Positions 1 to 64,000 of a stretch of 64,000 bases of DNA are shown here, piece by piece (positions within the stretch are counted from its first letter, which is position 1; every line of letters begins with the position of its first letter). The notes under the pieces are model-generated. The model was not told the DNA's origin. It saw only the letters and a list, made by a program, of their open reading frames with translations, and made no database searches. Origin of the DNA: Acidobacteriota bacterium (GTDB lineage: Bacteria; Acidobacteriota; JAAYUB01); assembly GCA_016935015.1 (NCBI GenBank), contig JAFGRT010000021.1:1-64000 (forward strand), in the 5' to 3' direction. The position numbers and the translations under genes are program-made.

Positions 1-423
1 CATCCAGGGCAGGAAATCGAGCACCATGGTCGTCCAGCAGGCCCAGCTGCACCAGCCGCGGCCGAACAGAAACGTGCCGCCGATCTTGGCGATGAGATAG
101 TGCAGCACCGGACCGGAGAACGTGCCGGCCAGCAGGTAAAAGAAGAACCCCTCGATCTGCATGTTTTCCCGACCCAGGAAGCCGAGCACGCCCAGCATGT
201 AGAGTCCGATGAGCAGCTGGCTCAGTTTGCGGCCCCAGATCTTCTTTTCCCGGGGCAGGATGCCGAACAGCAATTCGCCCGCCGCCGCCGCCAGGCCGAT
301 GTACCCGAAGTTGAACAGGAAGAAGATATGGCCCTGGGCCTGCCACAGCCATACGCCGATCACCAGAAAGAAGAGGAGGGTGACGAAGCTCTCCGTGATC
401 ACTTTCTGCTTCATCTTTGGCAT
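1..423 (-). CDS. Partial 4Fe-4S-type polytopic membrane protein (NapH/NosR-like), truncated by window edge
   Basis: Reverse-strand translation from ATG at 423: MPKMKQKVITESFVTLLFFLVIGVWLWQAQGHIFFLFNFGYIGLAAAAGELLFGILPREKKIWGRKL...FLFGRGWCSWACWTTMVLDFLPWM; open to the window edge, several TM segments, GRGWCSWAC motif. Absent from the ORF track because it has no stop in the window. Confidence 0.75.
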   Translation of the reverse strand, partial: MPKMKQKVITESFVTLLFFLVIGVWLWQAQGHIFFLFNFGYIGLAAAAGELLFGILPREKKIWGRKLSQLLIGLYMLGVLGFLGRENMQIEGFFFYLLAGTFSGPVLHYLIAKIGGTFLFGRGWCSWACWTTMVLDFLPWM

Positions 424-502
424 GACGAGTGCCCCCGGGTTTGGTTTTCCGTAAGATAATTCCCTTCAGTTTAAGCAAAGCTGCTTCCATTGCAATCTTT
501 TT

Positions 503-748
503 TTGTCCTTGGCGGAAAGTACGTCGGCCACGGGTCCCGGCTCGGGGTGTGCCGGCGGCAGGGCCGTCCGGGGCATGGAGTTGGGTCCGGACAATTCCAT
601 GCCGGGCCAGTGGAAGACGTCGCAGCGGGCGGATTACCTACATGCAGTCCCGGGCGGTCCCGGGAAGCCCTATGCCCGCTACTACGTGGAGGGCAACCGG
701 ATGATGTTCACTTTCGACAACGGCAACCGCGAGATCTGGTACCGGTGA
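503..748 (+). CDS. Short hypothetical protein (possible remnant)
   Basis: 81-aa ORF with TTG start; the C-terminal part (PYARYYVEGNRMMFTFDNGNREIWYR) looks protein-like, but start and function are uncertain. Confidence 0.3.
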   Translation: MSLAESTSATGPGSGCAGGRAVRGMELGPDNSMPGQWKTSQRADYLHAVPGGPGKPYARYYVEGNRMMFTFDNGNREIWYR

Positions 749-914
749 TGGGACATTCGAGGGGAAGGACCCTTGTCAGGACCATGTCTAAGGCGTCGGT
801 TCCGGCAGATGGACCATGGGTGTTGCGGAGGCGAAACTTCTCCACTGTTTACAGAGATCATTGATAGATAATGGTATGTTTCTCATTTGCCGGTGAAACA
901 GGAACGTACACCGT

Positions 915-1265
915 TCACGGGGTAGTCGTAAATAGCAATGTGTTCAGTTTGCCCAGTATCTCCTGCATCTGCTCGACAGGCAGGGTTTCAATTCGTTCGG
1001 CACAGTGGACGCGCCAATCGAGACTCTTCACCTGATCGGCCAGGACGACGCCCGTAACAAAATAGCCCTCCGGTATGCGGACCTCAAAGGGATACCCCTT
1101 GATTTCACGTGTCACCGGGCAGAGCAGCACCAGCCCCACTTTCCCGTTGTAGGCCGCCGGCGACAGGATGACCGCCGGCCGGCGCCCGGCCTGTTCATGG
1201 CCTGCCTGGGGATTGAAATCGATCCAGACCAGGTCGCCTCGCTCGGGCACATAGGGGGAGTTCAT
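915..1265 (-). CDS. mazF: MazF/PemK-family endoribonuclease toxin
   Basis: 116 aa; YVPERGDLVWIDFNPQAGHEQAGRRPAVILSPAAYNGKVGLVLLCPVT is a typical MazF N-terminus; overlaps the upstream antitoxin by ATGA. Confidence 0.92.
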   Translation of the reverse strand: MNSPYVPERGDLVWIDFNPQAGHEQAGRRPAVILSPAAYNGKVGLVLLCPVTREIKGYPFEVRIPEGYFVTGVVLADQVKSLDWRVHCAERIETLPVEQMQEILGKLNTLLFTTTP

Positions 1266-1504
1266 GGGTTTTCCCCGCCCACGTCATGTCCGGTATCCAC
1301 TTCGGCATGAATATTTTTGGGAGTGACGTGCGAAAGCAGTTCATTCAACTCGTACATGGCGTTGTACTTGGGTTTGATCACCACGACACCGTGGCGGCAG
1401 GAGATATCCACTTTCACGTTTTCTGCCAGGCCGGCTTCCTCGGCAAAGGCCTTGGGTATCCTTACCGCCAGGCTGTTGCCCCATTTTTGCACTTTGCTTT
1501 CCAT
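1262..1504 (-). CDS. mazE: MazE/AbrB-like antitoxin
   Basis: MESKVQKWGNSLAVRIPKAFAEEAGLAENVKVDISCRHGVVVIKPK; internal Met start chosen over the 1555 ORF start; 4-bp overlap with mazF. Confidence 0.92.
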   Translation of the reverse strand: MESKVQKWGNSLAVRIPKAFAEEAGLAENVKVDISCRHGVVVIKPKYNAMYELNELLSHVTPKNIHAEVDTGHDVGGENP

Positions 1505-1520
1505 CTGCAGCGGCCTCCCC

Positions 1521-1532
1521 ATGTATCTACAT
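1521..1532. promoter_or_regulatory. Short palindrome ATGTA-TC-TACAT upstream of mazE, possible operator
   Basis: Perfect 5+2+5 inverted repeat starting 17 bp upstream of the mazE ATG; role is inferred from typical TA autoregulation. Confidence 0.35.
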
Positions 1533-1683
1533 AGAAGATACCGTTGCAGACTCAAGGTTGTCGTTTTTTATATGCAATCCGCGACAGAACTGGCCTGCAG
1601 AGATCGATGGCTGCCGGGAGGGGTGACTCAAATTCTCTTCCCGGGGAAGGCGGAGATGCATGGAAATTGCTTCGGTTGAAAGT

Positions 1684-2022
1684 TTATTCTGTTCTTCGAG
1701 CCTGGCTTCGCCGGTGATAGAGGCGTTCGGTGAACCCGCCTTTCTTTTCGAAGGCGTCGGCCTGGGCGGCCAGCTGGCGGTCGAGGAGGCTGCCCGCCAC
1801 GGCGATAAGCACCAGCGCAGCGTTGGCGGCGATTTCGGGGTAGGAAGATCGGCTGGACGAAGTGGACATTGTGGACGGAGTGGACATTGTGGACGGAGTG
1901 GACGGAGTGGATATGGAAGAAGCAGGGGGCAGGGAATGCCCATCGCCCGGTCTGGCTTTTGGTTCCTCCTGTCCAAGTTGTCCATGTCGTCCACTCTGTC
2001 CACCCATACCCATCCTCCCCAA
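1684..2022 (-). CDS. Four-helix-bundle suffix-domain-like protein lacking a recognisable N-terminal four-helix bundle, with low-complexity repeat linker
   Basis: C-terminus SSYPEIAANAALVLIAVAGSLLDRQLAAQADAFEKKGGFTERLYHRRSQARRTE matches what I recall of the four-helix-bundle suffix domain; preceded by STPSTPSTMSTPSTMSTSS encoded by 9-bp repeats. Confidence 0.55.
   Translation of the reverse strand: MGRMGMGGQSGRHGQLGQEEPKARPGDGHSLPPASSISTPSTPSTMSTPSTMSTSSSRSSYPEIAANAALVLIAVAGSLLDRQLAAQADAFEKKGGFTERLYHRRSQARRTE
1853..1915 (+). repeat. 9-bp tandem array (array A): ctggacgaa/gtggacatt/gtggacgga/gtggacatt/gtggacgga/gtggacgga/gtggatatg
   Basis: Seven consecutive 9-bp units read directly from sequence; core GTGGAC. 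Confidence 0.95.
1971..2006 (-). repeat. 9-bp tandem array (array B), opposite orientation: gtccaagtt/gtccatgtc/gtccactct/gtccaccca
   Basis: Four consecutive 9-bp units; core GTCCAC is the reverse complement of array A core. Confidence 0.9.
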
Positions 2023-2049
2023 TGAACATTTCCGAATCTGAAGAAATTC

Positions 2050-4029
2050 CTACCGTCTGATTCTCGCCACCCAGCCGCCGCCGGGGGCCAGTCGGACGGT
2101 CAGAGTGGTGGCGGCGTCCACCTGCTGGGGCCGACGCACGAAATCACGGCCATGGCGATGGGCGTTGACGCCGTCCTGCCAGATGTCGGCCCGCCAGGGG
2201 CCCTGGCCCAGAAAATCGAAGGACACGTCCAGGGTCCGGGCGGAGCCGTCCGTCATGGCGGCGACCCACCATTCCTCCCCCGTGCGCCGGGCCAGCAGGA
2301 CGTATTCGCCCACGCGGGCATCCAGGGCGCGGGTCTCGTGCCAGGTGGTCGGCACCGCCGCCAGGAGTTCCATGGCCTCGGGCTCGCGCCAGTAATGGGA
2401 CGGCGAATCGGCCAGCATCTGCAGCGGACTCTCGAAGATCACATATATGGCCAGCTGGTGGCAGCGGGTGCCCTGGCTCATGGGCACGCGGAAAACGGGG
2501 GCGAACTCCTTCTCCTGGGCGTTGAGCATGGCGCCGGGGGTGTAGTCCATGGGGCCGGCCAGCATGCGGGTGAAGGGGAGGGTGACGTCGTGGGCCGGCG
2601 TCACGTCACGGCTCCACTTGTTCCACTCCAGGCCGCGCACCCCTTCGCGGGTGAGGACGTTGGGATAGGCCCGGCGCAGCCCCGTGGGTTTGTAGGCGCC
2701 GTGAAAATCCACCAGCAGGTGATGGGCCGCCGCCTGGCGGGCGCACTTCCAATAGAAATTCACCATCTTCTGGTCGTCGCGCTGCATGAAATCCACCTTG
2801 ATCCCCTTGACGCCCCATTCCTCGAAGGCGGGCAGGGCCTCGTCCATCTGCCGTTCCAGGGTCAGCCAGACGCACCAGAGGATGATGCCCACGTTTTGGG
2901 AGCGGGCGTGGCGCAAAACCGCCGGCAAGTCCAGCTTGGGATTGATTTTGAACAGATCGGTGGTGTCGGACCAGCCCTCGTCCAGGATGATGTACCCGAT
3001 GCCGTACCGGGCGGCGAAATCGATATAGTGGCAATAGGTGGCCGTGTTGATGCCGGCCTCGAAATTGACGCCGAACAGGTTGTTGGCGTTCCACCAGTCC
3101 CAGGCCACCTTGCCAGGCCGAATCCATGCTGTGTCCGACAGTTCCAGGTCGGGCGCCAGGCGGTAGACCAGGTCGTTTTCCAGCAGTTGCCGGTCCTGCG
3201 TTGCCACCAGCACGGCTCGCCAGGGGTAGGCGCGCTTGCCGGCGGTGACGGCCAGGTAGTCGGCCCGTTCCGTCACGACCAGGTCCCGGTCGCGCCGGAG
3301 TTCCTCCTTGAGCGGGTATGACGGGAAGCGGGCGTGCAGCAACGCCTCGCGCCCGTCACCGCGCAGGTACATGCCCGGGTAGTCGGCCAGGTCCGCCTCG
3401 GTCACGGCCAGCAGGGTGCCCGAGTCCAGCCGCACCAGGACGGGTAGGCAGGCCATCTGTCGGGTCGCAAGTGACTTGACGGCCAGTTTGGGATAGACCC
3501 GCTCGGAATGGGTCATGAAGTTTTCCTCTTCCCCGAACCAGGCGACGGGATCGCCGGGGAAGCGGTAGGCGGCCGTCTCGGCGCGGACGGTGATCTCCCC
3601 GGGCTGGTCGGTCACAAAGCGCCAGGCGGCGCCGTCGTCGTAGACGCGGACGACCAGCCCATAGCCGTCGCCGAAGCGCAGATCCAGCTCATTGTACTCA
3701 TCGGGGATGACGGACCGCTTTTCAGGAACCACCGGGTGCAACACCGCCCGGTGTTCGCGACGCGACTCGCGCAGAGGCCCGTGGCGGCCGTCCAGCACCC
3801 GGTCCGGCTCGCCGGCCAGGGTGAGGGCCATGCGATCCACCTCCAGCAGTGTCTCCAATCCCCGCACGAGGCGCAGGGCGAGGGCCGGCGAGGTCTCCAC
3901 CCGCAGCGTCAGGTTGCCGTCGGGGGATGACAGAATGAAGTGGGCGGCGGTCTCTTCGGCCCTCACCCCGGGGAAAATGGCCAGATCACCCGCGAGCAGG
4001 ATGACCAGCAGTGTCGCGCGCATATCCAC
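2050..4029 (-). CDS. Glycoside hydrolase family 97 (SusB-like alpha-glucosidase/alpha-galactosidase), secreted
   Basis: 659 aa with signal peptide; WDWWNANNLFGVNFEAGINTATYCHYIDFAARYGIGYIILDEGWSD and VKGIKVDFMQRDDQ are GH97-type motifs. Confidence 0.92.
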   Translation of the reverse strand: MDMRATLLVILLAGDLAIFPGVRAEETAAHFILSSPDGNLTLRVETSPALALRLVRGLETLLEVDRMALTLAGEPDRVLDGRHGPLRESRREHRAVLHPVVPEKRSVIPDEYNELDLRFGDGYGLVVRVYDDGAAWRFVTDQPGEITVRAETAAYRFPGDPVAWFGEEENFMTHSERVYPKLAVKSLATRQMACLPVLVRLDSGTLLAVTEADLADYPGMYLRGDGREALLHARFPSYPLKEELRRDRDLVVTERADYLAVTAGKRAYPWRAVLVATQDRQLLENDLVYRLAPDLELSDTAWIRPGKVAWDWWNANNLFGVNFEAGINTATYCHYIDFAARYGIGYIILDEGWSDTTDLFKINPKLDLPAVLRHARSQNVGIILWCVWLTLERQMDEALPAFEEWGVKGIKVDFMQRDDQKMVNFYWKCARQAAAHHLLVDFHGAYKPTGLRRAYPNVLTREGVRGLEWNKWSRDVTPAHDVTLPFTRMLAGPMDYTPGAMLNAQEKEFAPVFRVPMSQGTRCHQLAIYVIFESPLQMLADSPSHYWREPEAMELLAAVPTTWHETRALDARVGEYVLLARRTGEEWWVAAMTDGSARTLDVSFDFLGQGPWRADIWQDGVNAHRHGRDFVRRPQQVDAATTLTVRLAPGGGWVARIRR

Positions 4030-4111
4030 CTCCTGTGGTTACGGTTGCCTATGATTTGTGCCGAAGCATTCGGCCGGACTGTCAGGCGAGCTGTTCCTCC
4101 CCGGTGAGGGA

Positions 4112-5455
4112 CTATGATTCGGAGACCGGGGATTCCTCCACCGGCACCGTCGGTTCTGGCGACCAGCGGGCCAGATCCATTTCGCCCTCGGTTTTGGCGA
4201 CGATGACCGTGCCCGTCAGGTCGCCGGCCACGTTGACGGCGGTGCGGCCCATGTCCAGGATGGCGTCGATGCCCATGACCATGGCGTAGGCGGCGGCGGT
4301 GGGTGTCCCGCCCGTGACAGGCAGCCCCACCGATGTGAGCACCATCAGCAGCATGATGGCGCCGGCACCCGGCACGCCGGCCGTTCCGATGGAAGCCAGC
4401 ACCGCCGTGATGACCACGGTGATCTGTTGGGCCAGGGTCAGAGGCAGGCCGATGGCCAGGGAGATGAAGATGACGCAGACGCCCATGTAGATGGCCGTGC
4501 CGTCCATGTTGATGGTGGCGCCGAGGGGCAGGGTGAAGGAGTAAACGTTGCGGGAGACGCCCAGGTTCTTGTCCACGTTGCGCATGCTCACCGGCAGGGT
4601 GCCGCTGGAGCTGCGGGTGACGAAGGCCGTCAGCAGGGCCTCGCGCACCGCCCGGTAAAATGTCACGGCGTTCAGCCGCCACAGGCTCAGCAGCCCGCCG
4701 TACACCAGCAGAGCGTGCAGGATGAAGCCGATGAAGACGGCCAGGGTCACCTTGCCCAGCGGGCCCACTGCCTCGGCGCCCTGCTTGGCGAAGACGACGG
4801 CGATGAGGGCGAAGACCCCGATGGGCGCGTACTGCAGCACCCAGCGGACAATGATGTACATCACCTCAGCGCCGCCGTCACAGACGACGTAGAGGGTGGC
4901 ACCGGCTTTTCGCAGGCGCGGGTCGCCGCTGATCTTCAGGTAGGAGATGGCGATACCGGCCAGCAGAGCGAAGAAGATGGTGGGCAGGACATGTCCCTCG
5001 GCCAGGGCGGCGAAAGGATTGGTGGGAATGATGTTCATGAGGGTGTCCACCAGGCTGGGGGTAGCCAGTTCCTCGCCGGCGACGGTGCCAACGGCGCTCA
5101 GATCCAGGTTGGCGCCGGGCTGGAGCATGTTGCCCAGCAGCAGGCCGATGGTGACGGCGAAGGCCGAAGTGAACAGGTAGTAGACCACGATCTTGACGCC
5201 GATTTTCCCCAGCTCCGCCGGGCTGATGCTGGCGGCGCCGACCACCAGGGTGGTGAAGATAAGGGGCATCACGATCATTTTCAGCAGGTTGATGAAGAGG
5301 GTGCCCAATGGATCCACCCAGAGGATGGCCTCTCCGGCCCAGATCCCGGCGACAGCGCCGATAACGAGGCCGATGAAAATGCGCAGCGGGAGGTTGGTCC
5401 GGAAGTACCAGCCCAACAAGTTGCGCCGGCGCGGCGGGTCTGCGGTCATGGCCAC
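4112..5455 (-). CDS. Dicarboxylate/amino acid:cation symporter (DAACS family)
   Basis: 447 aa; [71 protein letters not shown] motifs. Confidence 0.95.
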
Positions 5456-5537
5456 CTCACACAGGGGAATCGTTCGTCAGCCGGATCGATGGTTTCGCTG
5501 CTATTGACCGATACTATACCTGAAATTGCAGCGGATT

Positions 5538-6530
5538 TCATCCGTCGGGTGGTTTCAGCCGCGAATGTTCCTCCAAAAAAACCGCCACCCGCTCCTCGTG
5601 ATAATACTCGCGCTGCGGATCGAAGAAGCGGACGAATCCGACATGGCCGCCCCGGGACGGAATTTCAAGGAAAAACCGGGGATTGCCCTCGGCCTCGGCC
5701 CGGGGAAAACAGGACGGTGACAGGAACGGATCGTCGGCGGCGTTGAGTAACAGGGTCGGTCGGCGGATGCCGGGCAAAAATTGTCGCGAGCTGCTGCGGG
5801 CCCAATAGTCGGCGGCGTCGGTGAAGCCGTGGAACGGCGCGGTGTAGCGGTCGTCGAATTCGCGGAAGGTAGTCATCCGGTCGTAGTCGTCGAGGTGGAT
5901 GTCATCGGGGAACAGGGCGCGTTTCTCCTCCAGTTTGCGCCGCAGCTTGCGTAGAAAGCGGCGCATGTAGAGGCGGTTGCCCGGCCGGGCCAGACGCTCG
6001 GCCGAGCCGGCCAGGTCCACGGGGGCGGAGACGGCGGCGGCGGTGGTAAGCATGGCTGGCACGTTGCGCTCCCCTTCGCCCAGGTACTTCAGCACCACGT
6101 TGCCGCCCAGGCTGAAGCCCACCAGGGCCAGTTCGCGGTGGGGGCAGTGAGCGATGATGTGCCGGATGACCGCGGCCACATCAGCCGTATCGCCGCTGTG
6201 GTAGGTACGCAACAAACGGTTGGGGACACCGCTGCAGCCGCGGAAGTTGAGAGCCAGGCAGTCCCAACGACGACGGTTGAGGGCACGGACCATGCCGCGG
6301 ATGTATTCGGAACGGGCACTGGACTCCAGCCCATGACAGAGCAGCACCAACCGTTCGGCACCAGTGCGGGACCAGTCCAGGTCGACGAAGTCGCCGTCGG
6401 AAAGCTCCAGGCGCTGTCGCACGTAACTAACACCTGTTACTTTTCGGAAGAGGGAGGGGATGACGGTCAGCAGGTGGGAATGTCGCAAAAGAAGGGGCGA
6501 TCGGTATGCGGACAATTCAACGACGGGCAT
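5538..6530 (-). CDS. YheT-like alpha/beta hydrolase
   Basis: MPVVELSAYRSPLLLRHSHLLTVIPSLFRK...LLCHGLESSARSEYIRGMVRALNRRRWDCLALNFRGCSGVPNRLLRTYHSGDTADVAAVI...LVGFSLGGNVVLKYLGE; internal start chosen. Confidence 0.9.
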   Translation of the reverse strand: MPVVELSAYRSPLLLRHSHLLTVIPSLFRKVTGVSYVRQRLELSDGDFVDLDWSRTGAERLVLLCHGLESSARSEYIRGMVRALNRRRWDCLALNFRGCSGVPNRLLRTYHSGDTADVAAVIRHIIAHCPHRELALVGFSLGGNVVLKYLGEGERNVPAMLTTAAAVSAPVDLAGSAERLARPGNRLYMRRFLRKLRRKLEEKRALFPDDIHLDDYDRMTTFREFDDRYTAPFHGFTDAADYWARSSSRQFLPGIRRPTLLLNAADDPFLSPSCFPRAEAEGNPRFFLEIPSRGGHVGFVRFFDPQREYYHEERVAVFLEEHSRLKPPDG

Positions 6531-6764
6531 ACGGTGGCTCAACCGGGTCGGATATTCAGTGAAAAAAATATTGTACCCGAGACAGGCGGCCGTTTCCAGC
6601 GAATCATGCGTAGGCGAGCGAAGACAACTGCGGAGCCGCCGCATCGCAACCGGGTAGGCGGTTGCCAGGTATTTGAATCTCCGGGCGGTCGGGAGACACC
6701 CAATACAGAACGAACGGCACCCGGAACGGATGCCGTAAACCACTATTGCACGAGAGGGAAACCC

Positions 6765-7379
6765 ATGCCGAACACAACCGACATCAACCACCGCCACCGG
6801 GGCCGACGACTGGGCCCCTTGGTGATGATTCTGCTGGCAGGAGGTCTCATCATGAGCGATAACGGTGCCTTTATCATCGACGATTTCTCACTGGAGAGCG
6901 GCATGTCGCTCCTGGGCACGCGCTGGGTCGGTTTTACGGATCAGGTGATGGGCGGAGTCTCGTCGGCGCGTTACGGGGTGATGGAAGAGGAGGGCCGGCG
7001 TTTTCTGCGCCTGCAGGGCCGCGTGTCCCTGGAAAACAACGGCGGCTTCGTCCAGGTGGCCCTCTCCCTGGTGAATGACGGCCGGGTCTTCGACGCCTCG
7101 GCCTATACAGGCATCCGCCTGCGGGTGCGGGGCAACGGCGAGGGCTACTACATTCACCTGCGGACGCGGGACTGCCTGCTGCCCTGGCAGTACTATGCCG
7201 CCCCGTTCACCGCCGGTCTGGAGTGGCGGGATGTGGTGATCCCCTTCAACGCCTTCACGGCGGCCTCCCTGCGCCGCGGGCTGGACACCTCGGCCCTCAC
7301 TCGCATCGCCGTCGTCGGTGCCAAGCGTGAGTTCGAGGCCGACGTCGCCATGGCCCGCCTGGAGTTTGTTGGCCGATAG
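6765..7379 (+). CDS. CIA30-family (complex I intermediate-associated protein 30-like) protein
   Basis: SLLGTRWVGFTDQVMGGVSSARYGV...FLRLQGRVSLENNGGFVQVAL...GEGYYIHLRTRD; start at ATG 6765. Confidence 0.85.
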   Translation: MPNTTDINHRHRGRRLGPLVMILLAGGLIMSDNGAFIIDDFSLESGMSLLGTRWVGFTDQVMGGVSSARYGVMEEEGRRFLRLQGRVSLENNGGFVQVALSLVNDGRVFDASAYTGIRLRVRGNGEGYYIHLRTRDCLLPWQYYAAPFTAGLEWRDVVIPFNAFTAASLRRGLDTSALTRIAVVGAKREFEADVAMARLEFVGR

Positions 7380-7527
7380 CTTCGGCCCAAGTGAGCCACG
7401 GGAACCCCTTCACCCCCTGTTTTCACTCCCACATCCCGCCGACCTGTGTTAGGATTCGGTACCAATCGTGGATTCGTTCGGACGAACCATCGGCGGAACT
7501 GCGACCGCCCGTCATGGAGGATGACCG

Positions 7528-8178
7528 GTGGGTGAACGATCTGGGACAGCCGACGGCGGTGCATTGCCGCCGCGGAAAGTGACCGTCTACTGCGCCGCCA
7601 GTCGGCGTGTGCCGGCGATCTATCTCGACGCGGCGGCCAGCCTGGGCGCCGAGCTGGCCGGGCGGGGTGCGGCCATTTACACCGGCGGCGGTTCGGTGGG
7701 CCTCATGGGCCGGTTGGCCGATGCCGCCCTGGCAAGCGGTGGAGAGGTCATCGGCATCATTCCGCGCTTCATGCAGGACCTGGAATGGGGACATTCCGGC
7801 CTGACCCGGCTGCATGTGGTGCCCGACATGCATGTGCGCAAGGCCATGCTACTGGCCGAGGGGGAGGCCCTGGTGGCCCTGCCCGGCGGTTGCGGCACGC
7901 TGGAGGAACTGCTGGAGGCCATCACCTGGAAGCGGCTGGGTCTGTTCGTCCGCCCCATCGTGCTGGTCAATATCAACGGCTTCTACAATCCGCTGCTGGT
8001 CTTACTGCAGCAGATGATTGACCAGGGGTTTATGGATGCGCGCCACAGCCGCATGTGGCAGGTGGTGGACCAACCGGCGGCAGTGTGGGACGCCATCCGC
8101 CAGGCGCCGGCCTGGGAGGAAGCGAACCGCCGGTTCGCCGTGCCGGGTGTCACCCCGGACGGCACACGCCAGGCGTGA
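7528..8178 (+). CDS. LOG-family / TIGR00730 Rossmann-fold protein
   Basis: VYCAASRRVPAIYLDAAASLGAELAGRGAAIYTGGGSVGLMG...LPGGCGTLEELLEAITW motifs. Confidence 0.93.
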   Translation: MGERSGTADGGALPPRKVTVYCAASRRVPAIYLDAAASLGAELAGRGAAIYTGGGSVGLMGRLADAALASGGEVIGIIPRFMQDLEWGHSGLTRLHVVPDMHVRKAMLLAEGEALVALPGGCGTLEELLEAITWKRLGLFVRPIVLVNINGFYNPLLVLLQQMIDQGFMDARHSRMWQVVDQPAAVWDAIRQAPAWEEANRRFAVPGVTPDGTRQA

Positions 8179-8249
8179 CTGGTCATCGGCCTTTTCGATC
8201 CGATGTTGTAGTAAACGATCCATCAACACTCCGGGGAGGAATCATATCC

Positions 8250-9251
8250 ATGCAACATTCGATCGAACCGTTGCCCGTGGCCCTCGTCCAGCACCCGCCC
8301 GTGTTTCTGAACCTGGAAAAAAGCCTGGGGCGGGCGGAGACTCTGGTGGCTGAAGCGGCGGGGCAGGGCGCTCGCTTGGTGGTGTTCCCCGAGACGTGGC
8401 TGCCCGGTTACCCTGTCTGGCTGGATCATGCACCCCATGTGGCCCGCTGGGATTATCCGCCGGCCAAAGCACTCCACCAATTGCTGATGGAGAATGCCGT
8501 GGCCATCCCCGGTCCGGCGCATGATCGGCTGAAAGCCCTGGCGGCCGAACAGGGCATCATCCTGGTCATGGGCCTGCACGAACGCCGGGGCGGTACCCTT
8601 TACAACACCATGCTCCTGCTGCCCCCGGACGGCAGTGACGGTCTCATTCACCGCAAGCTGACGCCCACCTACACCGAACGCCTGATCTGGGGCGTGGGCG
8701 ACGGCAGCACCCTGGCGGTGCTGGACACACCCTGGGGCGCCGTCGGTGGTCTCATCTGCTGGGAACACTGGCTGCCCCTGGCCCGGGCGGCCATGCACGC
8801 CCGTCGGGAAACGGTGCACATCGCCCAATGGCCCGCCGTCCACGAGCTGCACCAGCTGGCCAGTCGGCATTACGCCTTCGAGGGGCAGTGTTATGTACTG
8901 GCCGCCGGTATGGCTCTGACCCTGACGGACGTGCTGTCCGGTGTACGGTCCCTGCCCGCTCCACCGGCGGACGTAGTGGAGCTGCTGGCCTCCATGGTGG
9001 TGCCGGCGGATGGTTGGCTGAAGAGCGGCGGCAGCGCCGTCATCGGTCCCGACAGCTCGTATCTGGTATCCCCCGTTTACCGCGAGGCAGTCATTCTAAA
9101 GGCCAATCTGGATATCGCCGCCCTTACTGCCGGACATCTCCTTCTGGACACCGCCGGCCACTATTCCCGACCGGATGTATTCCGGCTGACCGTGGACACC
9201 AGGCCGCAGGCGGGGGTGTCGTTTGTGAAAAAATCCCTCCACGATGAGTGA
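8250..9251 (+). CDS. Carbon-nitrogen hydrolase, nitrilase superfamily
   Basis: Catalytic Glu (VVFPETWLPGYP), Lys (HRKLTPTYTERLIWG) and Cys (GGLICWEHWLP) motifs; start ATG 8250 with ggaggaatc upstream. Confidence 0.93.
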   Translation: MQHSIEPLPVALVQHPPVFLNLEKSLGRAETLVAEAAGQGARLVVFPETWLPGYPVWLDHAPHVARWDYPPAKALHQLLMENAVAIPGPAHDRLKALAAEQGIILVMGLHERRGGTLYNTMLLLPPDGSDGLIHRKLTPTYTERLIWGVGDGSTLAVLDTPWGAVGGLICWEHWLPLARAAMHARRETVHIAQWPAVHELHQLASRHYAFEGQCYVLAAGMALTLTDVLSGVRSLPAPPADVVELLASMVVPADGWLKSGGSAVIGPDSSYLVSPVYREAVILKANLDIAALTAGHLLLDTAGHYSRPDVFRLTVDTRPQAGVSFVKKSLHDE

Positions 9252-9359
9252 TTCCGGGTCAGGCCGCTCCACCGGTCCGCATGGTGGCCTTTCTGCGGTG
9301 AACTCCTTTTTTTCGGCTGAATCCAGACCAGACGACATCTTTTGTTGTAATACTGCATA

Positions 9360-10055
9360 GTGGAGGATGTGGGTGTGAATGACCGATGGTTTTGGCTGGC
9401 GGGGCTGATCCTGTGGGTGTGGACCGCGGGGTGCCAGACGACGACGGCGCCCCCGCCGGTGGAAGACGGCGGGGATATCCATCGTCGCATCGCCGAGCTC
9501 CGTCCCGATGAAGCTGATTTCGCGTTTACCGCGCCGCTGGAATGGGGCGCGAATCTGGTGGCCGGCGCCCACATCGTGGCGGTCAGCCCGGGGGAAGATC
9601 CCGTTGACGCCGGTCTCCTGGCGGACGGCAGCGCCTGGACCACCTGGCAGAGCCGGGCCTGCGCGCCGCCGCCGGAGATCCTGCTGGACCTCGGGCGGAC
9701 GGTGACCATCGCCCGCCTGGTTTTCTTCAACCGCCACACCGATGCGCGGGGCACGGGCGGCGGCAACAACGCCGCCCGCCACGTCGAACTGGCGGTGGCC
9801 ACGGAGAGCGCGGCCGGTCCGTTCCGCGTGGTGGACACGTTCGAGCTGGCCGGTCCCCGGCCGCACTGCATCCCCATGGGGCAGGGGCAGCTCTGTTTTT
9901 TCATCGACCGCACCGAACCGAGCATGTTCAAAATCGAACTGGAGGCGGCCCGCTACGTTCGGCTGCGCCTGTTGTCGGCATACTGGGAGGCGGATATTCC
10001 GGCCGACTGGCGCTCGTCGGTGGCCCTGTCCGAACTGATGCTGTTCGGCCCCTGA
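9360..10055 (+). CDS. Lipoprotein with discoidin-like (F5/8 type C) domain
   Basis: Signal with lipobox-like WTAGCQ; DGSAWTTWQSRA...PPPEILLDLGRTVTIARLVFFNR...YVRLRLLSAYWEADIPADWRSSVALSELMLFG. True start may be GTG 9372. Confidence 0.65.
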   Translation: MEDVGVNDRWFWLAGLILWVWTAGCQTTTAPPPVEDGGDIHRRIAELRPDEADFAFTAPLEWGANLVAGAHIVAVSPGEDPVDAGLLADGSAWTTWQSRACAPPPEILLDLGRTVTIARLVFFNRHTDARGTGGGNNAARHVELAVATESAAGPFRVVDTFELAGPRPHCIPMGQGQLCFFIDRTEPSMFKIELEAARYVRLRLLSAYWEADIPADWRSSVALSELMLFGP

Positions 10056-10184
10056 CGGAACCGCCGTCACGGTCTTTGTCCGATAAAGGCGGAAAGATCA
10101 TTCCATGGTTGAATTTACCCGGAATAAACGAACCTGGCGGGGTGCCGTACGTATGATCAGTTGTCATCCACGCGGGGGGGAATC

Positions 10185-12521
10185 ATGAATCGTATCCGAT
10201 GCATCATGTTGACGGGACTGGCGGGGTTACTGCTGATGACGGCCGGCTGGACGGAAGTCCGGGCGGCGGAGCCGACGGCGGTGGTCCGGCAGGGCTCCAT
10301 GAAGCGGGAGATCCGTCTCACCGGCGAGGTGGACGCCGCCGAAGCCGTGCATCTCCAGTCGCCCACCACGCGGCAGTGGAACCTGACCCTGACCTATCTG
10401 GTGCCGGACGGTAGCCTGGTCCGCGCGGGCGAGACGGTGGCCACGTTCGACACGACCCAGCTCGGGCTGGAGCGGCTGGACCTCGAGAAGCAGTGCGAGG
10501 AAGCCCGCATCCGGATCGCTCAGACGGAAGCCGCCTGGGAGACCCGGCGGCAGGATCTTCTCCTGCAGCAGGCCCAGGCGGAAAAGGAGCTGAATGTGGC
10601 GCTCCTGTTCGCCGAATTGCCCGCCGACCTGATCCCCCAGTCCGATTACCAGGACTACCAGTTACGCCTGGAACAGGCCCGTCTCGGTATGGAAAAAGTA
10701 GCGGAGCGACTGGCCAATCTCGAGCGCACGCGGGACAATGAACTGGGGGTCGTCCTGCTGGAGTATGAGCAGGCCAAAATCTCTCTCAACCGGATCCTCC
10801 GGGAGATCGAGTCCATGACCGTCCGGGCGCCCATCTCCGGTCTGGTGGTGGTGGAGACCAGCTGGTCGCAGAACCGCAAGTACCAGGTGGGCGACAACAT
10901 CCACCGGGGGCAGCCCCTGGCGCGGATCCCCAACCTGGAGACCCTACGCGTGAAAGCCCACGCCCATGATCCCGACGTCCCTTTCCTGCGGCCGGGCTTG
11001 GCGGCCCGCGTCTCTCTGGACGCGTTTCCGGGCACCGTCTACCGCGGCCATCTGACCGAGATAGGCAAGATGTCCGTCAGCCAGCGTTACAGCGACCGGC
11101 TGAAGGTGTTTCCCCTGTTCGTGGAATTCGATGACACGCTGCCCGACTTCATCAAACCGGGAATGACGGCCCAGGTGAATCTGGCCACCGATGAACGGGT
11201 GGGATTGATCATCGACCGGCAGGCCGTTCACACGGACCCGGGCGGGCGGACGGTGCTGCGGCCGCTGACCGAGGGCGAGCCGCCGGTGTCCATCGAAATC
11301 CTGGACGCGAGCGATGCGGAGATCCTTTTTACCGCGAACGTACGCCCGGGTGACGAATTCCGGCGTGTCACCGACGGCCGGAGTGACGGCCGGACGGATG
11401 ATGACATCGACTGGATCGATGTCAAGAAACAGCGCCTGGAGTTTAGCGTGCCGGGCACGGGGACCCTGCGGGCGGATAAGGCGGTGGATATCGGACCGCC
11501 GTCCGTCTCCCAGATTTACCAGTTCAAGATCATGCGCATGGTGGCCGAAGGCCAGGACGTGCAAGCTGGTGACTTTCTGCTCCAGTTCGATCCCTCGGAG
11601 TTGACCAAGCGGTTGCGGGATGAGGAGGCGGACCTGGAGAAGGTCCAGCGCGAGCGGCAGAAGACCGAGGCCGCCCGGGACCTGGCCGTCCGGGATCTGG
11701 AACTGGAGCTCGAAGAAGCCCGGGCTCAGCGGGAGAAGGCCGAAGGCAAGCTGACCGGAATCCGGGAATTCGCAGCGTCGCTGAAGATCCGTGAAGCGGA
11801 ATATGAGGCTCAATTTGACCGCCTGAAGGTGGCGATGCTGGAAAAGAAACTGACCTACGCCCGGGAGAGCGCCCGGCTGGAGCTGAAGCTGCTGCAGGAC
11901 AAGGAAACGTTTCACCAGGAGCGGGTCCGGAATTTCACGGCGTCCATCGCCGCCTTCGAGATCCGCTCGCCCATCGACGGTGTGGTCATCTACCAGACAG
12001 ACTGGAACAACCGCAAGAAACAGGTGGGGAGTGAGGTCTACATGATGGAAACCGTGCTGGCCATCCCCGACTTGCGGTCGCTGGTGGTGAAGGGCTTCGT
12101 CGGGGAGGTGGACGCCAGCAAGGTGCGGGTGGGACAGCCCGTAGCCGTCACCTTCGACGCCCTGCCGGAGAAGATCTATCACGGCAGCGTGGCCGAGATA
12201 GCGGACATGTTCACGCCGTCGGCCGCCAATCCGAAGCTGAAAGTGCTGGAAATCCAGGTAGCCCTGGATGAGCTGGACCTGGAGCGGATGCGCCCGGGAA
12301 TGTCGGCCCGCCTGCAGTTCCAGGCGGAACTGTTCCAGGATGTCATTACCCTCCCCCTGGCGGTGATCCAGACCCGCGGCGACATGTCGTACGTGTGGGT
12401 GGAGGAAGAGGGCCGTCCCGTCGTCCGGGAAGTGGCCGTCGGCAAGAACAACGGTCTGGTGGCGGTGATCGAGTCCGGCCTGAACGAGGGTGAGCGAGTG
12501 GCCGGCCGGCCGGTGGAATGA
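10185..12521 (+). CDS. HlyD/MFP-type periplasmic adaptor with two tandem adaptor modules
   Basis: Module 1 around residues 25-340 (VRQGSMKREIRLTGEVDAAEAV...APISGLVVVETSW...); module 2 from KKQRLEFSVPGTGTLRADKAVDIGPPS...SPIDGVVIYQTDWNNRKKQVGSEV; start at ATG 10185. Confidence 0.85.
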   Translation: MNRIRCIMLTGLAGLLLMTAGWTEVRAAEPTAVVRQGSMKREIRLTGEVDAAEAVHLQSPTTRQWNLTLTYLVPDGSLVRAGETVATFDTTQLGLERLDLEKQCEEARIRIAQTEAAWETRRQDLLLQQAQAEKELNVALLFAELPADLIPQSDYQDYQLRLEQARLGMEKVAERLANLERTRDNELGVVLLEYEQAKISLNRILREIESMTVRAPISGLVVVETSWSQNRKYQVGDNIHRGQPLARIPNLETLRVKAHAHDPDVPFLRPGLAARVSLDAFPGTVYRGHLTEIGKMSVSQRYSDRLKVFPLFVEFDDTLPDFIKPGMTAQVNLATDERVGLIIDRQAVHTDPGGRTVLRPLTEGEPPVSIEILDASDAEILFTANVRPGDEFRRVTDGRSDGRTDDDIDWIDVKKQRLEFSVPGTGTLRADKAVDIGPPSVSQIYQFKIMRMVAEGQDVQAGDFLLQFDPSELTKRLRDEEADLEKVQRERQKTEAARDLAVRDLELELEEARAQREKAEGKLTGIREFAASLKIREAEYEAQFDRLKVAMLEKKLTYARESARLELKLLQDKETFHQERVRNFTASIAAFEIRSPIDGVVIYQTDWNNRKKQVGSEVYMMETVLAIPDLRSLVVKGFVGEVDASKVRVGQPVAVTFDALPEKIYHGSVAEIADMFTPSAANPKLKVLEIQVALDELDLERMRPGMSARLQFQAELFQDVITLPLAVIQTRGDMSYVWVEEEGRPVVREVAVGKNNGLVAVIESGLNEGERVAGRPVE

Positions 12522-12557
12522 ATCGTGACCGCCGTGCGCAGAAACGGGAGCAGCACC

Positions 12558-13898
12558 ATGAAATGGAAAGCCATATTGATCGCCGTGATGGGGATTGCGC
12601 TGGCGGGCGGGCTCTGGTGGCAGTCCGATGCCATCGGCAGCCGCGTGGCGCAGTGGATTCAGCCGGTCGAAGAGCACCCTGTGCCCACCATGCCCCTGAG
12701 TGGGCGGGAATACCGGGTGAGCGTGGCGGCGACGGGTGAACTGACCGGCCTGGAGACCATTCCGCTGATGGCGCCCATGACCCGGATCCGCCCCCTGAAA
12801 ATTGCCTGGCTCATCAAGGAAGGCTCGCTGGTGGCCGCGGGCGACACGGTGATCCGTTTCGACAGCAGCCAGGCGGCGGATATTCTGGAAAAGAACGAAA
12901 ACCAGGTGAACTCATACGGCCACCGCATCGCGAAGGCCGAAAAGGACTCGCAGACCGAAGCGGAGGTGCTCGTTCTGGAATACCAGGGCGCGGAGCTGGA
13001 CATGCGGCACGCCCGCCAGCAGATCCGGCGTGACGAGGACATTTTCTCCCGCTGGGACATTCAGGAGTCGCTGGTGAACGCGGCCTTGGCCCAGTACCGG
13101 ATGGATGTCATTGATCACAAGCGAACCCTGAACGGCAACCAGTCCCAGGCCGATATCCAGATCCTGAACATCGAGCAGCGCAAGGCCGATTTCGAGGTGC
13201 AGAACGCCCAGGAAACCCTGTCCAAGTTGGAGATCACGGCCACCGCCGACGGGGTGGTCTTGTACCGAACCTCCTGGTTCCGTGAGCTGGAAGTGGGTGC
13301 CGAAGTCTGGCCCGGCCAGCCCCTGGTGGAAATCGCCCGCCTGCACCAGTTCAAGGGGAAAGCCTACATCGCCGAGAGTGAATTCCGGGGGATCGACACC
13401 GGGCAGCCGGTGGAGCTGGTCATTGAGGCCTTCCCGGACCGGACGTTCCGCGGCGCGGTCCAGCAGGTGGCCAAGGCACCGCAGCAGCTGTCGCGCGAGG
13501 ACCCACGACGCTATTTCGAGTGCGATGTGACCATTGACGTCGAGCCGGACTGGCTGACCCGCCTCAAGCCGGGCATGCGCTTTCACTCCTTCATCGAAGC
13601 GGGTCGTTACGAAAACGCCATGGTCGTGCCCAAATCGGCGGTGATCAAGCAGGAGGACCGGCACGTGATCTACCTCCGCGACCAGGCGGTGGCCGAGGCG
13701 GGCGATCCGGCCACGGCCTATCGCGAGCAAACGGTGGAGATTGTGGACAGCAACCACGGCTTCTACGTGGTGAAAGGAGTGGCCGACGGCAGCGTGGTCG
13801 CCCTGCGCAATCCGTTCCGCGAACAGGAGCTGCATCTCCCTGATTTTAACGCTGCCACCGGTCAGAGCACGACCCGGCGGTTTATCATGGTTTTCTAG
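12558..13898 (+). CDS. HlyD/MFP-type periplasmic adaptor
   Basis: MKWKAILIAVMGIALAGGLWW...SVAATGELTGLETIPL...ATADGVVLYRTSWFRELEVGAEVWPGQPLVEIARL. Confidence 0.88.
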   Translation: MKWKAILIAVMGIALAGGLWWQSDAIGSRVAQWIQPVEEHPVPTMPLSGREYRVSVAATGELTGLETIPLMAPMTRIRPLKIAWLIKEGSLVAAGDTVIRFDSSQAADILEKNENQVNSYGHRIAKAEKDSQTEAEVLVLEYQGAELDMRHARQQIRRDEDIFSRWDIQESLVNAALAQYRMDVIDHKRTLNGNQSQADIQILNIEQRKADFEVQNAQETLSKLEITATADGVVLYRTSWFRELEVGAEVWPGQPLVEIARLHQFKGKAYIAESEFRGIDTGQPVELVIEAFPDRTFRGAVQQVAKAPQQLSREDPRRYFECDVTIDVEPDWLTRLKPGMRFHSFIEAGRYENAMVVPKSAVIKQEDRHVIYLRDQAVAEAGDPATAYREQTVEIVDSNHGFYVVKGVADGSVVALRNPFREQELHLPDFNAATGQSTTRRFIMVF

Positions 13899-13952
13899 GG
13901 TCGGACCGGCGCCGGAACAGGCCGCCGGGCCAATGGAAAGTGGGGTGAAGCA

Positions 13953-15188
13953 GTGGTTGTAGCGGAAATTCTCAGGATGGCGACCGACAGCCTGTTGCGG
14001 CACAAGCTGCGCACGATTCTGACCATGCTGGGCATTATCTTCGGTGTGGCGGCCGTGCTGGCCATGATGGCCATTGGCTCGGGGGCCGAGCGGGAGGCCC
14101 TGTCCCTCATCGAGAACATGGGACTGCGCAACGTCATCGTCCAGGCCAAGGAATTCGAAGAGGACGAGATGAAGGTCATCCGTCAGGATTCACCTGGACT
14201 TTGCCGGGCGGACATGCGCGCCATGGCCGATCTCCTCGGGCTGGACCACCTTCTCATCGGCAAGAAGCAGCTCAAGGCCTACCAGATCGTGTCGGCCCTG
14301 GGCAAGGCCGATTCGCGCGTCCTGGCCGTCAGCCCGCGCTATCCAGAGGTGGCCGGGCTGGAGATGCTGGAAGGCGCCTTCTTCCTCCCGTCGGACGACC
14401 AGGGTTGCCGCCCCTTCTGCGTGCTGGGCACCACTGCCCGCCGCAAGCTGTTCGGGCTGAACCCGGCCCTGGGGCAACCGGTGAAAATCAATGACATCTG
14501 GTTCACCGTCATCGGTGTCTTGCAGGACCGCCTGGTGGACAAGGCGGAGTTCGAGGGCGTCAAGATCGAAAATCCCAATGATGACATCTTCATCCCCATC
14601 CAGACCCTGTTCGCGCGTTTTGAAACAAATCCGGTGGACAACGAGCTGGACGAAATCATCATCAAGGTGCCGGCCACGGCCAACCTGCAGGAGCAGTCAG
14701 TGGTGGTGTCGGCCATGCTGGCGGGAATGCACCGCCAGATCGACGACTTTCGCCTGGTGGTGCCGGAGCGCCTGCTGCAGCAGAACCGCCAGACGCAGCG
14801 CATCTTTAACATCGTCATGGGCGCCATCGCCTCCATTTCCCTGCTGGTGGGCGGCATCGGCATCATGAACATCATGCTGGCCTCGGTGCTGGAGCGAACC
14901 AGCGAAATCGGGCTGCGCCGCGCCATCGGCGCCCGCCGACGGGATATCGGCCGGCAGTTCCTGGTGGAGGCGGTGACCATCAGCCTGGTTGGATCCATGC
15001 TGGGCATCGCCCTGGGCTATGCCATCTCGCGGGGGGTGGCCGTCTACTCCGGCTGGACCACCGTCATCACCCCGCTGTCCATTCTGCTGGGCGTGGGCGT
15101 TTCCACCACCGTGGGCATGATCTTCGGCTTCTACCCGGCCCGCCAGGCGGCCCGGGTCTCGCCCATCGAGGCACTGCGGCGCGAGTGA
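13953..15188 (+). CDS. MacB/FtsX-like ABC transporter permease (no ATPase domain)
   Basis: MVVAEILRMATDSLLRHKLRTILTMLGIIFGVAAVLAMMAIG...GGIGIMNIMLASVLERTSEIGLRRAIGARRRDIGRQFLVEA; GTG start. Confidence 0.93.
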   Translation: MVVAEILRMATDSLLRHKLRTILTMLGIIFGVAAVLAMMAIGSGAEREALSLIENMGLRNVIVQAKEFEEDEMKVIRQDSPGLCRADMRAMADLLGLDHLLIGKKQLKAYQIVSALGKADSRVLAVSPRYPEVAGLEMLEGAFFLPSDDQGCRPFCVLGTTARRKLFGLNPALGQPVKINDIWFTVIGVLQDRLVDKAEFEGVKIENPNDDIFIPIQTLFARFETNPVDNELDEIIIKVPATANLQEQSVVVSAMLAGMHRQIDDFRLVVPERLLQQNRQTQRIFNIVMGAIASISLLVGGIGIMNIMLASVLERTSEIGLRRAIGARRRDIGRQFLVEAVTISLVGSMLGIALGYAISRGVAVYSGWTTVITPLSILLGVGVSTTVGMIFGFYPARQAARVSPIEALRRE

Positions 15189-15190
15189 AG

Positions 15191-15212
15191 CCGGCCAATT
15201 CATATTGGCCGG
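15191..15212 (+). terminator. Hairpin CCGGCCAA-TTCATA-TTGGCCGG directly after the permease stop (no T-tract)
   Basis: Perfect 8-bp stem read from sequence; lacks a U-tract so terminator function is uncertain. Confidence 0.45.
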
Positions 15213-15365
15213 TCCCGCAGAAGCTTTCATCCGCATGGTTTGTCTTCCGGAAATCATCAAGCCATAAAATTGTGACAAATATCACGGTAAATTTCGTAAA
15301 TGGGATTAGACTGAGCCTATATCATCCAGCGATATGTATTCAGGCAGGGGAAGGAGCGGCAGCGC

Positions 15366-16958
15366 ATGAGGGGACGTGATTTCCGACCGGGGAAGATCGC
15401 CGTTTTTTTTGTCTGGCTCGCGGTCGGGGTGCTGTCGGGCGCCATGCCTCATGCGGCGGTGTTCTACGTGGATCCGGTCCACGGAAATATGGCCAACGAC
15501 GGCAGCCATGACGCGCCGTGGTCGACGCTGGCGGACGTTTTCGCCCACAGTCTTATCGAGTCCCGCTGTTGGGCCGGCCATCCCTGGACGCCCGACATGG
15601 CGATGGTCCCCAAAAATCCCGGCGCCCCGGTGCGGGCGGGGGACACCCTGCTGCTCCGTGACGGCTATCACGGCACCCTTCTGGCCATCGAATACTACAA
15701 TGCCGCACCCATCATCATCGCCGCCCAGGCGGGGCACACCCCGGCCCTGGGTGCCGTGGAATTCCGCTCATCAGCCCGCTGGATCCTGCGCGGCTTGCAC
15801 ATCAGCCCCGAACTGGCGCCGGTGTACGTTGTGCAGGACCTGGTCCGCTTCGTGAATCACGGCTGGACCGGACCCGCCTGGGAATGCGTGCTGGAAGATT
15901 GTACCCTCTACTCCGTCGAGGACGCCGCCGCCTGGAGCGCCGCCGACTGGGACAGTCTGGCTTGCAATGGTATCTACCTCTCCGGCGACGACATGGTGGT
16001 GCGCGGAAATCATTTGCGTAACGTGAATTTCGGCATCTCCGTCACCGGCGATGACGCCCGGGTGGAGGCCAATGTCATCGAAAATTTTTGCGGCGACGGC
16101 ATCCGCGGCCTGGGAGACTACGGCGAATACCTTTACAACACCGTCAAGAACTGCTACGACGTCAACGGCAATCATGACGATGGTTTCCAGTCGTGGTCCG
16201 TCGGCGATGACGGCCAGGTGGGCCACGGCGTCGTGAACGGCCTGGTGCTGCAAGGCAACACCATCATCAATTACGAGGACCCGGCCCAGCCGTTGCGCGG
16301 CACACTGCAGGGCATCGGCTGTTTCGACGGGATGTTCGCCGGCTGGCGGATCGAGAACAACGTGATCCGCACGGATCACTGGCACGGCATCACCCTGCTG
16401 GGCGCCGTGGATTGCACGGTGATCAACAACACGGTGCTGGACATGAACGATACGACACCGGGGCCGCCCTGGATCCGCGTCGCCGCCCACAAGGACGGCA
16501 CCCCCAGCTCCGGCTGCGTCGTCCGCAACAACCTGACCACCAGCCTGAACAACGATTCCATCGGTGTCGTGGCGGATCACAACATCCTGATCACCGACCC
16601 AGACGACCATTTCGTGGCGGTGGCAGCCGGCGACCTGCACCTGCTGTCTGGATCGACGGCAGTGGACAGCGGCAGCGCTCTCTTGGCGCCGACCATGGAC
16701 CGGGACGGGTATGGCCGACCGTATGGCGTCGGCTGGGATATCGGGGCGTATGAGTCCATTCCGGTGGGCAGTGGGGATCTCAACGGGGATACCCTGGTGA
16801 ATGAGGCGGACGGACGGTTGCTGGCCGATTACCTGGCCGGCAATGCGCAGGAACTGACGTTCGGCGAGGCTCCGGGGGATATGGACGGCGACGGTGTTCT
16901 GACGGCCTGCGACCTGGCCGGGTTGATCGTGAACGGCTCGCGCTCTGGCCGGCGATGA
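15366..16958 (+). CDS. Secreted right-handed parallel beta-helix protein with C-terminal dockerin-like repeat
   Basis: Signal peptide; repeated N-V-I/N-T-V turns (LRNVNFGISVTGDDARVEANVIENFCGDGIRG...VINNTVLDMND); C-term GDLNGDTLVNEADGRLLADYL...GDMDGDGVLTACDLAGLIV. Confidence 0.85.
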   Translation: MRGRDFRPGKIAVFFVWLAVGVLSGAMPHAAVFYVDPVHGNMANDGSHDAPWSTLADVFAHSLIESRCWAGHPWTPDMAMVPKNPGAPVRAGDTLLLRDGYHGTLLAIEYYNAAPIIIAAQAGHTPALGAVEFRSSARWILRGLHISPELAPVYVVQDLVRFVNHGWTGPAWECVLEDCTLYSVEDAAAWSAADWDSLACNGIYLSGDDMVVRGNHLRNVNFGISVTGDDARVEANVIENFCGDGIRGLGDYGEYLYNTVKNCYDVNGNHDDGFQSWSVGDDGQVGHGVVNGLVLQGNTIINYEDPAQPLRGTLQGIGCFDGMFAGWRIENNVIRTDHWHGITLLGAVDCTVINNTVLDMNDTTPGPPWIRVAAHKDGTPSSGCVVRNNLTTSLNNDSIGVVADHNILITDPDDHFVAVAAGDLHLLSGSTAVDSGSALLAPTMDRDGYGRPYGVGWDIGAYESIPVGSGDLNGDTLVNEADGRLLADYLAGNAQELTFGEAPGDMDGDGVLTACDLAGLIVNGSRSGRR

Positions 16959-17175
16959 TCCGCTGATCTTGCCTTTGGCCGCGCGGCCGGTGTCGGGAGG
17001 AAATCATGGCGAGACAGCCCGTATGATCTCCGCCGTTGCCCCTGGAGCACGGTGGATTCGTCGCCTTTTGGCGGGCAAATGATTCCGGGTCGTTACTTTG
17101 CCTGGCCCGTTCACGCCCATCCCGGTATAATGGACAGGTTGGACCACGGGAGCACGACGGCGGCAGGAGAGCCCG

Positions 17176-18231
17176 ATGTTTTTCGCAAAACGAACCGATA
17201 ATTCCCGCAATAAAAAGTTGCCGGCGCTCATGCGACGGCTGCGCGGCCGGGTGTCCCGGTTGCGCCGGGAAGGGGCCTTTCGGCAGCAGATCCTGGAAGC
17301 CCTGCCCGACGGGGTCTACCGGATCATTCGCCGGTATTCGGACTGGCAGGTGGATGTCCTGCAGCCCCTCTACACCGGCATGAAGTCAGAGAGCGGCCCG
17401 CAACGGTTTGAGCCGCTGGCCCAACTCGGCCTGCGAATCGCCCTGGAACAGGTCATGACCGCTGATTTGCCGGGTCAGGTGCGCCTGGTAGAGTACGCGG
17501 TGGAGGACGTTTCGACGCCGATGTTTCACGAAGCCCGCCTGGTGCTCACTCCCCGACGGGAGATCCTGGCCGTCATCCGGGACATCACCCGCCGCAAGCA
17601 GGCCGAGCGGCAACTGGAAGTGGAGCGGAATTTTGTTTCGGCCATTCTCGATCATTCCGCCGCCTTTATCCTGGTGATGGACGCCACGGGCAGAATACTC
17701 CGCATCTGTCGGAATTGCGAGCGAATGCTGCGACGGCAATTCACCGACACGGTGGGTTGCGGCTTCTGGGAGCTGATCCTGCCGCGGGAGCACTGGGTGG
17801 AATGTCAAGCCCTCTTTCAACGGATCATTTGCGGCGAAACCACAGCCGAACTGGAACTGCCGTTGGCCTCGGAGGGAGACCGGCGCATGATCCTCTGGTC
17901 CTTTACAGCCATCCGCCGCGCGGCGGACGAGGTGGAGTTCATCATCGCCACGGGCATCGATCATACGGAAAAGCGGGAGCTGCTCGAAGAACGGGAAAAA
18001 CTGATCCGGCAGCTGCAGCAGGCCATGGCCGAAATCCGGCAGTTGAGCGGATTGATCCCCATCTGTGCCAATTGCAAGAAGATCCGTGATGACGACGGCT
18101 TCTGGCATCAGGTGGAGGAATACATCAGTCGTCACAGCCCGGTCGAATTCAGCCATGGCATTTGTCCAGAGTGCATCCGCCGGCTCTATCCGGAATATTA
18201 CAAGGCCCGGTTCCCGGACGCCGGGGAGTGA
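17176..18231 (+). CDS. PAS-domain protein with C-terminal cysteine-containing (ICANCKKIRDD...GICPECIRRLYPEYY) motif
   Basis: PAS-like sequences (NFVSAILDHSAAFILVMDATGRILRICRNCERML) and a C-terminal motif I recognise from PAS sensor proteins. Confidence 0.8.
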   Translation: MFFAKRTDNSRNKKLPALMRRLRGRVSRLRREGAFRQQILEALPDGVYRIIRRYSDWQVDVLQPLYTGMKSESGPQRFEPLAQLGLRIALEQVMTADLPGQVRLVEYAVEDVSTPMFHEARLVLTPRREILAVIRDITRRKQAERQLEVERNFVSAILDHSAAFILVMDATGRILRICRNCERMLRRQFTDTVGCGFWELILPREHWVECQALFQRIICGETTAELELPLASEGDRRMILWSFTAIRRAADEVEFIIATGIDHTEKRELLEEREKLIRQLQQAMAEIRQLSGLIPICANCKKIRDDDGFWHQVEEYISRHSPVEFSHGICPECIRRLYPEYYKARFPDAGE

Positions 18232-18297
18232 GCCGCCGGCTGCGGCAGCGAATGGGCGAGGTGCCGGCGGGCGATGGGGAGCCGGTTCGGGGACGCC

Positions 18298-21018
18298 TCA
18301 CTTTGTCGGGGGGTTGCTCCGGGTCAGGGCCAGCCGCACGGCCAGTTCCACCCGGCCGATATCCGGATCGTTCTCCACCAGTTCGAACGTCCGGTCGATC
18401 TCGTCTTTCCGCTTCAGGCTGAGGATGAACGGCCGCCCGCCCGGATTGTCCGGAATGAAAGCCAGGCTGTGCAGCCCGGCGCGCTGCATCATGAGCGGTT
18501 CGGGGTCCTCCACCTTCTTGCCGAATACGGTGAGGGGCAGGAATTTGTATTTCCCGCCCTGCTTGGAAATCTCGATGGACAGGGGGATCCCGATCCTCAG
18601 CAGGACGTCGAAATTCTGCAGGATCACCCGGGCCTTGTCCAGGTAGCTGTCGACCATGGACTGATCCTCGGGCTTCACGCTCTTGAACAGTTCGTTGCGG
18701 ATGACCCGGATCACCACGTCGGACACCTCGCCGCGGGTCAGGCTGAACTTGCCCTCCCAGATCCCCTCGAACGGCTCACCTTCGTCCAGCGGCGCCGGCT
18801 CGCTCTCGTTGTCCATACGGTCCACCACTGTTACGGTGTAGGCGTAAAATGCGCCGGCCGGCGGCTGATCGATGTACTCTTCGGGCGTGACCGGCTGGGC
18901 GTTCAGCGGCTTCTGGGGGAAATTTGCATCGGACCAGCGGCGGCGGTAGATGTTGTAACCCTTGAACGCGTCACCGCCGTCGGTTTTCAATTCCGCTTCG
19001 GGCCAGGTGACCTTGTAGCTGCCGTCGGTCCGCCGCTCGTTGGTAACAGAGGCGGGCGCCAGGAGCAGCCAGCGCCGCACCGTCAACCGGGGTTCGGGGC
19101 CGCCGGCCGACGGATTCATCACCAGCAGGGAGACCTGGTTCAGATCGGCGGCTTTGTCGGCCGGATCCACCAGGGGGATCAGGTGGCTGCTCTCGGGGGC
19201 CGTATCCAGCGCAATGCTCTTAAGGGCGACGGGCTGGCCGGAAAAAAGTGGCTCGCCGGCAGCCCGGAAGCCGGCCGCCTCGGCCCGCAGTTCGCCCATG
19301 CCCTGGCCGGCGCTGAAATGCAGGACCAGCTTGGCCCCGCGGCGGGCGGGCAGGCCGTCGGACCGGAACAGGAAATGGCGCGCCGCAAGGGGCGGCAGGG
19401 CGACGTCCGTCTGGCCGTGGACATACAGCCGGGCCACGTTCTGGCCGGCCGGCTGGCGGGTTAGGATGGTAAAGGCGTTGCGGGTGCTCCGCAGGTGTTC
19501 CTGCAGGGCCACGGCGGGGATGACGGCCCCCGTCCACAGGTTGCGGTGATGGAAGTCGCGGGCGTATTCGGGAAACAGCTGCGTCAGGGTGGTGCCGCCA
19601 TGAGCGAACACCGCCGTGTTCAGCGCCGTGAGATCGGGTGCGCCCGACTTGTTCACCTGGAGGATGACGGCCTGGACGTCCACCCCTTTCCCTTCCAGCC
19701 AGTTGAAGAAATGGGCATAGGCGTACGGCTGTTCCTGTTCGGCCCGGTTGATGGGCGTGGCCAGCAGCTCCGGCTCGCTGCGGATGTAGTAGTCGGCCTC
19801 GGGATTGGCGCGGCCCAGTTTTTTCATGAGGTGGTGGGACAGGTATTCGGCCGTCACCTCCAGCCACCAGCGGTAGCCGCCGGCGTTGCTGATGTTGAAG
19901 TAATCGTCCTGGGCCACGTGGATGAGCTCGTGGGCGCCCGTCACGCGCATCTGATATTCCAGGTGGGTGGAGACGGCACTGCCGTTGAAGCTGAAGTCGT
20001 TGTCCAGCAGGACCGGCCCGCCCAGTTCCGAGGACCCGAAGTTGTTCATGGCGACGAGAAAGACATCGTACCGGATCAGGCTGACGGCGGCCACCTTCAT
20101 GTCGACCTGGGGCAGGTTCTGACGGGCGTCTTCCAGAAATTTCCCCATGTCCATGACATAAAGGGGATGGGCCTGGGTCGACCGGCGCTGTGACAGAAGA
20201 TAGGTGATATCGTCGGGCACGCCGGCGGGCGCGCCGCGATTGTAATGAATGGCGAAGTTGGCGGTTTTGTAGGTATGCTCCAGATTCTCCGTCAGCAGCT
20301 TCCAGACGGCTCGCCCCGGTTCGGTGAATTTGATGGCCGAGCCGCCGGCGCTGACGCCGATAATGGTCAGGACGCCGATGAGACTGGCGTGGTCGGTGCG
20401 GGCGATGAGCCGGCGGTTGGCGCTGTCGACGGTGGTGTCCAGCACTTCCCAGCGGGAGCCGTCCCAAACGCCGATGGCCGGGCGGGATCCGGCCGGCGCG
20501 GTGAGGGGATCATCGGGAAAAAAGGGAATGGAAAAGCGGACCGGTCGCGCAAACTGCCAGTGTTCGGCCTCGCCCACGCGCAGATCGTACAGTGGTCCAA
20601 CAGGCAGGTGGCCATCCCTGGACAGTGCGTCCGAGACATGGAGGACCGGGGTGAGGGAAACGTCCTGTGTTTCGGCGATGGCGGCAGGGGGGAGCTCCAT
20701 TTCCGTACCGCCGGGTGTCCGCAGCGTCAGGCCGTTGTCGGGATGATATGTGTTGCTGACCTGACCTTCCGGCCAGCCGGTATATTCCTTGCGGGCGGCG
20801 ACCGCGGCAGACGCCGGCGGCAGGTCGTCGTCCGGCCCGGGCGGCAAAACCACGGTTTCCGGCGGATAGATCTCGCCGCGCCAGAAGGCCAGCCGGTCGA
20901 ACCAGCCGGGATTCATCCACCAGATGAGTCCCGTTTCCAGCAGGGTGGCCAGCAGCAGGAAAGCGATCCAGAACGTGACGAAACAGCCGGAGCGGCGGGC
21001 GTGGATGTCGCGGCTCAT
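18298..21018 (-). CDS. Large membrane-anchored extracytoplasmic protein with HExxH motif (putative metallopeptidase) and FN3-like region
   Basis: MSRDIHARRSGCFVTFWIAFLLLATLLETGLIW anchor; GAHELIHVAQDDYFN...GGYRWWLEVTAEYLSHHLMKKLG; start at 21018 overlaps FHA gene stop (ATGA). Confidence 0.7.
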   Translation of the reverse strand: MSRDIHARRSGCFVTFWIAFLLLATLLETGLIWWMNPGWFDRLAFWRGEIYPPETVVLPPGPDDDLPPASAAVAARKEYTGWPEGQVSNTYHPDNGLTLRTPGGTEMELPPAAIAETQDVSLTPVLHVSDALSRDGHLPVGPLYDLRVGEAEHWQFARPVRFSIPFFPDDPLTAPAGSRPAIGVWDGSRWEVLDTTVDSANRRLIARTDHASLIGVLTIIGVSAGGSAIKFTEPGRAVWKLLTENLEHTYKTANFAIHYNRGAPAGVPDDITYLLSQRRSTQAHPLYVMDMGKFLEDARQNLPQVDMKVAAVSLIRYDVFLVAMNNFGSSELGGPVLLDNDFSFNGSAVSTHLEYQMRVTGAHELIHVAQDDYFNISNAGGYRWWLEVTAEYLSHHLMKKLGRANPEADYYIRSEPELLATPINRAEQEQPYAYAHFFNWLEGKGVDVQAVILQVNKSGAPDLTALNTAVFAHGGTTLTQLFPEYARDFHHRNLWTGAVIPAVALQEHLRSTRNAFTILTRQPAGQNVARLYVHGQTDVALPPLAARHFLFRSDGLPARRGAKLVLHFSAGQGMGELRAEAAGFRAAGEPLFSGQPVALKSIALDTAPESSHLIPLVDPADKAADLNQVSLLVMNPSAGGPEPRLTVRRWLLLAPASVTNERRTDGSYKVTWPEAELKTDGGDAFKGYNIYRRRWSDANFPQKPLNAQPVTPEEYIDQPPAGAFYAYTVTVVDRMDNESEPAPLDEGEPFEGIWEGKFSLTRGEVSDVVIRVIRNELFKSVKPEDQSMVDSYLDKARVILQNFDVLLRIGIPLSIEISKQGGKYKFLPLTVFGKKVEDPEPLMMQRAGLHSLAFIPDNPGGRPFILSLKRKDEIDRTFELVENDPDIGRVELAVRLALTRSNPPTK

Positions 21019-21788
21019 GACAGCACCCCCAGCAGGGTGAGAACGATAAGCGTCAGCAAGCCCGCCACCAGCAGATACCAGAGATGCAGAATCACCCATA
21101 TCCAGCCCCCGGAGCCCCGCCGGCCGCCGCTCGCCTGCACCCGGCTGGCCCGGGACCAAGCGTCGTACAGGCTATACAGCCAGGGGAGGACCAGGGCGCT
21201 GACCAGGGCCAGAATCGCCGCCTTGAGGGGCTGGCCGTTGTACGCCTGGCCGGCGCCGGGCAACAGGATCCCCAGGGTTAGGGCCAGGCTGGGGTGATGG
21301 GGACTCCCGGCCAGGGCCACGACACCGCCCGGCGGCGGTGTCGGCCGGACATGCGAAGGGCTGGCCGATGGCGATACGGGGGCCGGGCGGGCGGGTGCCG
21401 GTGTCGGTGGTGCTGGGGCCGGTGGCGCCGGACGGAGCGTCGGCCGCGCGGGCGGGGCTGCCGCTGATGCGGGCGCGGAGCGGATCTGGAAGCGCAGGCC
21501 GGTCTGCGGTCCCAGCTGCAGCACGGCACCATGAGCCACGAAGCCGGAGCCGGGCCGGCTGTCGATGGTCAGGGTCCCGCCCAGGTCCATGGCGTAATAG
21601 CCCTGCCGGCTGAGGTAGATTTTGCAGGCCTGGGCCGGAATGCCGGGCAACACCACATGGCATTGGGGTGCGGAGCCGATGATGACGGTCCGGGCCTCCG
21701 TTTCATAGGACCGGACCGCGCCGTGCTCGTCATAATAACTCAGCTTGATGGTGGAACGGGGCGTCTCACCGGATGATTGCGGGGGCAT
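21015..21788 (-). CDS. FHA-domain-like protein with C-terminal TM segments
   Basis: TVIIGSAPQCHVVLPGIPAQACKIYLSRQGYYAMDLGGTLTIDSRPGSGFVAHGAVLQLG; P/A-rich linker; LALTLGILLPGAGQAYNGQPLKAAILALVSALVLPWLYSLYDAW. Confidence 0.7.
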   Translation of the reverse strand: MPPQSSGETPRSTIKLSYYDEHGAVRSYETEARTVIIGSAPQCHVVLPGIPAQACKIYLSRQGYYAMDLGGTLTIDSRPGSGFVAHGAVLQLGPQTGLRFQIRSAPASAAAPPARPTLRPAPPAPAPPTPAPARPAPVSPSASPSHVRPTPPPGGVVALAGSPHHPSLALTLGILLPGAGQAYNGQPLKAAILALVSALVLPWLYSLYDAWSRASRVQASGGRRGSGGWIWVILHLWYLLVAGLLTLIVLTLLGVLS

Positions 21789-22006
21789 GACATCACCTCA
21801 CGCGGGGATTCGGTTATGTTGCGTGCCGATCGCTATAACATGTCCGTGGCGACATGGTCAGTCCTTCCAAACATATCGGACTACCCGGCGTGATTCAAGT
21901 ATTTTCTGGAGTGGCGTGACGCCCGTCACCGCCGAAAAGTATGGCGCTGTCGGTCCTGAGGAAGAACGGGCCAAGGAGGATGATTCGTGCAGAATTACAG
22001 GATGCG

Positions 22007-23263
22007 TCACTCGGCGGCGATGATCACCGCCGGCAGAAAGCCCTGCCGCTCCGGCGGGGCCTGGTAGGTATCGTACAGGAAACCGGCTGTGGCCAGATAG
22101 CGGTTGGTGTAGCCGAAAAAATAGTGCCACAGCATGTTGAACGTTTCCTTGTAATCGACACCATGGCGGATTGGGCTGATCTCTTTCAGCTCGGCGCGGA
22201 TGGTGGCGTAGTGGGCGCGCGTCCAGGCCAGTACCTCGTCCAGGACCAGCTGCCGGATCCCGTCCATCATGGCCTGATCGGCGGGGGTGAACACGGGCAC
22301 CTGCAGATGGTACTGCTCATCCGCCTGGCGGATATAGTGCAGTTTTTCCAACAGGGCCAACGAATGGCCTATCTCGTCGGCCGCCTGCCCGGTGACCTCG
22401 GCCAGGCGCGCGGCGCCCGCCGGGCCGTGCGCCAGGGCCGCCAGGATTCGGGCGATGTCTCGCTGCAGTCCAGCCAACTGATTCCGCAGCACGTGCCGCA
22501 GCTCGGAACGGTAGAACTCCGGCTGGTCATCGGGCGACCAGGTGCCCAATCGCCAGGCCAGGTCGGGGAAGGCGTGACGGGGCAGGCGATGGTGATCCCC
22601 GAACGTCATGAAGGTGGTGTTTCCGATGTTGGATGAATGGCAGCCCCAGTAGATGCCTTTCAGGGAAAAACGCGTCACCTCCTCGGCGTTGAGCACGTAG
22701 CGGTTGCCGCCCGGCTTTTCGGGGCCATGGACGATAAAGCCGTGTTCGTCCAGCAGGTCGAGGGCCCCCAGGTCCATGGACAGGGCGCCCACCAGGATGA
22801 AGAGCAGCTTCTCCCGGGGCACGTCGGCGGGTGTATAGGTCGCCAGGAGGCGGTGGATGTCGTCCTTTTTCGCCAGGATGCGGTCGGCCAGCCGGCGGCT
22901 GTATTTTTCGGCCGCGGCGGAGATGAGCTGCTGGTCCTTTTCGGTGAACAGGGGGAAGTTCAGGAACACGCGGTCCCCGTCGCGGCGCAGGATCTCCAGG
23001 CGCAGCAGATCGTCCAGGCTGGTCTCGCTGCCGGCCAGGCGCTCGGCCACCCGTGCCGCCGGCAGCGGTTCGTCTGCCAAGGCGAAGAGCAATGCCTGGA
23101 CGGCCGCCGGCCGGCAATACGTATACGGATTGTACGCCGGCGCATCGGCGCTGACGCTGCCCACCACGGCCAGTTGCAGCTTGCGCTCCGGCTCCGCGGC
23201 GAAAGCGGTCCCTGCCAGCAGGAGTCCGGCCAGGCAGATGATGAAAAGAGAACGGTTTTTCAT
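22007..23263 (-). CDS. Secreted hypothetical protein
   Basis: 418 aa with signal peptide MKNRSLFIICLAGLLLAGTAFA; helical, winged-helix-like segments; no family recognised. Confidence 0.75.
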   Translation of the reverse strand: MKNRSLFIICLAGLLLAGTAFAAEPERKLQLAVVGSVSADAPAYNPYTYCRPAAVQALLFALADEPLPAARVAERLAGSETSLDDLLRLEILRRDGDRVFLNFPLFTEKDQQLISAAAEKYSRRLADRILAKKDDIHRLLATYTPADVPREKLLFILVGALSMDLGALDLLDEHGFIVHGPEKPGGNRYVLNAEEVTRFSLKGIYWGCHSSNIGNTTFMTFGDHHRLPRHAFPDLAWRLGTWSPDDQPEFYRSELRHVLRNQLAGLQRDIARILAALAHGPAGAARLAEVTGQAADEIGHSLALLEKLHYIRQADEQYHLQVPVFTPADQAMMDGIRQLVLDEVLAWTRAHYATIRAELKEISPIRHGVDYKETFNMLWHYFFGYTNRYLATAGFLYDTYQAPPERQGFLPAVIIAAE

Positions 23264-23410
23264 AAATCCTCCCGCTCATGAGTCGCCGACAGGGGGGGGC
23301 GTGCTGCCAGCATGATTCACTGCCGGCCATGATGAAAAGTGGTCTTGTGAGCGGCGCCCCAATCCCGGCCGGCAGGGCATGACCAGTCTTGGCGACGAAT
23401 GGGGGCGTTC

Positions 23411-23905
23411 TCAGGCGAGGCCGTACAGATGACCCGTGTGTAGCGGTTCTCCCGACAGCTTCAGCCAGATGAACAGCTGCATGCGATGGTTGGACATGTG
23501 TTCCGCTGACTGCAGCATGAAATCCTGCAAGGTCATGGGCATAGGCATCCAGGGGACGGTGATTTCGTTCTGGTTGAATTCGCCGTCGGTGATCTTTTCC
23601 ATCTCTTCCAGCAGCAGGCGCCAGTCGGTGTCGATCTCCTCCAGGGCGGTGGCGACGCTCACCGCCGACGGGAACTTCTCCGCCGGTGGGAGCATTTCCT
23701 CGTCGGACATGGGCGGCCATTCCTCCTTGACGGCCATGACCAGGCTGGCACCCAGGGTGCTGCTCAGGTGCTTGATCACCTGGGCGATGGTCAGGAGACC
23801 GTCCTGGGGCTTGTAGGTGAATTTCTCTTCGGGGGTCAGCTGGATCAATCCCCGCGTGGCGCGATAGATGCCTTCGACGAACTTGATGTAATCACGACGT
23901 TTCAT
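23411..23905 (-). CDS. DinB-family protein
   Basis: YKPQDGLLTIAQVIKHLSSTLGASL...MTLQDFMLQSAEHMSNHRMQLFIWLKLSG, DinB-type His spacing. Confidence 0.88.
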   Translation of the reverse strand: MKRRDYIKFVEGIYRATRGLIQLTPEEKFTYKPQDGLLTIAQVIKHLSSTLGASLVMAVKEEWPPMSDEEMLPPAEKFPSAVSVATALEEIDTDWRLLLEEMEKITDGEFNQNEITVPWMPMPMTLQDFMLQSAEHMSNHRMQLFIWLKLSGEPLHTGHLYGLA

Positions 23906-24080
23906 GGGGTCTCCTTTCCGGACGCCGTCGCCCGGTGAACTCGAAGCGTTGCCTCTGGTATACGGATTTGCATGTATGAAGATTCATCAGAATGTCAAGA
24001 GGCCAGGATTTGTGGTTTCCCCAGCAGATCACCCGAGTTGCAGCACGGTTCGTTCATGTTGCCGCAATACCGTGCCGTCC

Positions 24081-25026
24081 TCAGAACATTTCCGTTTCCC
24101 AGAGGTCGTGCAGGTGGATGGCGCCGATGAGGACGTTGTCGTCGTCGACGATGTACAGGGAGGTGATTTTGTTGGTCTCCATCTTGTTGAGGGCGCTGGT
24201 GGCCAGTTCCCGGGCGTCGATGGTCTTGGGTCGGGGTGTCATGCACTCACCGGCCGACAAGTCGAGGATGGGGGCTTTGGCCGATAGCATCCGGCGCAAA
24301 TCGCCGTCGGTGATGACGCCCACCAGGTGGCCGGCGTCGTCCGTCACCGCCGTGGCGCCCATGCGACCGGCGGACATGACATAGATGACGTCCTTCATGG
24401 GCGCGCCCATGGTGACGCGGGGAAGGGCGTCGCCGGTACGCATGAGGTCCTCGATCCGGCGCAGTTTCTTGCCCAGTTTTCCGCCGGGATGGAGCGCGGC
24501 GAAGTCTTCCAGTTTGAAGCCTTTGCGGATGCTCAGGGCGATGGCCAGGGCGTCGCCCAAGGCCAAGGCGGCGGTGGTGCTGGTCGTGGGTGCCAGGCCC
24601 AGCGGGCAGGCTTCGGGCAGATCGCCCGTGTCCAGGCAGACGTCGGCGCTGCGTCCAAGCTGGGAATGGACGTGGCCGGTCAGAACGATGAGAGGAATGG
24701 ACAGACGCTTGATGAACTCCAGCAGGCGCATGATCTCGGGCGTGGCGCCGCTGTTGGACAGGGCGAGCACCACGTCCCCTCGCGCCAGCATGCCCAGGTC
24801 GCCGTGAATGGCCTCGGCCGGGTGAAGGTAAAGGGACGGCGAACCGGTGCTGGCCAGTGTCGCGGATATCTTGCGGGCGATGATGCCCGACTTGCCCATG
24901 CCCGTCAAAACGATCCGTCCCCGGCACGACTCGAGGATATCCACCGCCTCGACGAAACGGTGATCCAGGTTGTCGGCCAGCCGCCGCAGCGCCTTGCTCT
25001 CCGTTTGCAGCACCTGGCGGGCGATG

Positions 25027-25037
<11 letters not shown>
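24081..25037 (-). CDS. kdsD: D-arabinose 5-phosphate isomerase, KpsF/GutQ family (SIS + CBS pair)
   Basis: GRIVLTGMGKSGIIARKISATLASTGSPSLYLHPAEAIHGDLGM...ALSNSGATPEI...LHPGGKLGKKL; start at 25037, overlaps kdsA. Confidence 0.94.
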
Positions 25038-27512
<2,475 letters not shown>

Positions 27513-28112
27513 TTATGGTAGTTCCAGAAACGCTTCCACTTCCTTGGCCTTGACGATCCGACCGGAGCGGGTGAAACAGGCAATGGCATCCTGAAAGAGC
27601 TTGTCGGCTTCCTGCCGGTTGCCGATGAGCATCTCTTCGATGCCCGCCTCCTTGAGATAGACGCCCGCTTCTTCCCAGCGGCTTTCGGACTTCAGCTCCT
27701 CGGCGATCTTGGAGTAGTGCTGGGTTTCCGGCTTGTGATCGCCGGTTTTGGACACGCGGGCCTCTTCGAGGAGGGTCAGCAGTTTTTCATAGATCGCCGA
27801 CTTGGCCAGAATATCATACGCCCCGTTCATGAGATAGTCCTCGATGATCTTGACGGTGATCTCACCGCTGAGACCGATGACGGTCTGCTCCGGTCGCAGC
27901 TTCTTGATGAGCTGAAGCGTTTTCAGGCCGTTGATACCGGGCAGGATCTCGTCCAGCAGGACCACGTCCACGGCCGTGTGGCGCAGGAAATCAATGGCCC
28001 GTTCGCCTGAATCGATATCGAAGACTTGATAGTCATTGCTCTCCAGAAATTCCTTCAGGCTGTCACGCAACAGCTTTTTGTCATCAACGATGAGTAACTT
28101 GCCCTTACGCAT
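27513..28112 (-). CDS. Response regulator (receiver domain) with C-terminal helical/TPR-like region
   Basis: MRKGKLLIVDDKKLLRDSLKEFLESNDYQVFDIDSGERAIDFLRHTAVDVVLLDEILPGINGL; helical C-term. Confidence 0.88.
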   Translation of the reverse strand: MRKGKLLIVDDKKLLRDSLKEFLESNDYQVFDIDSGERAIDFLRHTAVDVVLLDEILPGINGLKTLQLIKKLRPEQTVIGLSGEITVKIIEDYLMNGAYDILAKSAIYEKLLTLLEEARVSKTGDHKPETQHYSKIAEELKSESRWEEAGVYLKEAGIEEMLIGNRQEADKLFQDAIACFTRSGRIVKAKEVEAFLELP

Positions 28113-29283
28113 GCTGCTCTTCTCCTTCTTTGATAAGCTTGAACTGAATGGTAAAGACCGTGCCTTCACCGGGGGAGCTCTTTAGGAATATCTTTCCCTG
28201 GTGATTCTCCACTGTTTTCTTGCAAATGAGCAATCCCAGGCCGGTGCCGCTTTCACCGCTCCAGTTGGTGTAATCGGGACGCCAGATCTTGTCCTGAACT
28301 TCCGGCGGGATGCCGATACCATTATCCTCGAAATCGATGCAGGCCCAACCATTTTTTTTGTAGGTGCGCACCGTGATGACGCCACCGTTGTCCAGCGCCC
28401 GGACGGCATTTTCCAGGATGTTCATGAATACCCGGTTCAAATCCTCGCCGCTGGCCAGGATCATGAGGGGCTGATCATAGAGGTCCCTGCGGATCTTGAT
28501 ATTGGCATTATACACCGCGAAGAGCTCCAGCGTCTGCCGGGCCAGGGCGGTGAGATCCATGGGGTACATGTTCTTGCTGTCGATGGCGATGGCCTCGCCC
28601 AGGTGTTTCAGCTTGTCGCCCAGCTCCTTGATGAAACCGAGAAGGGTGGCCACGCCCTCCAGACGCTTGAGACCGTCGCGGGACAGGTTCAGAATCCGTA
28701 CCTGATCGGCGTGTGCCAGTCCGGGGACCTCTTCCAGTTGCGCATTGATCTTGCGGAACGTCTTTTCGGCCATGCGTAACTTGAGAATGAGACTGGTGAA
28801 ATAGCTGCCGCTGATATCGTGGCCGACGCTCTTGACGATCAGCCGGCTTTCCTCCAGAGCTTTGCGTTTTTCCTCCATCAGTTCTTCGTTGACGAGCCGC
28901 TGACGCTGCCACTGGAAACCCTTTTCAATGCGATGGATGAACAGGTCGGTCTGCTCCACAACCGCCGGCTTTTGCACAAAGTCCCGCGCGCCCAGGCGTA
29001 ATGAGTCCACGGCATTCTCGATGGTGATTTCGCCGGTGAGCACAATGACGTAATTCCGCTCGGCGAGCCCCTTCCCCTCCAGCTGCTGCAGGAATTCCAG
29101 ACCCGACATGCCCGGCATCTTGAGGTCGAGCAGAACGACGGCGAATTCCGCCTCTTCCAGCTTGAGCAAACCCTCTTCGCCGTTGAGGGCGATTTCGATG
29201 GCGTAGTTTTCGTCCTGTAGGAGCTCGGCCACGCTCTCGGCGAAATGGCGACTGTCGTCAATAATGAGAATCGGGTTGTTCAT
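28105..29283 (-). CDS. Receiver-domain histidine kinase
   Basis: N-term receiver ILIIDDSRHFAESV...VVLLDLKMPGMSG; H-box-like KSVGHDISGSYFTSLI; HATPase FMNILENAVRALDNGG...DNGIGIPPEVQDKIW...GTGLGLLICKKTVENHQG. Confidence 0.92.
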   Translation of the reverse strand: MNNPILIIDDSRHFAESVAELLQDENYAIEIALNGEEGLLKLEEAEFAVVLLDLKMPGMSGLEFLQQLEGKGLAERNYVIVLTGEITIENAVDSLRLGARDFVQKPAVVEQTDLFIHRIEKGFQWQRQRLVNEELMEEKRKALEESRLIVKSVGHDISGSYFTSLILKLRMAEKTFRKINAQLEEVPGLAHADQVRILNLSRDGLKRLEGVATLLGFIKELGDKLKHLGEAIAIDSKNMYPMDLTALARQTLELFAVYNANIKIRRDLYDQPLMILASGEDLNRVFMNILENAVRALDNGGVITVRTYKKNGWACIDFEDNGIGIPPEVQDKIWRPDYTNWSGESGTGLGLLICKKTVENHQGKIFLKSSPGEGTVFTIQFKLIKEGEEQHA

Positions 29284-31123
29284 CTCTGTCTTCCTGCGCC
29301 GGGCTCTTCACTACCGGCAGCACCAGGCGGATGCGCGTGATGTCTTCCTCGTTCACCGTCAGGTATTCAATCCGGCCGTCGTAATTTCCCTGGATGATTT
29401 CTTCGGCGACTTTCAGAGCAAAATGAGTGGGATTGAAAAAATTAGTGCCCGCCATGGATGGGATGCCGGAGAGGCTGGCCATGATGGGCGTCCCCGCCCG
29501 GTTGTTGCGCCCCTCGATCAGAGTGGCGATCGCCGCGCCGTCCTCCACCAGTTCGGACTGGATGAGGAGTCCCGAGTCATAAAAAGTGAAGGTGTCCAGG
29601 ATGATTTTCATCAGGGTGATCAGAACTTCGATCCCCTCGTTGGGTTCCACCTGGATGGTCGGCAGATTGTGATCGGCCTGTTTGTCGCGCCGGACCTTCA
29701 CCTGTTTGGTCAACAAGTCGTTGGATAGAAAGAGCAGGCTTTCGTCGATGATCTCCGGCCAGGAGCGCCGCACTTTCATAAAACCGGCCTTGGTGGAGAA
29801 TTCCTGGAGGGTTTTGATGCCGCCGGAGACCTGTTCCAGATACTGATGGATATTCTCCGCCTTCTGGTTCAGGTCGTCCAGGTCGATGGGGCCGTCGGCC
29901 TTGCGGTGGCGCTTGATGGCCCGCATCAGGTTCAGTACGTTCAGGCGGGCCACCGTCAGGGGATTGGAGATTTCATTGGGCAGCCGGATGGCCAGGGTGC
30001 CCAGGGCCGTCAGCCGCTGGATCTGCATCATCTTGACCGCCGAAATCTGCATGCTTTTAAGATATTGAAGGTTCTCTAGCGCCACGGCCAGCATGTCCAC
30101 CAGGATGGCCAGGAATTTCTCGGCGTCCTCGGTGAAGTAGGGGATCCCGTCGCGGGGGATCTTGTTGTACAGCTTGATACAGCCGATAATGTCCGACTTG
30201 ATGCGAATGGGCACGCCCAGGAAAGTCAAGCGATCGCCGTACTTCAGGGTGCCCTTGATGACGTTGCGGTATTTGCCCTTGTACTGCTTCAACGACAGCA
30301 CGTTACGGCTGCGCAGGATGACCCCCTGTTGTACAATGTACCCGGTCAGCCCCTCGCCCACCCGGTGAGTGGCCGAATGGATGAGGGTTTCGGGGATTCC
30401 GTAACCGGCGCGCAGGGCCAGCAGGCCGGGATCCTCGTCGGAGCGGGTATAGATCTCGCAGGTTTCTGAAGAGAAGGTCTCGGCACAGCCCCGGGCAATG
30501 AAGTTCAGCAGGTCCTGTTCGTTGAAGTATGTATGCAAGCGGGTGCCGATCTCCAGCAACAGGGTGAAATATTCGGATTTGCGTTTTTCATGGATGAAGA
30601 GGCGGGCTTTCTCCAGCGCCACGGCCAGGTACTGGGCGATGGAAATGAGCAGCTCCTGATCCTTTTCGGTGAAATTGATGTCGTCGGAGGACATCCGGAT
30701 GACGCCGATACATTCCTCCCGGGCGTTCAGCAGGGGGACACCCAGGTAGGACTTGAAGCGACGCAGGCCGATAAGGCTGTGTTTTCCCTTCCATGTGAGA
30801 TCGGCGGCAATCTGTTTCAGGGATTCGGGGCCTTTGCGGTCAAAATCCTGCAGCAACAGCGGGCGCCGGTGCTTGAATACCCAGCCGGTCAGGCCCTCCC
30901 CTTTCTGGTAGGTAATGCGGCCGCTGACGGGGAGCGGATCCGGGGATGACGACTTGCTCAGGATGATTTCATCCTCGTTCTCCTCGTCCCGCAGAAAAAG
31001 GGCGCAGATCTTGCTGTGAAAGACCCCGGGCACGATGTTGACGATCCGCTCCATCACCAGTTCGGGATCGAGCTCCGACAGGATGGTCAGGATTTCCTGT
31101 AGATGGGAGGCCTTCAGTTCCAT
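29258..31123 (-). CDS. GAF-domain protein with degenerate histidine-kinase-like C-terminus
   Basis: Two GAF-like regions (FHSKICALFLRDEENEDEIIL...GEGLTGWVFKHRRPLLLQDF; EIYTRSDEDPGLLALRAGYGIPETLI...GEGLTGYIVQQG); LTALGTLAIRLPNEISNPLTVARLNVL resembles an H-box but without the His. Confidence 0.8.
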   Translation of the reverse strand: MELKASHLQEILTILSELDPELVMERIVNIVPGVFHSKICALFLRDEENEDEIILSKSSSPDPLPVSGRITYQKGEGLTGWVFKHRRPLLLQDFDRKGPESLKQIAADLTWKGKHSLIGLRRFKSYLGVPLLNAREECIGVIRMSSDDINFTEKDQELLISIAQYLAVALEKARLFIHEKRKSEYFTLLLEIGTRLHTYFNEQDLLNFIARGCAETFSSETCEIYTRSDEDPGLLALRAGYGIPETLIHSATHRVGEGLTGYIVQQGVILRSRNVLSLKQYKGKYRNVIKGTLKYGDRLTFLGVPIRIKSDIIGCIKLYNKIPRDGIPYFTEDAEKFLAILVDMLAVALENLQYLKSMQISAVKMMQIQRLTALGTLAIRLPNEISNPLTVARLNVLNLMRAIKRHRKADGPIDLDDLNQKAENIHQYLEQVSGGIKTLQEFSTKAGFMKVRRSWPEIIDESLLFLSNDLLTKQVKVRRDKQADHNLPTIQVEPNEGIEVLITLMKIILDTFTFYDSGLLIQSELVEDGAAIATLIEGRNNRAGTPIMASLSGIPSMAGTNFFNPTHFALKVAEEIIQGNYDGRIEYLTVNEEDITRIRLVLPVVKSPAQEDRDEQPDSHY

Positions 31124-31142
31124 GGTTAGCGGTGCCTCAAAT

Positions 31143-31168
31143 GAAAAATCCGGCCCGGGGGCCGGATT
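31143..31168 (-). terminator. Rho-independent terminator downstream of tRNA-fMet
   Basis: On the minus strand: AATCCGGCC-CCCG-GGCCGGATT stem (31147-31168) followed by TTTTTCATTT. Confidence 0.7.
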
Positions 31169-31172
31169 CAAT

Positions 31173-31250
<78 letters not shown>

Positions 31251-31305
31251 CCATGAAAGAAGCATTATAGAAAATCCGGACCGGATATGTCAAGGGATAA
31301 TTCCC

Positions 31306-32547
31306 CTAATCCTCAAGGGGGAGATCGTCATCGACGATCTGATGTCGTACGAGCACCGTTTCCAGGTAATCGATATTTTGGCGGACGTATCGGCGTTTCC
31401 GGGTGTAGGGTCCGAAAAAGAAGCTGCGCTTGAATCCGTACACAAGCATATCCTTGAGCTGATGGACCGTGAACGGAAAGTGCTTGATGGCCAGCTCCAG
31501 TTCACGGGAGACGGACGTGCGGGAGACCAGCCGGTTGTCGGTGCACAGGGTGCAGCTCAACCGGTTATCTATCATCTGGCCGAAGGAATGATCCGCAATC
31601 CGATGGAGCGTGGGAATCGTCTGCATGTTGCTGGACAGGCAGACCTCGATGGTGATGCGCCGGTCGGCGATGTACTGGGAGAGGCGTTCCACATAGTCCT
31701 GCTTGTCAAGGATATCGTTGGAGCGGATCATGTCCGTGGCGAAGAGGTAGTTGCCATGGCCGATACGGTCGGCGTGCAGCTCGGTGATGGCCTGGAAGAT
31801 GCTCTCAGGGCCGTAGGCTTCACCGGCGTGAACTGTTTTTTTCATGAAGTTACGATGCACGAAATCATAGGCGGGCTTGAAATCGATGGCCGGGTAACCC
31901 ATCTCATCACCGGCCAGATCGAAGCCCACCACCGGGATTCCGAATTCATCCCGCACCCGTACAGCCGCCCGGGCCAGTTCGATGGCCGCCATCTGGAAGA
32001 CTTCTTTCTGGGTGGAAAACTGGTGGATCTCATAGAGCTGGCGGTAGTAATCGGAGTACACCGGTTCGAACTTGCGCAAGGCGCAGACGATGATGCCATA
32101 AGCGAAAGGCGGTTCCTCGCCGTCGCGAATAGCCGCCACGGAATGGTTGTAATGATCGACGGCCCGCTGCAGGCCGCGGTTGACGGCCAGCAGCACATCC
32201 TTGAACTCCAGGCCGGGCCGGATATGGAGGTGCGGCGCGAAGCGGACCTCGATGTATCGGACTCCCTCCCGGATGTTGTCTTCCATCAGTTCGAAAGACA
32301 CCCGTTCCAGGGATTCCGGGTCCTGCAGAACGGCCACGGTGTACTGAAAACCCTTCAGGTATTCTGTGAGATTGTCGTAGCGTTCCTTGAACACCAATTC
32401 CAGCATCCCCGCCTCGGAGTCCGATGGAAGTTCGATCTTTTTCTCTCTGGCCAGCTCCAGCAGCGTGCCGATGCGCAACGAACCATCCAGGTGAAGGTGG
32501 AGATCGGTTTTGGGCAGTTCCCGGATGACCTGCTTGCTCAGTTTCAT
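31306..32547 (-). CDS. add: Adenosine deaminase
   Basis: ELPKTDLHLHLDGSLRIGTLLELA...VHAGEAYGPESI...DRIGHG...SNMQTIPTLHRIADH...TDNRLVSRTS; start MKLSK at 32547. Confidence 0.94.
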   Translation of the reverse strand: MKLSKQVIRELPKTDLHLHLDGSLRIGTLLELAREKKIELPSDSEAGMLELVFKERYDNLTEYLKGFQYTVAVLQDPESLERVSFELMEDNIREGVRYIEVRFAPHLHIRPGLEFKDVLLAVNRGLQRAVDHYNHSVAAIRDGEEPPFAYGIIVCALRKFEPVYSDYYRQLYEIHQFSTQKEVFQMAAIELARAAVRVRDEFGIPVVGFDLAGDEMGYPAIDFKPAYDFVHRNFMKKTVHAGEAYGPESIFQAITELHADRIGHGNYLFATDMIRSNDILDKQDYVERLSQYIADRRITIEVCLSSNMQTIPTLHRIADHSFGQMIDNRLSCTLCTDNRLVSRTSVSRELELAIKHFPFTVHQLKDMLVYGFKRSFFFGPYTRKRRYVRQNIDYLETVLVRHQIVDDDLPLED

Positions 32548-32699
32548 TGTGTTTCCTTCCAACGGCCGGGAGGACCTCCGGCCATTACCGATGATGCGAG
32601 AGGAAGTGGATGGTTGTGCTGCCCGTGTCGACCGGATCGCCGATGCATCCGCCCGCCGGGTGCAAAAAACAACATTTTAAAATAAACTGCTCCGAAAGC

Positions 32700-33013
32700 A
32701 ACAGAAATTGTCCGGATGCTGCGCCGGCCCTCGCTGCGGCCGTATCCCCGTTCATCATCGACGACCCAGCGCGCCCCCAGGCGATCGAAAGCCGGAAACA
32801 GGGCGGCAGCATCGGCCACCACTTCGTCGTTGCCGTGAAAACAGAGCCGCCGGAAGCGCGGGGATTGTCCGCGGCGTATTTCCAGATGTGCACCCGAATG
32901 CCGGGGACCACGGCAATCATCTCGTCCCGGGTTCCGGCCGGTGGCGGGAGGGTGTTCCGGTGTGGGAAGAACGGGCGTTCACCCAACGGCGGGGATTCGA
33001 AAAGAGAAGTCAT
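32700..33013 (-). pseudogene. Frameshifted, 3'-truncated alpha/beta-hydrolase remnant
   Basis: Frame 1: ...GIRVHIWKYAADNPRASGG; then a shift to LCFHGNDEVVADAAALFPAFDRLGARWVVDDERGYGRSEGRRS. The HGN and D.RGYGRS.G motifs sit in a different frame from the N-terminal part; similarity ends around 32720. Confidence 0.6.
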
Positions 33014-33032
33014 CGCCCCTCGCGCCCTTGCA

Positions 33033-33830
33033 TCAAGTGCCGAAACTCCAGTCTTCTTCCAGCGCCGGGCAAGGGGAATGGCAGACGGGGCATTCCAGCC
33101 GACGGTTCAACCGGCCGGCAATTTCGAAGCGGTGTCCGCACTGCCAGCATTGGCAAAAAAATGAGCAGATCGCCAGCGGATCTCCGGTCATCAGGCGGTA
33201 GTAAAATATTTTGGCATCCTGCACCAACAGGTTTTCAACCAGCGTACTCTGACGCTGCCGGGCCGCCTCCGCCGCCGGCGCAGCGGGCCAGCGTTTGCGG
33301 CGGGCATCATGTCGGCGCGCGGCTGTCTGCGTCAAACTTTCCGCCAGCTGTTCACGCTGCAGCCGGGACGTTCGGAGCCGTTCCTGGTATCTTTCCCTGT
33401 CCTGCCGCAGCTGTTCCCGCCGACGGGTTTCCCTGGCCTCCTCCATGCGACGGCGCGCCTCTTCCATTTTACGCTGCCGCTTCTCTTCCGCCCGAAGCTC
33501 CTCCTCACGCCGGCGGGCTTCCTCCTCGATTTTTTGTTGTTCGGCCTGCCGCCGCACTTCCTCGTGACGGAAATTGTCCAGTTCCTGCTCCGCTTCCAGG
33601 CACATACTGACGAACGCCGTCAGATCCTGCGAGTGGGTCTGTTCCGGATTTTGCATTACTTTCCGGCAGATGGCGTCGATTTTCAGCAGTTGCTTGACAA
33701 GATTCACCGGTAGCCGGGATTTCAGCTGCTGGATCTGCTCCGTCAAGGAACCGTCGTCGGTTGCGAAATCACGGCCCAGGATTTTCCTGAATTTCTTGTC
33801 GAATTTGTTGACAACATCCACACCGCTCAT
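33033..33830 (-). CDS. Coiled-coil protein with C-terminal zinc ribbon
   Basis: MSGVDVVNKFDKKFRKILGRDFATDDGSL...long R/E-rich coiled coil...CWQCGHRFEIAGRLNRRLECPVCHSPC; start at ATG 33830 rather than the longer ORF. Confidence 0.75.
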   Translation of the reverse strand: MSGVDVVNKFDKKFRKILGRDFATDDGSLTEQIQQLKSRLPVNLVKQLLKIDAICRKVMQNPEQTHSQDLTAFVSMCLEAEQELDNFRHEEVRRQAEQQKIEEEARRREEELRAEEKRQRKMEEARRRMEEARETRRREQLRQDRERYQERLRTSRLQREQLAESLTQTAARRHDARRKRWPAAPAAEAARQRQSTLVENLLVQDAKIFYYRLMTGDPLAICSFFCQCWQCGHRFEIAGRLNRRLECPVCHSPCPALEEDWSFGT

Positions 33831-34097
33831 TGATTTCTCCCTTGTCCGATGTGCGTTCTGACGGTATCTCCTCCACAGGCATCGCCGTCCGGTGCCGGCG
33901 GTGCAGATTCCCATGCTGGACGCCGCCCGCGAGAAGATCGCCGGACGAAACCGAAGGGAAATGACAACCGCTTGTTCTCCGGATGGAATAGGTACTGATC
34001 TTATTCTAGGCAGACGGCCCGGTAATTTCAAGGGTGAATTCCCTGGTGCTTTTGTTAGAATGGATGCCACGGGTGATCTTTTCCCCGGGAGGTGCCC

Positions 34098-34406
34098 ATG
34101 ATCGTGACTTGTGTGTTCGTGCATGTCAAGGCGGAACATGTGTCGGATTTCATTGCCGCCAGCCGAGGTAATCATCAGGGCTCCGTAGTCGAGGAGGGCA
34201 ATCTCCGCTTCGATGTTTTGCAATCCACAGACGATCCCACCCGCTTCCTCCTCTATGAGGTCTATACCACGCCAGAAGCGGCCGCCCGGCACAAGGCGAC
34301 GGCGCATTACCTGGAATGGCGGGCGGCGGTCGCTGACTGGATGGCGACACCGCGTCATGGGGAGACATATCGGGTTGTTTACCCGGCGGATGTGTCCCGA
34401 TGGTAA
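34098..34406 (+). CDS. Antibiotic biosynthesis monooxygenase (ABM)-like protein
   Basis: MIVTCVFVHVKAEHVSDFIAASRGNHQGSVVEEGNLRFDVLQSTDDPTRFLLYEVYTTPEAAARHKAT. Confidence 0.92.
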   Translation: MIVTCVFVHVKAEHVSDFIAASRGNHQGSVVEEGNLRFDVLQSTDDPTRFLLYEVYTTPEAAARHKATAHYLEWRAAVADWMATPRHGETYRVVYPADVSRW

Positions 34407-35587
34407 ACCTGGACTTTCGTTTCGCCCACACGCCGCGGATCCTTTTCGGAGCCGGCACCTTTGCCCGCCTGCCGGAAGTGCTGGCCGGTTTCGGCCGGAG
34501 TGCCCTGATTGTTACCGGGAGTCGTTCACTGGCCGAATCCGGCCGATTGTCGGAATTCCTCCTCGCCCTTTCCGAGCGCGGTGTCGCCGCGGCCACAGTG
34601 GCCGTCCAGGGTGAACCATCGACCGAGTTGGTGGACCAGATAGTGACGGGGCACGGACAACCACTTCCCGACGTGGTGGCTGCCATCGGCGGTGGCAGTG
34701 TACTGGACACCGGCAAGGCCGTCTCGGCCATGCTGCCTTCGGGAGAGAGCGTGACAGACTATCTGGAAGGGGTTGGTCACGGGCGGCCGCACCCGGGTCG
34801 AAAAGTGCCGCTGGTAGCCGTGCCCACCACCGCCGGCACCGGCAGCGAGGCCACCAAAAATGCGGTTATCAGCCGGGTAGGACGGGATGGGGGGTTCAAG
34901 AAATCCCTGCGTCACGACCGCTTCGTGCCGGATGTCGCCCTGGTGGATCCGGAGCTGGCCATGTCCTGTCCGCCACACATCACCGCCGCCTGCGGCCTGG
35001 ATGCCTTTACCCAGCTACTGGAATCCTACGTGTCCACCGCTGCCTCACCGTTGACCGATGCCCTGGCCTGGAGCGGCCTGGCGCGGCTGAAAGACAGTCT
35101 GATCCCAGCTCTGAGAGAAGGGCGCCGGAATCTGCCGTCCCGGGCCGGTATGGCCTACGCGGCCCTGCTCTCGGGCATCACCCTGACCAACGCCGGTCTG
35201 GGCGTCGTCCACGGTCTGGCGTCGCCTTTGGGCGCCGCCTTCCCCATTCCGCACGGCGTGGTATGCGGGACCCTCGTCGGGGTCGCCACTCGCACCAACG
35301 TGGACCGCATTCTGGCCCGGCCGGAGAAGTACCCGCAGGCCCTGGAAAAGTACGCCCGGGTGGGCCGTCTCCTGGCCGGTCACCGCAGCGAGACGCCGGC
35401 GGATGATTGCCGTCGCCTGCTGATGATCATTGACCGCTGGGTGCGTGAGACGGTCATGCCTCGCCTGGGGGATTACGGCATCGGAGCGGATGACCTGGAC
35501 AGTCTCGCTGCAGCGGCCGGCATCAAGAACAATCCGGTACCGCTGGACAAGATCGATCTTCGCCGTTTGCTATCCGCGCGCCTGTAG
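34400..35587 (+). CDS. Iron-containing alcohol dehydrogenase
   Basis: RILFGAGTFARLPEVL...VAAIGGGSVLDTGKAVSAM...LVAVPTTAGTGSEATKNAVI...HGLASPLGAAFPIPHGVVCG; start overlaps the ABM gene. Confidence 0.94.
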   Translation: MVNLDFRFAHTPRILFGAGTFARLPEVLAGFGRSALIVTGSRSLAESGRLSEFLLALSERGVAAATVAVQGEPSTELVDQIVTGHGQPLPDVVAAIGGGSVLDTGKAVSAMLPSGESVTDYLEGVGHGRPHPGRKVPLVAVPTTAGTGSEATKNAVISRVGRDGGFKKSLRHDRFVPDVALVDPELAMSCPPHITAACGLDAFTQLLESYVSTAASPLTDALAWSGLARLKDSLIPALREGRRNLPSRAGMAYAALLSGITLTNAGLGVVHGLASPLGAAFPIPHGVVCGTLVGVATRTNVDRILARPEKYPQALEKYARVGRLLAGHRSETPADDCRRLLMIIDRWVRETVMPRLGDYGIGADDLDSLAAAAGIKNNPVPLDKIDLRRLLSARL

Positions 35588-35610
35588 CCGCCGAAACGAC
35601 GGCCGCCCGA

Positions 35611-35638
35611 TTGCCTTTGCCGCTGGATCTGCTATAAT
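35611..35638 (+). promoter_or_regulatory. Candidate sigma70-type promoter TTGCCT-N16-TATAAT
   Basis: TTGCCT at 35611-35616 and TATAAT at 35633-35638, 45 bp upstream of the GGDEF gene start. Confidence 0.5.
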
Positions 35639-35682
35639 GGAAAGGCCTTGCCGGATATTCTGAAGCGGAGAGATGTCGCGAC

Positions 35683-36564
35683 ATGACTTCGGACGACTAT
35701 GAAACCATTGCCGGTAATGTGTTTCGGCCGCCCTCACAGGATGCCCGCGTCGACGCGTATCTGGTGGTTGTGGCGGGCATCGATATCGGTAAGATCTATC
35801 CCGTGCAGGGTACGGCCGTGATCATCGGCCGGGGGGCCGATTGCACCATCGTCTGTGACAGTCCGCTGGCCTCGCGGCTTCATGCCCGGCTGGAGATCCG
35901 CGACGGCGAGACCTGGATCGTGGACCTGGGCAGCACCAACGGAACCCTGGTCAATTTCGAACCCATCAAGGAAAAACAGCTGGTCGACGGCGACAAAATC
36001 GCCATCGGCGAGACGGTGCTGAAATACCTGGCCGCCGACACCATCGACAAGACGTTTCACGATGAAGTGTACAAGCTCACCTCGCGGGATCCCCTGACCC
36101 AAGCGTACAACCGGCTGTTTCTGGAGGAAATGCTGGTCAGGGAATTTCAACGGGCAAGGCGCGCCCACGGCAAACTGAGCCTGTGCATGATGGACCTTGA
36201 CTATTTCAAGGAAGTCAACGACCGGTTCGGTCACCCGGCCGGCGATGGGGTGCTGCGCGGCCTGAGCGAACTGGTGCAGCAGATCATCCGCCAGGAGGAT
36301 ATTTTCGCCCGGTACGGCGGCGAGGAATTCTGTCTTTTGTTGCCGGGGCGGAGCAGAAAGAAAGCTCTGGCCATCGCCGAACGGATCCGCAAGTCGGTGG
36401 AGCGGCATGTTTTTCAGCAGGACGGGGAACTCATCCGGATTACCGTCAGCATCGGTGTCTGCAGTTTGTCCGAGTCGATCACGGTGGCGGAGGAGATGAT
36501 CCGTGAGGCGGACCGGATGCTGTATCGGTCCAAGGAATCCGGGCGCAACCGGGTGACCGGCTGA
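35683..36564 (+). CDS. FHA-GGDEF diguanylate cyclase
   Basis: FHA: AVIIGRGADCTIVCDSPLASRLHARLEIRDGETWIVDLGSTNGTLVN; GGDEF: SRDPLTQAYNRLFLEEML...RYGGEEFCLLLPG. Confidence 0.94.
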   Translation: MTSDDYETIAGNVFRPPSQDARVDAYLVVVAGIDIGKIYPVQGTAVIIGRGADCTIVCDSPLASRLHARLEIRDGETWIVDLGSTNGTLVNFEPIKEKQLVDGDKIAIGETVLKYLAADTIDKTFHDEVYKLTSRDPLTQAYNRLFLEEMLVREFQRARRAHGKLSLCMMDLDYFKEVNDRFGHPAGDGVLRGLSELVQQIIRQEDIFARYGGEEFCLLLPGRSRKKALAIAERIRKSVERHVFQQDGELIRITVSIGVCSLSESITVAEEMIREADRMLYRSKESGRNRVTG

Positions 36565-36588
36565 TCCGGCCGCCGCCCGGTGACCGGC

Positions 36589-37086
36589 CTATTTCTTCTT
36601 TTTGCCGTCCGTTTTCTTTTTCTTCCTGTCTTTCTTGCTCTTCTTGTCCTTCTTGCCTTTTTTATTTTTCTTGTCGGCGGCAATCTCCTTGTCTTTGGCC
36701 TTGTTCTTTGCCTTTTTTTTCAGCTTTTTCCGGGTTTGGGTCTCGGTGATGGATTCGGGCAGTTTCAGCAGGACCTCTGCTTCCTGCAGCGGTTGGCCGG
36801 GTAAAGGTGATGGGGAAAGCGGCTCGGCCTTGGTCGGAACGGTGAAATCGGCCAGGCAAGCCCGGATGCCTTTCATTGTCCGCGTTCCAATTTGGGGAAT
36901 GGCCGCGATGGTGTCGGGTTCGCTTTCCATCCGCGAGAACAGCTCACCGATGGTCTGGACCCCGCCTTTGAGCAGGAGGGTGATGGTCCGGGGTGGTAGT
37001 TCCATTTCGGACAAAGGCAGAGCGAGGACTTCGGCGGGGATCTCCACCCAACCGACAGGCGACGTACGCTTGGCAGGCTTGGTCAT
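36589..37086 (-). CDS. Hypothetical protein: RNAP alpha-CTD-like helix-hairpin-helix domain plus Lys-rich tail
   Basis: LALPLSEMELPPRTITLLLKGGVQTIGELFSRMESEPDTIAAIPQIGTRTMKGIRACLADF resembles alpha-CTD; last 47 aa contain 27 Lys. Confidence 0.7.
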   Translation of the reverse strand: MTKPAKRTSPVGWVEIPAEVLALPLSEMELPPRTITLLLKGGVQTIGELFSRMESEPDTIAAIPQIGTRTMKGIRACLADFTVPTKAEPLSPSPLPGQPLQEAEVLLKLPESITETQTRKKLKKKAKNKAKDKEIAADKKNKKGKKDKKSKKDRKKKKTDGKKKK

Positions 37087-37262
37087 AGTATCTTCTCCGC
37101 TTGGATGAATATAATATCACTGCCGGCAGCCCGGTATTCAAGATATCGGTGAACTGCCGCGTTGAACGTTGGCGCGAAAAGGAGCAATCACTCTCATTGT
37201 AACCATCCTCGAGTAGACTTTCAAGTGTGAGAATCAATCAGGTGTTCATTGGCCGGTGGGAT

Positions 37263-40200
37263 TCAGAACAGCCTCTTCTGACGGGCGGCGTTTCCTGCGC
37301 TGGACGGACGCCCGGTTGTATTATGCTGCAGCAGAGCGGCTTCGATATCCCGGATGAACGGTGAAGGGTGCCGTGGTTCGGTCCGCCCGTGGATGTTGCG
37401 GCGCCGGGCCCAGGTCAGGAAAAGCTGTTCGCGGGCGCGGGTCAGGGCGACGTAAAACAGCCGTCGCTCTTCAGTCGCATCGGGCGCCTGGTCCGGGGAG
37501 CGGCGATAGGGGATATATCCGTCTTCACAGCCGGCAATGAATACAACAGGGAATTCCAGACCCTTGGCGGCGTGCATGGTGAGGAGGGCGACCTTTTCCA
37601 CTGTCCGGTCGCAGTCGTCCGTTTCGTGTCGCAGGCTCAGCGCCTGGAAAAAGTCGGCCGGCCGGTCACCGCATCGGTCGGCCAGGGCAATGTATTTTCG
37701 GTGGGAGGTTTGCGCTGGGGCATTGTCGACCGGGGGGTGGAGCACCGGCAGACGGTTGAGCAGATATTCAATCTTCACCCGCACTCCAGCCAACGTCGTC
37801 ATTTCTCCAGCCAGGTCCGCCAGCCAGCGGCGCAATTCAATCCACTGGCGACGCGCGCTCGGCCGTAAGCCGGTCCAGTCAGCATCGTCCTCCGGCCGGA
37901 GGAGGTCCGCCAAAGAGCGGCGCTGCACCAGAATCCGGTCACACAATCGGGTGCGGGTCGTCACGCTCATGGCCGGCAGGGCGATAGCCATCACCTGCGC
38001 GAGATCCGACCAGGTGCCGCTATTCGACAGTAGACGAAGCAGTGCCGTCAATGCGGCAAGATGGCGACAGTGGCGGAGGGCGGCGCGATCGGCCAACTGA
38101 ACGGGAATTCCGGCGCTCTGCAACCGGCTGGCAATGAGCTGCAGCTGCTGACGGGTTCGGGCCAGGACGGCGAAATCGGCGAAAGAACGGCCGGCCTCCG
38201 CCGCATGGCCGTCCACCTTGCCGCTGTCGATGGCTTCCAATCCGGTCCCGCCCACCAGCCGCTCGATGGTCCGGCCGATAGCCACGACTTCAGCCTGGGC
38301 GGTGGTCTGGGCCCAGACCGCGATGACGGGAAAGCCCTCGATCTCCGAAACGAGCCGGTAATCCGGATCATGGAGCGTAGCCGTCCGCATGACCTGGCGC
38401 GATGCGGCCAGGATGGTGCGGCTGGAACGGTAATTGCAGGTCAACGTGATGATCCGGACCGGTGCGTAGTCCTCGCGAAACCGCAGAACATGCCGGACGT
38501 CGGCGCCGCGGAATCCATAAATGGCCTGATCCGGATCGCCGATGGCGCAGATCTGCCCCTTCGGCGGCGCCAGGGCCCGCAACAGGCGGTACTGGGCGTG
38601 ATCGATATCCTGGTACTCATCCACGAAGACATAGGGATACCGCTGCCGGTAGGCCTCCCGGACGGCGGCTTCGCCGTCCAGCAGGCCGGCCGGTTTTACG
38701 ATCAGATCCTCGAAATCCAGCAGACCCTGGGCGGACAAGATCGCCTGGTATTCGGCGAACAGGGTTCGGCAGCAATGAATCTCGTCGGCCGTTCCTTCGA
38801 AAGGGGAAGCGGCCGGCCGGTCCGTCGACGGGCGGTCTTGAGACGATGATGTCCATGTGCCTGTTTCGGGTGGGGCGGTCGGTGTTACAAAGTCAGCCAT
38901 GCCGGGCAGCAGCCGGGCTGTCGCTGCGAAGGTGGTCGGGATCTGAACCCGATCGGGAGCGACGTTGCGGGCCGGGTGGTCAAGAAGGCTTTCCTTGGCC
39001 CGGGTGAACCGTGTCACGAGGTCATCCGGCCGGCGCAGGGACGCCGGCACAGTCCCTTTTTCCTGGTATCGGTTCAGGAGAATCTTTACCAGTGTCCGCC
39101 GGGCGGCGTCGTCCAGGATGGTAAAGCAGTGGTCAGGATGCTGTTCCTGCCAGATCCGGTAGCCAAGGGCATGAAATGTTCCGGCGAAGGGGACGGGCGT
39201 GCCGGGCGGCAACAGCGCCCGGAGGCGGTCCTGCAATTCATCGGCGGCCTGGCGGGTGAAGGTCAGGGCCAGAATGTCACCGGGTCGGGCGTCGCCGCGG
39301 CGAATCAGGTGGGCGATGCGGCAGGTGATGGTTCGGGTTTTGCCTGAGCCCGGCCCGGCCATGATGAGCATCGGCCCGCCGCGATAGGTGACTGCTTGGC
39401 GCTGGGCCTCATCCAGTCCGGCCAGGAGATCCGTCGGCCCGGCCGCTGGGGCACCGCGCGGGATTGTCGGGGCGGATTTTTCCGGCGCGGGGCGGGGCGA
39501 ATGGGGTGGAACATCCGGTTCAGGCTCCGGCATGGGCGGCCGCGGAGCAGCCGGTGCCGTCCGGGGCAAGGCAAAGAGGATGCCCTGGGCCGAGAGCCGC
39601 TGCCGTTCGTCCGGGGTGAAGACGCGGATGGTGCCGTACTCACCGTCGTACCCCGGCTGGATGTGGATCTCGCCTCGTCGCATCCGCCCGATCGCCTCGT
39701 CCAGCAGCGGGATCCGCGCTCCGGCCAGCTCCTGTGTCGACCGGCTCCGCAGGATGGCCAGCTCCGGGCCCAACCGCTCAAGGACGGCGTCATAGACCTG
39801 CCGTACTTTTCTGGACTGGGGGCCCACCCGGCAGAGTTCGGCCAGGATTTCGGGCAAGGGGATAATGTGGCAGGAGGGATGCACCGCGGCTGGCTGATAT
39901 CCCTCGGGTCGATCAGCCAATTCCTCCACCCGGTGGTAGACGCCGATGGTGAGAGGTTTCCCACAACGGGGACACAATCCCTGGTGGCGCCGGGTTTCCC
40001 GGGGATGGCACCAGAAGGCGCATTTCCGGTGGCCGTCCATGTGGTATTTTCCTTCCTCGGGATACAGGTCGATGGTGGCGATGAACGCGGCCGGATCGCC
40101 CGACCGCATGGCCTCGCGGACACCGGCGAAGGACAGCTCGGTGTTGAAGATGTTAGCGTTGCGGCCCAGATTGCCGGATGAGTGGGCGTCGGAGTTGGCG

Positions 40201-40856
40201 ACCAGGGTGAAGGCGTCCAGGCCGGAGACCCGCCAGTTCATGGCCGGGTCCGATGAAAGACCGGTCTCCGCGGCGAAAATGTGGGGCGTGAGGTCGCCGA
40301 AACATTCCACCACCGAATCGAAGCCGGACTTGGAGCCAAGCACCGAAAACCAGGGGGTCCAGATATGGGCGGGGATGAGGAAACTGTCGGTGGAGGTTTC
40401 CAGCACGATGTCCAGCAGGTCGCGGGCGTCCAGCCCCAGGATGGGCCGGCCGTCGGAGCGGATGTTGCCGATGTCGTCCAGGCGGGTGTTGAGGCGGCGG
40501 GCCGTGTCCAGGTCGGGCACATAGACCAGGTTATGGTTCTTGCGGGTGCGCCCCTCCTTTTTGTAGATATTGCTGATTTCCGTCGCCAGCATGAAACGAA
40601 CCGGTCCCCGGCAGGCGGCCGGCACGGCGTCGTCGGCCGCCCGGGCGAGTTCGTCGCGCAGACGGAAGAGGCCGGGTTCGGCCGGCACCAGCTGGCTTTC
40701 GATCTCTCCGAACCATTCCGGGTGGGTAAAATCGCCCGTGGCCAGGACGGTGATCCCCTTGCGCTGGGCGGCGGCGTGCAGGCCGGGCAGGTCCAGGTCC
40801 CGGGCGGTGGCGCGGGAGAAGCGGCTGTGGATATGCAGATCGGCGATAAACTCCAT
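37263..40856 (-). CDS. PHP domain (TIGR00375-like) fused to UvrD/PcrA-type superfamily 1 helicase
   Basis: N-term EFIADLHIHSRFSRATARDLDLPGL...VANSDAHSSGNLG; zinc-ribbon-like HRKCAFWCHP...LCPRCGKPLTIG; helicase GPGSGKTRTITCRIAHL, VFVDEYQDIDHAQYRLL, TMHAAKGLEFPVVFIAGCEDG. Confidence 0.93.
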   Translation of the reverse strand: MEFIADLHIHSRFSRATARDLDLPGLHAAAQRKGITVLATGDFTHPEWFGEIESQLVPAEPGLFRLRDELARAADDAVPAACRGPVRFMLATEISNIYKKEGRTRKNHNLVYVPDLDTARRLNTRLDDIGNIRSDGRPILGLDARDLLDIVLETSTDSFLIPAHIWTPWFSVLGSKSGFDSVVECFGDLTPHIFAAETGLSSDPAMNWRVSGLDAFTLVANSDAHSSGNLGRNANIFNTELSFAGVREAMRSGDPAAFIATIDLYPEEGKYHMDGHRKCAFWCHPRETRRHQGLCPRCGKPLTIGVYHRVEELADRPEGYQPAAVHPSCHIIPLPEILAELCRVGPQSRKVRQVYDAVLERLGPELAILRSRSTQELAGARIPLLDEAIGRMRRGEIHIQPGYDGEYGTIRVFTPDERQRLSAQGILFALPRTAPAAPRPPMPEPEPDVPPHSPRPAPEKSAPTIPRGAPAAGPTDLLAGLDEAQRQAVTYRGGPMLIMAGPGSGKTRTITCRIAHLIRRGDARPGDILALTFTRQAADELQDRLRALLPPGTPVPFAGTFHALGYRIWQEQHPDHCFTILDDAARRTLVKILLNRYQEKGTVPASLRRPDDLVTRFTRAKESLLDHPARNVAPDRVQIPTTFAATARLLPGMADFVTPTAPPETGTWTSSSQDRPSTDRPAASPFEGTADEIHCCRTLFAEYQAILSAQGLLDFEDLIVKPAGLLDGEAAVREAYRQRYPYVFVDEYQDIDHAQYRLLRALAPPKGQICAIGDPDQAIYGFRGADVRHVLRFREDYAPVRIITLTCNYRSSRTILAASRQVMRTATLHDPDYRLVSEIEGFPVIAVWAQTTAQAEVVAIGRTIERLVGGTGLEAIDSGKVDGHAAEAGRSFADFAVLARTRQQLQLIASRLQSAGIPVQLADRAALRHCRHLAALTALLRLLSNSGTWSDLAQVMAIALPAMSVTTRTRLCDRILVQRRSLADLLRPEDDADWTGLRPSARRQWIELRRWLADLAGEMTTLAGVRVKIEYLLNRLPVLHPPVDNAPAQTSHRKYIALADRCGDRPADFFQALSLRHETDDCDRTVEKVALLTMHAAKGLEFPVVFIAGCEDGYIPYRRSPDQAPDATEERRLFYVALTRAREQLFLTWARRRNIHGRTEPRHPSPFIRDIEAALLQHNTTGRPSSAGNAARQKRLF

Positions 40857-41168
40857 GGTTGTCCGGTGGCTCGTGGACGGTCGCTGCCCAGTATACGACT
40901 ACGGCGACGGGAATGCAATACCGTGCGGGTGAGGGTGGGGGATGGTCATCATCCGGCCGGAGTAAGCAGGCCGCGACGGCGACGGGGCCATTCAGGGGGT
41001 GGTGCTGACGGTGCACAAATAGGTTGCATTTCGGACAACCGGACGGTAGGATGAACATTTGTTTCGTTTATCTTCACCATTGTCGATTCAGGTGCCGCCT
41101 GGTTCGACCCGCTGTACATACACGCAGGTCGGCCGCCGGTGAACCAACTATACCAGGGGTATTATCCT

Positions 41169-44100
41169 ATGAATTTTCGTATCCTCATTCTGATCGTCTG
41201 TATGATGACGTCGGCCCTGGCCATGCTGGCCGTCACGTCAACCGAGATGTCCGTCCCGTTCCGTTTTCCGGCGCCGCAGCTCATACCGGCGGCGGACGGC
41301 GATGTCCGTCCCGTCATGAAAGGATTTCCGGCCATCGTCCCCGAGGGATATCCCCTCATCCCTTCCTGTCCGGCCAACCTGCTGCTGCCCGCGGGCCAGG
41401 AACCGGTCCGGCTGGAGGTGGTCACCGGTGATCCCGTATTGCTGTCCGCCGGGATCCGGATCACCCATTTCCGCGGCAATCGACCGACGGGCGGCCTTGC
41501 CGCGGCGGCACCGCCCGATGAGGTGGTCTACGGCAGCGACGATCCTTTTCCGGCCGAGCATTTCCGTTGCGGCGAGGTGCAATGGCTGCACGGTTATGCC
41601 ATTCTGCCGGTGACGCTCTATCCCTTCGTCTACTATCCGCGGAGCGGGGAACTGTATTATTACCCGGAATGCATGGTCCGGGTGACCCTGCAGCCGGCAG
41701 CGGGCAAATCCGTCGCCCGGCCGCGTCGCGATGGGCCGGCCGACCGGCCGGCGGTGGCGCGTCTGGTGGACAATCCCGGGATTCTGGACAGCTACATGCC
41801 CGATCCGGACAAGACCATCGTCAACGATTACCAGTACCTGATCATCAGCCGCCAGAGCGATACGGCCCTCTGGAATGCGTTCCAGTCCCTGGCCACCCAC
41901 AAGTCGGGCAAGGGCCTGAACGTGCATCTGGCCGACATCGACACCATCCTGGCCAGCCAGCCCGGCGTGGACAATGCCGCGAAGCTGCGCAACTTCATCA
42001 TCGACGCCTACACCAGTCACGGGACCGAATACGTGGTCCTGGGCGGGGATGCGGAGGTCGTGCCGTGGCGGGGCTGCCACGTCAGTTACGGCGGCACCGT
42101 GGACAACAATATCCCCTGCGATCTGTACTTCGCCGCCCTGGACGGCACGTGGAACGCCGACGGCGACTCGTTGTACGGGGAACCCAACGACGAACCGGAC
42201 CTCTTCGCCGAGGTGGCCGTGGGTCGCATCTCCGCCTCCAGCGGGGCCGAAGCCCAGCGCCAGATCGACAAGATCATCGCCTACGAGACCGGCACTCCGC
42301 CGTTTCAAGCTCTGCTGCTGGGTGAGAATCTGAACAGCAACCCCCTCACCTGGGGCGGTGACGCCAAGGACGTGGTGGAGCAGGAGATGGCCGGCATCCC
42401 CACCGACAAGCTGTACGACCGGGACGGCACCTGGACCAAGAACGACCTGATCACCTACTTCAATACCCATGACACCCCGATCGTCAACCACCTCGGCCAC
42501 GCCAACGACACCTATGTCATGAAGATGTACAACTCGGATGTGGCCCTCCTAACCAATACCCAGCCGTTCTTCGTCTATTCCCAGGGCTGCATCCCCGGTA
42601 ATTTTCCGCCCAACGACCGCTGTTTCGCCGAGGAGATCACCCTCAACACCACCAGCGGCGCCTTCGCCGTTATCATGAACAGCCGCTACGGCTGGTACGA
42701 GCCGGGTGGCACCTCCGGCTCCTCCAACATTTTCGATTGGGAATTCATGGAGTCCGTGTTCGAGCAGTTCATGCGCCAGGTGGGTCCGGCCCTCAACGAC
42801 TCCCGCCACAAGCTGGCCGGCTATACCGACGATGGCGGCATGCGTTGGGTTTATTACGAGCAGATCCTGTTTGGCTGCCCCGAAACGGCCTTCCACTGGT
42901 CCTGCACCGACGCATCCGTGCAGCTACTGGCCGATTACCCGGCCGACGGTTTCATCGAAATGCAGCAGGATCCGGTCCTGTTGCAGGTGTGGGCCGCTTC
43001 GGACTGCGCCAATCCCCTGACCGATCCGACGGTTACCGCCATTTTCGGCTCTACGGCCAAATTCGCTTCGATAGAACTGTATGATGATGGGCACGCGCCC
43101 GACCAGACGGCCGGCGACGGCATTTTCAGCGCCCAATGGACCCCGACGCAGATCGGGCCGGTGGCCATCGAATACAACGCCGAAGCGCCCGGCCTGACGT
43201 CGGCCACCGTTTTCGTCAACGGCAAGGTGGTCCCGGAAATGCATTATCATCTCGAATATCCGGCCATGGACTGGGTGGACGCCTCGTCCGGTACCGCCGT
43301 CCTGGCCAATACCGACGACGGCGGGGTGACAGTGCCCATCGGCTTCCCCTTTATGTTTTACGGCGAGACCTACAATTCCATCATGATCTCTTCCAACGGA
43401 TTGTTGCGGTTCGGCGGCACCTATACCCACGACGGGGCCAATGTCGCCATGCCTGACAACCGCACCCCCAACGCCCTCATTGCACCGTTGTGGACCGACC
43501 TGAATCCCGGTTCCGCCAGCCGGATTTCCTATCTGACCACCGGCACCGCACCCGATCGAACCTTCGTGGTAGAGTGGAACAACGTTCCCCATTTCGACCA
43601 GGTAGGCGCGGCGACGTTCGAGGTGATCCTCGAGGAATCCACCCACAACATCCTGGTTCAATACCTGGACACAGATTTTGGCAATCCCGCCTATGACCAG
43701 GGGGCCGACGCCACGGCCGGCATCGAGGACTACAACGGCCGCAAGGCGCTGCAGTATTCCTACAACGAGGCGAACCTGCCGAGCGGCACCACGCTGCTCT
43801 ATTCCCCCGTGGACGGGCCGTACATCAATCTCGCCGATCACGCCTGCCGGGGCGGCGACGGTGACGGCTATTTCACGCCCGGGGAAACGGTCAAACTGGA
43901 TGTCACCCTGTACAACGCGGGGACCGGGCCGGCCCACAGCACCACGGCCACACTCAGCGCCGACAACGGCGTGATATTCCATGCCGACACCCAGGACTAC
44001 GGCCTGCTCCCCGTGGGCAGCACGGCGACGCGTACCTTCACCGGCAAATTGCCCGCCGGCGCCGGTTGCGGCGGGACCATCACGTTCAGCCTGGACGTGT

Positions 44101-44843
44101 CGTATCAGGACGCCGGCGGTGCGCCCCGGCTCCGCTCCGACATGTTCCAGATGAAGGCCGGGAAGAAGGTGGAAGTCTTCGCGTTGCAGGATGATCTGGA
44201 ATCCGGCGCCCCCGGCTGGGAAATGGTGTCGTATTGGACCCTCAGCGAAGCGGATTCCCACAGCGCCACCCACGCCTGGAACGATTCGCCGGGCGGAAAT
44301 TACGGCCATATGTGGAACATCCCCCTGTATTCGCCCTGGTTCGACCTGTCGGGGATGATGCAACCCGCACTGACTTTCTGGCACCATTTCGACATCACCA
44401 CCAACGTGGACTCCGGCTGGCTGCAAATCACCGCCGACGGCACCACCTGGACCACCCTGCGGGAATACACCGGCCGCAGAAGCGGGTGGACGATGGAGGA
44501 GATCGATCTGACGGGGTACGCGGGTGAACCGGCGGTCCGCCTGCGGTTCCAGCTGAATACGTCCCGCAACGATCCGACCGCCGACGGCTGGTGTATCGAC
44601 GATATCTCCGTGTCGGAAATCACGTACGATTGCACTCTTGCGCCCTATGGGGACGTGGACGAAAGCGGCCTGGTGGACGCCGCCGACCTGGCTGTCATTC
44701 TGAACGTGACGGTGGGCAACCTGGTTGAAGGGGCCGCGCCGTGCACGGCGCCCGGGCTGGGTGACTTCGACGGCAGCCAGCAGCTGGATGCCGCCGATTG
44801 CGTGGTCCTGGCCAACCGGCTGGCGGCCAATCTGGAGCCGTAG
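41169..44843 (+). CDS. Secreted C25 (gingipain-like) cysteine peptidase with C-terminal dockerin-like repeats
   Basis: YQYLIISRQSDTALWNAFQSLATHKSGKGLNVHLADID...EYVVLGGDAEVVPWRG...IVNHLGHANDTYVMK...FFVYSQGCIPGNF; C-term YGDVDESGLVDAADLAVILNVTVGN...LGDFDGSQQLDAADCVVLANRL. Confidence 0.88.
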   Translation: MNFRILILIVCMMTSALAMLAVTSTEMSVPFRFPAPQLIPAADGDVRPVMKGFPAIVPEGYPLIPSCPANLLLPAGQEPVRLEVVTGDPVLLSAGIRITHFRGNRPTGGLAAAAPPDEVVYGSDDPFPAEHFRCGEVQWLHGYAILPVTLYPFVYYPRSGELYYYPECMVRVTLQPAAGKSVARPRRDGPADRPAVARLVDNPGILDSYMPDPDKTIVNDYQYLIISRQSDTALWNAFQSLATHKSGKGLNVHLADIDTILASQPGVDNAAKLRNFIIDAYTSHGTEYVVLGGDAEVVPWRGCHVSYGGTVDNNIPCDLYFAALDGTWNADGDSLYGEPNDEPDLFAEVAVGRISASSGAEAQRQIDKIIAYETGTPPFQALLLGENLNSNPLTWGGDAKDVVEQEMAGIPTDKLYDRDGTWTKNDLITYFNTHDTPIVNHLGHANDTYVMKMYNSDVALLTNTQPFFVYSQGCIPGNFPPNDRCFAEEITLNTTSGAFAVIMNSRYGWYEPGGTSGSSNIFDWEFMESVFEQFMRQVGPALNDSRHKLAGYTDDGGMRWVYYEQILFGCPETAFHWSCTDASVQLLADYPADGFIEMQQDPVLLQVWAASDCANPLTDPTVTAIFGSTAKFASIELYDDGHAPDQTAGDGIFSAQWTPTQIGPVAIEYNAEAPGLTSATVFVNGKVVPEMHYHLEYPAMDWVDASSGTAVLANTDDGGVTVPIGFPFMFYGETYNSIMISSNGLLRFGGTYTHDGANVAMPDNRTPNALIAPLWTDLNPGSASRISYLTTGTAPDRTFVVEWNNVPHFDQVGAATFEVILEESTHNILVQYLDTDFGNPAYDQGADATAGIEDYNGRKALQYSYNEANLPSGTTLLYSPVDGPYINLADHACRGGDGDGYFTPGETVKLDVTLYNAGTGPAHSTTATLSADNGVIFHADTQDYGLLPVGSTATRTFTGKLPAGAGCGGTITFSLDVSYQDAGGAPRLRSDMFQMKAGKKVEVFALQDDLESGAPGWEMVSYWTLSEADSHSATHAWNDSPGGNYGHMWNIPLYSPWFDLSGMMQPALTFWHHFDITTNVDSGWLQITADGTTWTTLREYTGRRSGWTMEEIDLTGYAGEPAVRLRFQLNTSRNDPTADGWCIDDISVSEITYDCTLAPYGDVDESGLVDAADLAVILNVTVGNLVEGAAPCTAPGLGDFDGSQQLDAADCVVLANRLAANLEP

Positions 44844-44961
44844 GCGTTTCCGGCCGGAATCCCCGGGTATTTCTGTATCATCAGAAATAAGGAAAGAGTA
44901 TAATTTCTATATTCTCGTGGATTATATTATGAGTCCGGTATCCGGACAAGAGGAGGAAAAT

Positions 44962-45738
44962 ATGACGAATGGCGTTCAACCTGAAAAGAAGGGTATGAGC
45001 ACGGGGGCCAAGATCGGCATCGGTTGCGGCATCCTGGCCGTAGTGGGCATCATCGTGGTCATTGTGGCCGTGGTGGCCGGCGGTATGTTCGTGGCCCAGA
45101 AGGCCAAGGAAGCCGGCCTGGATCCCGAACTGATGGAGAAGAATCCGGAGCTGGCCGCCGCCAAGATGATTGTGGCGGCGAATCCCGATCTGGAACTGGT
45201 GTCCGCCGACGAGGACACCGGCACCATCACCATCCGCAACACCAAGACGGATGAAGAGCTGACGGTGGATTACCGCGACCTCAAGGACGGCAAGATCGTG
45301 TTCAAGACCGACCAGGGTGAGCTGAAGATCGAGCAGGAGAGCGCCGGCGAGGGCGGCGCCACCATGACCTATTCGGGCGAGGAAGGTGAAGCCGGCACCG
45401 TGCGCTACGGCACCGCCACCAGCGCCGACCAGTTGCCCGACTGGTTGCCCATCTATACAGGGAAGATGCAAATCGGTTACATCACCCAGTCGGAGTCGAC
45501 GGACAACGGCATGCTGACCATCGAGACGTCGGATTCCCTGGAAAGCATTTCCGAATTCTACAAGAATGAACTGGAAGCGGCCGGTTTCAATGTCAGCACC
45601 TCGTCCATCGAGAGCGGCGGCCAGCGTATCGTTACCGTCCAAGGCAGCGACGACACCGGCGGACGGTCCGTCGGCATGACGGCCACCCAGGAAAACGGCA
45701 TCAGCAAGATTGGGATTACGTTCCATACCAAAAAGTAG
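44962..45738 (+). CDS. Membrane-anchored hypothetical protein
   Basis: MTNGVQPEKKGMSTGAKIGIGCGILAVVGIIVVIVAVVAGGMFVAQ; AGGAGG RBS upstream of ATG 44962; single N-terminal TM. Confidence 0.8.
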   Translation: MTNGVQPEKKGMSTGAKIGIGCGILAVVGIIVVIVAVVAGGMFVAQKAKEAGLDPELMEKNPELAAAKMIVAANPDLELVSADEDTGTITIRNTKTDEELTVDYRDLKDGKIVFKTDQGELKIEQESAGEGGATMTYSGEEGEAGTVRYGTATSADQLPDWLPIYTGKMQIGYITQSESTDNGMLTIETSDSLESISEFYKNELEAAGFNVSTSSIESGGQRIVTVQGSDDTGGRSVGMTATQENGISKIGITFHTKK

Positions 45739-45773
45739 TCGCGGCAGGGACAACCATTTTCCCGAAAATAAAG

Positions 45774-45798
45774 GCCTGGCAAGTTGCCAGGCTTTTTT
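45774..45798 (+). terminator. Rho-independent terminator
   Basis: GCCTGGC-AAGTT-GCCAGGC followed by TTTTTT. Confidence 0.88.
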
Positions 45799-45889
45799 AT
45801 TGGCCCAGGCCGGTGAATTTCGCCGATCGGAAACAAAAGCCCGGTTCCGGGCGTAAGTGGGATGAAAAGATGAGGCCGAAAGGAACGGC

Positions 45890-46468
45890 ATGACGGACAA
45901 GGTCCCTGGGAACATCACCGACTGGCTGCAGGATCTGCGGCGCGGCGACACCCATGGGCTGGCCGGCATCATCGATCAGTACGGCGAGGAGCTGATGCGT
46001 TATCTGACATCCATACTCGGAAATCCGACGGCAGCCGAAGATGCCTTCCAGGACACCTGGTTGCGGGTGATCAAGAAGATCGACACCTATGATCCGCGCC
46101 GGAACTTTGAACCCTGGCTGTTCCGCATCGCCCGCAACCGGGCCTACGATCTGCTCCGGTCGCACCGTCGTTGGTGGAGGCGCCCCAGCGTCGAGAATCG
46201 ACCGATTGACCGGGATCCCGATTTTGCCGAGAGTGACGCATTTTTCGACAGTTTTTGGCGCAAAGATCTGCTCCGAAGCCTGTTTGCCGAATTGGAGCCG
46301 CGTTATCGGGAAATTCTGTGGCTGCGCTACTATCGCGACATGTCATACCCGGAGATCGCGGCCTTTTGCCGGCTGCCGCTGGGGACGGTCAAAAGCCGGA
46401 TCAGGCGGGCGCTGGACCAGCTGGGAAGCGCTTATTGTGAACAGGAGGAAAGTCATGAAATCGTCTGA
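45890..46468 (+). CDS. ECF-type RNA polymerase sigma factor
   Basis: GNPTAAEDAFQDTWLRVIKKIDTYDPRRNFEPWLFRIARNRAYDLLRSHRR...LEPRYREILWLRYYRDMSYPEIAAFCRLPLGTVKSRIRRALDQL. Confidence 0.95.
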   Translation: MTDKVPGNITDWLQDLRRGDTHGLAGIIDQYGEELMRYLTSILGNPTAAEDAFQDTWLRVIKKIDTYDPRRNFEPWLFRIARNRAYDLLRSHRRWWRRPSVENRPIDRDPDFAESDAFFDSFWRKDLLRSLFAELEPRYREILWLRYYRDMSYPEIAAFCRLPLGTVKSRIRRALDQLGSAYCEQEESHEIV

Positions 46469-46940
46469 ATCCGCGACCCTCTGCCGCGAAATCCGCAAGC
46501 GACTGCGCTCGTTGCTGGCCGATGACACCCGGGGGGGGGCATTCCGGGATCTGGACCAACACCTGGCCGTCTGTCCCGCCTGTCGACGGTATTGGGACGG
46601 AATCCGGCACGCGCCGTCTCTCTGGCCGGACAAAAAGCCGCTCTACACGACGGTCCTGCGGGAGAGAACCCTGCGGGCGGTGACCCGGCAGACGGAGGAG
46701 CGAGGGACGGCACTGGTGCTGCTCTGGGCGCCCATCGGCACGGCCGGCCTCCTGTTCTCGCTGTTGCTGCCCACTATTCTCCTCGGACTGTTGCTGCGCA
46801 ACTGGCTAGATGATTCGGTGACCAGTTATGCTGCGGCGTTCCTGCTGTCCCAGGGAGCGAGCCAGGCAGTGACCGGGATTCTTGCGGCTGTCGCGCACCG
46901 GTTGCGCCGCGCCGGTTTTATCCTTTCCACATCACATTAG
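46455..46940 (+). CDS. Anti-sigma factor-like zinc-finger (zf-HC2) membrane protein
   Basis: DLDQHLAVCPACRRYW (HxxxCxxC) plus hydrophobic segment; start ATG 46455 overlaps the sigma gene. Confidence 0.85.
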   Translation: MKSSESATLCREIRKRLRSLLADDTRGGAFRDLDQHLAVCPACRRYWDGIRHAPSLWPDKKPLYTTVLRERTLRAVTRQTEERGTALVLLWAPIGTAGLLFSLLLPTILLGLLLRNWLDDSVTSYAAAFLLSQGASQAVTGILAAVAHRLRRAGFILSTSH

Positions 46941-46950
46941 GAGTGAACGC

Positions 46951-47670
46951 ATGAAAAATCATCTTTTTCGCAATACCATCATCGGCTACTTCATCGCCCT
47001 GGTCATCGTATGGCTGACCATGGGCTACACGTACAGCCAGGGTGGATTGATCACCTCGCCCAACGACCGTCATTTTTTGCCCTTTCTGATGCTGCTGATC
47101 GCAGCCGCCTTTGCGTTGCTGATGGTCTTCGGCATTATCGGCTTTCTGGGCTATCTGTACCAGCAGGCCGAGCGACAGCCGGAGAGAATTGTCTTCTGGA
47201 CCAGGGGCCGGCTGAACGTCCTTCTGTTCGCCTATTTCATGGTGCTGGCCGGCCTGGGCGGGTCCATGGTTTTTTTCCTGGGATTTTCCTTCCATGAATT
47301 CATGGTGGCACTGCCGGTGACGGCGTTGATCCTATTGAATCTGGTCGGCCTGGTGGGCGCCATCGGCTATGTCTATGGCGATGCCAAGCGCCGCGGCATG
47401 AACCCGACCCTCTGGACCCTGGTGGTCATCTTCGTGCCCAATTTTATCGGGTTCATCGTCTATTTTCTGGTGCGCGAGCCTGTCAAGGGGAGCTGTCCCG
47501 GTTGCGGGCGGGCCGTCGCCGCCCAGGCGGCGTTCTGCCCGCATTGCGGACACGCGCTCAAACGGCACTGTCCGACGTGCAAGATCCCGCTGGAAGAGGA
47601 CCATGAGTTTTGTCCAGGTTGCGGCCGGAAGGTGAGCGAGCGGCTTACCCTTCAGGAAAAGGCCGAATGA
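46951..47670 (+). CDS. Polytopic membrane protein with C-terminal double zinc ribbon
   Basis: Several TM helices; GSCPGCGRAVAAQAAFCPHCGHALKRHCPTCKIPLEEDHEFCPGCGRKV. Confidence 0.88.
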   Translation: MKNHLFRNTIIGYFIALVIVWLTMGYTYSQGGLITSPNDRHFLPFLMLLIAAAFALLMVFGIIGFLGYLYQQAERQPERIVFWTRGRLNVLLFAYFMVLAGLGGSMVFFLGFSFHEFMVALPVTALILLNLVGLVGAIGYVYGDAKRRGMNPTLWTLVVIFVPNFIGFIVYFLVREPVKGSCPGCGRAVAAQAAFCPHCGHALKRHCPTCKIPLEEDHEFCPGCGRKVSERLTLQEKAE

Positions 47671-47715
47671 ATACCGGTGCCGGACGGGGACCGGCCCGGG
47701 TGCCGGTCCCCCGTC

Positions 47716-49287
47716 TCAGCGGCAATAGGGTTCCCACAGGGCGATCAGCAGTTCCAGGTCCCCCCAATCCCACACGCCGTCACCATTCAGATCATCTCCA
47801 GCGACGGATCCCCAGCTTGAAAGGGCGATGCCCAGATCGGCGGCGCCGATGCAAGCGTCACCGTTCATGTCATCATTGTTCAGTGGCGCGCGGGAGACGT
47901 GGTTCATGGCGTCGTACCGCCAGCCGGGCCGCAGCACATGCAGCGCAGCGCCTTCCAGGGCCGATGACTGGCGCGGCCCCACACTCTGGTTCGATGAGAC
48001 GTAGTCCGAACGGGTGGCGCTGGTCAATCCCCATGTATCCAGAATGATGATGGACGATTCGGGCTCCGGGCCGGCCGGCGGGCGCACGAGAAGCCGGTTG
48101 GTGGGGAAGGTCTCCACCTGCCCGCCGCTGTCCACGTATAAACCCAGCCAGTGGGGATGCAGAGAGAGGGCGTACTGAACCCCACCCACGTTGTTTTCAT
48201 CGAAGTCGGAAGAATTCCAGGTGCGAGTACTGAGCACGGTCCGGCCGAGGACGCCGTCGCCGTCCCGTAGGATCAAGGCGCCGTAAAAGAGGGCGGACGG
48301 GTCACCGCCGTCATCCACCCAGAGCTCCCCTTTGCGGCGATGGTTTTCCGCTGAACCGTTCAGCTGTTCCGCCATAAATTCAGGGGGACCGGCGGGCGAC
48401 GGAACAGGCTCGGCGCCGGGGGGGCGGTCCACGACCCGCCGGGTCGTCAAATCGTAACCATAACCTTCCGTCAGCTGGTGGTGGTTGAGCTGGGTAACCA
48501 CCGGCGGTCGGGCGGCGATCAGGTGGATTTTCGTGGCCGGGGAGGCATGCAGAAAGGTCACTGCACCCTCGCCGCGGACAGTGGCTGTCAGGTCAGGCCC
48601 GACGCACAGGGCGGTCCGGTCGTCGACGCCGATGGCCAAAACTTCCGCCACCGGGTCATGGAGCAGGCGGGCCAACATCACCGCCAGGCGGCCCAGGCGG
48701 CCGCGCTCGGTGAAGTGGGAATCGAAGAGCACGCCCGGCACCAGGCCCAGAAAATCGTGGGTAAAGCTGAGGTCTGGGTGGAAGGGGTTTTGCAGCGCCT
48801 CCCTGGGTGAGAGGGAACCGTACCGGGCGTCGTAGATGATTTCGCCGAGGATGTGCAGACCGGCGCTGGTGCCACCCACCACACCGCCGCGCTGGTACAC
48901 TTCGCGGATAGCGGTTTCGGTGAGTGTGCCGTTCCAGGCGGCAATATACTCCCACTGGTCACCGCCCAGGATCCAGACGATATCGGCGGTGGTGATGGCC
49001 GCGTAGACCGCGACCGAATCGGCATCTGCCGACGTGATGCGGCGATAGGCGGCCGAAGCGGCCCCGGCGCGCTGGAACGCTTCCACTGCCGCGTCGCCGG
49101 AGGCACCGGTACCGATGACCAACGCGGATCCGTACAGGGCTTTTTTCACCATCCAGCCGAAGACCGTGGCGGTCCAGGCCATATCCCCCGGATAACCGCC
49201 CCCTTCGGCGCACACGTATCCCTGGCCCTGAACCGGGGCCGGCAAGAGAGTACTGCACAGCAATCCGATGATGAAGATTCTGGTCAT
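47716..49287 (-). CDS. Secreted cyanophycinase-like (S51) peptidase with C-terminal dockerin-like repeat
   Basis: Signal peptide; VCAEGGGYPGD...VWILGGDQWEYIAAW...GGVVGGTSAGLHILGE; C-term DDMNGDACIGAADLGIALSSWGSVAGDDLNGDGVWDWGDLELLIALW. Confidence 0.87.
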   Translation of the reverse strand: MTRIFIIGLLCSTLLPAPVQGQGYVCAEGGGYPGDMAWTATVFGWMVKKALYGSALVIGTGASGDAAVEAFQRAGAASAAYRRITSADADSVAVYAAITTADIVWILGGDQWEYIAAWNGTLTETAIREVYQRGGVVGGTSAGLHILGEIIYDARYGSLSPREALQNPFHPDLSFTHDFLGLVPGVLFDSHFTERGRLGRLAVMLARLLHDPVAEVLAIGVDDRTALCVGPDLTATVRGEGAVTFLHASPATKIHLIAARPPVVTQLNHHQLTEGYGYDLTTRRVVDRPPGAEPVPSPAGPPEFMAEQLNGSAENHRRKGELWVDDGGDPSALFYGALILRDGDGVLGRTVLSTRTWNSSDFDENNVGGVQYALSLHPHWLGLYVDSGGQVETFPTNRLLVRPPAGPEPESSIIILDTWGLTSATRSDYVSSNQSVGPRQSSALEGAALHVLRPGWRYDAMNHVSRAPLNNDDMNGDACIGAADLGIALSSWGSVAGDDLNGDGVWDWGDLELLIALWEPYCR

Positions 49288-49407
49288 GCCATCCCCGCTG
49301 CGATAGTTCTTGTTGCCCAGGCATATCCGCTGCCTATTGTAGGCCGCCGGGGGTGGGGATGCCAGGGAAAATCGGGTACCGGCCAGTCTCTGAAAGTGAG
49401 CCGGCCG

Positions 49408-50490
49408 TTATTCCGGCAATGGTTGAGGCCGGGGGGCTTCCTGGGCCGGCTGACGATCGGCCGGTGCGATTTCGCGGAAGGCGATGTTCAGAATGGCATA
49501 ACGGGGCCAGACCTGAAAATCGTAATGCCACCATTCATGTTCGTAGACGGAATACCCCTCGGCGGCCATGGCGCGCTGCAGCAGACAGCGATGCCAGCGC
49601 TGCCGGGATGTTCCGCCCGGATAATCAGGGGCCGAGCGTTCGGAGAATTCGTCAAAAGAGCCGCCCATATCCACCGGTTGACCGGTGGCGAGTTCCACCA
49701 GCGTCACATCCACGGCACAGCCGCGATTGTGCCGGGAGCCATGGATCGGATCGGCGACGAAGTCCTTGAACGCGGCGGGAGTGGCGTCCCAGAACATTTT
49801 CGTCACGGACCAAGGCCGGTAAGCGTCAAAGATGAGCAGGCCGTATCCCCGGGGGCGCAGCGACCGGTGCACCCGTGCGAGAGCTTGGGCGGCCGGGCGT
49901 TGCAGGAACGCGCGGGGTTCATCGTAGAAGGCGGCCCCCATGAAATTGTCGGTGGTGGCGTAGCGGATGTCCAGGCGGATGGAGGGCTCCAGGGTCCGGA
50001 CTTCCACCAGGTCGGCGGGAATGAATGCGCCTTTCTCGGCCGGTGGTTGGGCCTGGCGGGCTGCGCGGCGCAGGTCCTCCACCGGTCGGACCGGCGTGAT
50101 GCGGAAGGTACGCCCGGTTTCAGGTCCGTAGAACTCCCGCTGGAATTCACGTTCGCCCAGCCGGCAGTGGCGGGCGAAGCCGTGGGCATCCCGTGAGAAT
50201 TCCAGGTGAACATGGGCGGGCAGATTCTCGCCGGCCACATGCCAGGCATTTGGTGTATCTTCCACCAGGCGGAGGATCTCGTCGTGCCGCAGCAGCTCCA
50301 GGTGGCCGTCATGCTCGCGGATGAGGAATGGGTCTTCGCCGTGGACATAGCGCCCCAGGAGCCCTAGCCAGTGGTCGGGTGGGGGCGGGGGCGCCGACTC
50401 CGCCCGGATGGTGGCGGCGCCGACGGCCAGCACCAGGACAAGGAACACGGGCGGGAGGTGTTTTCGTGGATGATCGCCGGTCATGACCAC
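49408..50490 (-). CDS. D-Ala-D-Ala dipeptidase (VanX/DdpX-like, M15D) with extra N-terminal region
   Basis: SIRLDIRYATTDNFMGAAFYDEPRAFLQRPAAQAL...LIFDAYRPWSVTKMFWD...SRHNRGCAVDVTLV...DMGGSFDEFSERSAPDY...EWWHYDFQVW. Confidence 0.93.
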   Translation of the reverse strand: MVMTGDHPRKHLPPVFLVLVLAVGAATIRAESAPPPPPDHWLGLLGRYVHGEDPFLIREHDGHLELLRHDEILRLVEDTPNAWHVAGENLPAHVHLEFSRDAHGFARHCRLGEREFQREFYGPETGRTFRITPVRPVEDLRRAARQAQPPAEKGAFIPADLVEVRTLEPSIRLDIRYATTDNFMGAAFYDEPRAFLQRPAAQALARVHRSLRPRGYGLLIFDAYRPWSVTKMFWDATPAAFKDFVADPIHGSRHNRGCAVDVTLVELATGQPVDMGGSFDEFSERSAPDYPGGTSRQRWHRCLLQRAMAAEGYSVYEHEWWHYDFQVWPRYAILNIAFREIAPADRQPAQEAPRPQPLPE

Positions 50491-50554
50491 CGCCGGAAGC
50501 TCGGGTGATTTCTCCGCCGGCCGTGCCGGGCTGGTCTCGGCGGGCCGGGCCGGA

Positions 50555-51061
50555 TCAATCGTTCAGGTCGATTTCGAGAAAATCAAACCAGTACCCGGTC
50601 TGGGTCAGGCTGTCGATCTCCGCCTGCACCAAACTGACATGACCGTCCTCGATGGCGATGAACCGGGCGAACAGGTCCTGATGATCATGGGGCAGGGTGT
50701 TGACCATGGTCTTGTAAAAGGCACTGGTCTCGATTTCGAGCTTGAGCGCTTTCTTCAGCATCTGGAGGTCGTTGTCCGGGTCGATTTCGGCCATTTCTCC
50801 GGCCATTTTGCTCACTTCCCGCTGGATCAGGGCCTTGGGCGGAACGATGGTCTTCAGCCGTTCGGCGGTAACCGTGCCTGTGGTGCGCCACTGGTTGAGC
50901 TTTTGATGCAGGTAATCGACATGGCTTTGCTCTTCCTCGGCCAGCCGCCGGAAGATCTCCCGGCCGTGTTCATCCTTCAGCTCATCCACAGCGTTCTGGT
51001 ACAGGTCCCGGACCTTGGTTTCATACTCAATGGCGGTTTTGATGGCTTCTTCGATATTCAT
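50555..51061 (-). CDS. Ferritin-like (rubrerythrin-type) di-iron protein
   Basis: AIKTAIEYETKVRDLYQNAVDEL...FRRLAEEEQSHVDYLHQKL...FARFIAIEDGHVSLVQAEID. Confidence 0.86.
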   Translation of the reverse strand: MNIEEAIKTAIEYETKVRDLYQNAVDELKDEHGREIFRRLAEEEQSHVDYLHQKLNQWRTTGTVTAERLKTIVPPKALIQREVSKMAGEMAEIDPDNDLQMLKKALKLEIETSAFYKTMVNTLPHDHQDLFARFIAIEDGHVSLVQAEIDSLTQTGYWFDFLEIDLND

Positions 51062-51171
51062 GGTATAAACTCCCGTTCAGGGGATTCACTTGTTGGAACC
51101 AACATAAGACAGGCAGGCGCAGGGCGCAAGCATGAATCGCCCCGGCCTGCCGGAGATGGGTCAGCGGTCAA

Positions 51172-51666
51172 TCAGTCCGCCTGGCGCTGGCCGAGGGCGC
51201 GGTCCAGCATAAACAGGGCGTTTTTACTTTCGCCGATCATTCGCAGCTGCTGCACGATGGCATCGGCGCTGGCTTCTTCCTCCACCTGCTCGTTGACGAA
51301 CCACTGCAGAAACGCCTGGGTGGCATGATCCTTTTCGCTGATGGCCAGATCCATCAGGTCATTGATACAGCCGGAAATGTGCTGTTCGTGCTTGAAAGCG
51401 GCCTCGAAAGCGTCCAGCGGGGACTTCCAGGCGGCTTGGGGTTTTTCGATGGCCTCCAGCTCCACATCGCCGCGCCGCTCGAAAATAAAGTTGAAAATTT
51501 TCATGGCATGTTCGTTCTCTTCGCCGGCCTGGACTTTCATCCACTGGGCAAAACCAGGCAGGTTCCGGGATTCGAACCAGGCCGACATGGCCAGATACAG
51601 GTACGAAGAGAAGAGCTCCTCGTTGATCTGTTTGTTGAGGGCTTTTTCCATTTTTTTGCTCTGCAT
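51172..51666 (-). CDS. Ferritin
   Basis: MEKALNKQINEELFSSYLYLAMSAWFESRNLPGFAQWMKVQAGEENEHAMKIFNFIFERRGDVELEAI. Confidence 0.95.
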   Translation of the reverse strand: MQSKKMEKALNKQINEELFSSYLYLAMSAWFESRNLPGFAQWMKVQAGEENEHAMKIFNFIFERRGDVELEAIEKPQAAWKSPLDAFEAAFKHEQHISGCINDLMDLAISEKDHATQAFLQWFVNEQVEEEASADAIVQQLRMIGESKNALFMLDRALGQRQAD

Positions 51667-51831
51667 GATATGTCTCTCCTTTTGTAATGTTCAAGATGGA
51701 TTATTCTGTTGATAAAAAGGGTTCACCAATTCCTCAATCTTACTTGACTGTCTTCGGTCCGGCAAGCTGTTTTCGTCAGCGGCGTGGCCTGTCGCCCGTG
51801 ATGGATGAGCAGGACCGGGCCGCCCAAGAAT

Positions 51832-52272
51832 CTAGTGCTCGGACACCGTGCTTCGTCGCTGCTGGTCATGGCCCTGTCGGCGGCGACACTCAGCGCAAAC
51901 GCCCGTGAACTCCAGCTGGTATCCGGTGATCCGGAATGAGGCGCAGGCCGGCAGGGTCACCCGGACCTTGGCGGCATGTTCCGGCAGTAGATCATGGATG
52001 GCACCGCATTCCATGCAGCGGGCATGAAAATGGGCCTCGAGGTCGCCGTCAAAACGCCTTGGCGCCCCCGCGGTTTCAACTTTACGGACCATTCCCATGT
52101 CACTGAGGATCTCCAGGTTGCGGTACACGGTGCCCAAACTGATACGGGGCAGTCGCTGCCGCACGGTTTCAAAGAGTTGATCGGCGGTGGGATGACTGCG
52201 GCAGCGTCGTAACTCCTCGAGGATGATCTGTCGTTGTCGGGTCATGCGCTGTATGGGCTTAATGGTCAACAA
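51832..52272 (-). CDS. Fur-family regulator (PerR-like)
   Basis: MTRQRQIILEELRRCRSHPTADQLFETVRQRLPRISLGTVYRNLEILSDMGMVRKVETAGAPRRFDGDLEAHFHARCMECGAIHDL...CAEC. Confidence 0.93.
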   Translation of the reverse strand: MLTIKPIQRMTRQRQIILEELRRCRSHPTADQLFETVRQRLPRISLGTVYRNLEILSDMGMVRKVETAGAPRRFDGDLEAHFHARCMECGAIHDLLPEHAAKVRVTLPACASFRITGYQLEFTGVCAECRRRQGHDQQRRSTVSEH

Positions 52273-52283
52273 AATCTCCTAAA

Positions 52284-52304
52284 TAGTAATAAGAACTATT
52301 ACTA
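52284..52304. promoter_or_regulatory. Perfect inverted repeat TAGTAATA-AGAAC-TATTACTA, candidate Fur/PerR operator
   Basis: 8+5+8 perfect palindrome starting 12 bp upstream of the regulator start, in an AT-rich segment. Confidence 0.65.
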
Positions 52305-52368
52305 ATTATAAAGGAATCTTCCGGCTTGTCAATGTTTATTTTTGAAAAACTGGACTCGGCCCGTAGCG

Positions 52369-53238
52369 CTACCGGGGCTGGTGTTGAAACAGAACTTCTT
52401 CCGGGGATTGCAGGGCAAAGGGGATTTCGGTGGTCAGGCGGGTGCAGTCGAGGGATACATCCGGACTGCGGGGCGGCGCACCGATGAAGGTTTCCAGGGA
52501 AGCGGGGCGAATATGGTCCGTCGGCATCGCAGCGGCCCGGGCGACCAGCCAGCCGAATTCCCAGCGGCTCAGACGGCGGGGGCCGCCGACGTGGAAGAGA
52601 CCGGTGATGCGGCGTCCCAAAAAATGGAGCAGCACGTGGACCAGATCGTCCAGCCAGACAGGTGTGCGAAATTCGTCGACGAACAGAGTGAGTGTCCGGC
52701 CGTCAGACAGGGCGTGACGGATCTGCTCATCGGCGCCACGGTCGCCCCGCCGGCTGCGGCCGTAAATGAGCGCCGGCCGGATGACGGCGGCCGTGGAGCA
52801 GAGTTCAAGACAGGCCGTTTCCCCGGACCGTTTGGTATGACCGTAAACACTCAGGGGATTGACCGGATCCGTTTCCGTGTAGTCCCCCTTCCGCCCGTCG
52901 AAAACGAGATCCGTCGACAGAAAGATCAGGTAGGCCTGCCGTCGCTGCGCCCAGCGCGCCATATCGCGGGTGGCCAGGGTGTGAATCCGGTGCGCGTCAT
53001 CCGGATGCTGCTCGCAATGGGCCGGTGCCGACAGAGCGGCCGTATGGACGATCAGGTCCGGACGATACCGGTCCAGAACCGGCTCGATATCCTTGCGCAG
53101 GTCCCAGTGAAACCCGCCCGGGTGGTCCGTGGGCTGTCGGAAGAAGCTGCCGGTTACCTCGAAGCGTCCGGCGGCGGCCCGCGCCAAGGCGGATCCCACC
53201 TGTCCAGAAAGACCGGTGATCAGCAGTCGCGGCATCAT
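52369..53238 (-). CDS. RmlD-like dTDP-4-dehydrorhamnose reductase / sugar-nucleotide SDR
   Basis: RLLITGLSGQVGSALARAAAGRFEVTG...DLIVHTAALSAPAHCEQHPDDAHRIHT...LIFLSTDLVFDGRKGDYTETDPVNPLSVYGHTKRSGE. Confidence 0.92.
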   Translation of the reverse strand: MMPRLLITGLSGQVGSALARAAAGRFEVTGSFFRQPTDHPGGFHWDLRKDIEPVLDRYRPDLIVHTAALSAPAHCEQHPDDAHRIHTLATRDMARWAQRRQAYLIFLSTDLVFDGRKGDYTETDPVNPLSVYGHTKRSGETACLELCSTAAVIRPALIYGRSRRGDRGADEQIRHALSDGRTLTLFVDEFRTPVWLDDLVHVLLHFLGRRITGLFHVGGPRRLSRWEFGWLVARAAAMPTDHIRPASLETFIGAPPRSPDVSLDCTRLTTEIPFALQSPEEVLFQHQPR

Positions 53239-53402
53239 GCCGATATTTTACCTGTCGGTCACGTTCAAGGCAAGACCGGCCAAGGACCGGGGTGCTCCCG
53301 GGAAGGATGGGGGCCGACCCGGGCTGGCATGCCGCCGGTGTTTCTGGTATGATGAAAACGCCGCCGATGAAAGCGCGGCCACCATCCATCGGAGGAGGAA
53401 TC

Positions 53403-54410
53403 ATGGTACGGGGACAATTCGGAGTAGCCCTTGGCGGCGGCGGCGCGCGCGGGTTTGCCCATATCGGTGTCCTCTGCGCCATGGATGCTGAGGGAATCCG
53501 GCCTGACCTGATCGTCGGCACCAGCATGGGCGCCATGATTGGTGGACTTTACGCCCATTACGGAAGCGCCCAGAAAATTTACGACCATTTTCATACTGTC
53601 ATCGCCGACGGCGATTACGACGCCAGTACCTACGCCCGGCTGGTCCAGATGGAGATGACCGGCGACCAGAGCTTTCTGGCCCAGGTCAAACGCTTTTTCA
53701 TGACTTCCGTCACCTTCGGCAAGACCTTGTTCCGACCGTCCATCATCCCTGTCGAGGAGTATGTCGCGGGCATCAACACGCTGATTCCAGACGTACGGAT
53801 TGAAGAGTTGAGTCTGCCGTTCGCCTGCATCGCCCTGGACCTCCATTCGGCGGAAGAAGTGGTCATCCGCCGCGGCAGTCTGCGCCGGGCGGTGATGGCC
53901 AGTTGCGCCATCCCGGGCATCTACCCGCCGGTGGAAGAGGGCGGCATGTTGCTGGTTGACGGGGGGTGGATCGATCGCACTCCGGTTCCGGCGGCGCGGC
54001 GTCTCGGGGCGACGCAAGTGCTGGCGGTGGACGTGTCCCATGGCATCTTTCCCGCGACGGACCTGGATACGGCCATGAACCTCATCCTGCGCTCCAATCT
54101 CATCGCCGTGGATCGGCTTGATCTGATGCAGGTCCAGGGGGCCGACCTCTGCCTCCGCCCGGAGCTGGACAATTTCCACTCGTTGGACTTCGAGCAGCTG
54201 GACCGGATTGTCCAGGTAGGGTATCGCTGCGCCCAGGATGCCCGGGGCGCCATCCGGCGGCTGTGCCGGAAAGCCGGCCGGCGTCGCTGGATTTCGGCGA
54301 AGCGGCACGGGGGGGAAGCGTTCGCCTGGCCGGCTGATTTCAAGTTCCTGGAGATGACCATGGGGGATGGTCTGTCACCGGAAAAGTCCCGGCCGGCCGA
54401 GGGCGCGTGA
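53403..54410 (+). CDS. Patatin-like phospholipase family protein
   Basis: FGVALGGGGARGFAHIGVLCAMDAEGIRPDLIVGTSMGAMIGGLYA...LLVDGGWIDRTPVPAARRLGA. Confidence 0.94.
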   Translation: MVRGQFGVALGGGGARGFAHIGVLCAMDAEGIRPDLIVGTSMGAMIGGLYAHYGSAQKIYDHFHTVIADGDYDASTYARLVQMEMTGDQSFLAQVKRFFMTSVTFGKTLFRPSIIPVEEYVAGINTLIPDVRIEELSLPFACIALDLHSAEEVVIRRGSLRRAVMASCAIPGIYPPVEEGGMLLVDGGWIDRTPVPAARRLGATQVLAVDVSHGIFPATDLDTAMNLILRSNLIAVDRLDLMQVQGADLCLRPELDNFHSLDFEQLDRIVQVGYRCAQDARGAIRRLCRKAGRRRWISAKRHGGEAFAWPADFKFLEMTMGDGLSPEKSRPAEGA

Positions 54411-54483
54411 TTTGCCACTGCTGCAGGGGAACGTGAGACCGGGAACATTCCGCCTGACACCGGGCGGTAACAGTGAGGGTCCG

Positions 54484-55176
54484 ATGAATGTTTTTCTGAA
54501 TTATGCCATGACTGTGGATGGCAAGATATCTTCGGTGGATCGCCGCGGATCCAATTTCTCGTCTTCCGCCGATAAGCAACGGATGGACAAAATCCGGGCC
54601 CGGGCCGACGTCATCGTGGTTGGTGCGGAAACGGTCCGCTACGACGATCCTTCCTTCCGTATCCGGGATGAAGCCCTGGTGCGGAAACGGGTCGCGGATG
54701 GACGACCGACGCAGCCTGATCTCTGCGTCCTGACCGCTTCGGGCCATTTGCCCCCCTCCTTGCGGATATTCCGGCAATCCACCCAGCGCCTCCTGATTGC
54801 CACCCCTGCCCGTTATTCGTATCCGCCCGAGGCCGTGGCCGAGGCGGACGTGCTTCCGGTGAACAGTCGCATGGTAGTGCCTGAGCTGGTCCGGCGTCTG
54901 GCCGAAAGGGGTTATGAACAGGTCCTGGTGGAAGGCGGCGGACGGGTGAATGCCCGTTTTTTCCAGCACCGGCTGGTAAACGAAATCTACCTCACTGTCA
55001 GCCCGGTGATCCTTGGTGGGGCATCGGCGCCGACGCCGGTGGACGGCGCCGGCATGTCCGAGACGGCGCGACCGCATCTGGCCTTGCTGGACATGGAGCA
55101 GGTCGGGCAGGAACTTTTCCTCCACTATGGGGTGCACTGGAACGGCACCGCAGAACCGGCCGGTTCGTTCCACTAA
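54484..55176 (+). CDS. RibD C-terminal-like (dihydrofolate reductase-fold) reductase
   Basis: MNVFLNYAMTVDGKISSVDRRGSNFSSSADKQRMDKIRARADVIVVGAETVRYDDPSFRIR...YEQVLVEGGGRVNARFFQHRLVNEIYLTVSPVILGG. Confidence 0.92.
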   Translation: MNVFLNYAMTVDGKISSVDRRGSNFSSSADKQRMDKIRARADVIVVGAETVRYDDPSFRIRDEALVRKRVADGRPTQPDLCVLTASGHLPPSLRIFRQSTQRLLIATPARYSYPPEAVAEADVLPVNSRMVVPELVRRLAERGYEQVLVEGGGRVNARFFQHRLVNEIYLTVSPVILGGASAPTPVDGAGMSETARPHLALLDMEQVGQELFLHYGVHWNGTAEPAGSFH

Positions 55177-55212
55177 AAAGTTCGGCCGATCATCCGTCGG
55201 TCTCAAAAAGGA

Positions 55213-55902
55213 TTATTCCCCTGCGGCCTTGGACGACGGTAGCAGATTGAAAGGGATGGCCAGATTGTAGCGGACTTTTACCCCTTTGCCGTTCAGTGTA
55301 GCCGGTTTGAAACGCCATTTGTCCGCCACCGTCTGTAGAGCCAGGTTATCGATGGTTTCATTTATCCCTTCGACCACGGTGAGCTGGGTTGGCTCGCCTT
55401 TTTCATTGACGACGAACGTCATCTTGACCACACCCTGCAGGCCGTCGCCGATCATTTCGGGCGGAACCTCCACCGGCGGAGCCTCCAGCTGGACGGGCGG
55501 AGCCACACCCTTTTCGGAAATCTCATGGATGGTGTCATCCACGGATTCCTCTTCGGCCGGGGGCTGGGTTGGCAGCGTGTGGGGCTTGCGGATCTGGTAG
55601 TAGCGCAACTGCAAGCGTTCGCGATCATTCATACGGAAACCGTTTTTGGTGATGTAGAAGAGCAACTCCTGGATGGTTTCCACATTCCGGAGCCTGGTTT
55701 GCAGCGCCATCTTCTCGAGAGGGCTGGCCGTTGCCAACTTCTCAACCAGTTCTTGCCGGAGTTCCTTGTATTTCTTCATTTCCGTCAGCACAAAATCAGG
55801 ATCCTGCAGGTCCCGGGGCGTGTAATCGGGGATGGTGGCCACGGCAAACGCCAGGAAGACCAGCATACAGAGAACCGAAAGGACGGTATGCTTCAAAGAC
55901 AT
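55213..55902 (-). CDS. TonB-like energy transducer C-terminal domain protein
   Basis: GDGLQGVVKMTFVVNEKGEPTQLTVVEGINETIDNLALQTVADKWRFKPATLNGKGVKVRYNLAIPFNL; signal/TM at N-term. Confidence 0.85.
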   Translation of the reverse strand: MSLKHTVLSVLCMLVFLAFAVATIPDYTPRDLQDPDFVLTEMKKYKELRQELVEKLATASPLEKMALQTRLRNVETIQELLFYITKNGFRMNDRERLQLRYYQIRKPHTLPTQPPAEEESVDDTIHEISEKGVAPPVQLEAPPVEVPPEMIGDGLQGVVKMTFVVNEKGEPTQLTVVEGINETIDNLALQTVADKWRFKPATLNGKGVKVRYNLAIPFNLLPSSKAAGE

Positions 55903-56155
55903 GGCTGACTCCTGTAGCAATTTTTGTTTATTATATACGTGTTTCACTGCACGTTGGCAACATAATTATCGGCGCAGGGCCGTCGCCGTCCCGGTTCCGG
56001 ACGCGGCGAGTACTCGGTGAGCCGGTGGCCAGTAAAGCACACCACTCCCCAAACGGTAAACCCTTCGACCCAAAAGGGGTTCGAGATTTTTCATTGCGGC
56101 GGCCCAAATCCTAAAGTAGAATGGGTACCCGATGCCAGCCTGAAAGCCGAACACC

Positions 56156-56971
56156 ATGACCGACGAACACCTTTCCCCAGCGAAGCCGCCGGCAGAAGAT
56201 ACTCCGGAACCCCTGGTTGCTTTTTCCGCCTACACACCGGTGGCGCCTGAAAAACCCCCGCCGCCACGCGGATTGATCCGCCTGTTGGGGTTGCTGGAAA
56301 TCTTTCTGGTTTCCGGACTGCTGACGGATTCGCTGGCCGTCGCTCTGATTACCGGCCTGACGGGCGAGGATGCCAAAGCCATCATGAAATCCGCCGAGAG
56401 TCTTTTCCTGTACCTGATGCTCAGCACCATCTTGATCCTGCTGGTGGTGGTTATTCTGCAGCACCTGCACCGGCGTGAACCGGAGCTGACTCTCCGCTTC
56501 ATGCCGCGGCAACGCCTGTATTCCAATACTCTGTTCGCTCTGTTGGCCGTGCCGGTGTTCATCGTGTTCATGCTGGGCGCCGGGAGTTTTTTCAATGTCG
56601 TTTTCCCTGGATCGGTGCCGGAAAGGAATCCGTTGCTGGAACTGATCCGGACGCCGGATCATTTGCTCCTGTTCATGATCAGCAGCATCTTTGCCGGCGG
56701 ATTTCGGGAAGAGGTCCAGCGGGCTTTTGTCATCAACCGCACTGCTGTCTTTTTCTGGTCCCCCTATCTCGGTCTGGTGGCGTGGAGCCTCTTCTTTGGG
56801 CTGCAGCATTACACCCAGGGCTTGGCGGCCATCTTCATCACGGCGGTCCTGGGACTCGGCTTCGGCCTGATGTATATCTGGCGCAAGAACATTTATCTGC
56901 CGTTTTTTACGCATGCCTGCTTCAACGGCGCCGTGCTGATCTTTTACTGGGTTGGGCGACCCCTGACGTGA
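56156..56971 (+). CDS. CPBP-family intramembrane glutamic endopeptidase
   Basis: AGGFREEVQRAFVINR (EExxR), SLFFGLQHYTQGLAAIFITAVLGLGFGLMYIW, FFTHACFNGAVL. Confidence 0.92.
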   Translation: MTDEHLSPAKPPAEDTPEPLVAFSAYTPVAPEKPPPPRGLIRLLGLLEIFLVSGLLTDSLAVALITGLTGEDAKAIMKSAESLFLYLMLSTILILLVVVILQHLHRREPELTLRFMPRQRLYSNTLFALLAVPVFIVFMLGAGSFFNVVFPGSVPERNPLLELIRTPDHLLLFMISSIFAGGFREEVQRAFVINRTAVFFWSPYLGLVAWSLFFGLQHYTQGLAAIFITAVLGLGFGLMYIWRKNIYLPFFTHACFNGAVLIFYWVGRPLT

Positions 56972-57027
56972 GGGGTGCATCGGCCATCGAACACGTTCAA
57001 GTCCCTGAAATTATGGAGGAGAACAGT

Positions 57028-57510
57028 ATGGAGATCCAGACAGTCACCCTGGAGATTCCACCGGAAAGCAACCTCATCCTCGGACACTCCCATTTCATCA
57101 AGACAGTGGAAGACCTCTTCGAGGCGATGGTGAACTCCGTTCCCAACGTCAAGTTCGGCGTCGCTTTCTGCGAAGCCTCCATGGAAAGGTTGATCCGCTG
57201 GGACGGCACCGATGATGAGCTCGTTCAGGTCGCGATCCGGAATGCCCAGGCTGTGGGCGCAGGGCACATGTTCATCATCGTGATGCGTGATGCCTACCCC
57301 ATCAATGTCCTGCCCAAAATCCGCGATTGCCATGAAGTGGTGCGGATTTTCTGCGCCACGGCCAATCCGGTGCAGGTGCTGGTGGCGCAAACGGAGCAGG
57401 GTCGAGGTATCCTGGGGGTCGTCGACGGGCAATCCCCGCTGGCGCCGGAACTGGGCGAACATCAGCAGGTCCGCCGGGAGTTTCTGCGCAAGATCGGCTA
57501 CAAGCGGTAA
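57028..57510 (+). CDS. Adenosine-specific kinase-like protein
   Basis: IPPESNLILGHSHFIKTVEDLFEAMVNSVPNVKFGVAFCEASMERLIRWDGTDDELVQVAIRNAQAVGAGHMFIIVMRDAYPINVLPKIRDC; start ATG 57028. Confidence 0.92.
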   Translation: MEIQTVTLEIPPESNLILGHSHFIKTVEDLFEAMVNSVPNVKFGVAFCEASMERLIRWDGTDDELVQVAIRNAQAVGAGHMFIIVMRDAYPINVLPKIRDCHEVVRIFCATANPVQVLVAQTEQGRGILGVVDGQSPLAPELGEHQQVRREFLRKIGYKR

Positions 57511-57564
57511 TCGTACCGGATGGCGGCGTCGATGGCAACACCGGCCGAATCTCCGGAGCTCCGG

Positions 57565-58137
57565 TCAGCGTTGCCGTTGATAGCGGCCCATCAACTGGGC
57601 GCTGGCCAGGATGTGATCGTTCATTTCCTGCAGCAGCCGGTGTTTGGACATGCCGCCGGGTTGTTCGAGCCGCTTGTCAAGGGCGTAGAGCGAGAAGGTA
57701 TACCGGTGGGCCGAACCGGGCGGCGGGCAAGGCCCGCCATAGCCGATCCGCCGGAAGTCGTTCACACCCTGGCATGTACCGTCCGCCAGCTGTTCCACTT
57801 TGGGAATGTCCTCAGGCAGACCCGTGCCGGTGGCCGGGATATTATAGATCACCCAGTGCACCCATGTTCCCACCGGGGCATCCGGGTCATCGCAGATCAG
57901 CGCCAGTGTGACGGTCCCCTCGGGCACGGTACTCCAGTTAAGGGGCGGTGAAAGATCCGGTCCGTCGCAGGTGTGGCGTACCGGGATGGATTGGCCCTCG
58001 CCGAATGACGGGCTGGTGAGTTGGAAGACCATAATGCTGTTCGCCTCCTGTCGCGGGGTATGGGACACGGAGTGACCGGCGCAAAGCAGAATAATGACTG
58101 CTCCGAGTCCGGCCCATACAACCATCTTGTCATTCAT
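57565..58137 (-). CDS. YbhB/YbcL-family (PEBP/Raf kinase inhibitor-like) protein
   Basis: FQLTSPSFGEGQSIPVRHTCDGPDLSPPLNWSTVPEGTVTLALICDDPDAPVGTWVHWVIYNIPATGTGLPE...YGGPCPPPGSAHRYTFSLYALD. Confidence 0.95.
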   Translation of the reverse strand: MNDKMVVWAGLGAVIILLCAGHSVSHTPRQEANSIMVFQLTSPSFGEGQSIPVRHTCDGPDLSPPLNWSTVPEGTVTLALICDDPDAPVGTWVHWVIYNIPATGTGLPEDIPKVEQLADGTCQGVNDFRRIGYGGPCPPPGSAHRYTFSLYALDKRLEQPGGMSKHRLLQEMNDHILASAQLMGRYQRQR

Positions 58138-58172
58138 GAGCGGTCCTCGAAGGATAAGCTACAGCTATTTTA

Positions 58173-58511
58173 TCACATTTCTGGAGAATGGGGCAGAAGC
58201 GGTCGCAGTCGCACCAAGGTCGCCCCCCAGTGACCTCTTTCCGGCGGGGCGTCCCGGTATGATTCGACGAAGTCGAGTTTGTCCATGACCTGCCGGATCC
58301 GCTGCCGCTGGAAACCGGTCCCCTTGCCGTGAATCAGGCGCACTTCCCGCCAGCCCTGCTGCCGGCACAATTCAAGATATTCGGTTACCGCGGCGGGGAT
58401 GTCGTGGGGCAGGAATGTATGGAGATCGAGGGAATCTTCCAGGGGAATCCGAACGATGTCTTCGCCGTCATCCCCGGGAAACCAAGGGGTTTCATGATCG
58501 TCGGAAGACAT
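58173..58511 (-). CDS. Smr-domain protein
   Basis: LDLHTFLPHDIPAAVTEYLELCRQQGWREVRLIHGKGTGFQRQRIRQVMDKLDFVESYRDAPPERGHWGATLVRL. Confidence 0.92.
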   Translation of the reverse strand: MSSDDHETPWFPGDDGEDIVRIPLEDSLDLHTFLPHDIPAAVTEYLELCRQQGWREVRLIHGKGTGFQRQRIRQVMDKLDFVESYRDAPPERGHWGATLVRLRPLLPHSPEM

Positions 58512-58515
58512 CGGC

Positions 58516-59319
58516 TCAGACTTCCTGGATTCGCCTCTTGAGCACGGCCCGGATGTCCTCCAGGTTGCGCTTGTAAATCAGGCTCATCACATAGAGTTCA
58601 TTGGCCAGGAAAAGCGGAATCAGGCAGTACTCGAGCAGCAGGAGGCTGAACAGTTGCGGCTTGTCCTTGAGTTCGGTGGTCCGCTCAGCAGAGCAGTGGG
58701 AGACCACTTTCAGAATCTTTGACTTGGCATAGGTGAATTTTCGTTTTTCCAGAATGATGTTGGGATTGATCTCCATAAAATCGTTGGCGGGGCAAGGGAG
58801 GCATCCCTGGGCCTGATCCTTGACCATGTCACCGAATTCGTTGAAGATATCATGCATCTCCTTGAGACGGTCGACCTGCGGATCGATGATGAACTGCTTT
58901 TCCTTGGCCGCCTTCCAGTGCAGCATGGTGTTGCGGAAATTATAGGCGAACCGTTTGATGAGAAATTCGACATTCATCTTCATTTGGACCTCCTGGATGA
59001 GATCCAGGACAAGATCGGTGAAATCGTCCAGGTTGAAATCATCATGGTAAACATTCACCGATGTCTCTACGGTGAGGCCATCCGCTTCGGAAATCAGTTC
59101 AATGGCATACACGTTGTTGAGATCCATGTTGAACCGGTTGTGCAGCCGCAACCGCAACTGGAGGGGGGCGTCTTTTTCCGGAGTTTCGCCGTCTTTTTTG
59201 ATTTCGCGGTTGAGGCTGGTGTCGATCTTGGCGCCCAGGTCACTGTGCCGGAACAGGATCATGGCGTTGTAAACGATTTCGTCCAGGGAATTATCACTGA
59301 TTTCGATAAAGTCTTTCAA
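58516..59319 (-). CDS. Hypothetical protein
   Basis: 267-aa coherent ORF between Smr gene and divergent membrane-protein gene; no family recognised. Confidence 0.75.
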   Translation of the reverse strand: MKDFIEISDNSLDEIVYNAMILFRHSDLGAKIDTSLNREIKKDGETPEKDAPLQLRLRLHNRFNMDLNNVYAIELISEADGLTVETSVNVYHDDFNLDDFTDLVLDLIQEVQMKMNVEFLIKRFAYNFRNTMLHWKAAKEKQFIIDPQVDRLKEMHDIFNEFGDMVKDQAQGCLPCPANDFMEINPNIILEKRKFTYAKSKILKVVSHCSAERTTELKDKPQLFSLLLLEYCLIPLFLANELYVMSLIYKRNLEDIRAVLKRRIQEV

Positions 59320-59551
59320 ACTGACCTCCGCTCGGAAAGGGTTGCGATCCTATGGCGGAATGCTCTTCGGATGGGCCGGAACCACCGGTTTCAAGCCAGG
59401 GCACGCCGTTGCTGCTCCATGACGGTTTAAACCCGCCTAAAGTTCAGAATATATCGGAAAACGGGCGGACTTTCAAGAATTTGTTTTGCACGTCTTGCCC
59501 GCGGAGGTAGTTCCGACGAAAAGTTCGGCCCGCCTGATTTTCGTGGTATAA

Positions 59552-60265
59552 ATGGTGATACATGAAAACGGATGTGGCAGGAAGCAACTGGCTTCCATCC
59601 CGGCCGGAGGAAATGTGCGAAAATGCCCGTGGTGCAAGGAAACGGTGGCCGTCAAACAACGCAATCTGGCCGCGTGTCCCTTCTGCGGGCGTTCCTGGCT
59701 GCCCGGCGACCCTGGTCTGCAGGTGTTGAATGCGCGGCGGATCGCCGAGATCATCGAGCGCCAGACGTTACGGTACCGCCGGCTTGTGGGCTACGGCAGC
59801 GCCGTTGTGGCCGCGCTATTTTTACTGGCACCGGTGTTCCATATTGGGGTAAGCCCCCTGGTCGTCGTGCCGCTGCTGGTGCTGGCCCACAGCCTGGTGA
59901 TACGGTATTTCCTGGTGGCAAAGGCCCGCCGGGTCCTGAGCCGTACCCGCCGGATGTTTGTCCGCTGGATCACGCGGCTGGTACTTCTGTGGGCCGGATC
60001 CCTCGGTTATGGTTTTACCGTGCTGCCGGTGGTGGGAGTGGTCTGCGGGGTGGCGACGTTCGCCGGTTTGACCTCCATCGTCCATGCCTATACGGTGTGG
60101 AGCCTGCGCCGGGAACAGGCCGACGCGCCCCTGACCGGCTGGGAAAAACTGGTGCTCGGCCTGCTGGCCGGGATGACTGTGTTGGTACTGGCCGGCTTGC
60201 TGCTGGCGGCCCTCTTGCTGGGCTGGACGGTGAACCAGTTGGTGAATCTGCTGTCGGGGAGTTGA
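59552..60265 (+). CDS. Zinc-ribbon membrane protein
   Basis: VRKCPWCKETVAVKQRNLAACPFCGRSW followed by several TM helices. Confidence 0.75.
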   Translation: MVIHENGCGRKQLASIPAGGNVRKCPWCKETVAVKQRNLAACPFCGRSWLPGDPGLQVLNARRIAEIIERQTLRYRRLVGYGSAVVAALFLLAPVFHIGVSPLVVVPLLVLAHSLVIRYFLVAKARRVLSRTRRMFVRWITRLVLLWAGSLGYGFTVLPVVGVVCGVATFAGLTSIVHAYTVWSLRREQADAPLTGWEKLVLGLLAGMTVLVLAGLLLAALLLGWTVNQLVNLLSGS

Positions 60266-60269
60266 TGCC

Positions 60270-60923
60270 ATGGAAAGTATCATGCAGTACCTGACCGCCT
60301 TCGGTCTGGCCACCGGTGCCGGCGGCAAGGCCGCCATCCCTTTGCTGGCCCTGGGCGTATTTCATTACACGCCGTACTTCGAGCTGTCCGAACGATTTGC
60401 CTGGATCGCCAGCCCGGTGGTGATGACCGTGCTGGCGGTGGTCATGATCGCTGAGATCGTGGCCGACGCCCATCCCGAAATGGGCCGGTTTGCCGACGTG
60501 GCCGCCTATCTGCCCAAACTGGCGGCCGGTTTCATCGCCTTCGCCGCCGTGACGGGGGAGGTGGATGACAGCCTGCAGCAGCTGCTGGGTACGGGCGTTC
60601 TGGGCGGCGTCACGGCCGGCGGCGCCACCTGGCTGCGCAACCGGATGCGCCGGCCCGTCCGTGACCATGCCGAGGAATTGCACGACGGTATCGGCCGGGT
60701 GGCCGCCATCGGCGAATCCGGACTGGTGGCTTCGCTTAGCACCGCCTTCATCCTGGTGCCGGTAATCGGGGCGGTGGGACTGGCCCTAAGCGCTGGCGGC
60801 GGCTGGTTGTTCAGCCGGCGCCTGGATGATCGGCGCCGGTCATGCCCCCATTGCAAACAGCCCGTGCGACATGATGCGCTGGTGTGCCCGCACTGCCGTC
60901 GCGACATGGTGTCCGGTGCCTGA
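60270..60923 (+). CDS. DUF4126-like membrane protein with C-terminal zinc ribbon
   Basis: LTAFGLATGAGGKAAIPLLALGVFHYTPYFELSERFAWIASPVVM; C-term CPHCKQPVRHDALVCPHCRRDM. Confidence 0.8.
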   Translation: MESIMQYLTAFGLATGAGGKAAIPLLALGVFHYTPYFELSERFAWIASPVVMTVLAVVMIAEIVADAHPEMGRFADVAAYLPKLAAGFIAFAAVTGEVDDSLQQLLGTGVLGGVTAGGATWLRNRMRRPVRDHAEELHDGIGRVAAIGESGLVASLSTAFILVPVIGAVGLALSAGGGWLFSRRLDDRRRSCPHCKQPVRHDALVCPHCRRDMVSGA

Positions 60924-61102
60924 GAGGCGGTCCGGACTTCATGTCGTATTTCCGGTTCAGCGGCCCATTGGCCGTCTTCTTCGACCGTTGGCTCAGCCGG
61001 CACATTTTTCCGCCGTTTTCCTTGGGCTCGTCAAACAAATATGGAATAATAGCCGTAAAACGGGTACCGCACACCCGGCACTCCGTGCGGAACCGGTAGT
61101 CG

Positions 61103-62344
61103 GTGTTAGTCCCCACGGAAAGGAGTCGTACCATGACACAGCCCTATCATTCCCGGATGGGAGATTTCGGTATGGATCGTCGCAAATTTTTCAAGACGCT
61201 GGGTCTCTGCTCGATGGTCGCCGGCGGCGTCGTCCTGGGTGTGCCTGCCTCGGCCGCCGATGCCGAACCGGAACCCCCGGTGACGACGAATATCGATGAT
61301 TTCATGAAGGCGCCGCGTGGACCGCATGCCCTGCCCGGACTGCGGCCCGGCAAGGTGGTACAGGTCACCGATCCGTCCGCCATCCACCAAGGCCGGATCA
61401 TGGCCGAACCGGTCCGGGACATGGTTCGGCGGGCGATTACCGAGCTGACGGGCCAGGATCTGGAGCAGAGTTTCCGGCTGATGTTCACCGTTGACGACGT
61501 CGTCGGTCTCAAGGTGAACCCCGTGGGGGCTCCGCTCATCAGCACCCGACTGGAAGTGGTGGACGCCCTCATCGAATGGCTCACCGCCAACGGCCTTCCC
61601 CGGCGCAATATTGTCATTTGGGACCGCTTCGAAGATATGCTGACGGAGGCCGGCTACACCCCGGAACGTTTCCCTGGCCTGCGCATTGAAGCCCTGCAGA
61701 CCATGGGCGACGAAAGCAACCTCTGGCGTGACGCCGCCGGGAATCATGTGAGCCAGGGGAATTTCGATCGGGACGTCTTTTATCTGGCGCGTGGCGTGGC
61801 CGGTAAAAATGTCCGCGGTTACAAGGATGACGAGTATTATCTCAACCAGCATGTTTTCAACGGTGAATATTCCTATTTCGGCAAACTGCTGACCCAATCC
61901 CTGACCAAGATCATCAACATCCCGGTTTTCAAGAATACCGGCAACGGCATCTCCATGGCCACCAAGAACCTGGGATACGGGGCCATCTGCAATACGGGGC
62001 GGTTGCACCAGCCGCTGTTTTTCAAGGTCTGCACCGAGGTGCTGGCGGCGCCGGTGATCCGGGACAAGCTGGTGCTCAACATCACCGACGGCCTGCGGGG
62101 CCAGTACGACGGCGGTCCCATGAAAAACGAGCAGTTCGTGTACGAGTACGCCACCATCTATGCCGCCACCGATCCGTTCGCCCTGGATATGATCTGTCAC
62201 AATCAGATTACGGCCAAGCGCAAAGAGATGGGCGTCAAGGTAAACGAGCACCCGCGCTTCACAGAGTATCTGCACTATGCCGCCTCGCTGGGGCTGGGTG
62301 TGGCCGATCCCGCCCGCATCCATCATGTGCAGGTGAGAATATGA
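61103..62344 (+). CDS. DUF362-like protein with twin-arginine-type N-terminus
   Basis: MDRRKFFKTLGLCSMVAGGVVLGVPASAADAEP; MFTVDDVVGLKVNPVGAPLISTRLEVVDALIEWLTANGLPRRNIVIWDRF. Several candidate starts (GTG 61103, ATG 61132, ATG 61171). Confidence 0.88.
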   Translation: MLVPTERSRTMTQPYHSRMGDFGMDRRKFFKTLGLCSMVAGGVVLGVPASAADAEPEPPVTTNIDDFMKAPRGPHALPGLRPGKVVQVTDPSAIHQGRIMAEPVRDMVRRAITELTGQDLEQSFRLMFTVDDVVGLKVNPVGAPLISTRLEVVDALIEWLTANGLPRRNIVIWDRFEDMLTEAGYTPERFPGLRIEALQTMGDESNLWRDAAGNHVSQGNFDRDVFYLARGVAGKNVRGYKDDEYYLNQHVFNGEYSYFGKLLTQSLTKIINIPVFKNTGNGISMATKNLGYGAICNTGRLHQPLFFKVCTEVLAAPVIRDKLVLNITDGLRGQYDGGPMKNEQFVYEYATIYAATDPFALDMICHNQITAKRKEMGVKVNEHPRFTEYLHYAASLGLGVADPARIHHVQVRI

Positions 62345-63207
62345 GTGTGGCGGTGTGGGTCCTGGGGCTCTGGCTGGGCGTCGCCGTCGGCGGCAGCGGT
62401 CCGGCGAAGGAGCCCTTGCCGGAGGTGGCCGCGCCGCCCGGCTGGGAACACACGGCGCCGGACCGGTTGTACACGGCGAGTGATCTCTACGGTTACATCA
62501 ACGGTGGCGCCGAGGTCTTCTTGGAACTCGGCTTCCGGCAGTTGAAGGTTCGGAAGTTTGCCCGCGGCGAAGATGTGTTGGCGGTGGAGATCTATCGTAT
62601 GCGGGATACGGCCGCCGCCCTGGGCACCTATCTCATGAAGTGCGGCCGCGAACGCCGTGACCCTTCCCTGGCCGGTCGTCATACGGTGGGTCGGTATCAG
62701 TTGATGATGCAGCAGAACCGCTATTTCGTGCTCATTCACAACGAGTCCGGCGTGGAGGCGGTGATAACGGACATGATCGCCTGCGGCCGGGCCGTCTTAC
62801 GGCGGCTGCCCCCCGACGAGGATGTTCCAGCGCTAAAGAATATGCCTCAGCCCAACCGGGTGGATGGTTCTCTGCGGCTGATCCGCGGCCCCTTCACCCT
62901 GCAGGCGGTGTACACCCTCGGCTCCGGAGACATCCTCCAGCTGGGCGGACAAGTTACGGCGGTGGCGGCCGATTATGCGGTCGCGGCGGACGAGACCCAT
63001 ACCCTGATCCGGACGGAGTATCCCTCCGTCGCCCGGGCTCGGGCGGCGTTCCGCCAGGTGCGCTCCGGTCTGGATCCGGAGTTGACCGTGCGGCGTGACG
63101 GCGCGGACCGGTTTTTTTTTCAGGATTATGCCGGGCGCTACGGTCTGGTCGTCCGGGACGGGGCTCGCCTGGACGTGACCGTCAATCTGGCTGTTCCGCC
63201 GCAGTAG
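62341..63207 (+). CDS. DUF6599-like protein
   Basis: GWEHTAPDRLYTASDLYGYINGGAEVFLELGFRQLKVRKFARGEDVLAVEIYRM; overlaps the DUF362 gene by ATGA. Confidence 0.8.
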   Translation: MSVAVWVLGLWLGVAVGGSGPAKEPLPEVAAPPGWEHTAPDRLYTASDLYGYINGGAEVFLELGFRQLKVRKFARGEDVLAVEIYRMRDTAAALGTYLMKCGRERRDPSLAGRHTVGRYQLMMQQNRYFVLIHNESGVEAVITDMIACGRAVLRRLPPDEDVPALKNMPQPNRVDGSLRLIRGPFTLQAVYTLGSGDILQLGGQVTAVAADYAVAADETHTLIRTEYPSVARARAAFRQVRSGLDPELTVRRDGADRFFFQDYAGRYGLVVRDGARLDVTVNLAVPPQ

Positions 63208-63429
63208 TCGCCTGTAGCACGATCAAAATCCAAAAAGGCCGATCCTCATCGGTGGAATCTCCTGTATAATAAGTGATAGTCCTGTTTCGACACCAGGGGT
63301 GGAGACACCGCCGGGTCGCAAGCCAGACGTCACGTTTCGCCTCATGCCGGATTTACCTCGGCCGGTTTGGGAACAGGCGGCGGCCGGCGGCACTTCGCCG
63401 GCCGGAAAATTCTATCGGGAGTAAACCCC

Positions 63430-64000
63430 ATGTCTCAAGCGATGAAATCCACCATGATACTTGTCACACTGACGGCGGTCGCATGCGGCCTGACGTGTCC
63501 GGTCTGGGCCGATGTGCTCTGGAAAGTGCCCATCGAGCGGAATCTGACCATCGGTGAAACGCGCGGCGACCTCATCGTCCGGGATGACAAGATGATTTTT
63601 GAGTCCGTCAAGCGGGGCGACGATCGGGTGATCGAGTACGACAATATCCTTGAACTGGATGTCAAGCCCAGCGGTTATGAATTCCACCTGCATTTCATCA
63701 ACAGCGCCAACGGCAAGAAAGAAAAATACGTTCTCAAGTTCACTAATGATCGGCCGGAAAACCGGGACATTCTCGAGTATATCCGTCGCCGTATGGTTGC
63801 GCCGGCCGTCGAATCCGGGCAGGATTACGCCACCGGTGAACCAGTGGATTTTCCCTTCCGGATAGCGGTGGAACTGGATCTGAACGGCAACAACTGCATC
63901 GGCACCCTGGTGGTGCGTGAAGACAAAATCATCTTCGAGACCGTTGGCGGCCGTTGTGCCAATCGCGCCTTCGTGCGCGACTGGGAGGAGTTCAAGAGTT
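63430..64000 (+). CDS. Partial secreted hypothetical protein with internal repeat, truncated by window edge
   Basis: ATG 63430: MSQAMKSTMILVTLTAVACGLTCPVWADVLWKVPIERNLTIGETRGDLIVRDDKMIFESV...; open to the end of the window, not on the ORF track. Confidence 0.75.
   Translation, partial: MSQAMKSTMILVTLTAVACGLTCPVWADVLWKVPIERNLTIGETRGDLIVRDDKMIFESVKRGDDRVIEYDNILELDVKPSGYEFHLHFINSANGKKEKYVLKFTNDRPENRDILEYIRRRMVAPAVESGQDYATGEPVDFPFRIAVELDLNGNNCIGTLVVREDKIIFETVGGRCANRAFVRDWEEFKS

Follow-up and report, generated by a model that had tools for sequence, protein, structure and literature searches.

Two opposed arrays of a 9-bp repeat lie in the stretch of Acidobacteriota DNA analysed here (64,000 nucleotides in full, hereafter the window), within what is probably a decayed or truncated gene of the TIGR02436+TIGR04258 type that has lost its N-terminal four-helix bundle. 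Comparison with intact relatives shows the arrays to be the former in-frame linker hairpin of that gene. Since relatives of the gene occur across phyla, each with its own version of the repeat and sometimes with that version dispersed through the genome, the gene and its repeat have the appearance of a selfish or regulatory pair that has so far gone unrecognised.

The minus strand of the window contains an open reading frame with a TTG start (positions 1684..2022), in which array B, a spacer, array A and a four-helix-bundle suffix domain follow one another in this order. The suffix domain (1693..1839, minus strand), recognised in the preliminary description from the letters, matched the NCBIfam profile TIGR04258 over the full model (49/49 positions, E = 6e-19), with 67.7 bits against a cut-off of 40. 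The bundle that should precede it was reported missing, and indeed no match to a four-helix bundle was found upstream of the suffix at this locus; the neighbouring GH97 glycosidase gene (2050..4029, minus strand) ends 44 bp before array B, so that no space is left for it. The orphan frame is followed directly, on its own strand, by mazE and mazF (915-1555), which lie outside the element and encode a MazE antitoxin (1262-1555) and a MazF toxin (915-1265, E = 2e-40). Elsewhere in the window, tandem repeats of 18 and 27 bp are present at 36537-36675.

The coordinates given earlier for the two arrays were exact. Array A (1853..1915, plus strand) consists of seven units of GTGGACNNN and array B (1971..2006, plus strand) of four units of GTCCACNNN; they are in opposite orientation and separated by a 55-bp loop (1916..1970). 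Five units of array A have the exact core GTGGAC, with CTGGAC and GTGGAT at the array ends, and array B has GTCCAC twice together with GTCCAA and GTCCAT. On the coding (minus) strand array B forms the 5' arm, with GTGGACNNN units that translate as GGQSGRHGQLG, and array A the 3' arm, whose GTCCACNNN units encode Ser-Thr-x. A search for three consecutive GTGGACNNN units, allowing at most three mismatches, gave eight matches in the window, seven of these within the arrays, compared to a mean of 0.06 matches in shuffled sequence, placing the arrays far beyond chance; Tandem Repeats Finder gave array A a score of 93. RNA folding of 1845-2020 was more favourable than that of shuffled sequences on both strands (z = -4.24 for the plus strand, -2.62 for the coding minus strand), consistent with hairpin-forming arrays. 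The proposed pairing of the arrays into a stem thus held, but the isolated 6-bp helices imagined for it did not, the predicted fold having more continuous pairing.

Three relatives (L194, L198 and L203) were found to be intact, with a four-helix bundle, a linker carrying an inverted GTGGACNNN/GTCCACNNN pair and then the suffix. Their linker hairpin is of the GTGGAC/GTCCAC type and stands directly before the suffix, as in the window. L203 and the window have a reading frame in common (FGGQSGR and MGGQSGR, respectively), and the 3' arms of both are serine-threonine-rich. In a tree to which the window contributes its suffix only, this suffix grouped with L194, L198 and L203 (87/87), nested in a well-supported set of seven rows (98/80) designated class III. 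The remaining three rows have a linker hairpin, or an arm of one, of another flavour, CACGGACNN/GTCCGTGNN.

Based on this grouping with three intact relatives that have a linker hairpin, we assign the window locus to class III as a truncated gene, in keeping with the decayed copy that had been listed among several options. Another of these options, in which the repeats would bound a unique core and make up an element of their own, found no support: the hairpin is the in-frame linker of the gene and occupies the same place in the intact relatives. Comparison with the relatives showed that the bundle is missing as far as the hairpin's outer boundary. A deletion between direct repeats, one in a hairpin further upstream and one in the linker array, was favoured at first; it was dropped because the intact class III relatives have a complete linker hairpin and a simple N-terminal deletion is enough. 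Orphan suffixes were also seen at L192 and perhaps at L200, which is partly masked by N. The number of units per arm differs between the copies (window 4/7, L194 4/4, L198 about 3/4, L203 about 2/2), in agreement with the suggested gain and loss of units.

The genome to which the window belongs (assembly 96.8% complete) contained a single suffix domain, and TIGR02436 was matched at two other places, in one case with an in-frame TGA; an intact gene with both bundle and suffix was not found elsewhere in this assembly. Near the TIGR02436 gene with the TGA (L015, contig C36) there are short repeats of the CACGGATT/ATTGGACG type, which may be a further flavour, associated with a bundle protein that lacks the suffix. 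Contigs C114 and C115 each have a single degenerate array. With these contigs and the window set aside, matches to a short GTCCAC pattern were about as frequent as matches to the reversed control, indicating that the GTCCAC family in this genome is small. In the absence of an intact gene and with so few arrays, the window copy is probably inactive. For the window alone, it could be argued that the suffix frame and its hairpin are a functional, domesticated short protein and not a remnant, given an uninterrupted frame and a suffix score on a par with that of intact relatives. The TTG start, the absent bundle and the failure to find an intact copy in this assembly make this quite improbable, and we retain the truncated class III gene as our reading of the locus.

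Relatives were selected by protein alone in a scan of 85,488 species, with one genome per species, which gave at least 80 full-length relatives in about ten phyla. That similar arrays would accompany other suffix genes had been put forward as a check, and GGAC/GTCC paired units were present in the linker or at most 160 bp away for 45 of the 74 testable genes, the other 29 being without a nearby array. The same geometry placed 2-3 kb away gave a single hit in 242 placements, and the reversed motif was found at one of the 74 genes (p = 1e-33 for the association of array and gene against the controls). A period of 9 was strongly enriched in both flanks of the genes, with 18 as a multiple and other tested periods hardly so. 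Complementarity of at least 16 between the upstream and downstream flanks of one locus was seen at 15 loci, whereas 1.8 were expected, and flanks of the same gene were more complementary than flanks of different genes. The hairpins are positioned beside genes, inside linkers and in N-terminal extensions. Two Acidobacteriota loci (L086 and L062) have the core GGAG instead of GGAC, with CTCC in the opposite arm to match. In addition, a GGACAGGATGGACAGGAT...ATCCTGTCCATCCTGTCC hairpin at L232 (genome G122), together with the reversed control pattern in this family, which was matched 49 times in G219 and 19 times in G354, suggests a further repeat class.

Each protein clade proved to be tied to its own 9-bp repeat, with the GGAC core in common and clade-specific bases preceding it. 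These preceding bases were used as a flavour label, for which only loci with arrays could be entered and which in some cases derives from few units. Mapped on the protein tree, flavour required 5 changes versus 14.6 after shuffling, and none of 200 shuffles was as low. The AA flavour was present in 12 of 13 clade I rows and in none of the 20 clade II rows. Each clade spans several phyla, and both include Lentisphaerota, Thermodesulfobacteriota and Verrucomicrobiota, so that host phylum fails to explain the flavour. Moreover, paralogues keep their own flavour within a genome (AT, AT, GT and AA in G234; AT and GT in G180). Co-inheritance of a gene with the repeats next to it could produce the match near genes, but not the match of dispersed copies.

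Dispersed arrays in large numbers were first seen in four genomes, in the form of hairpins in which GGAC precedes GTCC, and the layout in array-rich genomes is 5'-(NNxxxGGAC)n-loop-(GTCCxxxNN)n-3'. In seven array-rich genomes these arrays match the flavour of the resident protein almost exclusively (about 27-670 matches, all figures for dispersed arrays being overlapping pattern matches and not element counts). AT and AA matches numbered 672 and 0 in G045, 208 and 1 in G293, and 80 and 0 in G104, while AA and AT matches numbered 338 and 0 in G053, 350 and 3 in G249, 171 and 0 in G106, and 27 and 2 in G105. G234, in which both clades are resident, has both flavours dispersed (AT 20, AA 14). Reversed controls gave 0 to 3 matches in the flavour-tested genomes. 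The exception is G101, whose clade II protein has the AG flavour and whose dispersed matches are AA (29) and AT (6). Dispersal of same-flavour hairpins in array-rich genomes strengthens the suspected link of the locus to a repetitive, probably mobile, element, although class III, the group of the window, is hardly dispersed, its GTCCAC flavour included.

Among 396 genomes of the phylum of the window, 19 carry the suffix gene. The hairpin pattern occurred at least 100 times in G045, G249 and G293 only, all of them TIGR04258-positive (p = 9e-5), and at least three times and above the control in 7 of 19 carriers versus 5 of 377 others (p = 1.2e-7), with thresholds that were set after the counts had been seen. 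Low hairpin counts in G016 and G042 resemble coding sequence. The complete genome G033 has 18 hairpin matches and the suffix gene was not found in it, and several carriers of the gene (G266, G298) have no exact hairpin matches.

The protein of locus L022 was modelled confidently by AlphaFold2 (pLDDT 92, pTM 0.85). The best solved structure for this model was Xcc0516 (2gsc; Foldseek probability 1.00, E 0.011), and Avd of a diversity-generating retroelement (DGR) particle (8ub7) was matched with probability 0.97, E 1.2 and a target TM of 0.72. The likeness to the S23/Avd fold is therefore supported; with relatives that associate with nucleic acids, the modelled likeness is one of fold only. Profile PF05635 matched the L019 protein below its curated cut-off (E = 1.3e-4). 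For four-helix-bundle proteins of the S23/IVP type, annotations are widespread but no function is established (PMC4990558).

Type I R-M genes were the commonest shared neighbours in 80 loci (HsdS about 16, HsdM about 14 and HsdR 7). HsdS is directly downstream in several loci, and the gene is often inside a type I R-M operon (L031, where it lies between hsdM and hsdS, L051, L063, L067, L075 and others). The identified neighbour clusters in these loci were R-M or ABC transporter, with no transposase or reverse transcriptase among them. A DGR-like hypervariable element, as was once considered, found no support, and the DGR reading was set aside, as neither a reverse transcriptase nor a template repeat was seen among the identified shared neighbours. 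Rfam gave no match in eight loci, including that of the window, and neither did the PADLOC and PDB sequence-profile searches. A literature search, mostly outside subscription journals, yielded no publication that names TIGR02436 or TIGR04258.

With moderate confidence, we favour cognate recognition between protein and hairpin, the gene and the hairpins forming one selfish family in which gene-bearing copies aid gene-less hairpins. The four-helix-bundle suffix protein, with its S23/Avd fold, would recognise the repeat hairpin that matches it, probably in RNA form, and copies with a gene would promote the maintenance and spread of hairpins that lack one, a role similar to that proposed for RAYT transposases and their REPs. 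New hairpin copies could be made or inserted by an enzyme of the host. We infer both the binding and the mobilisation. A bolder version is put forward only tentatively: an Avd-like bundle protein without a reverse transcriptase of its own might recognise the clade-specific hairpin in its own mRNA and in dispersed copies, and drive their copying via a borrowed host enzyme.

Alternatively, the dispersed hairpins may be REP-like 3'-end elements (terminators or mRNA stabilisers) with the protein as their cognate RNA-binding regulator, the spread being passive or due to other enzymes. The location of hairpins in G045, sampled in 12 stretches chosen because most hold arrays, is consistent with this: nine hairpins were intergenic, five of them between convergent genes, and most were 4-30 bp from a stop codon. 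None of the sampled hairpins had the inverse polarity, all being GGAC..GTCC. The S23/Avd fold also agrees with a regulator, and linker hairpins within the gene would fit autoregulation. However, the copy number in carriers ranges from 0 to hundreds, and the 3' end of fabI resembles a tolerated insertion site more than a conserved regulator. G414, G293 and G412 lack the G045 hairpin at the corresponding position and have other hairpins there instead; at this one orthologous site, the only one compared (73-78% DNA identity), the hairpin is lineage-specific. Inverted short tandem arrays of the AAAGCAG type surround a TCATCCTGAGCG element in the intergenic region 3' of fabI in G293 (L259). Overall, we consider a 3'-end regulator rather unlikely.

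It is distinctly less plausible that the arrays are the active party, mobilised by another transposase or reverse transcriptase with the four-helix-bundle suffix genes as cargo or preferred targets. The varied positions of hairpins relative to the genes (adjacent, within the linker or in an N-terminal extension) could be expected from such targeting, as could the hairpins of G033, where the suffix gene was not detected. Nevertheless, flavour tracks the protein clade within one genome and across phyla, and type I R-M genes are the most frequent shared neighbours, none of the identified clusters being a transposase. Simple-sequence expansion, in which a low-complexity linker grows by slippage and repeats nearby arise by chance, would explain the open frame at 9 bp and the varying unit number, but is highly improbable in view of the inverted arms with matching changes on both sides, the uniform polarity in the G045 sample and the genome-wide dispersal of the same flavour.

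Cognate recognition, the reading we prefer, would account for dispersed hairpin repeats in Planctomycetes, Chlamydiae, Verrucomicrobia, Acidobacteria and relatives, and the clade-specific pairing of protein and repeat makes it directly testable. The Avd-like version, if true, would represent a new kind of selfish partnership between protein and RNA in about ten phyla.

Of the known systems, Avd of DGRs is matched in fold only (8ub7), no reverse transcriptase, template or variable repeat having been found among the identified shared neighbours. The intervening sequences (IVS) of 23S rRNA with their S23/IVP proteins, as in Coxiella, are similar in having a four-helix-bundle ORF in an RNA with a long end stem (PMC4990558). 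One hypothesis cited in the same paper regards the IVS as a mobile element and its ORF as coding for a component needed for mobility, an old idea in which the ORF aids its own stem-forming element. IVS are located in 23S rRNA genes, whereas the element of the window is between GH97 and mazEF; furthermore, the stem of repeated 9-mers, the extra suffix domain and the dispersed gene-less hairpins are unlike IVS. The nearest described DNA elements are the paired tandem-repeat sites of Geobacter metallireducens (PMC2700814; classes 1-3, units of 7-9 nt on opposite strands), which are likewise dispersed pairs of opposed short tandem arrays with variable spacing. Their unit sequences are different, they have been interpreted as possible IHF/HU sites, and the text consulted makes no link to a four-helix-bundle suffix gene. 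REP/BIME with RAYT (PMC3733652) also has a gene in one or few copies with hairpins, and dispersed hairpins of matching flavour, a dispersal found in the wider family but hardly in the genome of the window. A REP hairpin is a short palindrome tagged GTAG, in contrast to the 9-bp tandem units with a GGAC core. RAYT is a tyrosine (Y1) transposase; the arrangement described here is organised like REP/RAYT, but with a TIGR02436/TIGR04258 four-helix-bundle protein of the S23/Avd fold in place of the transposase.
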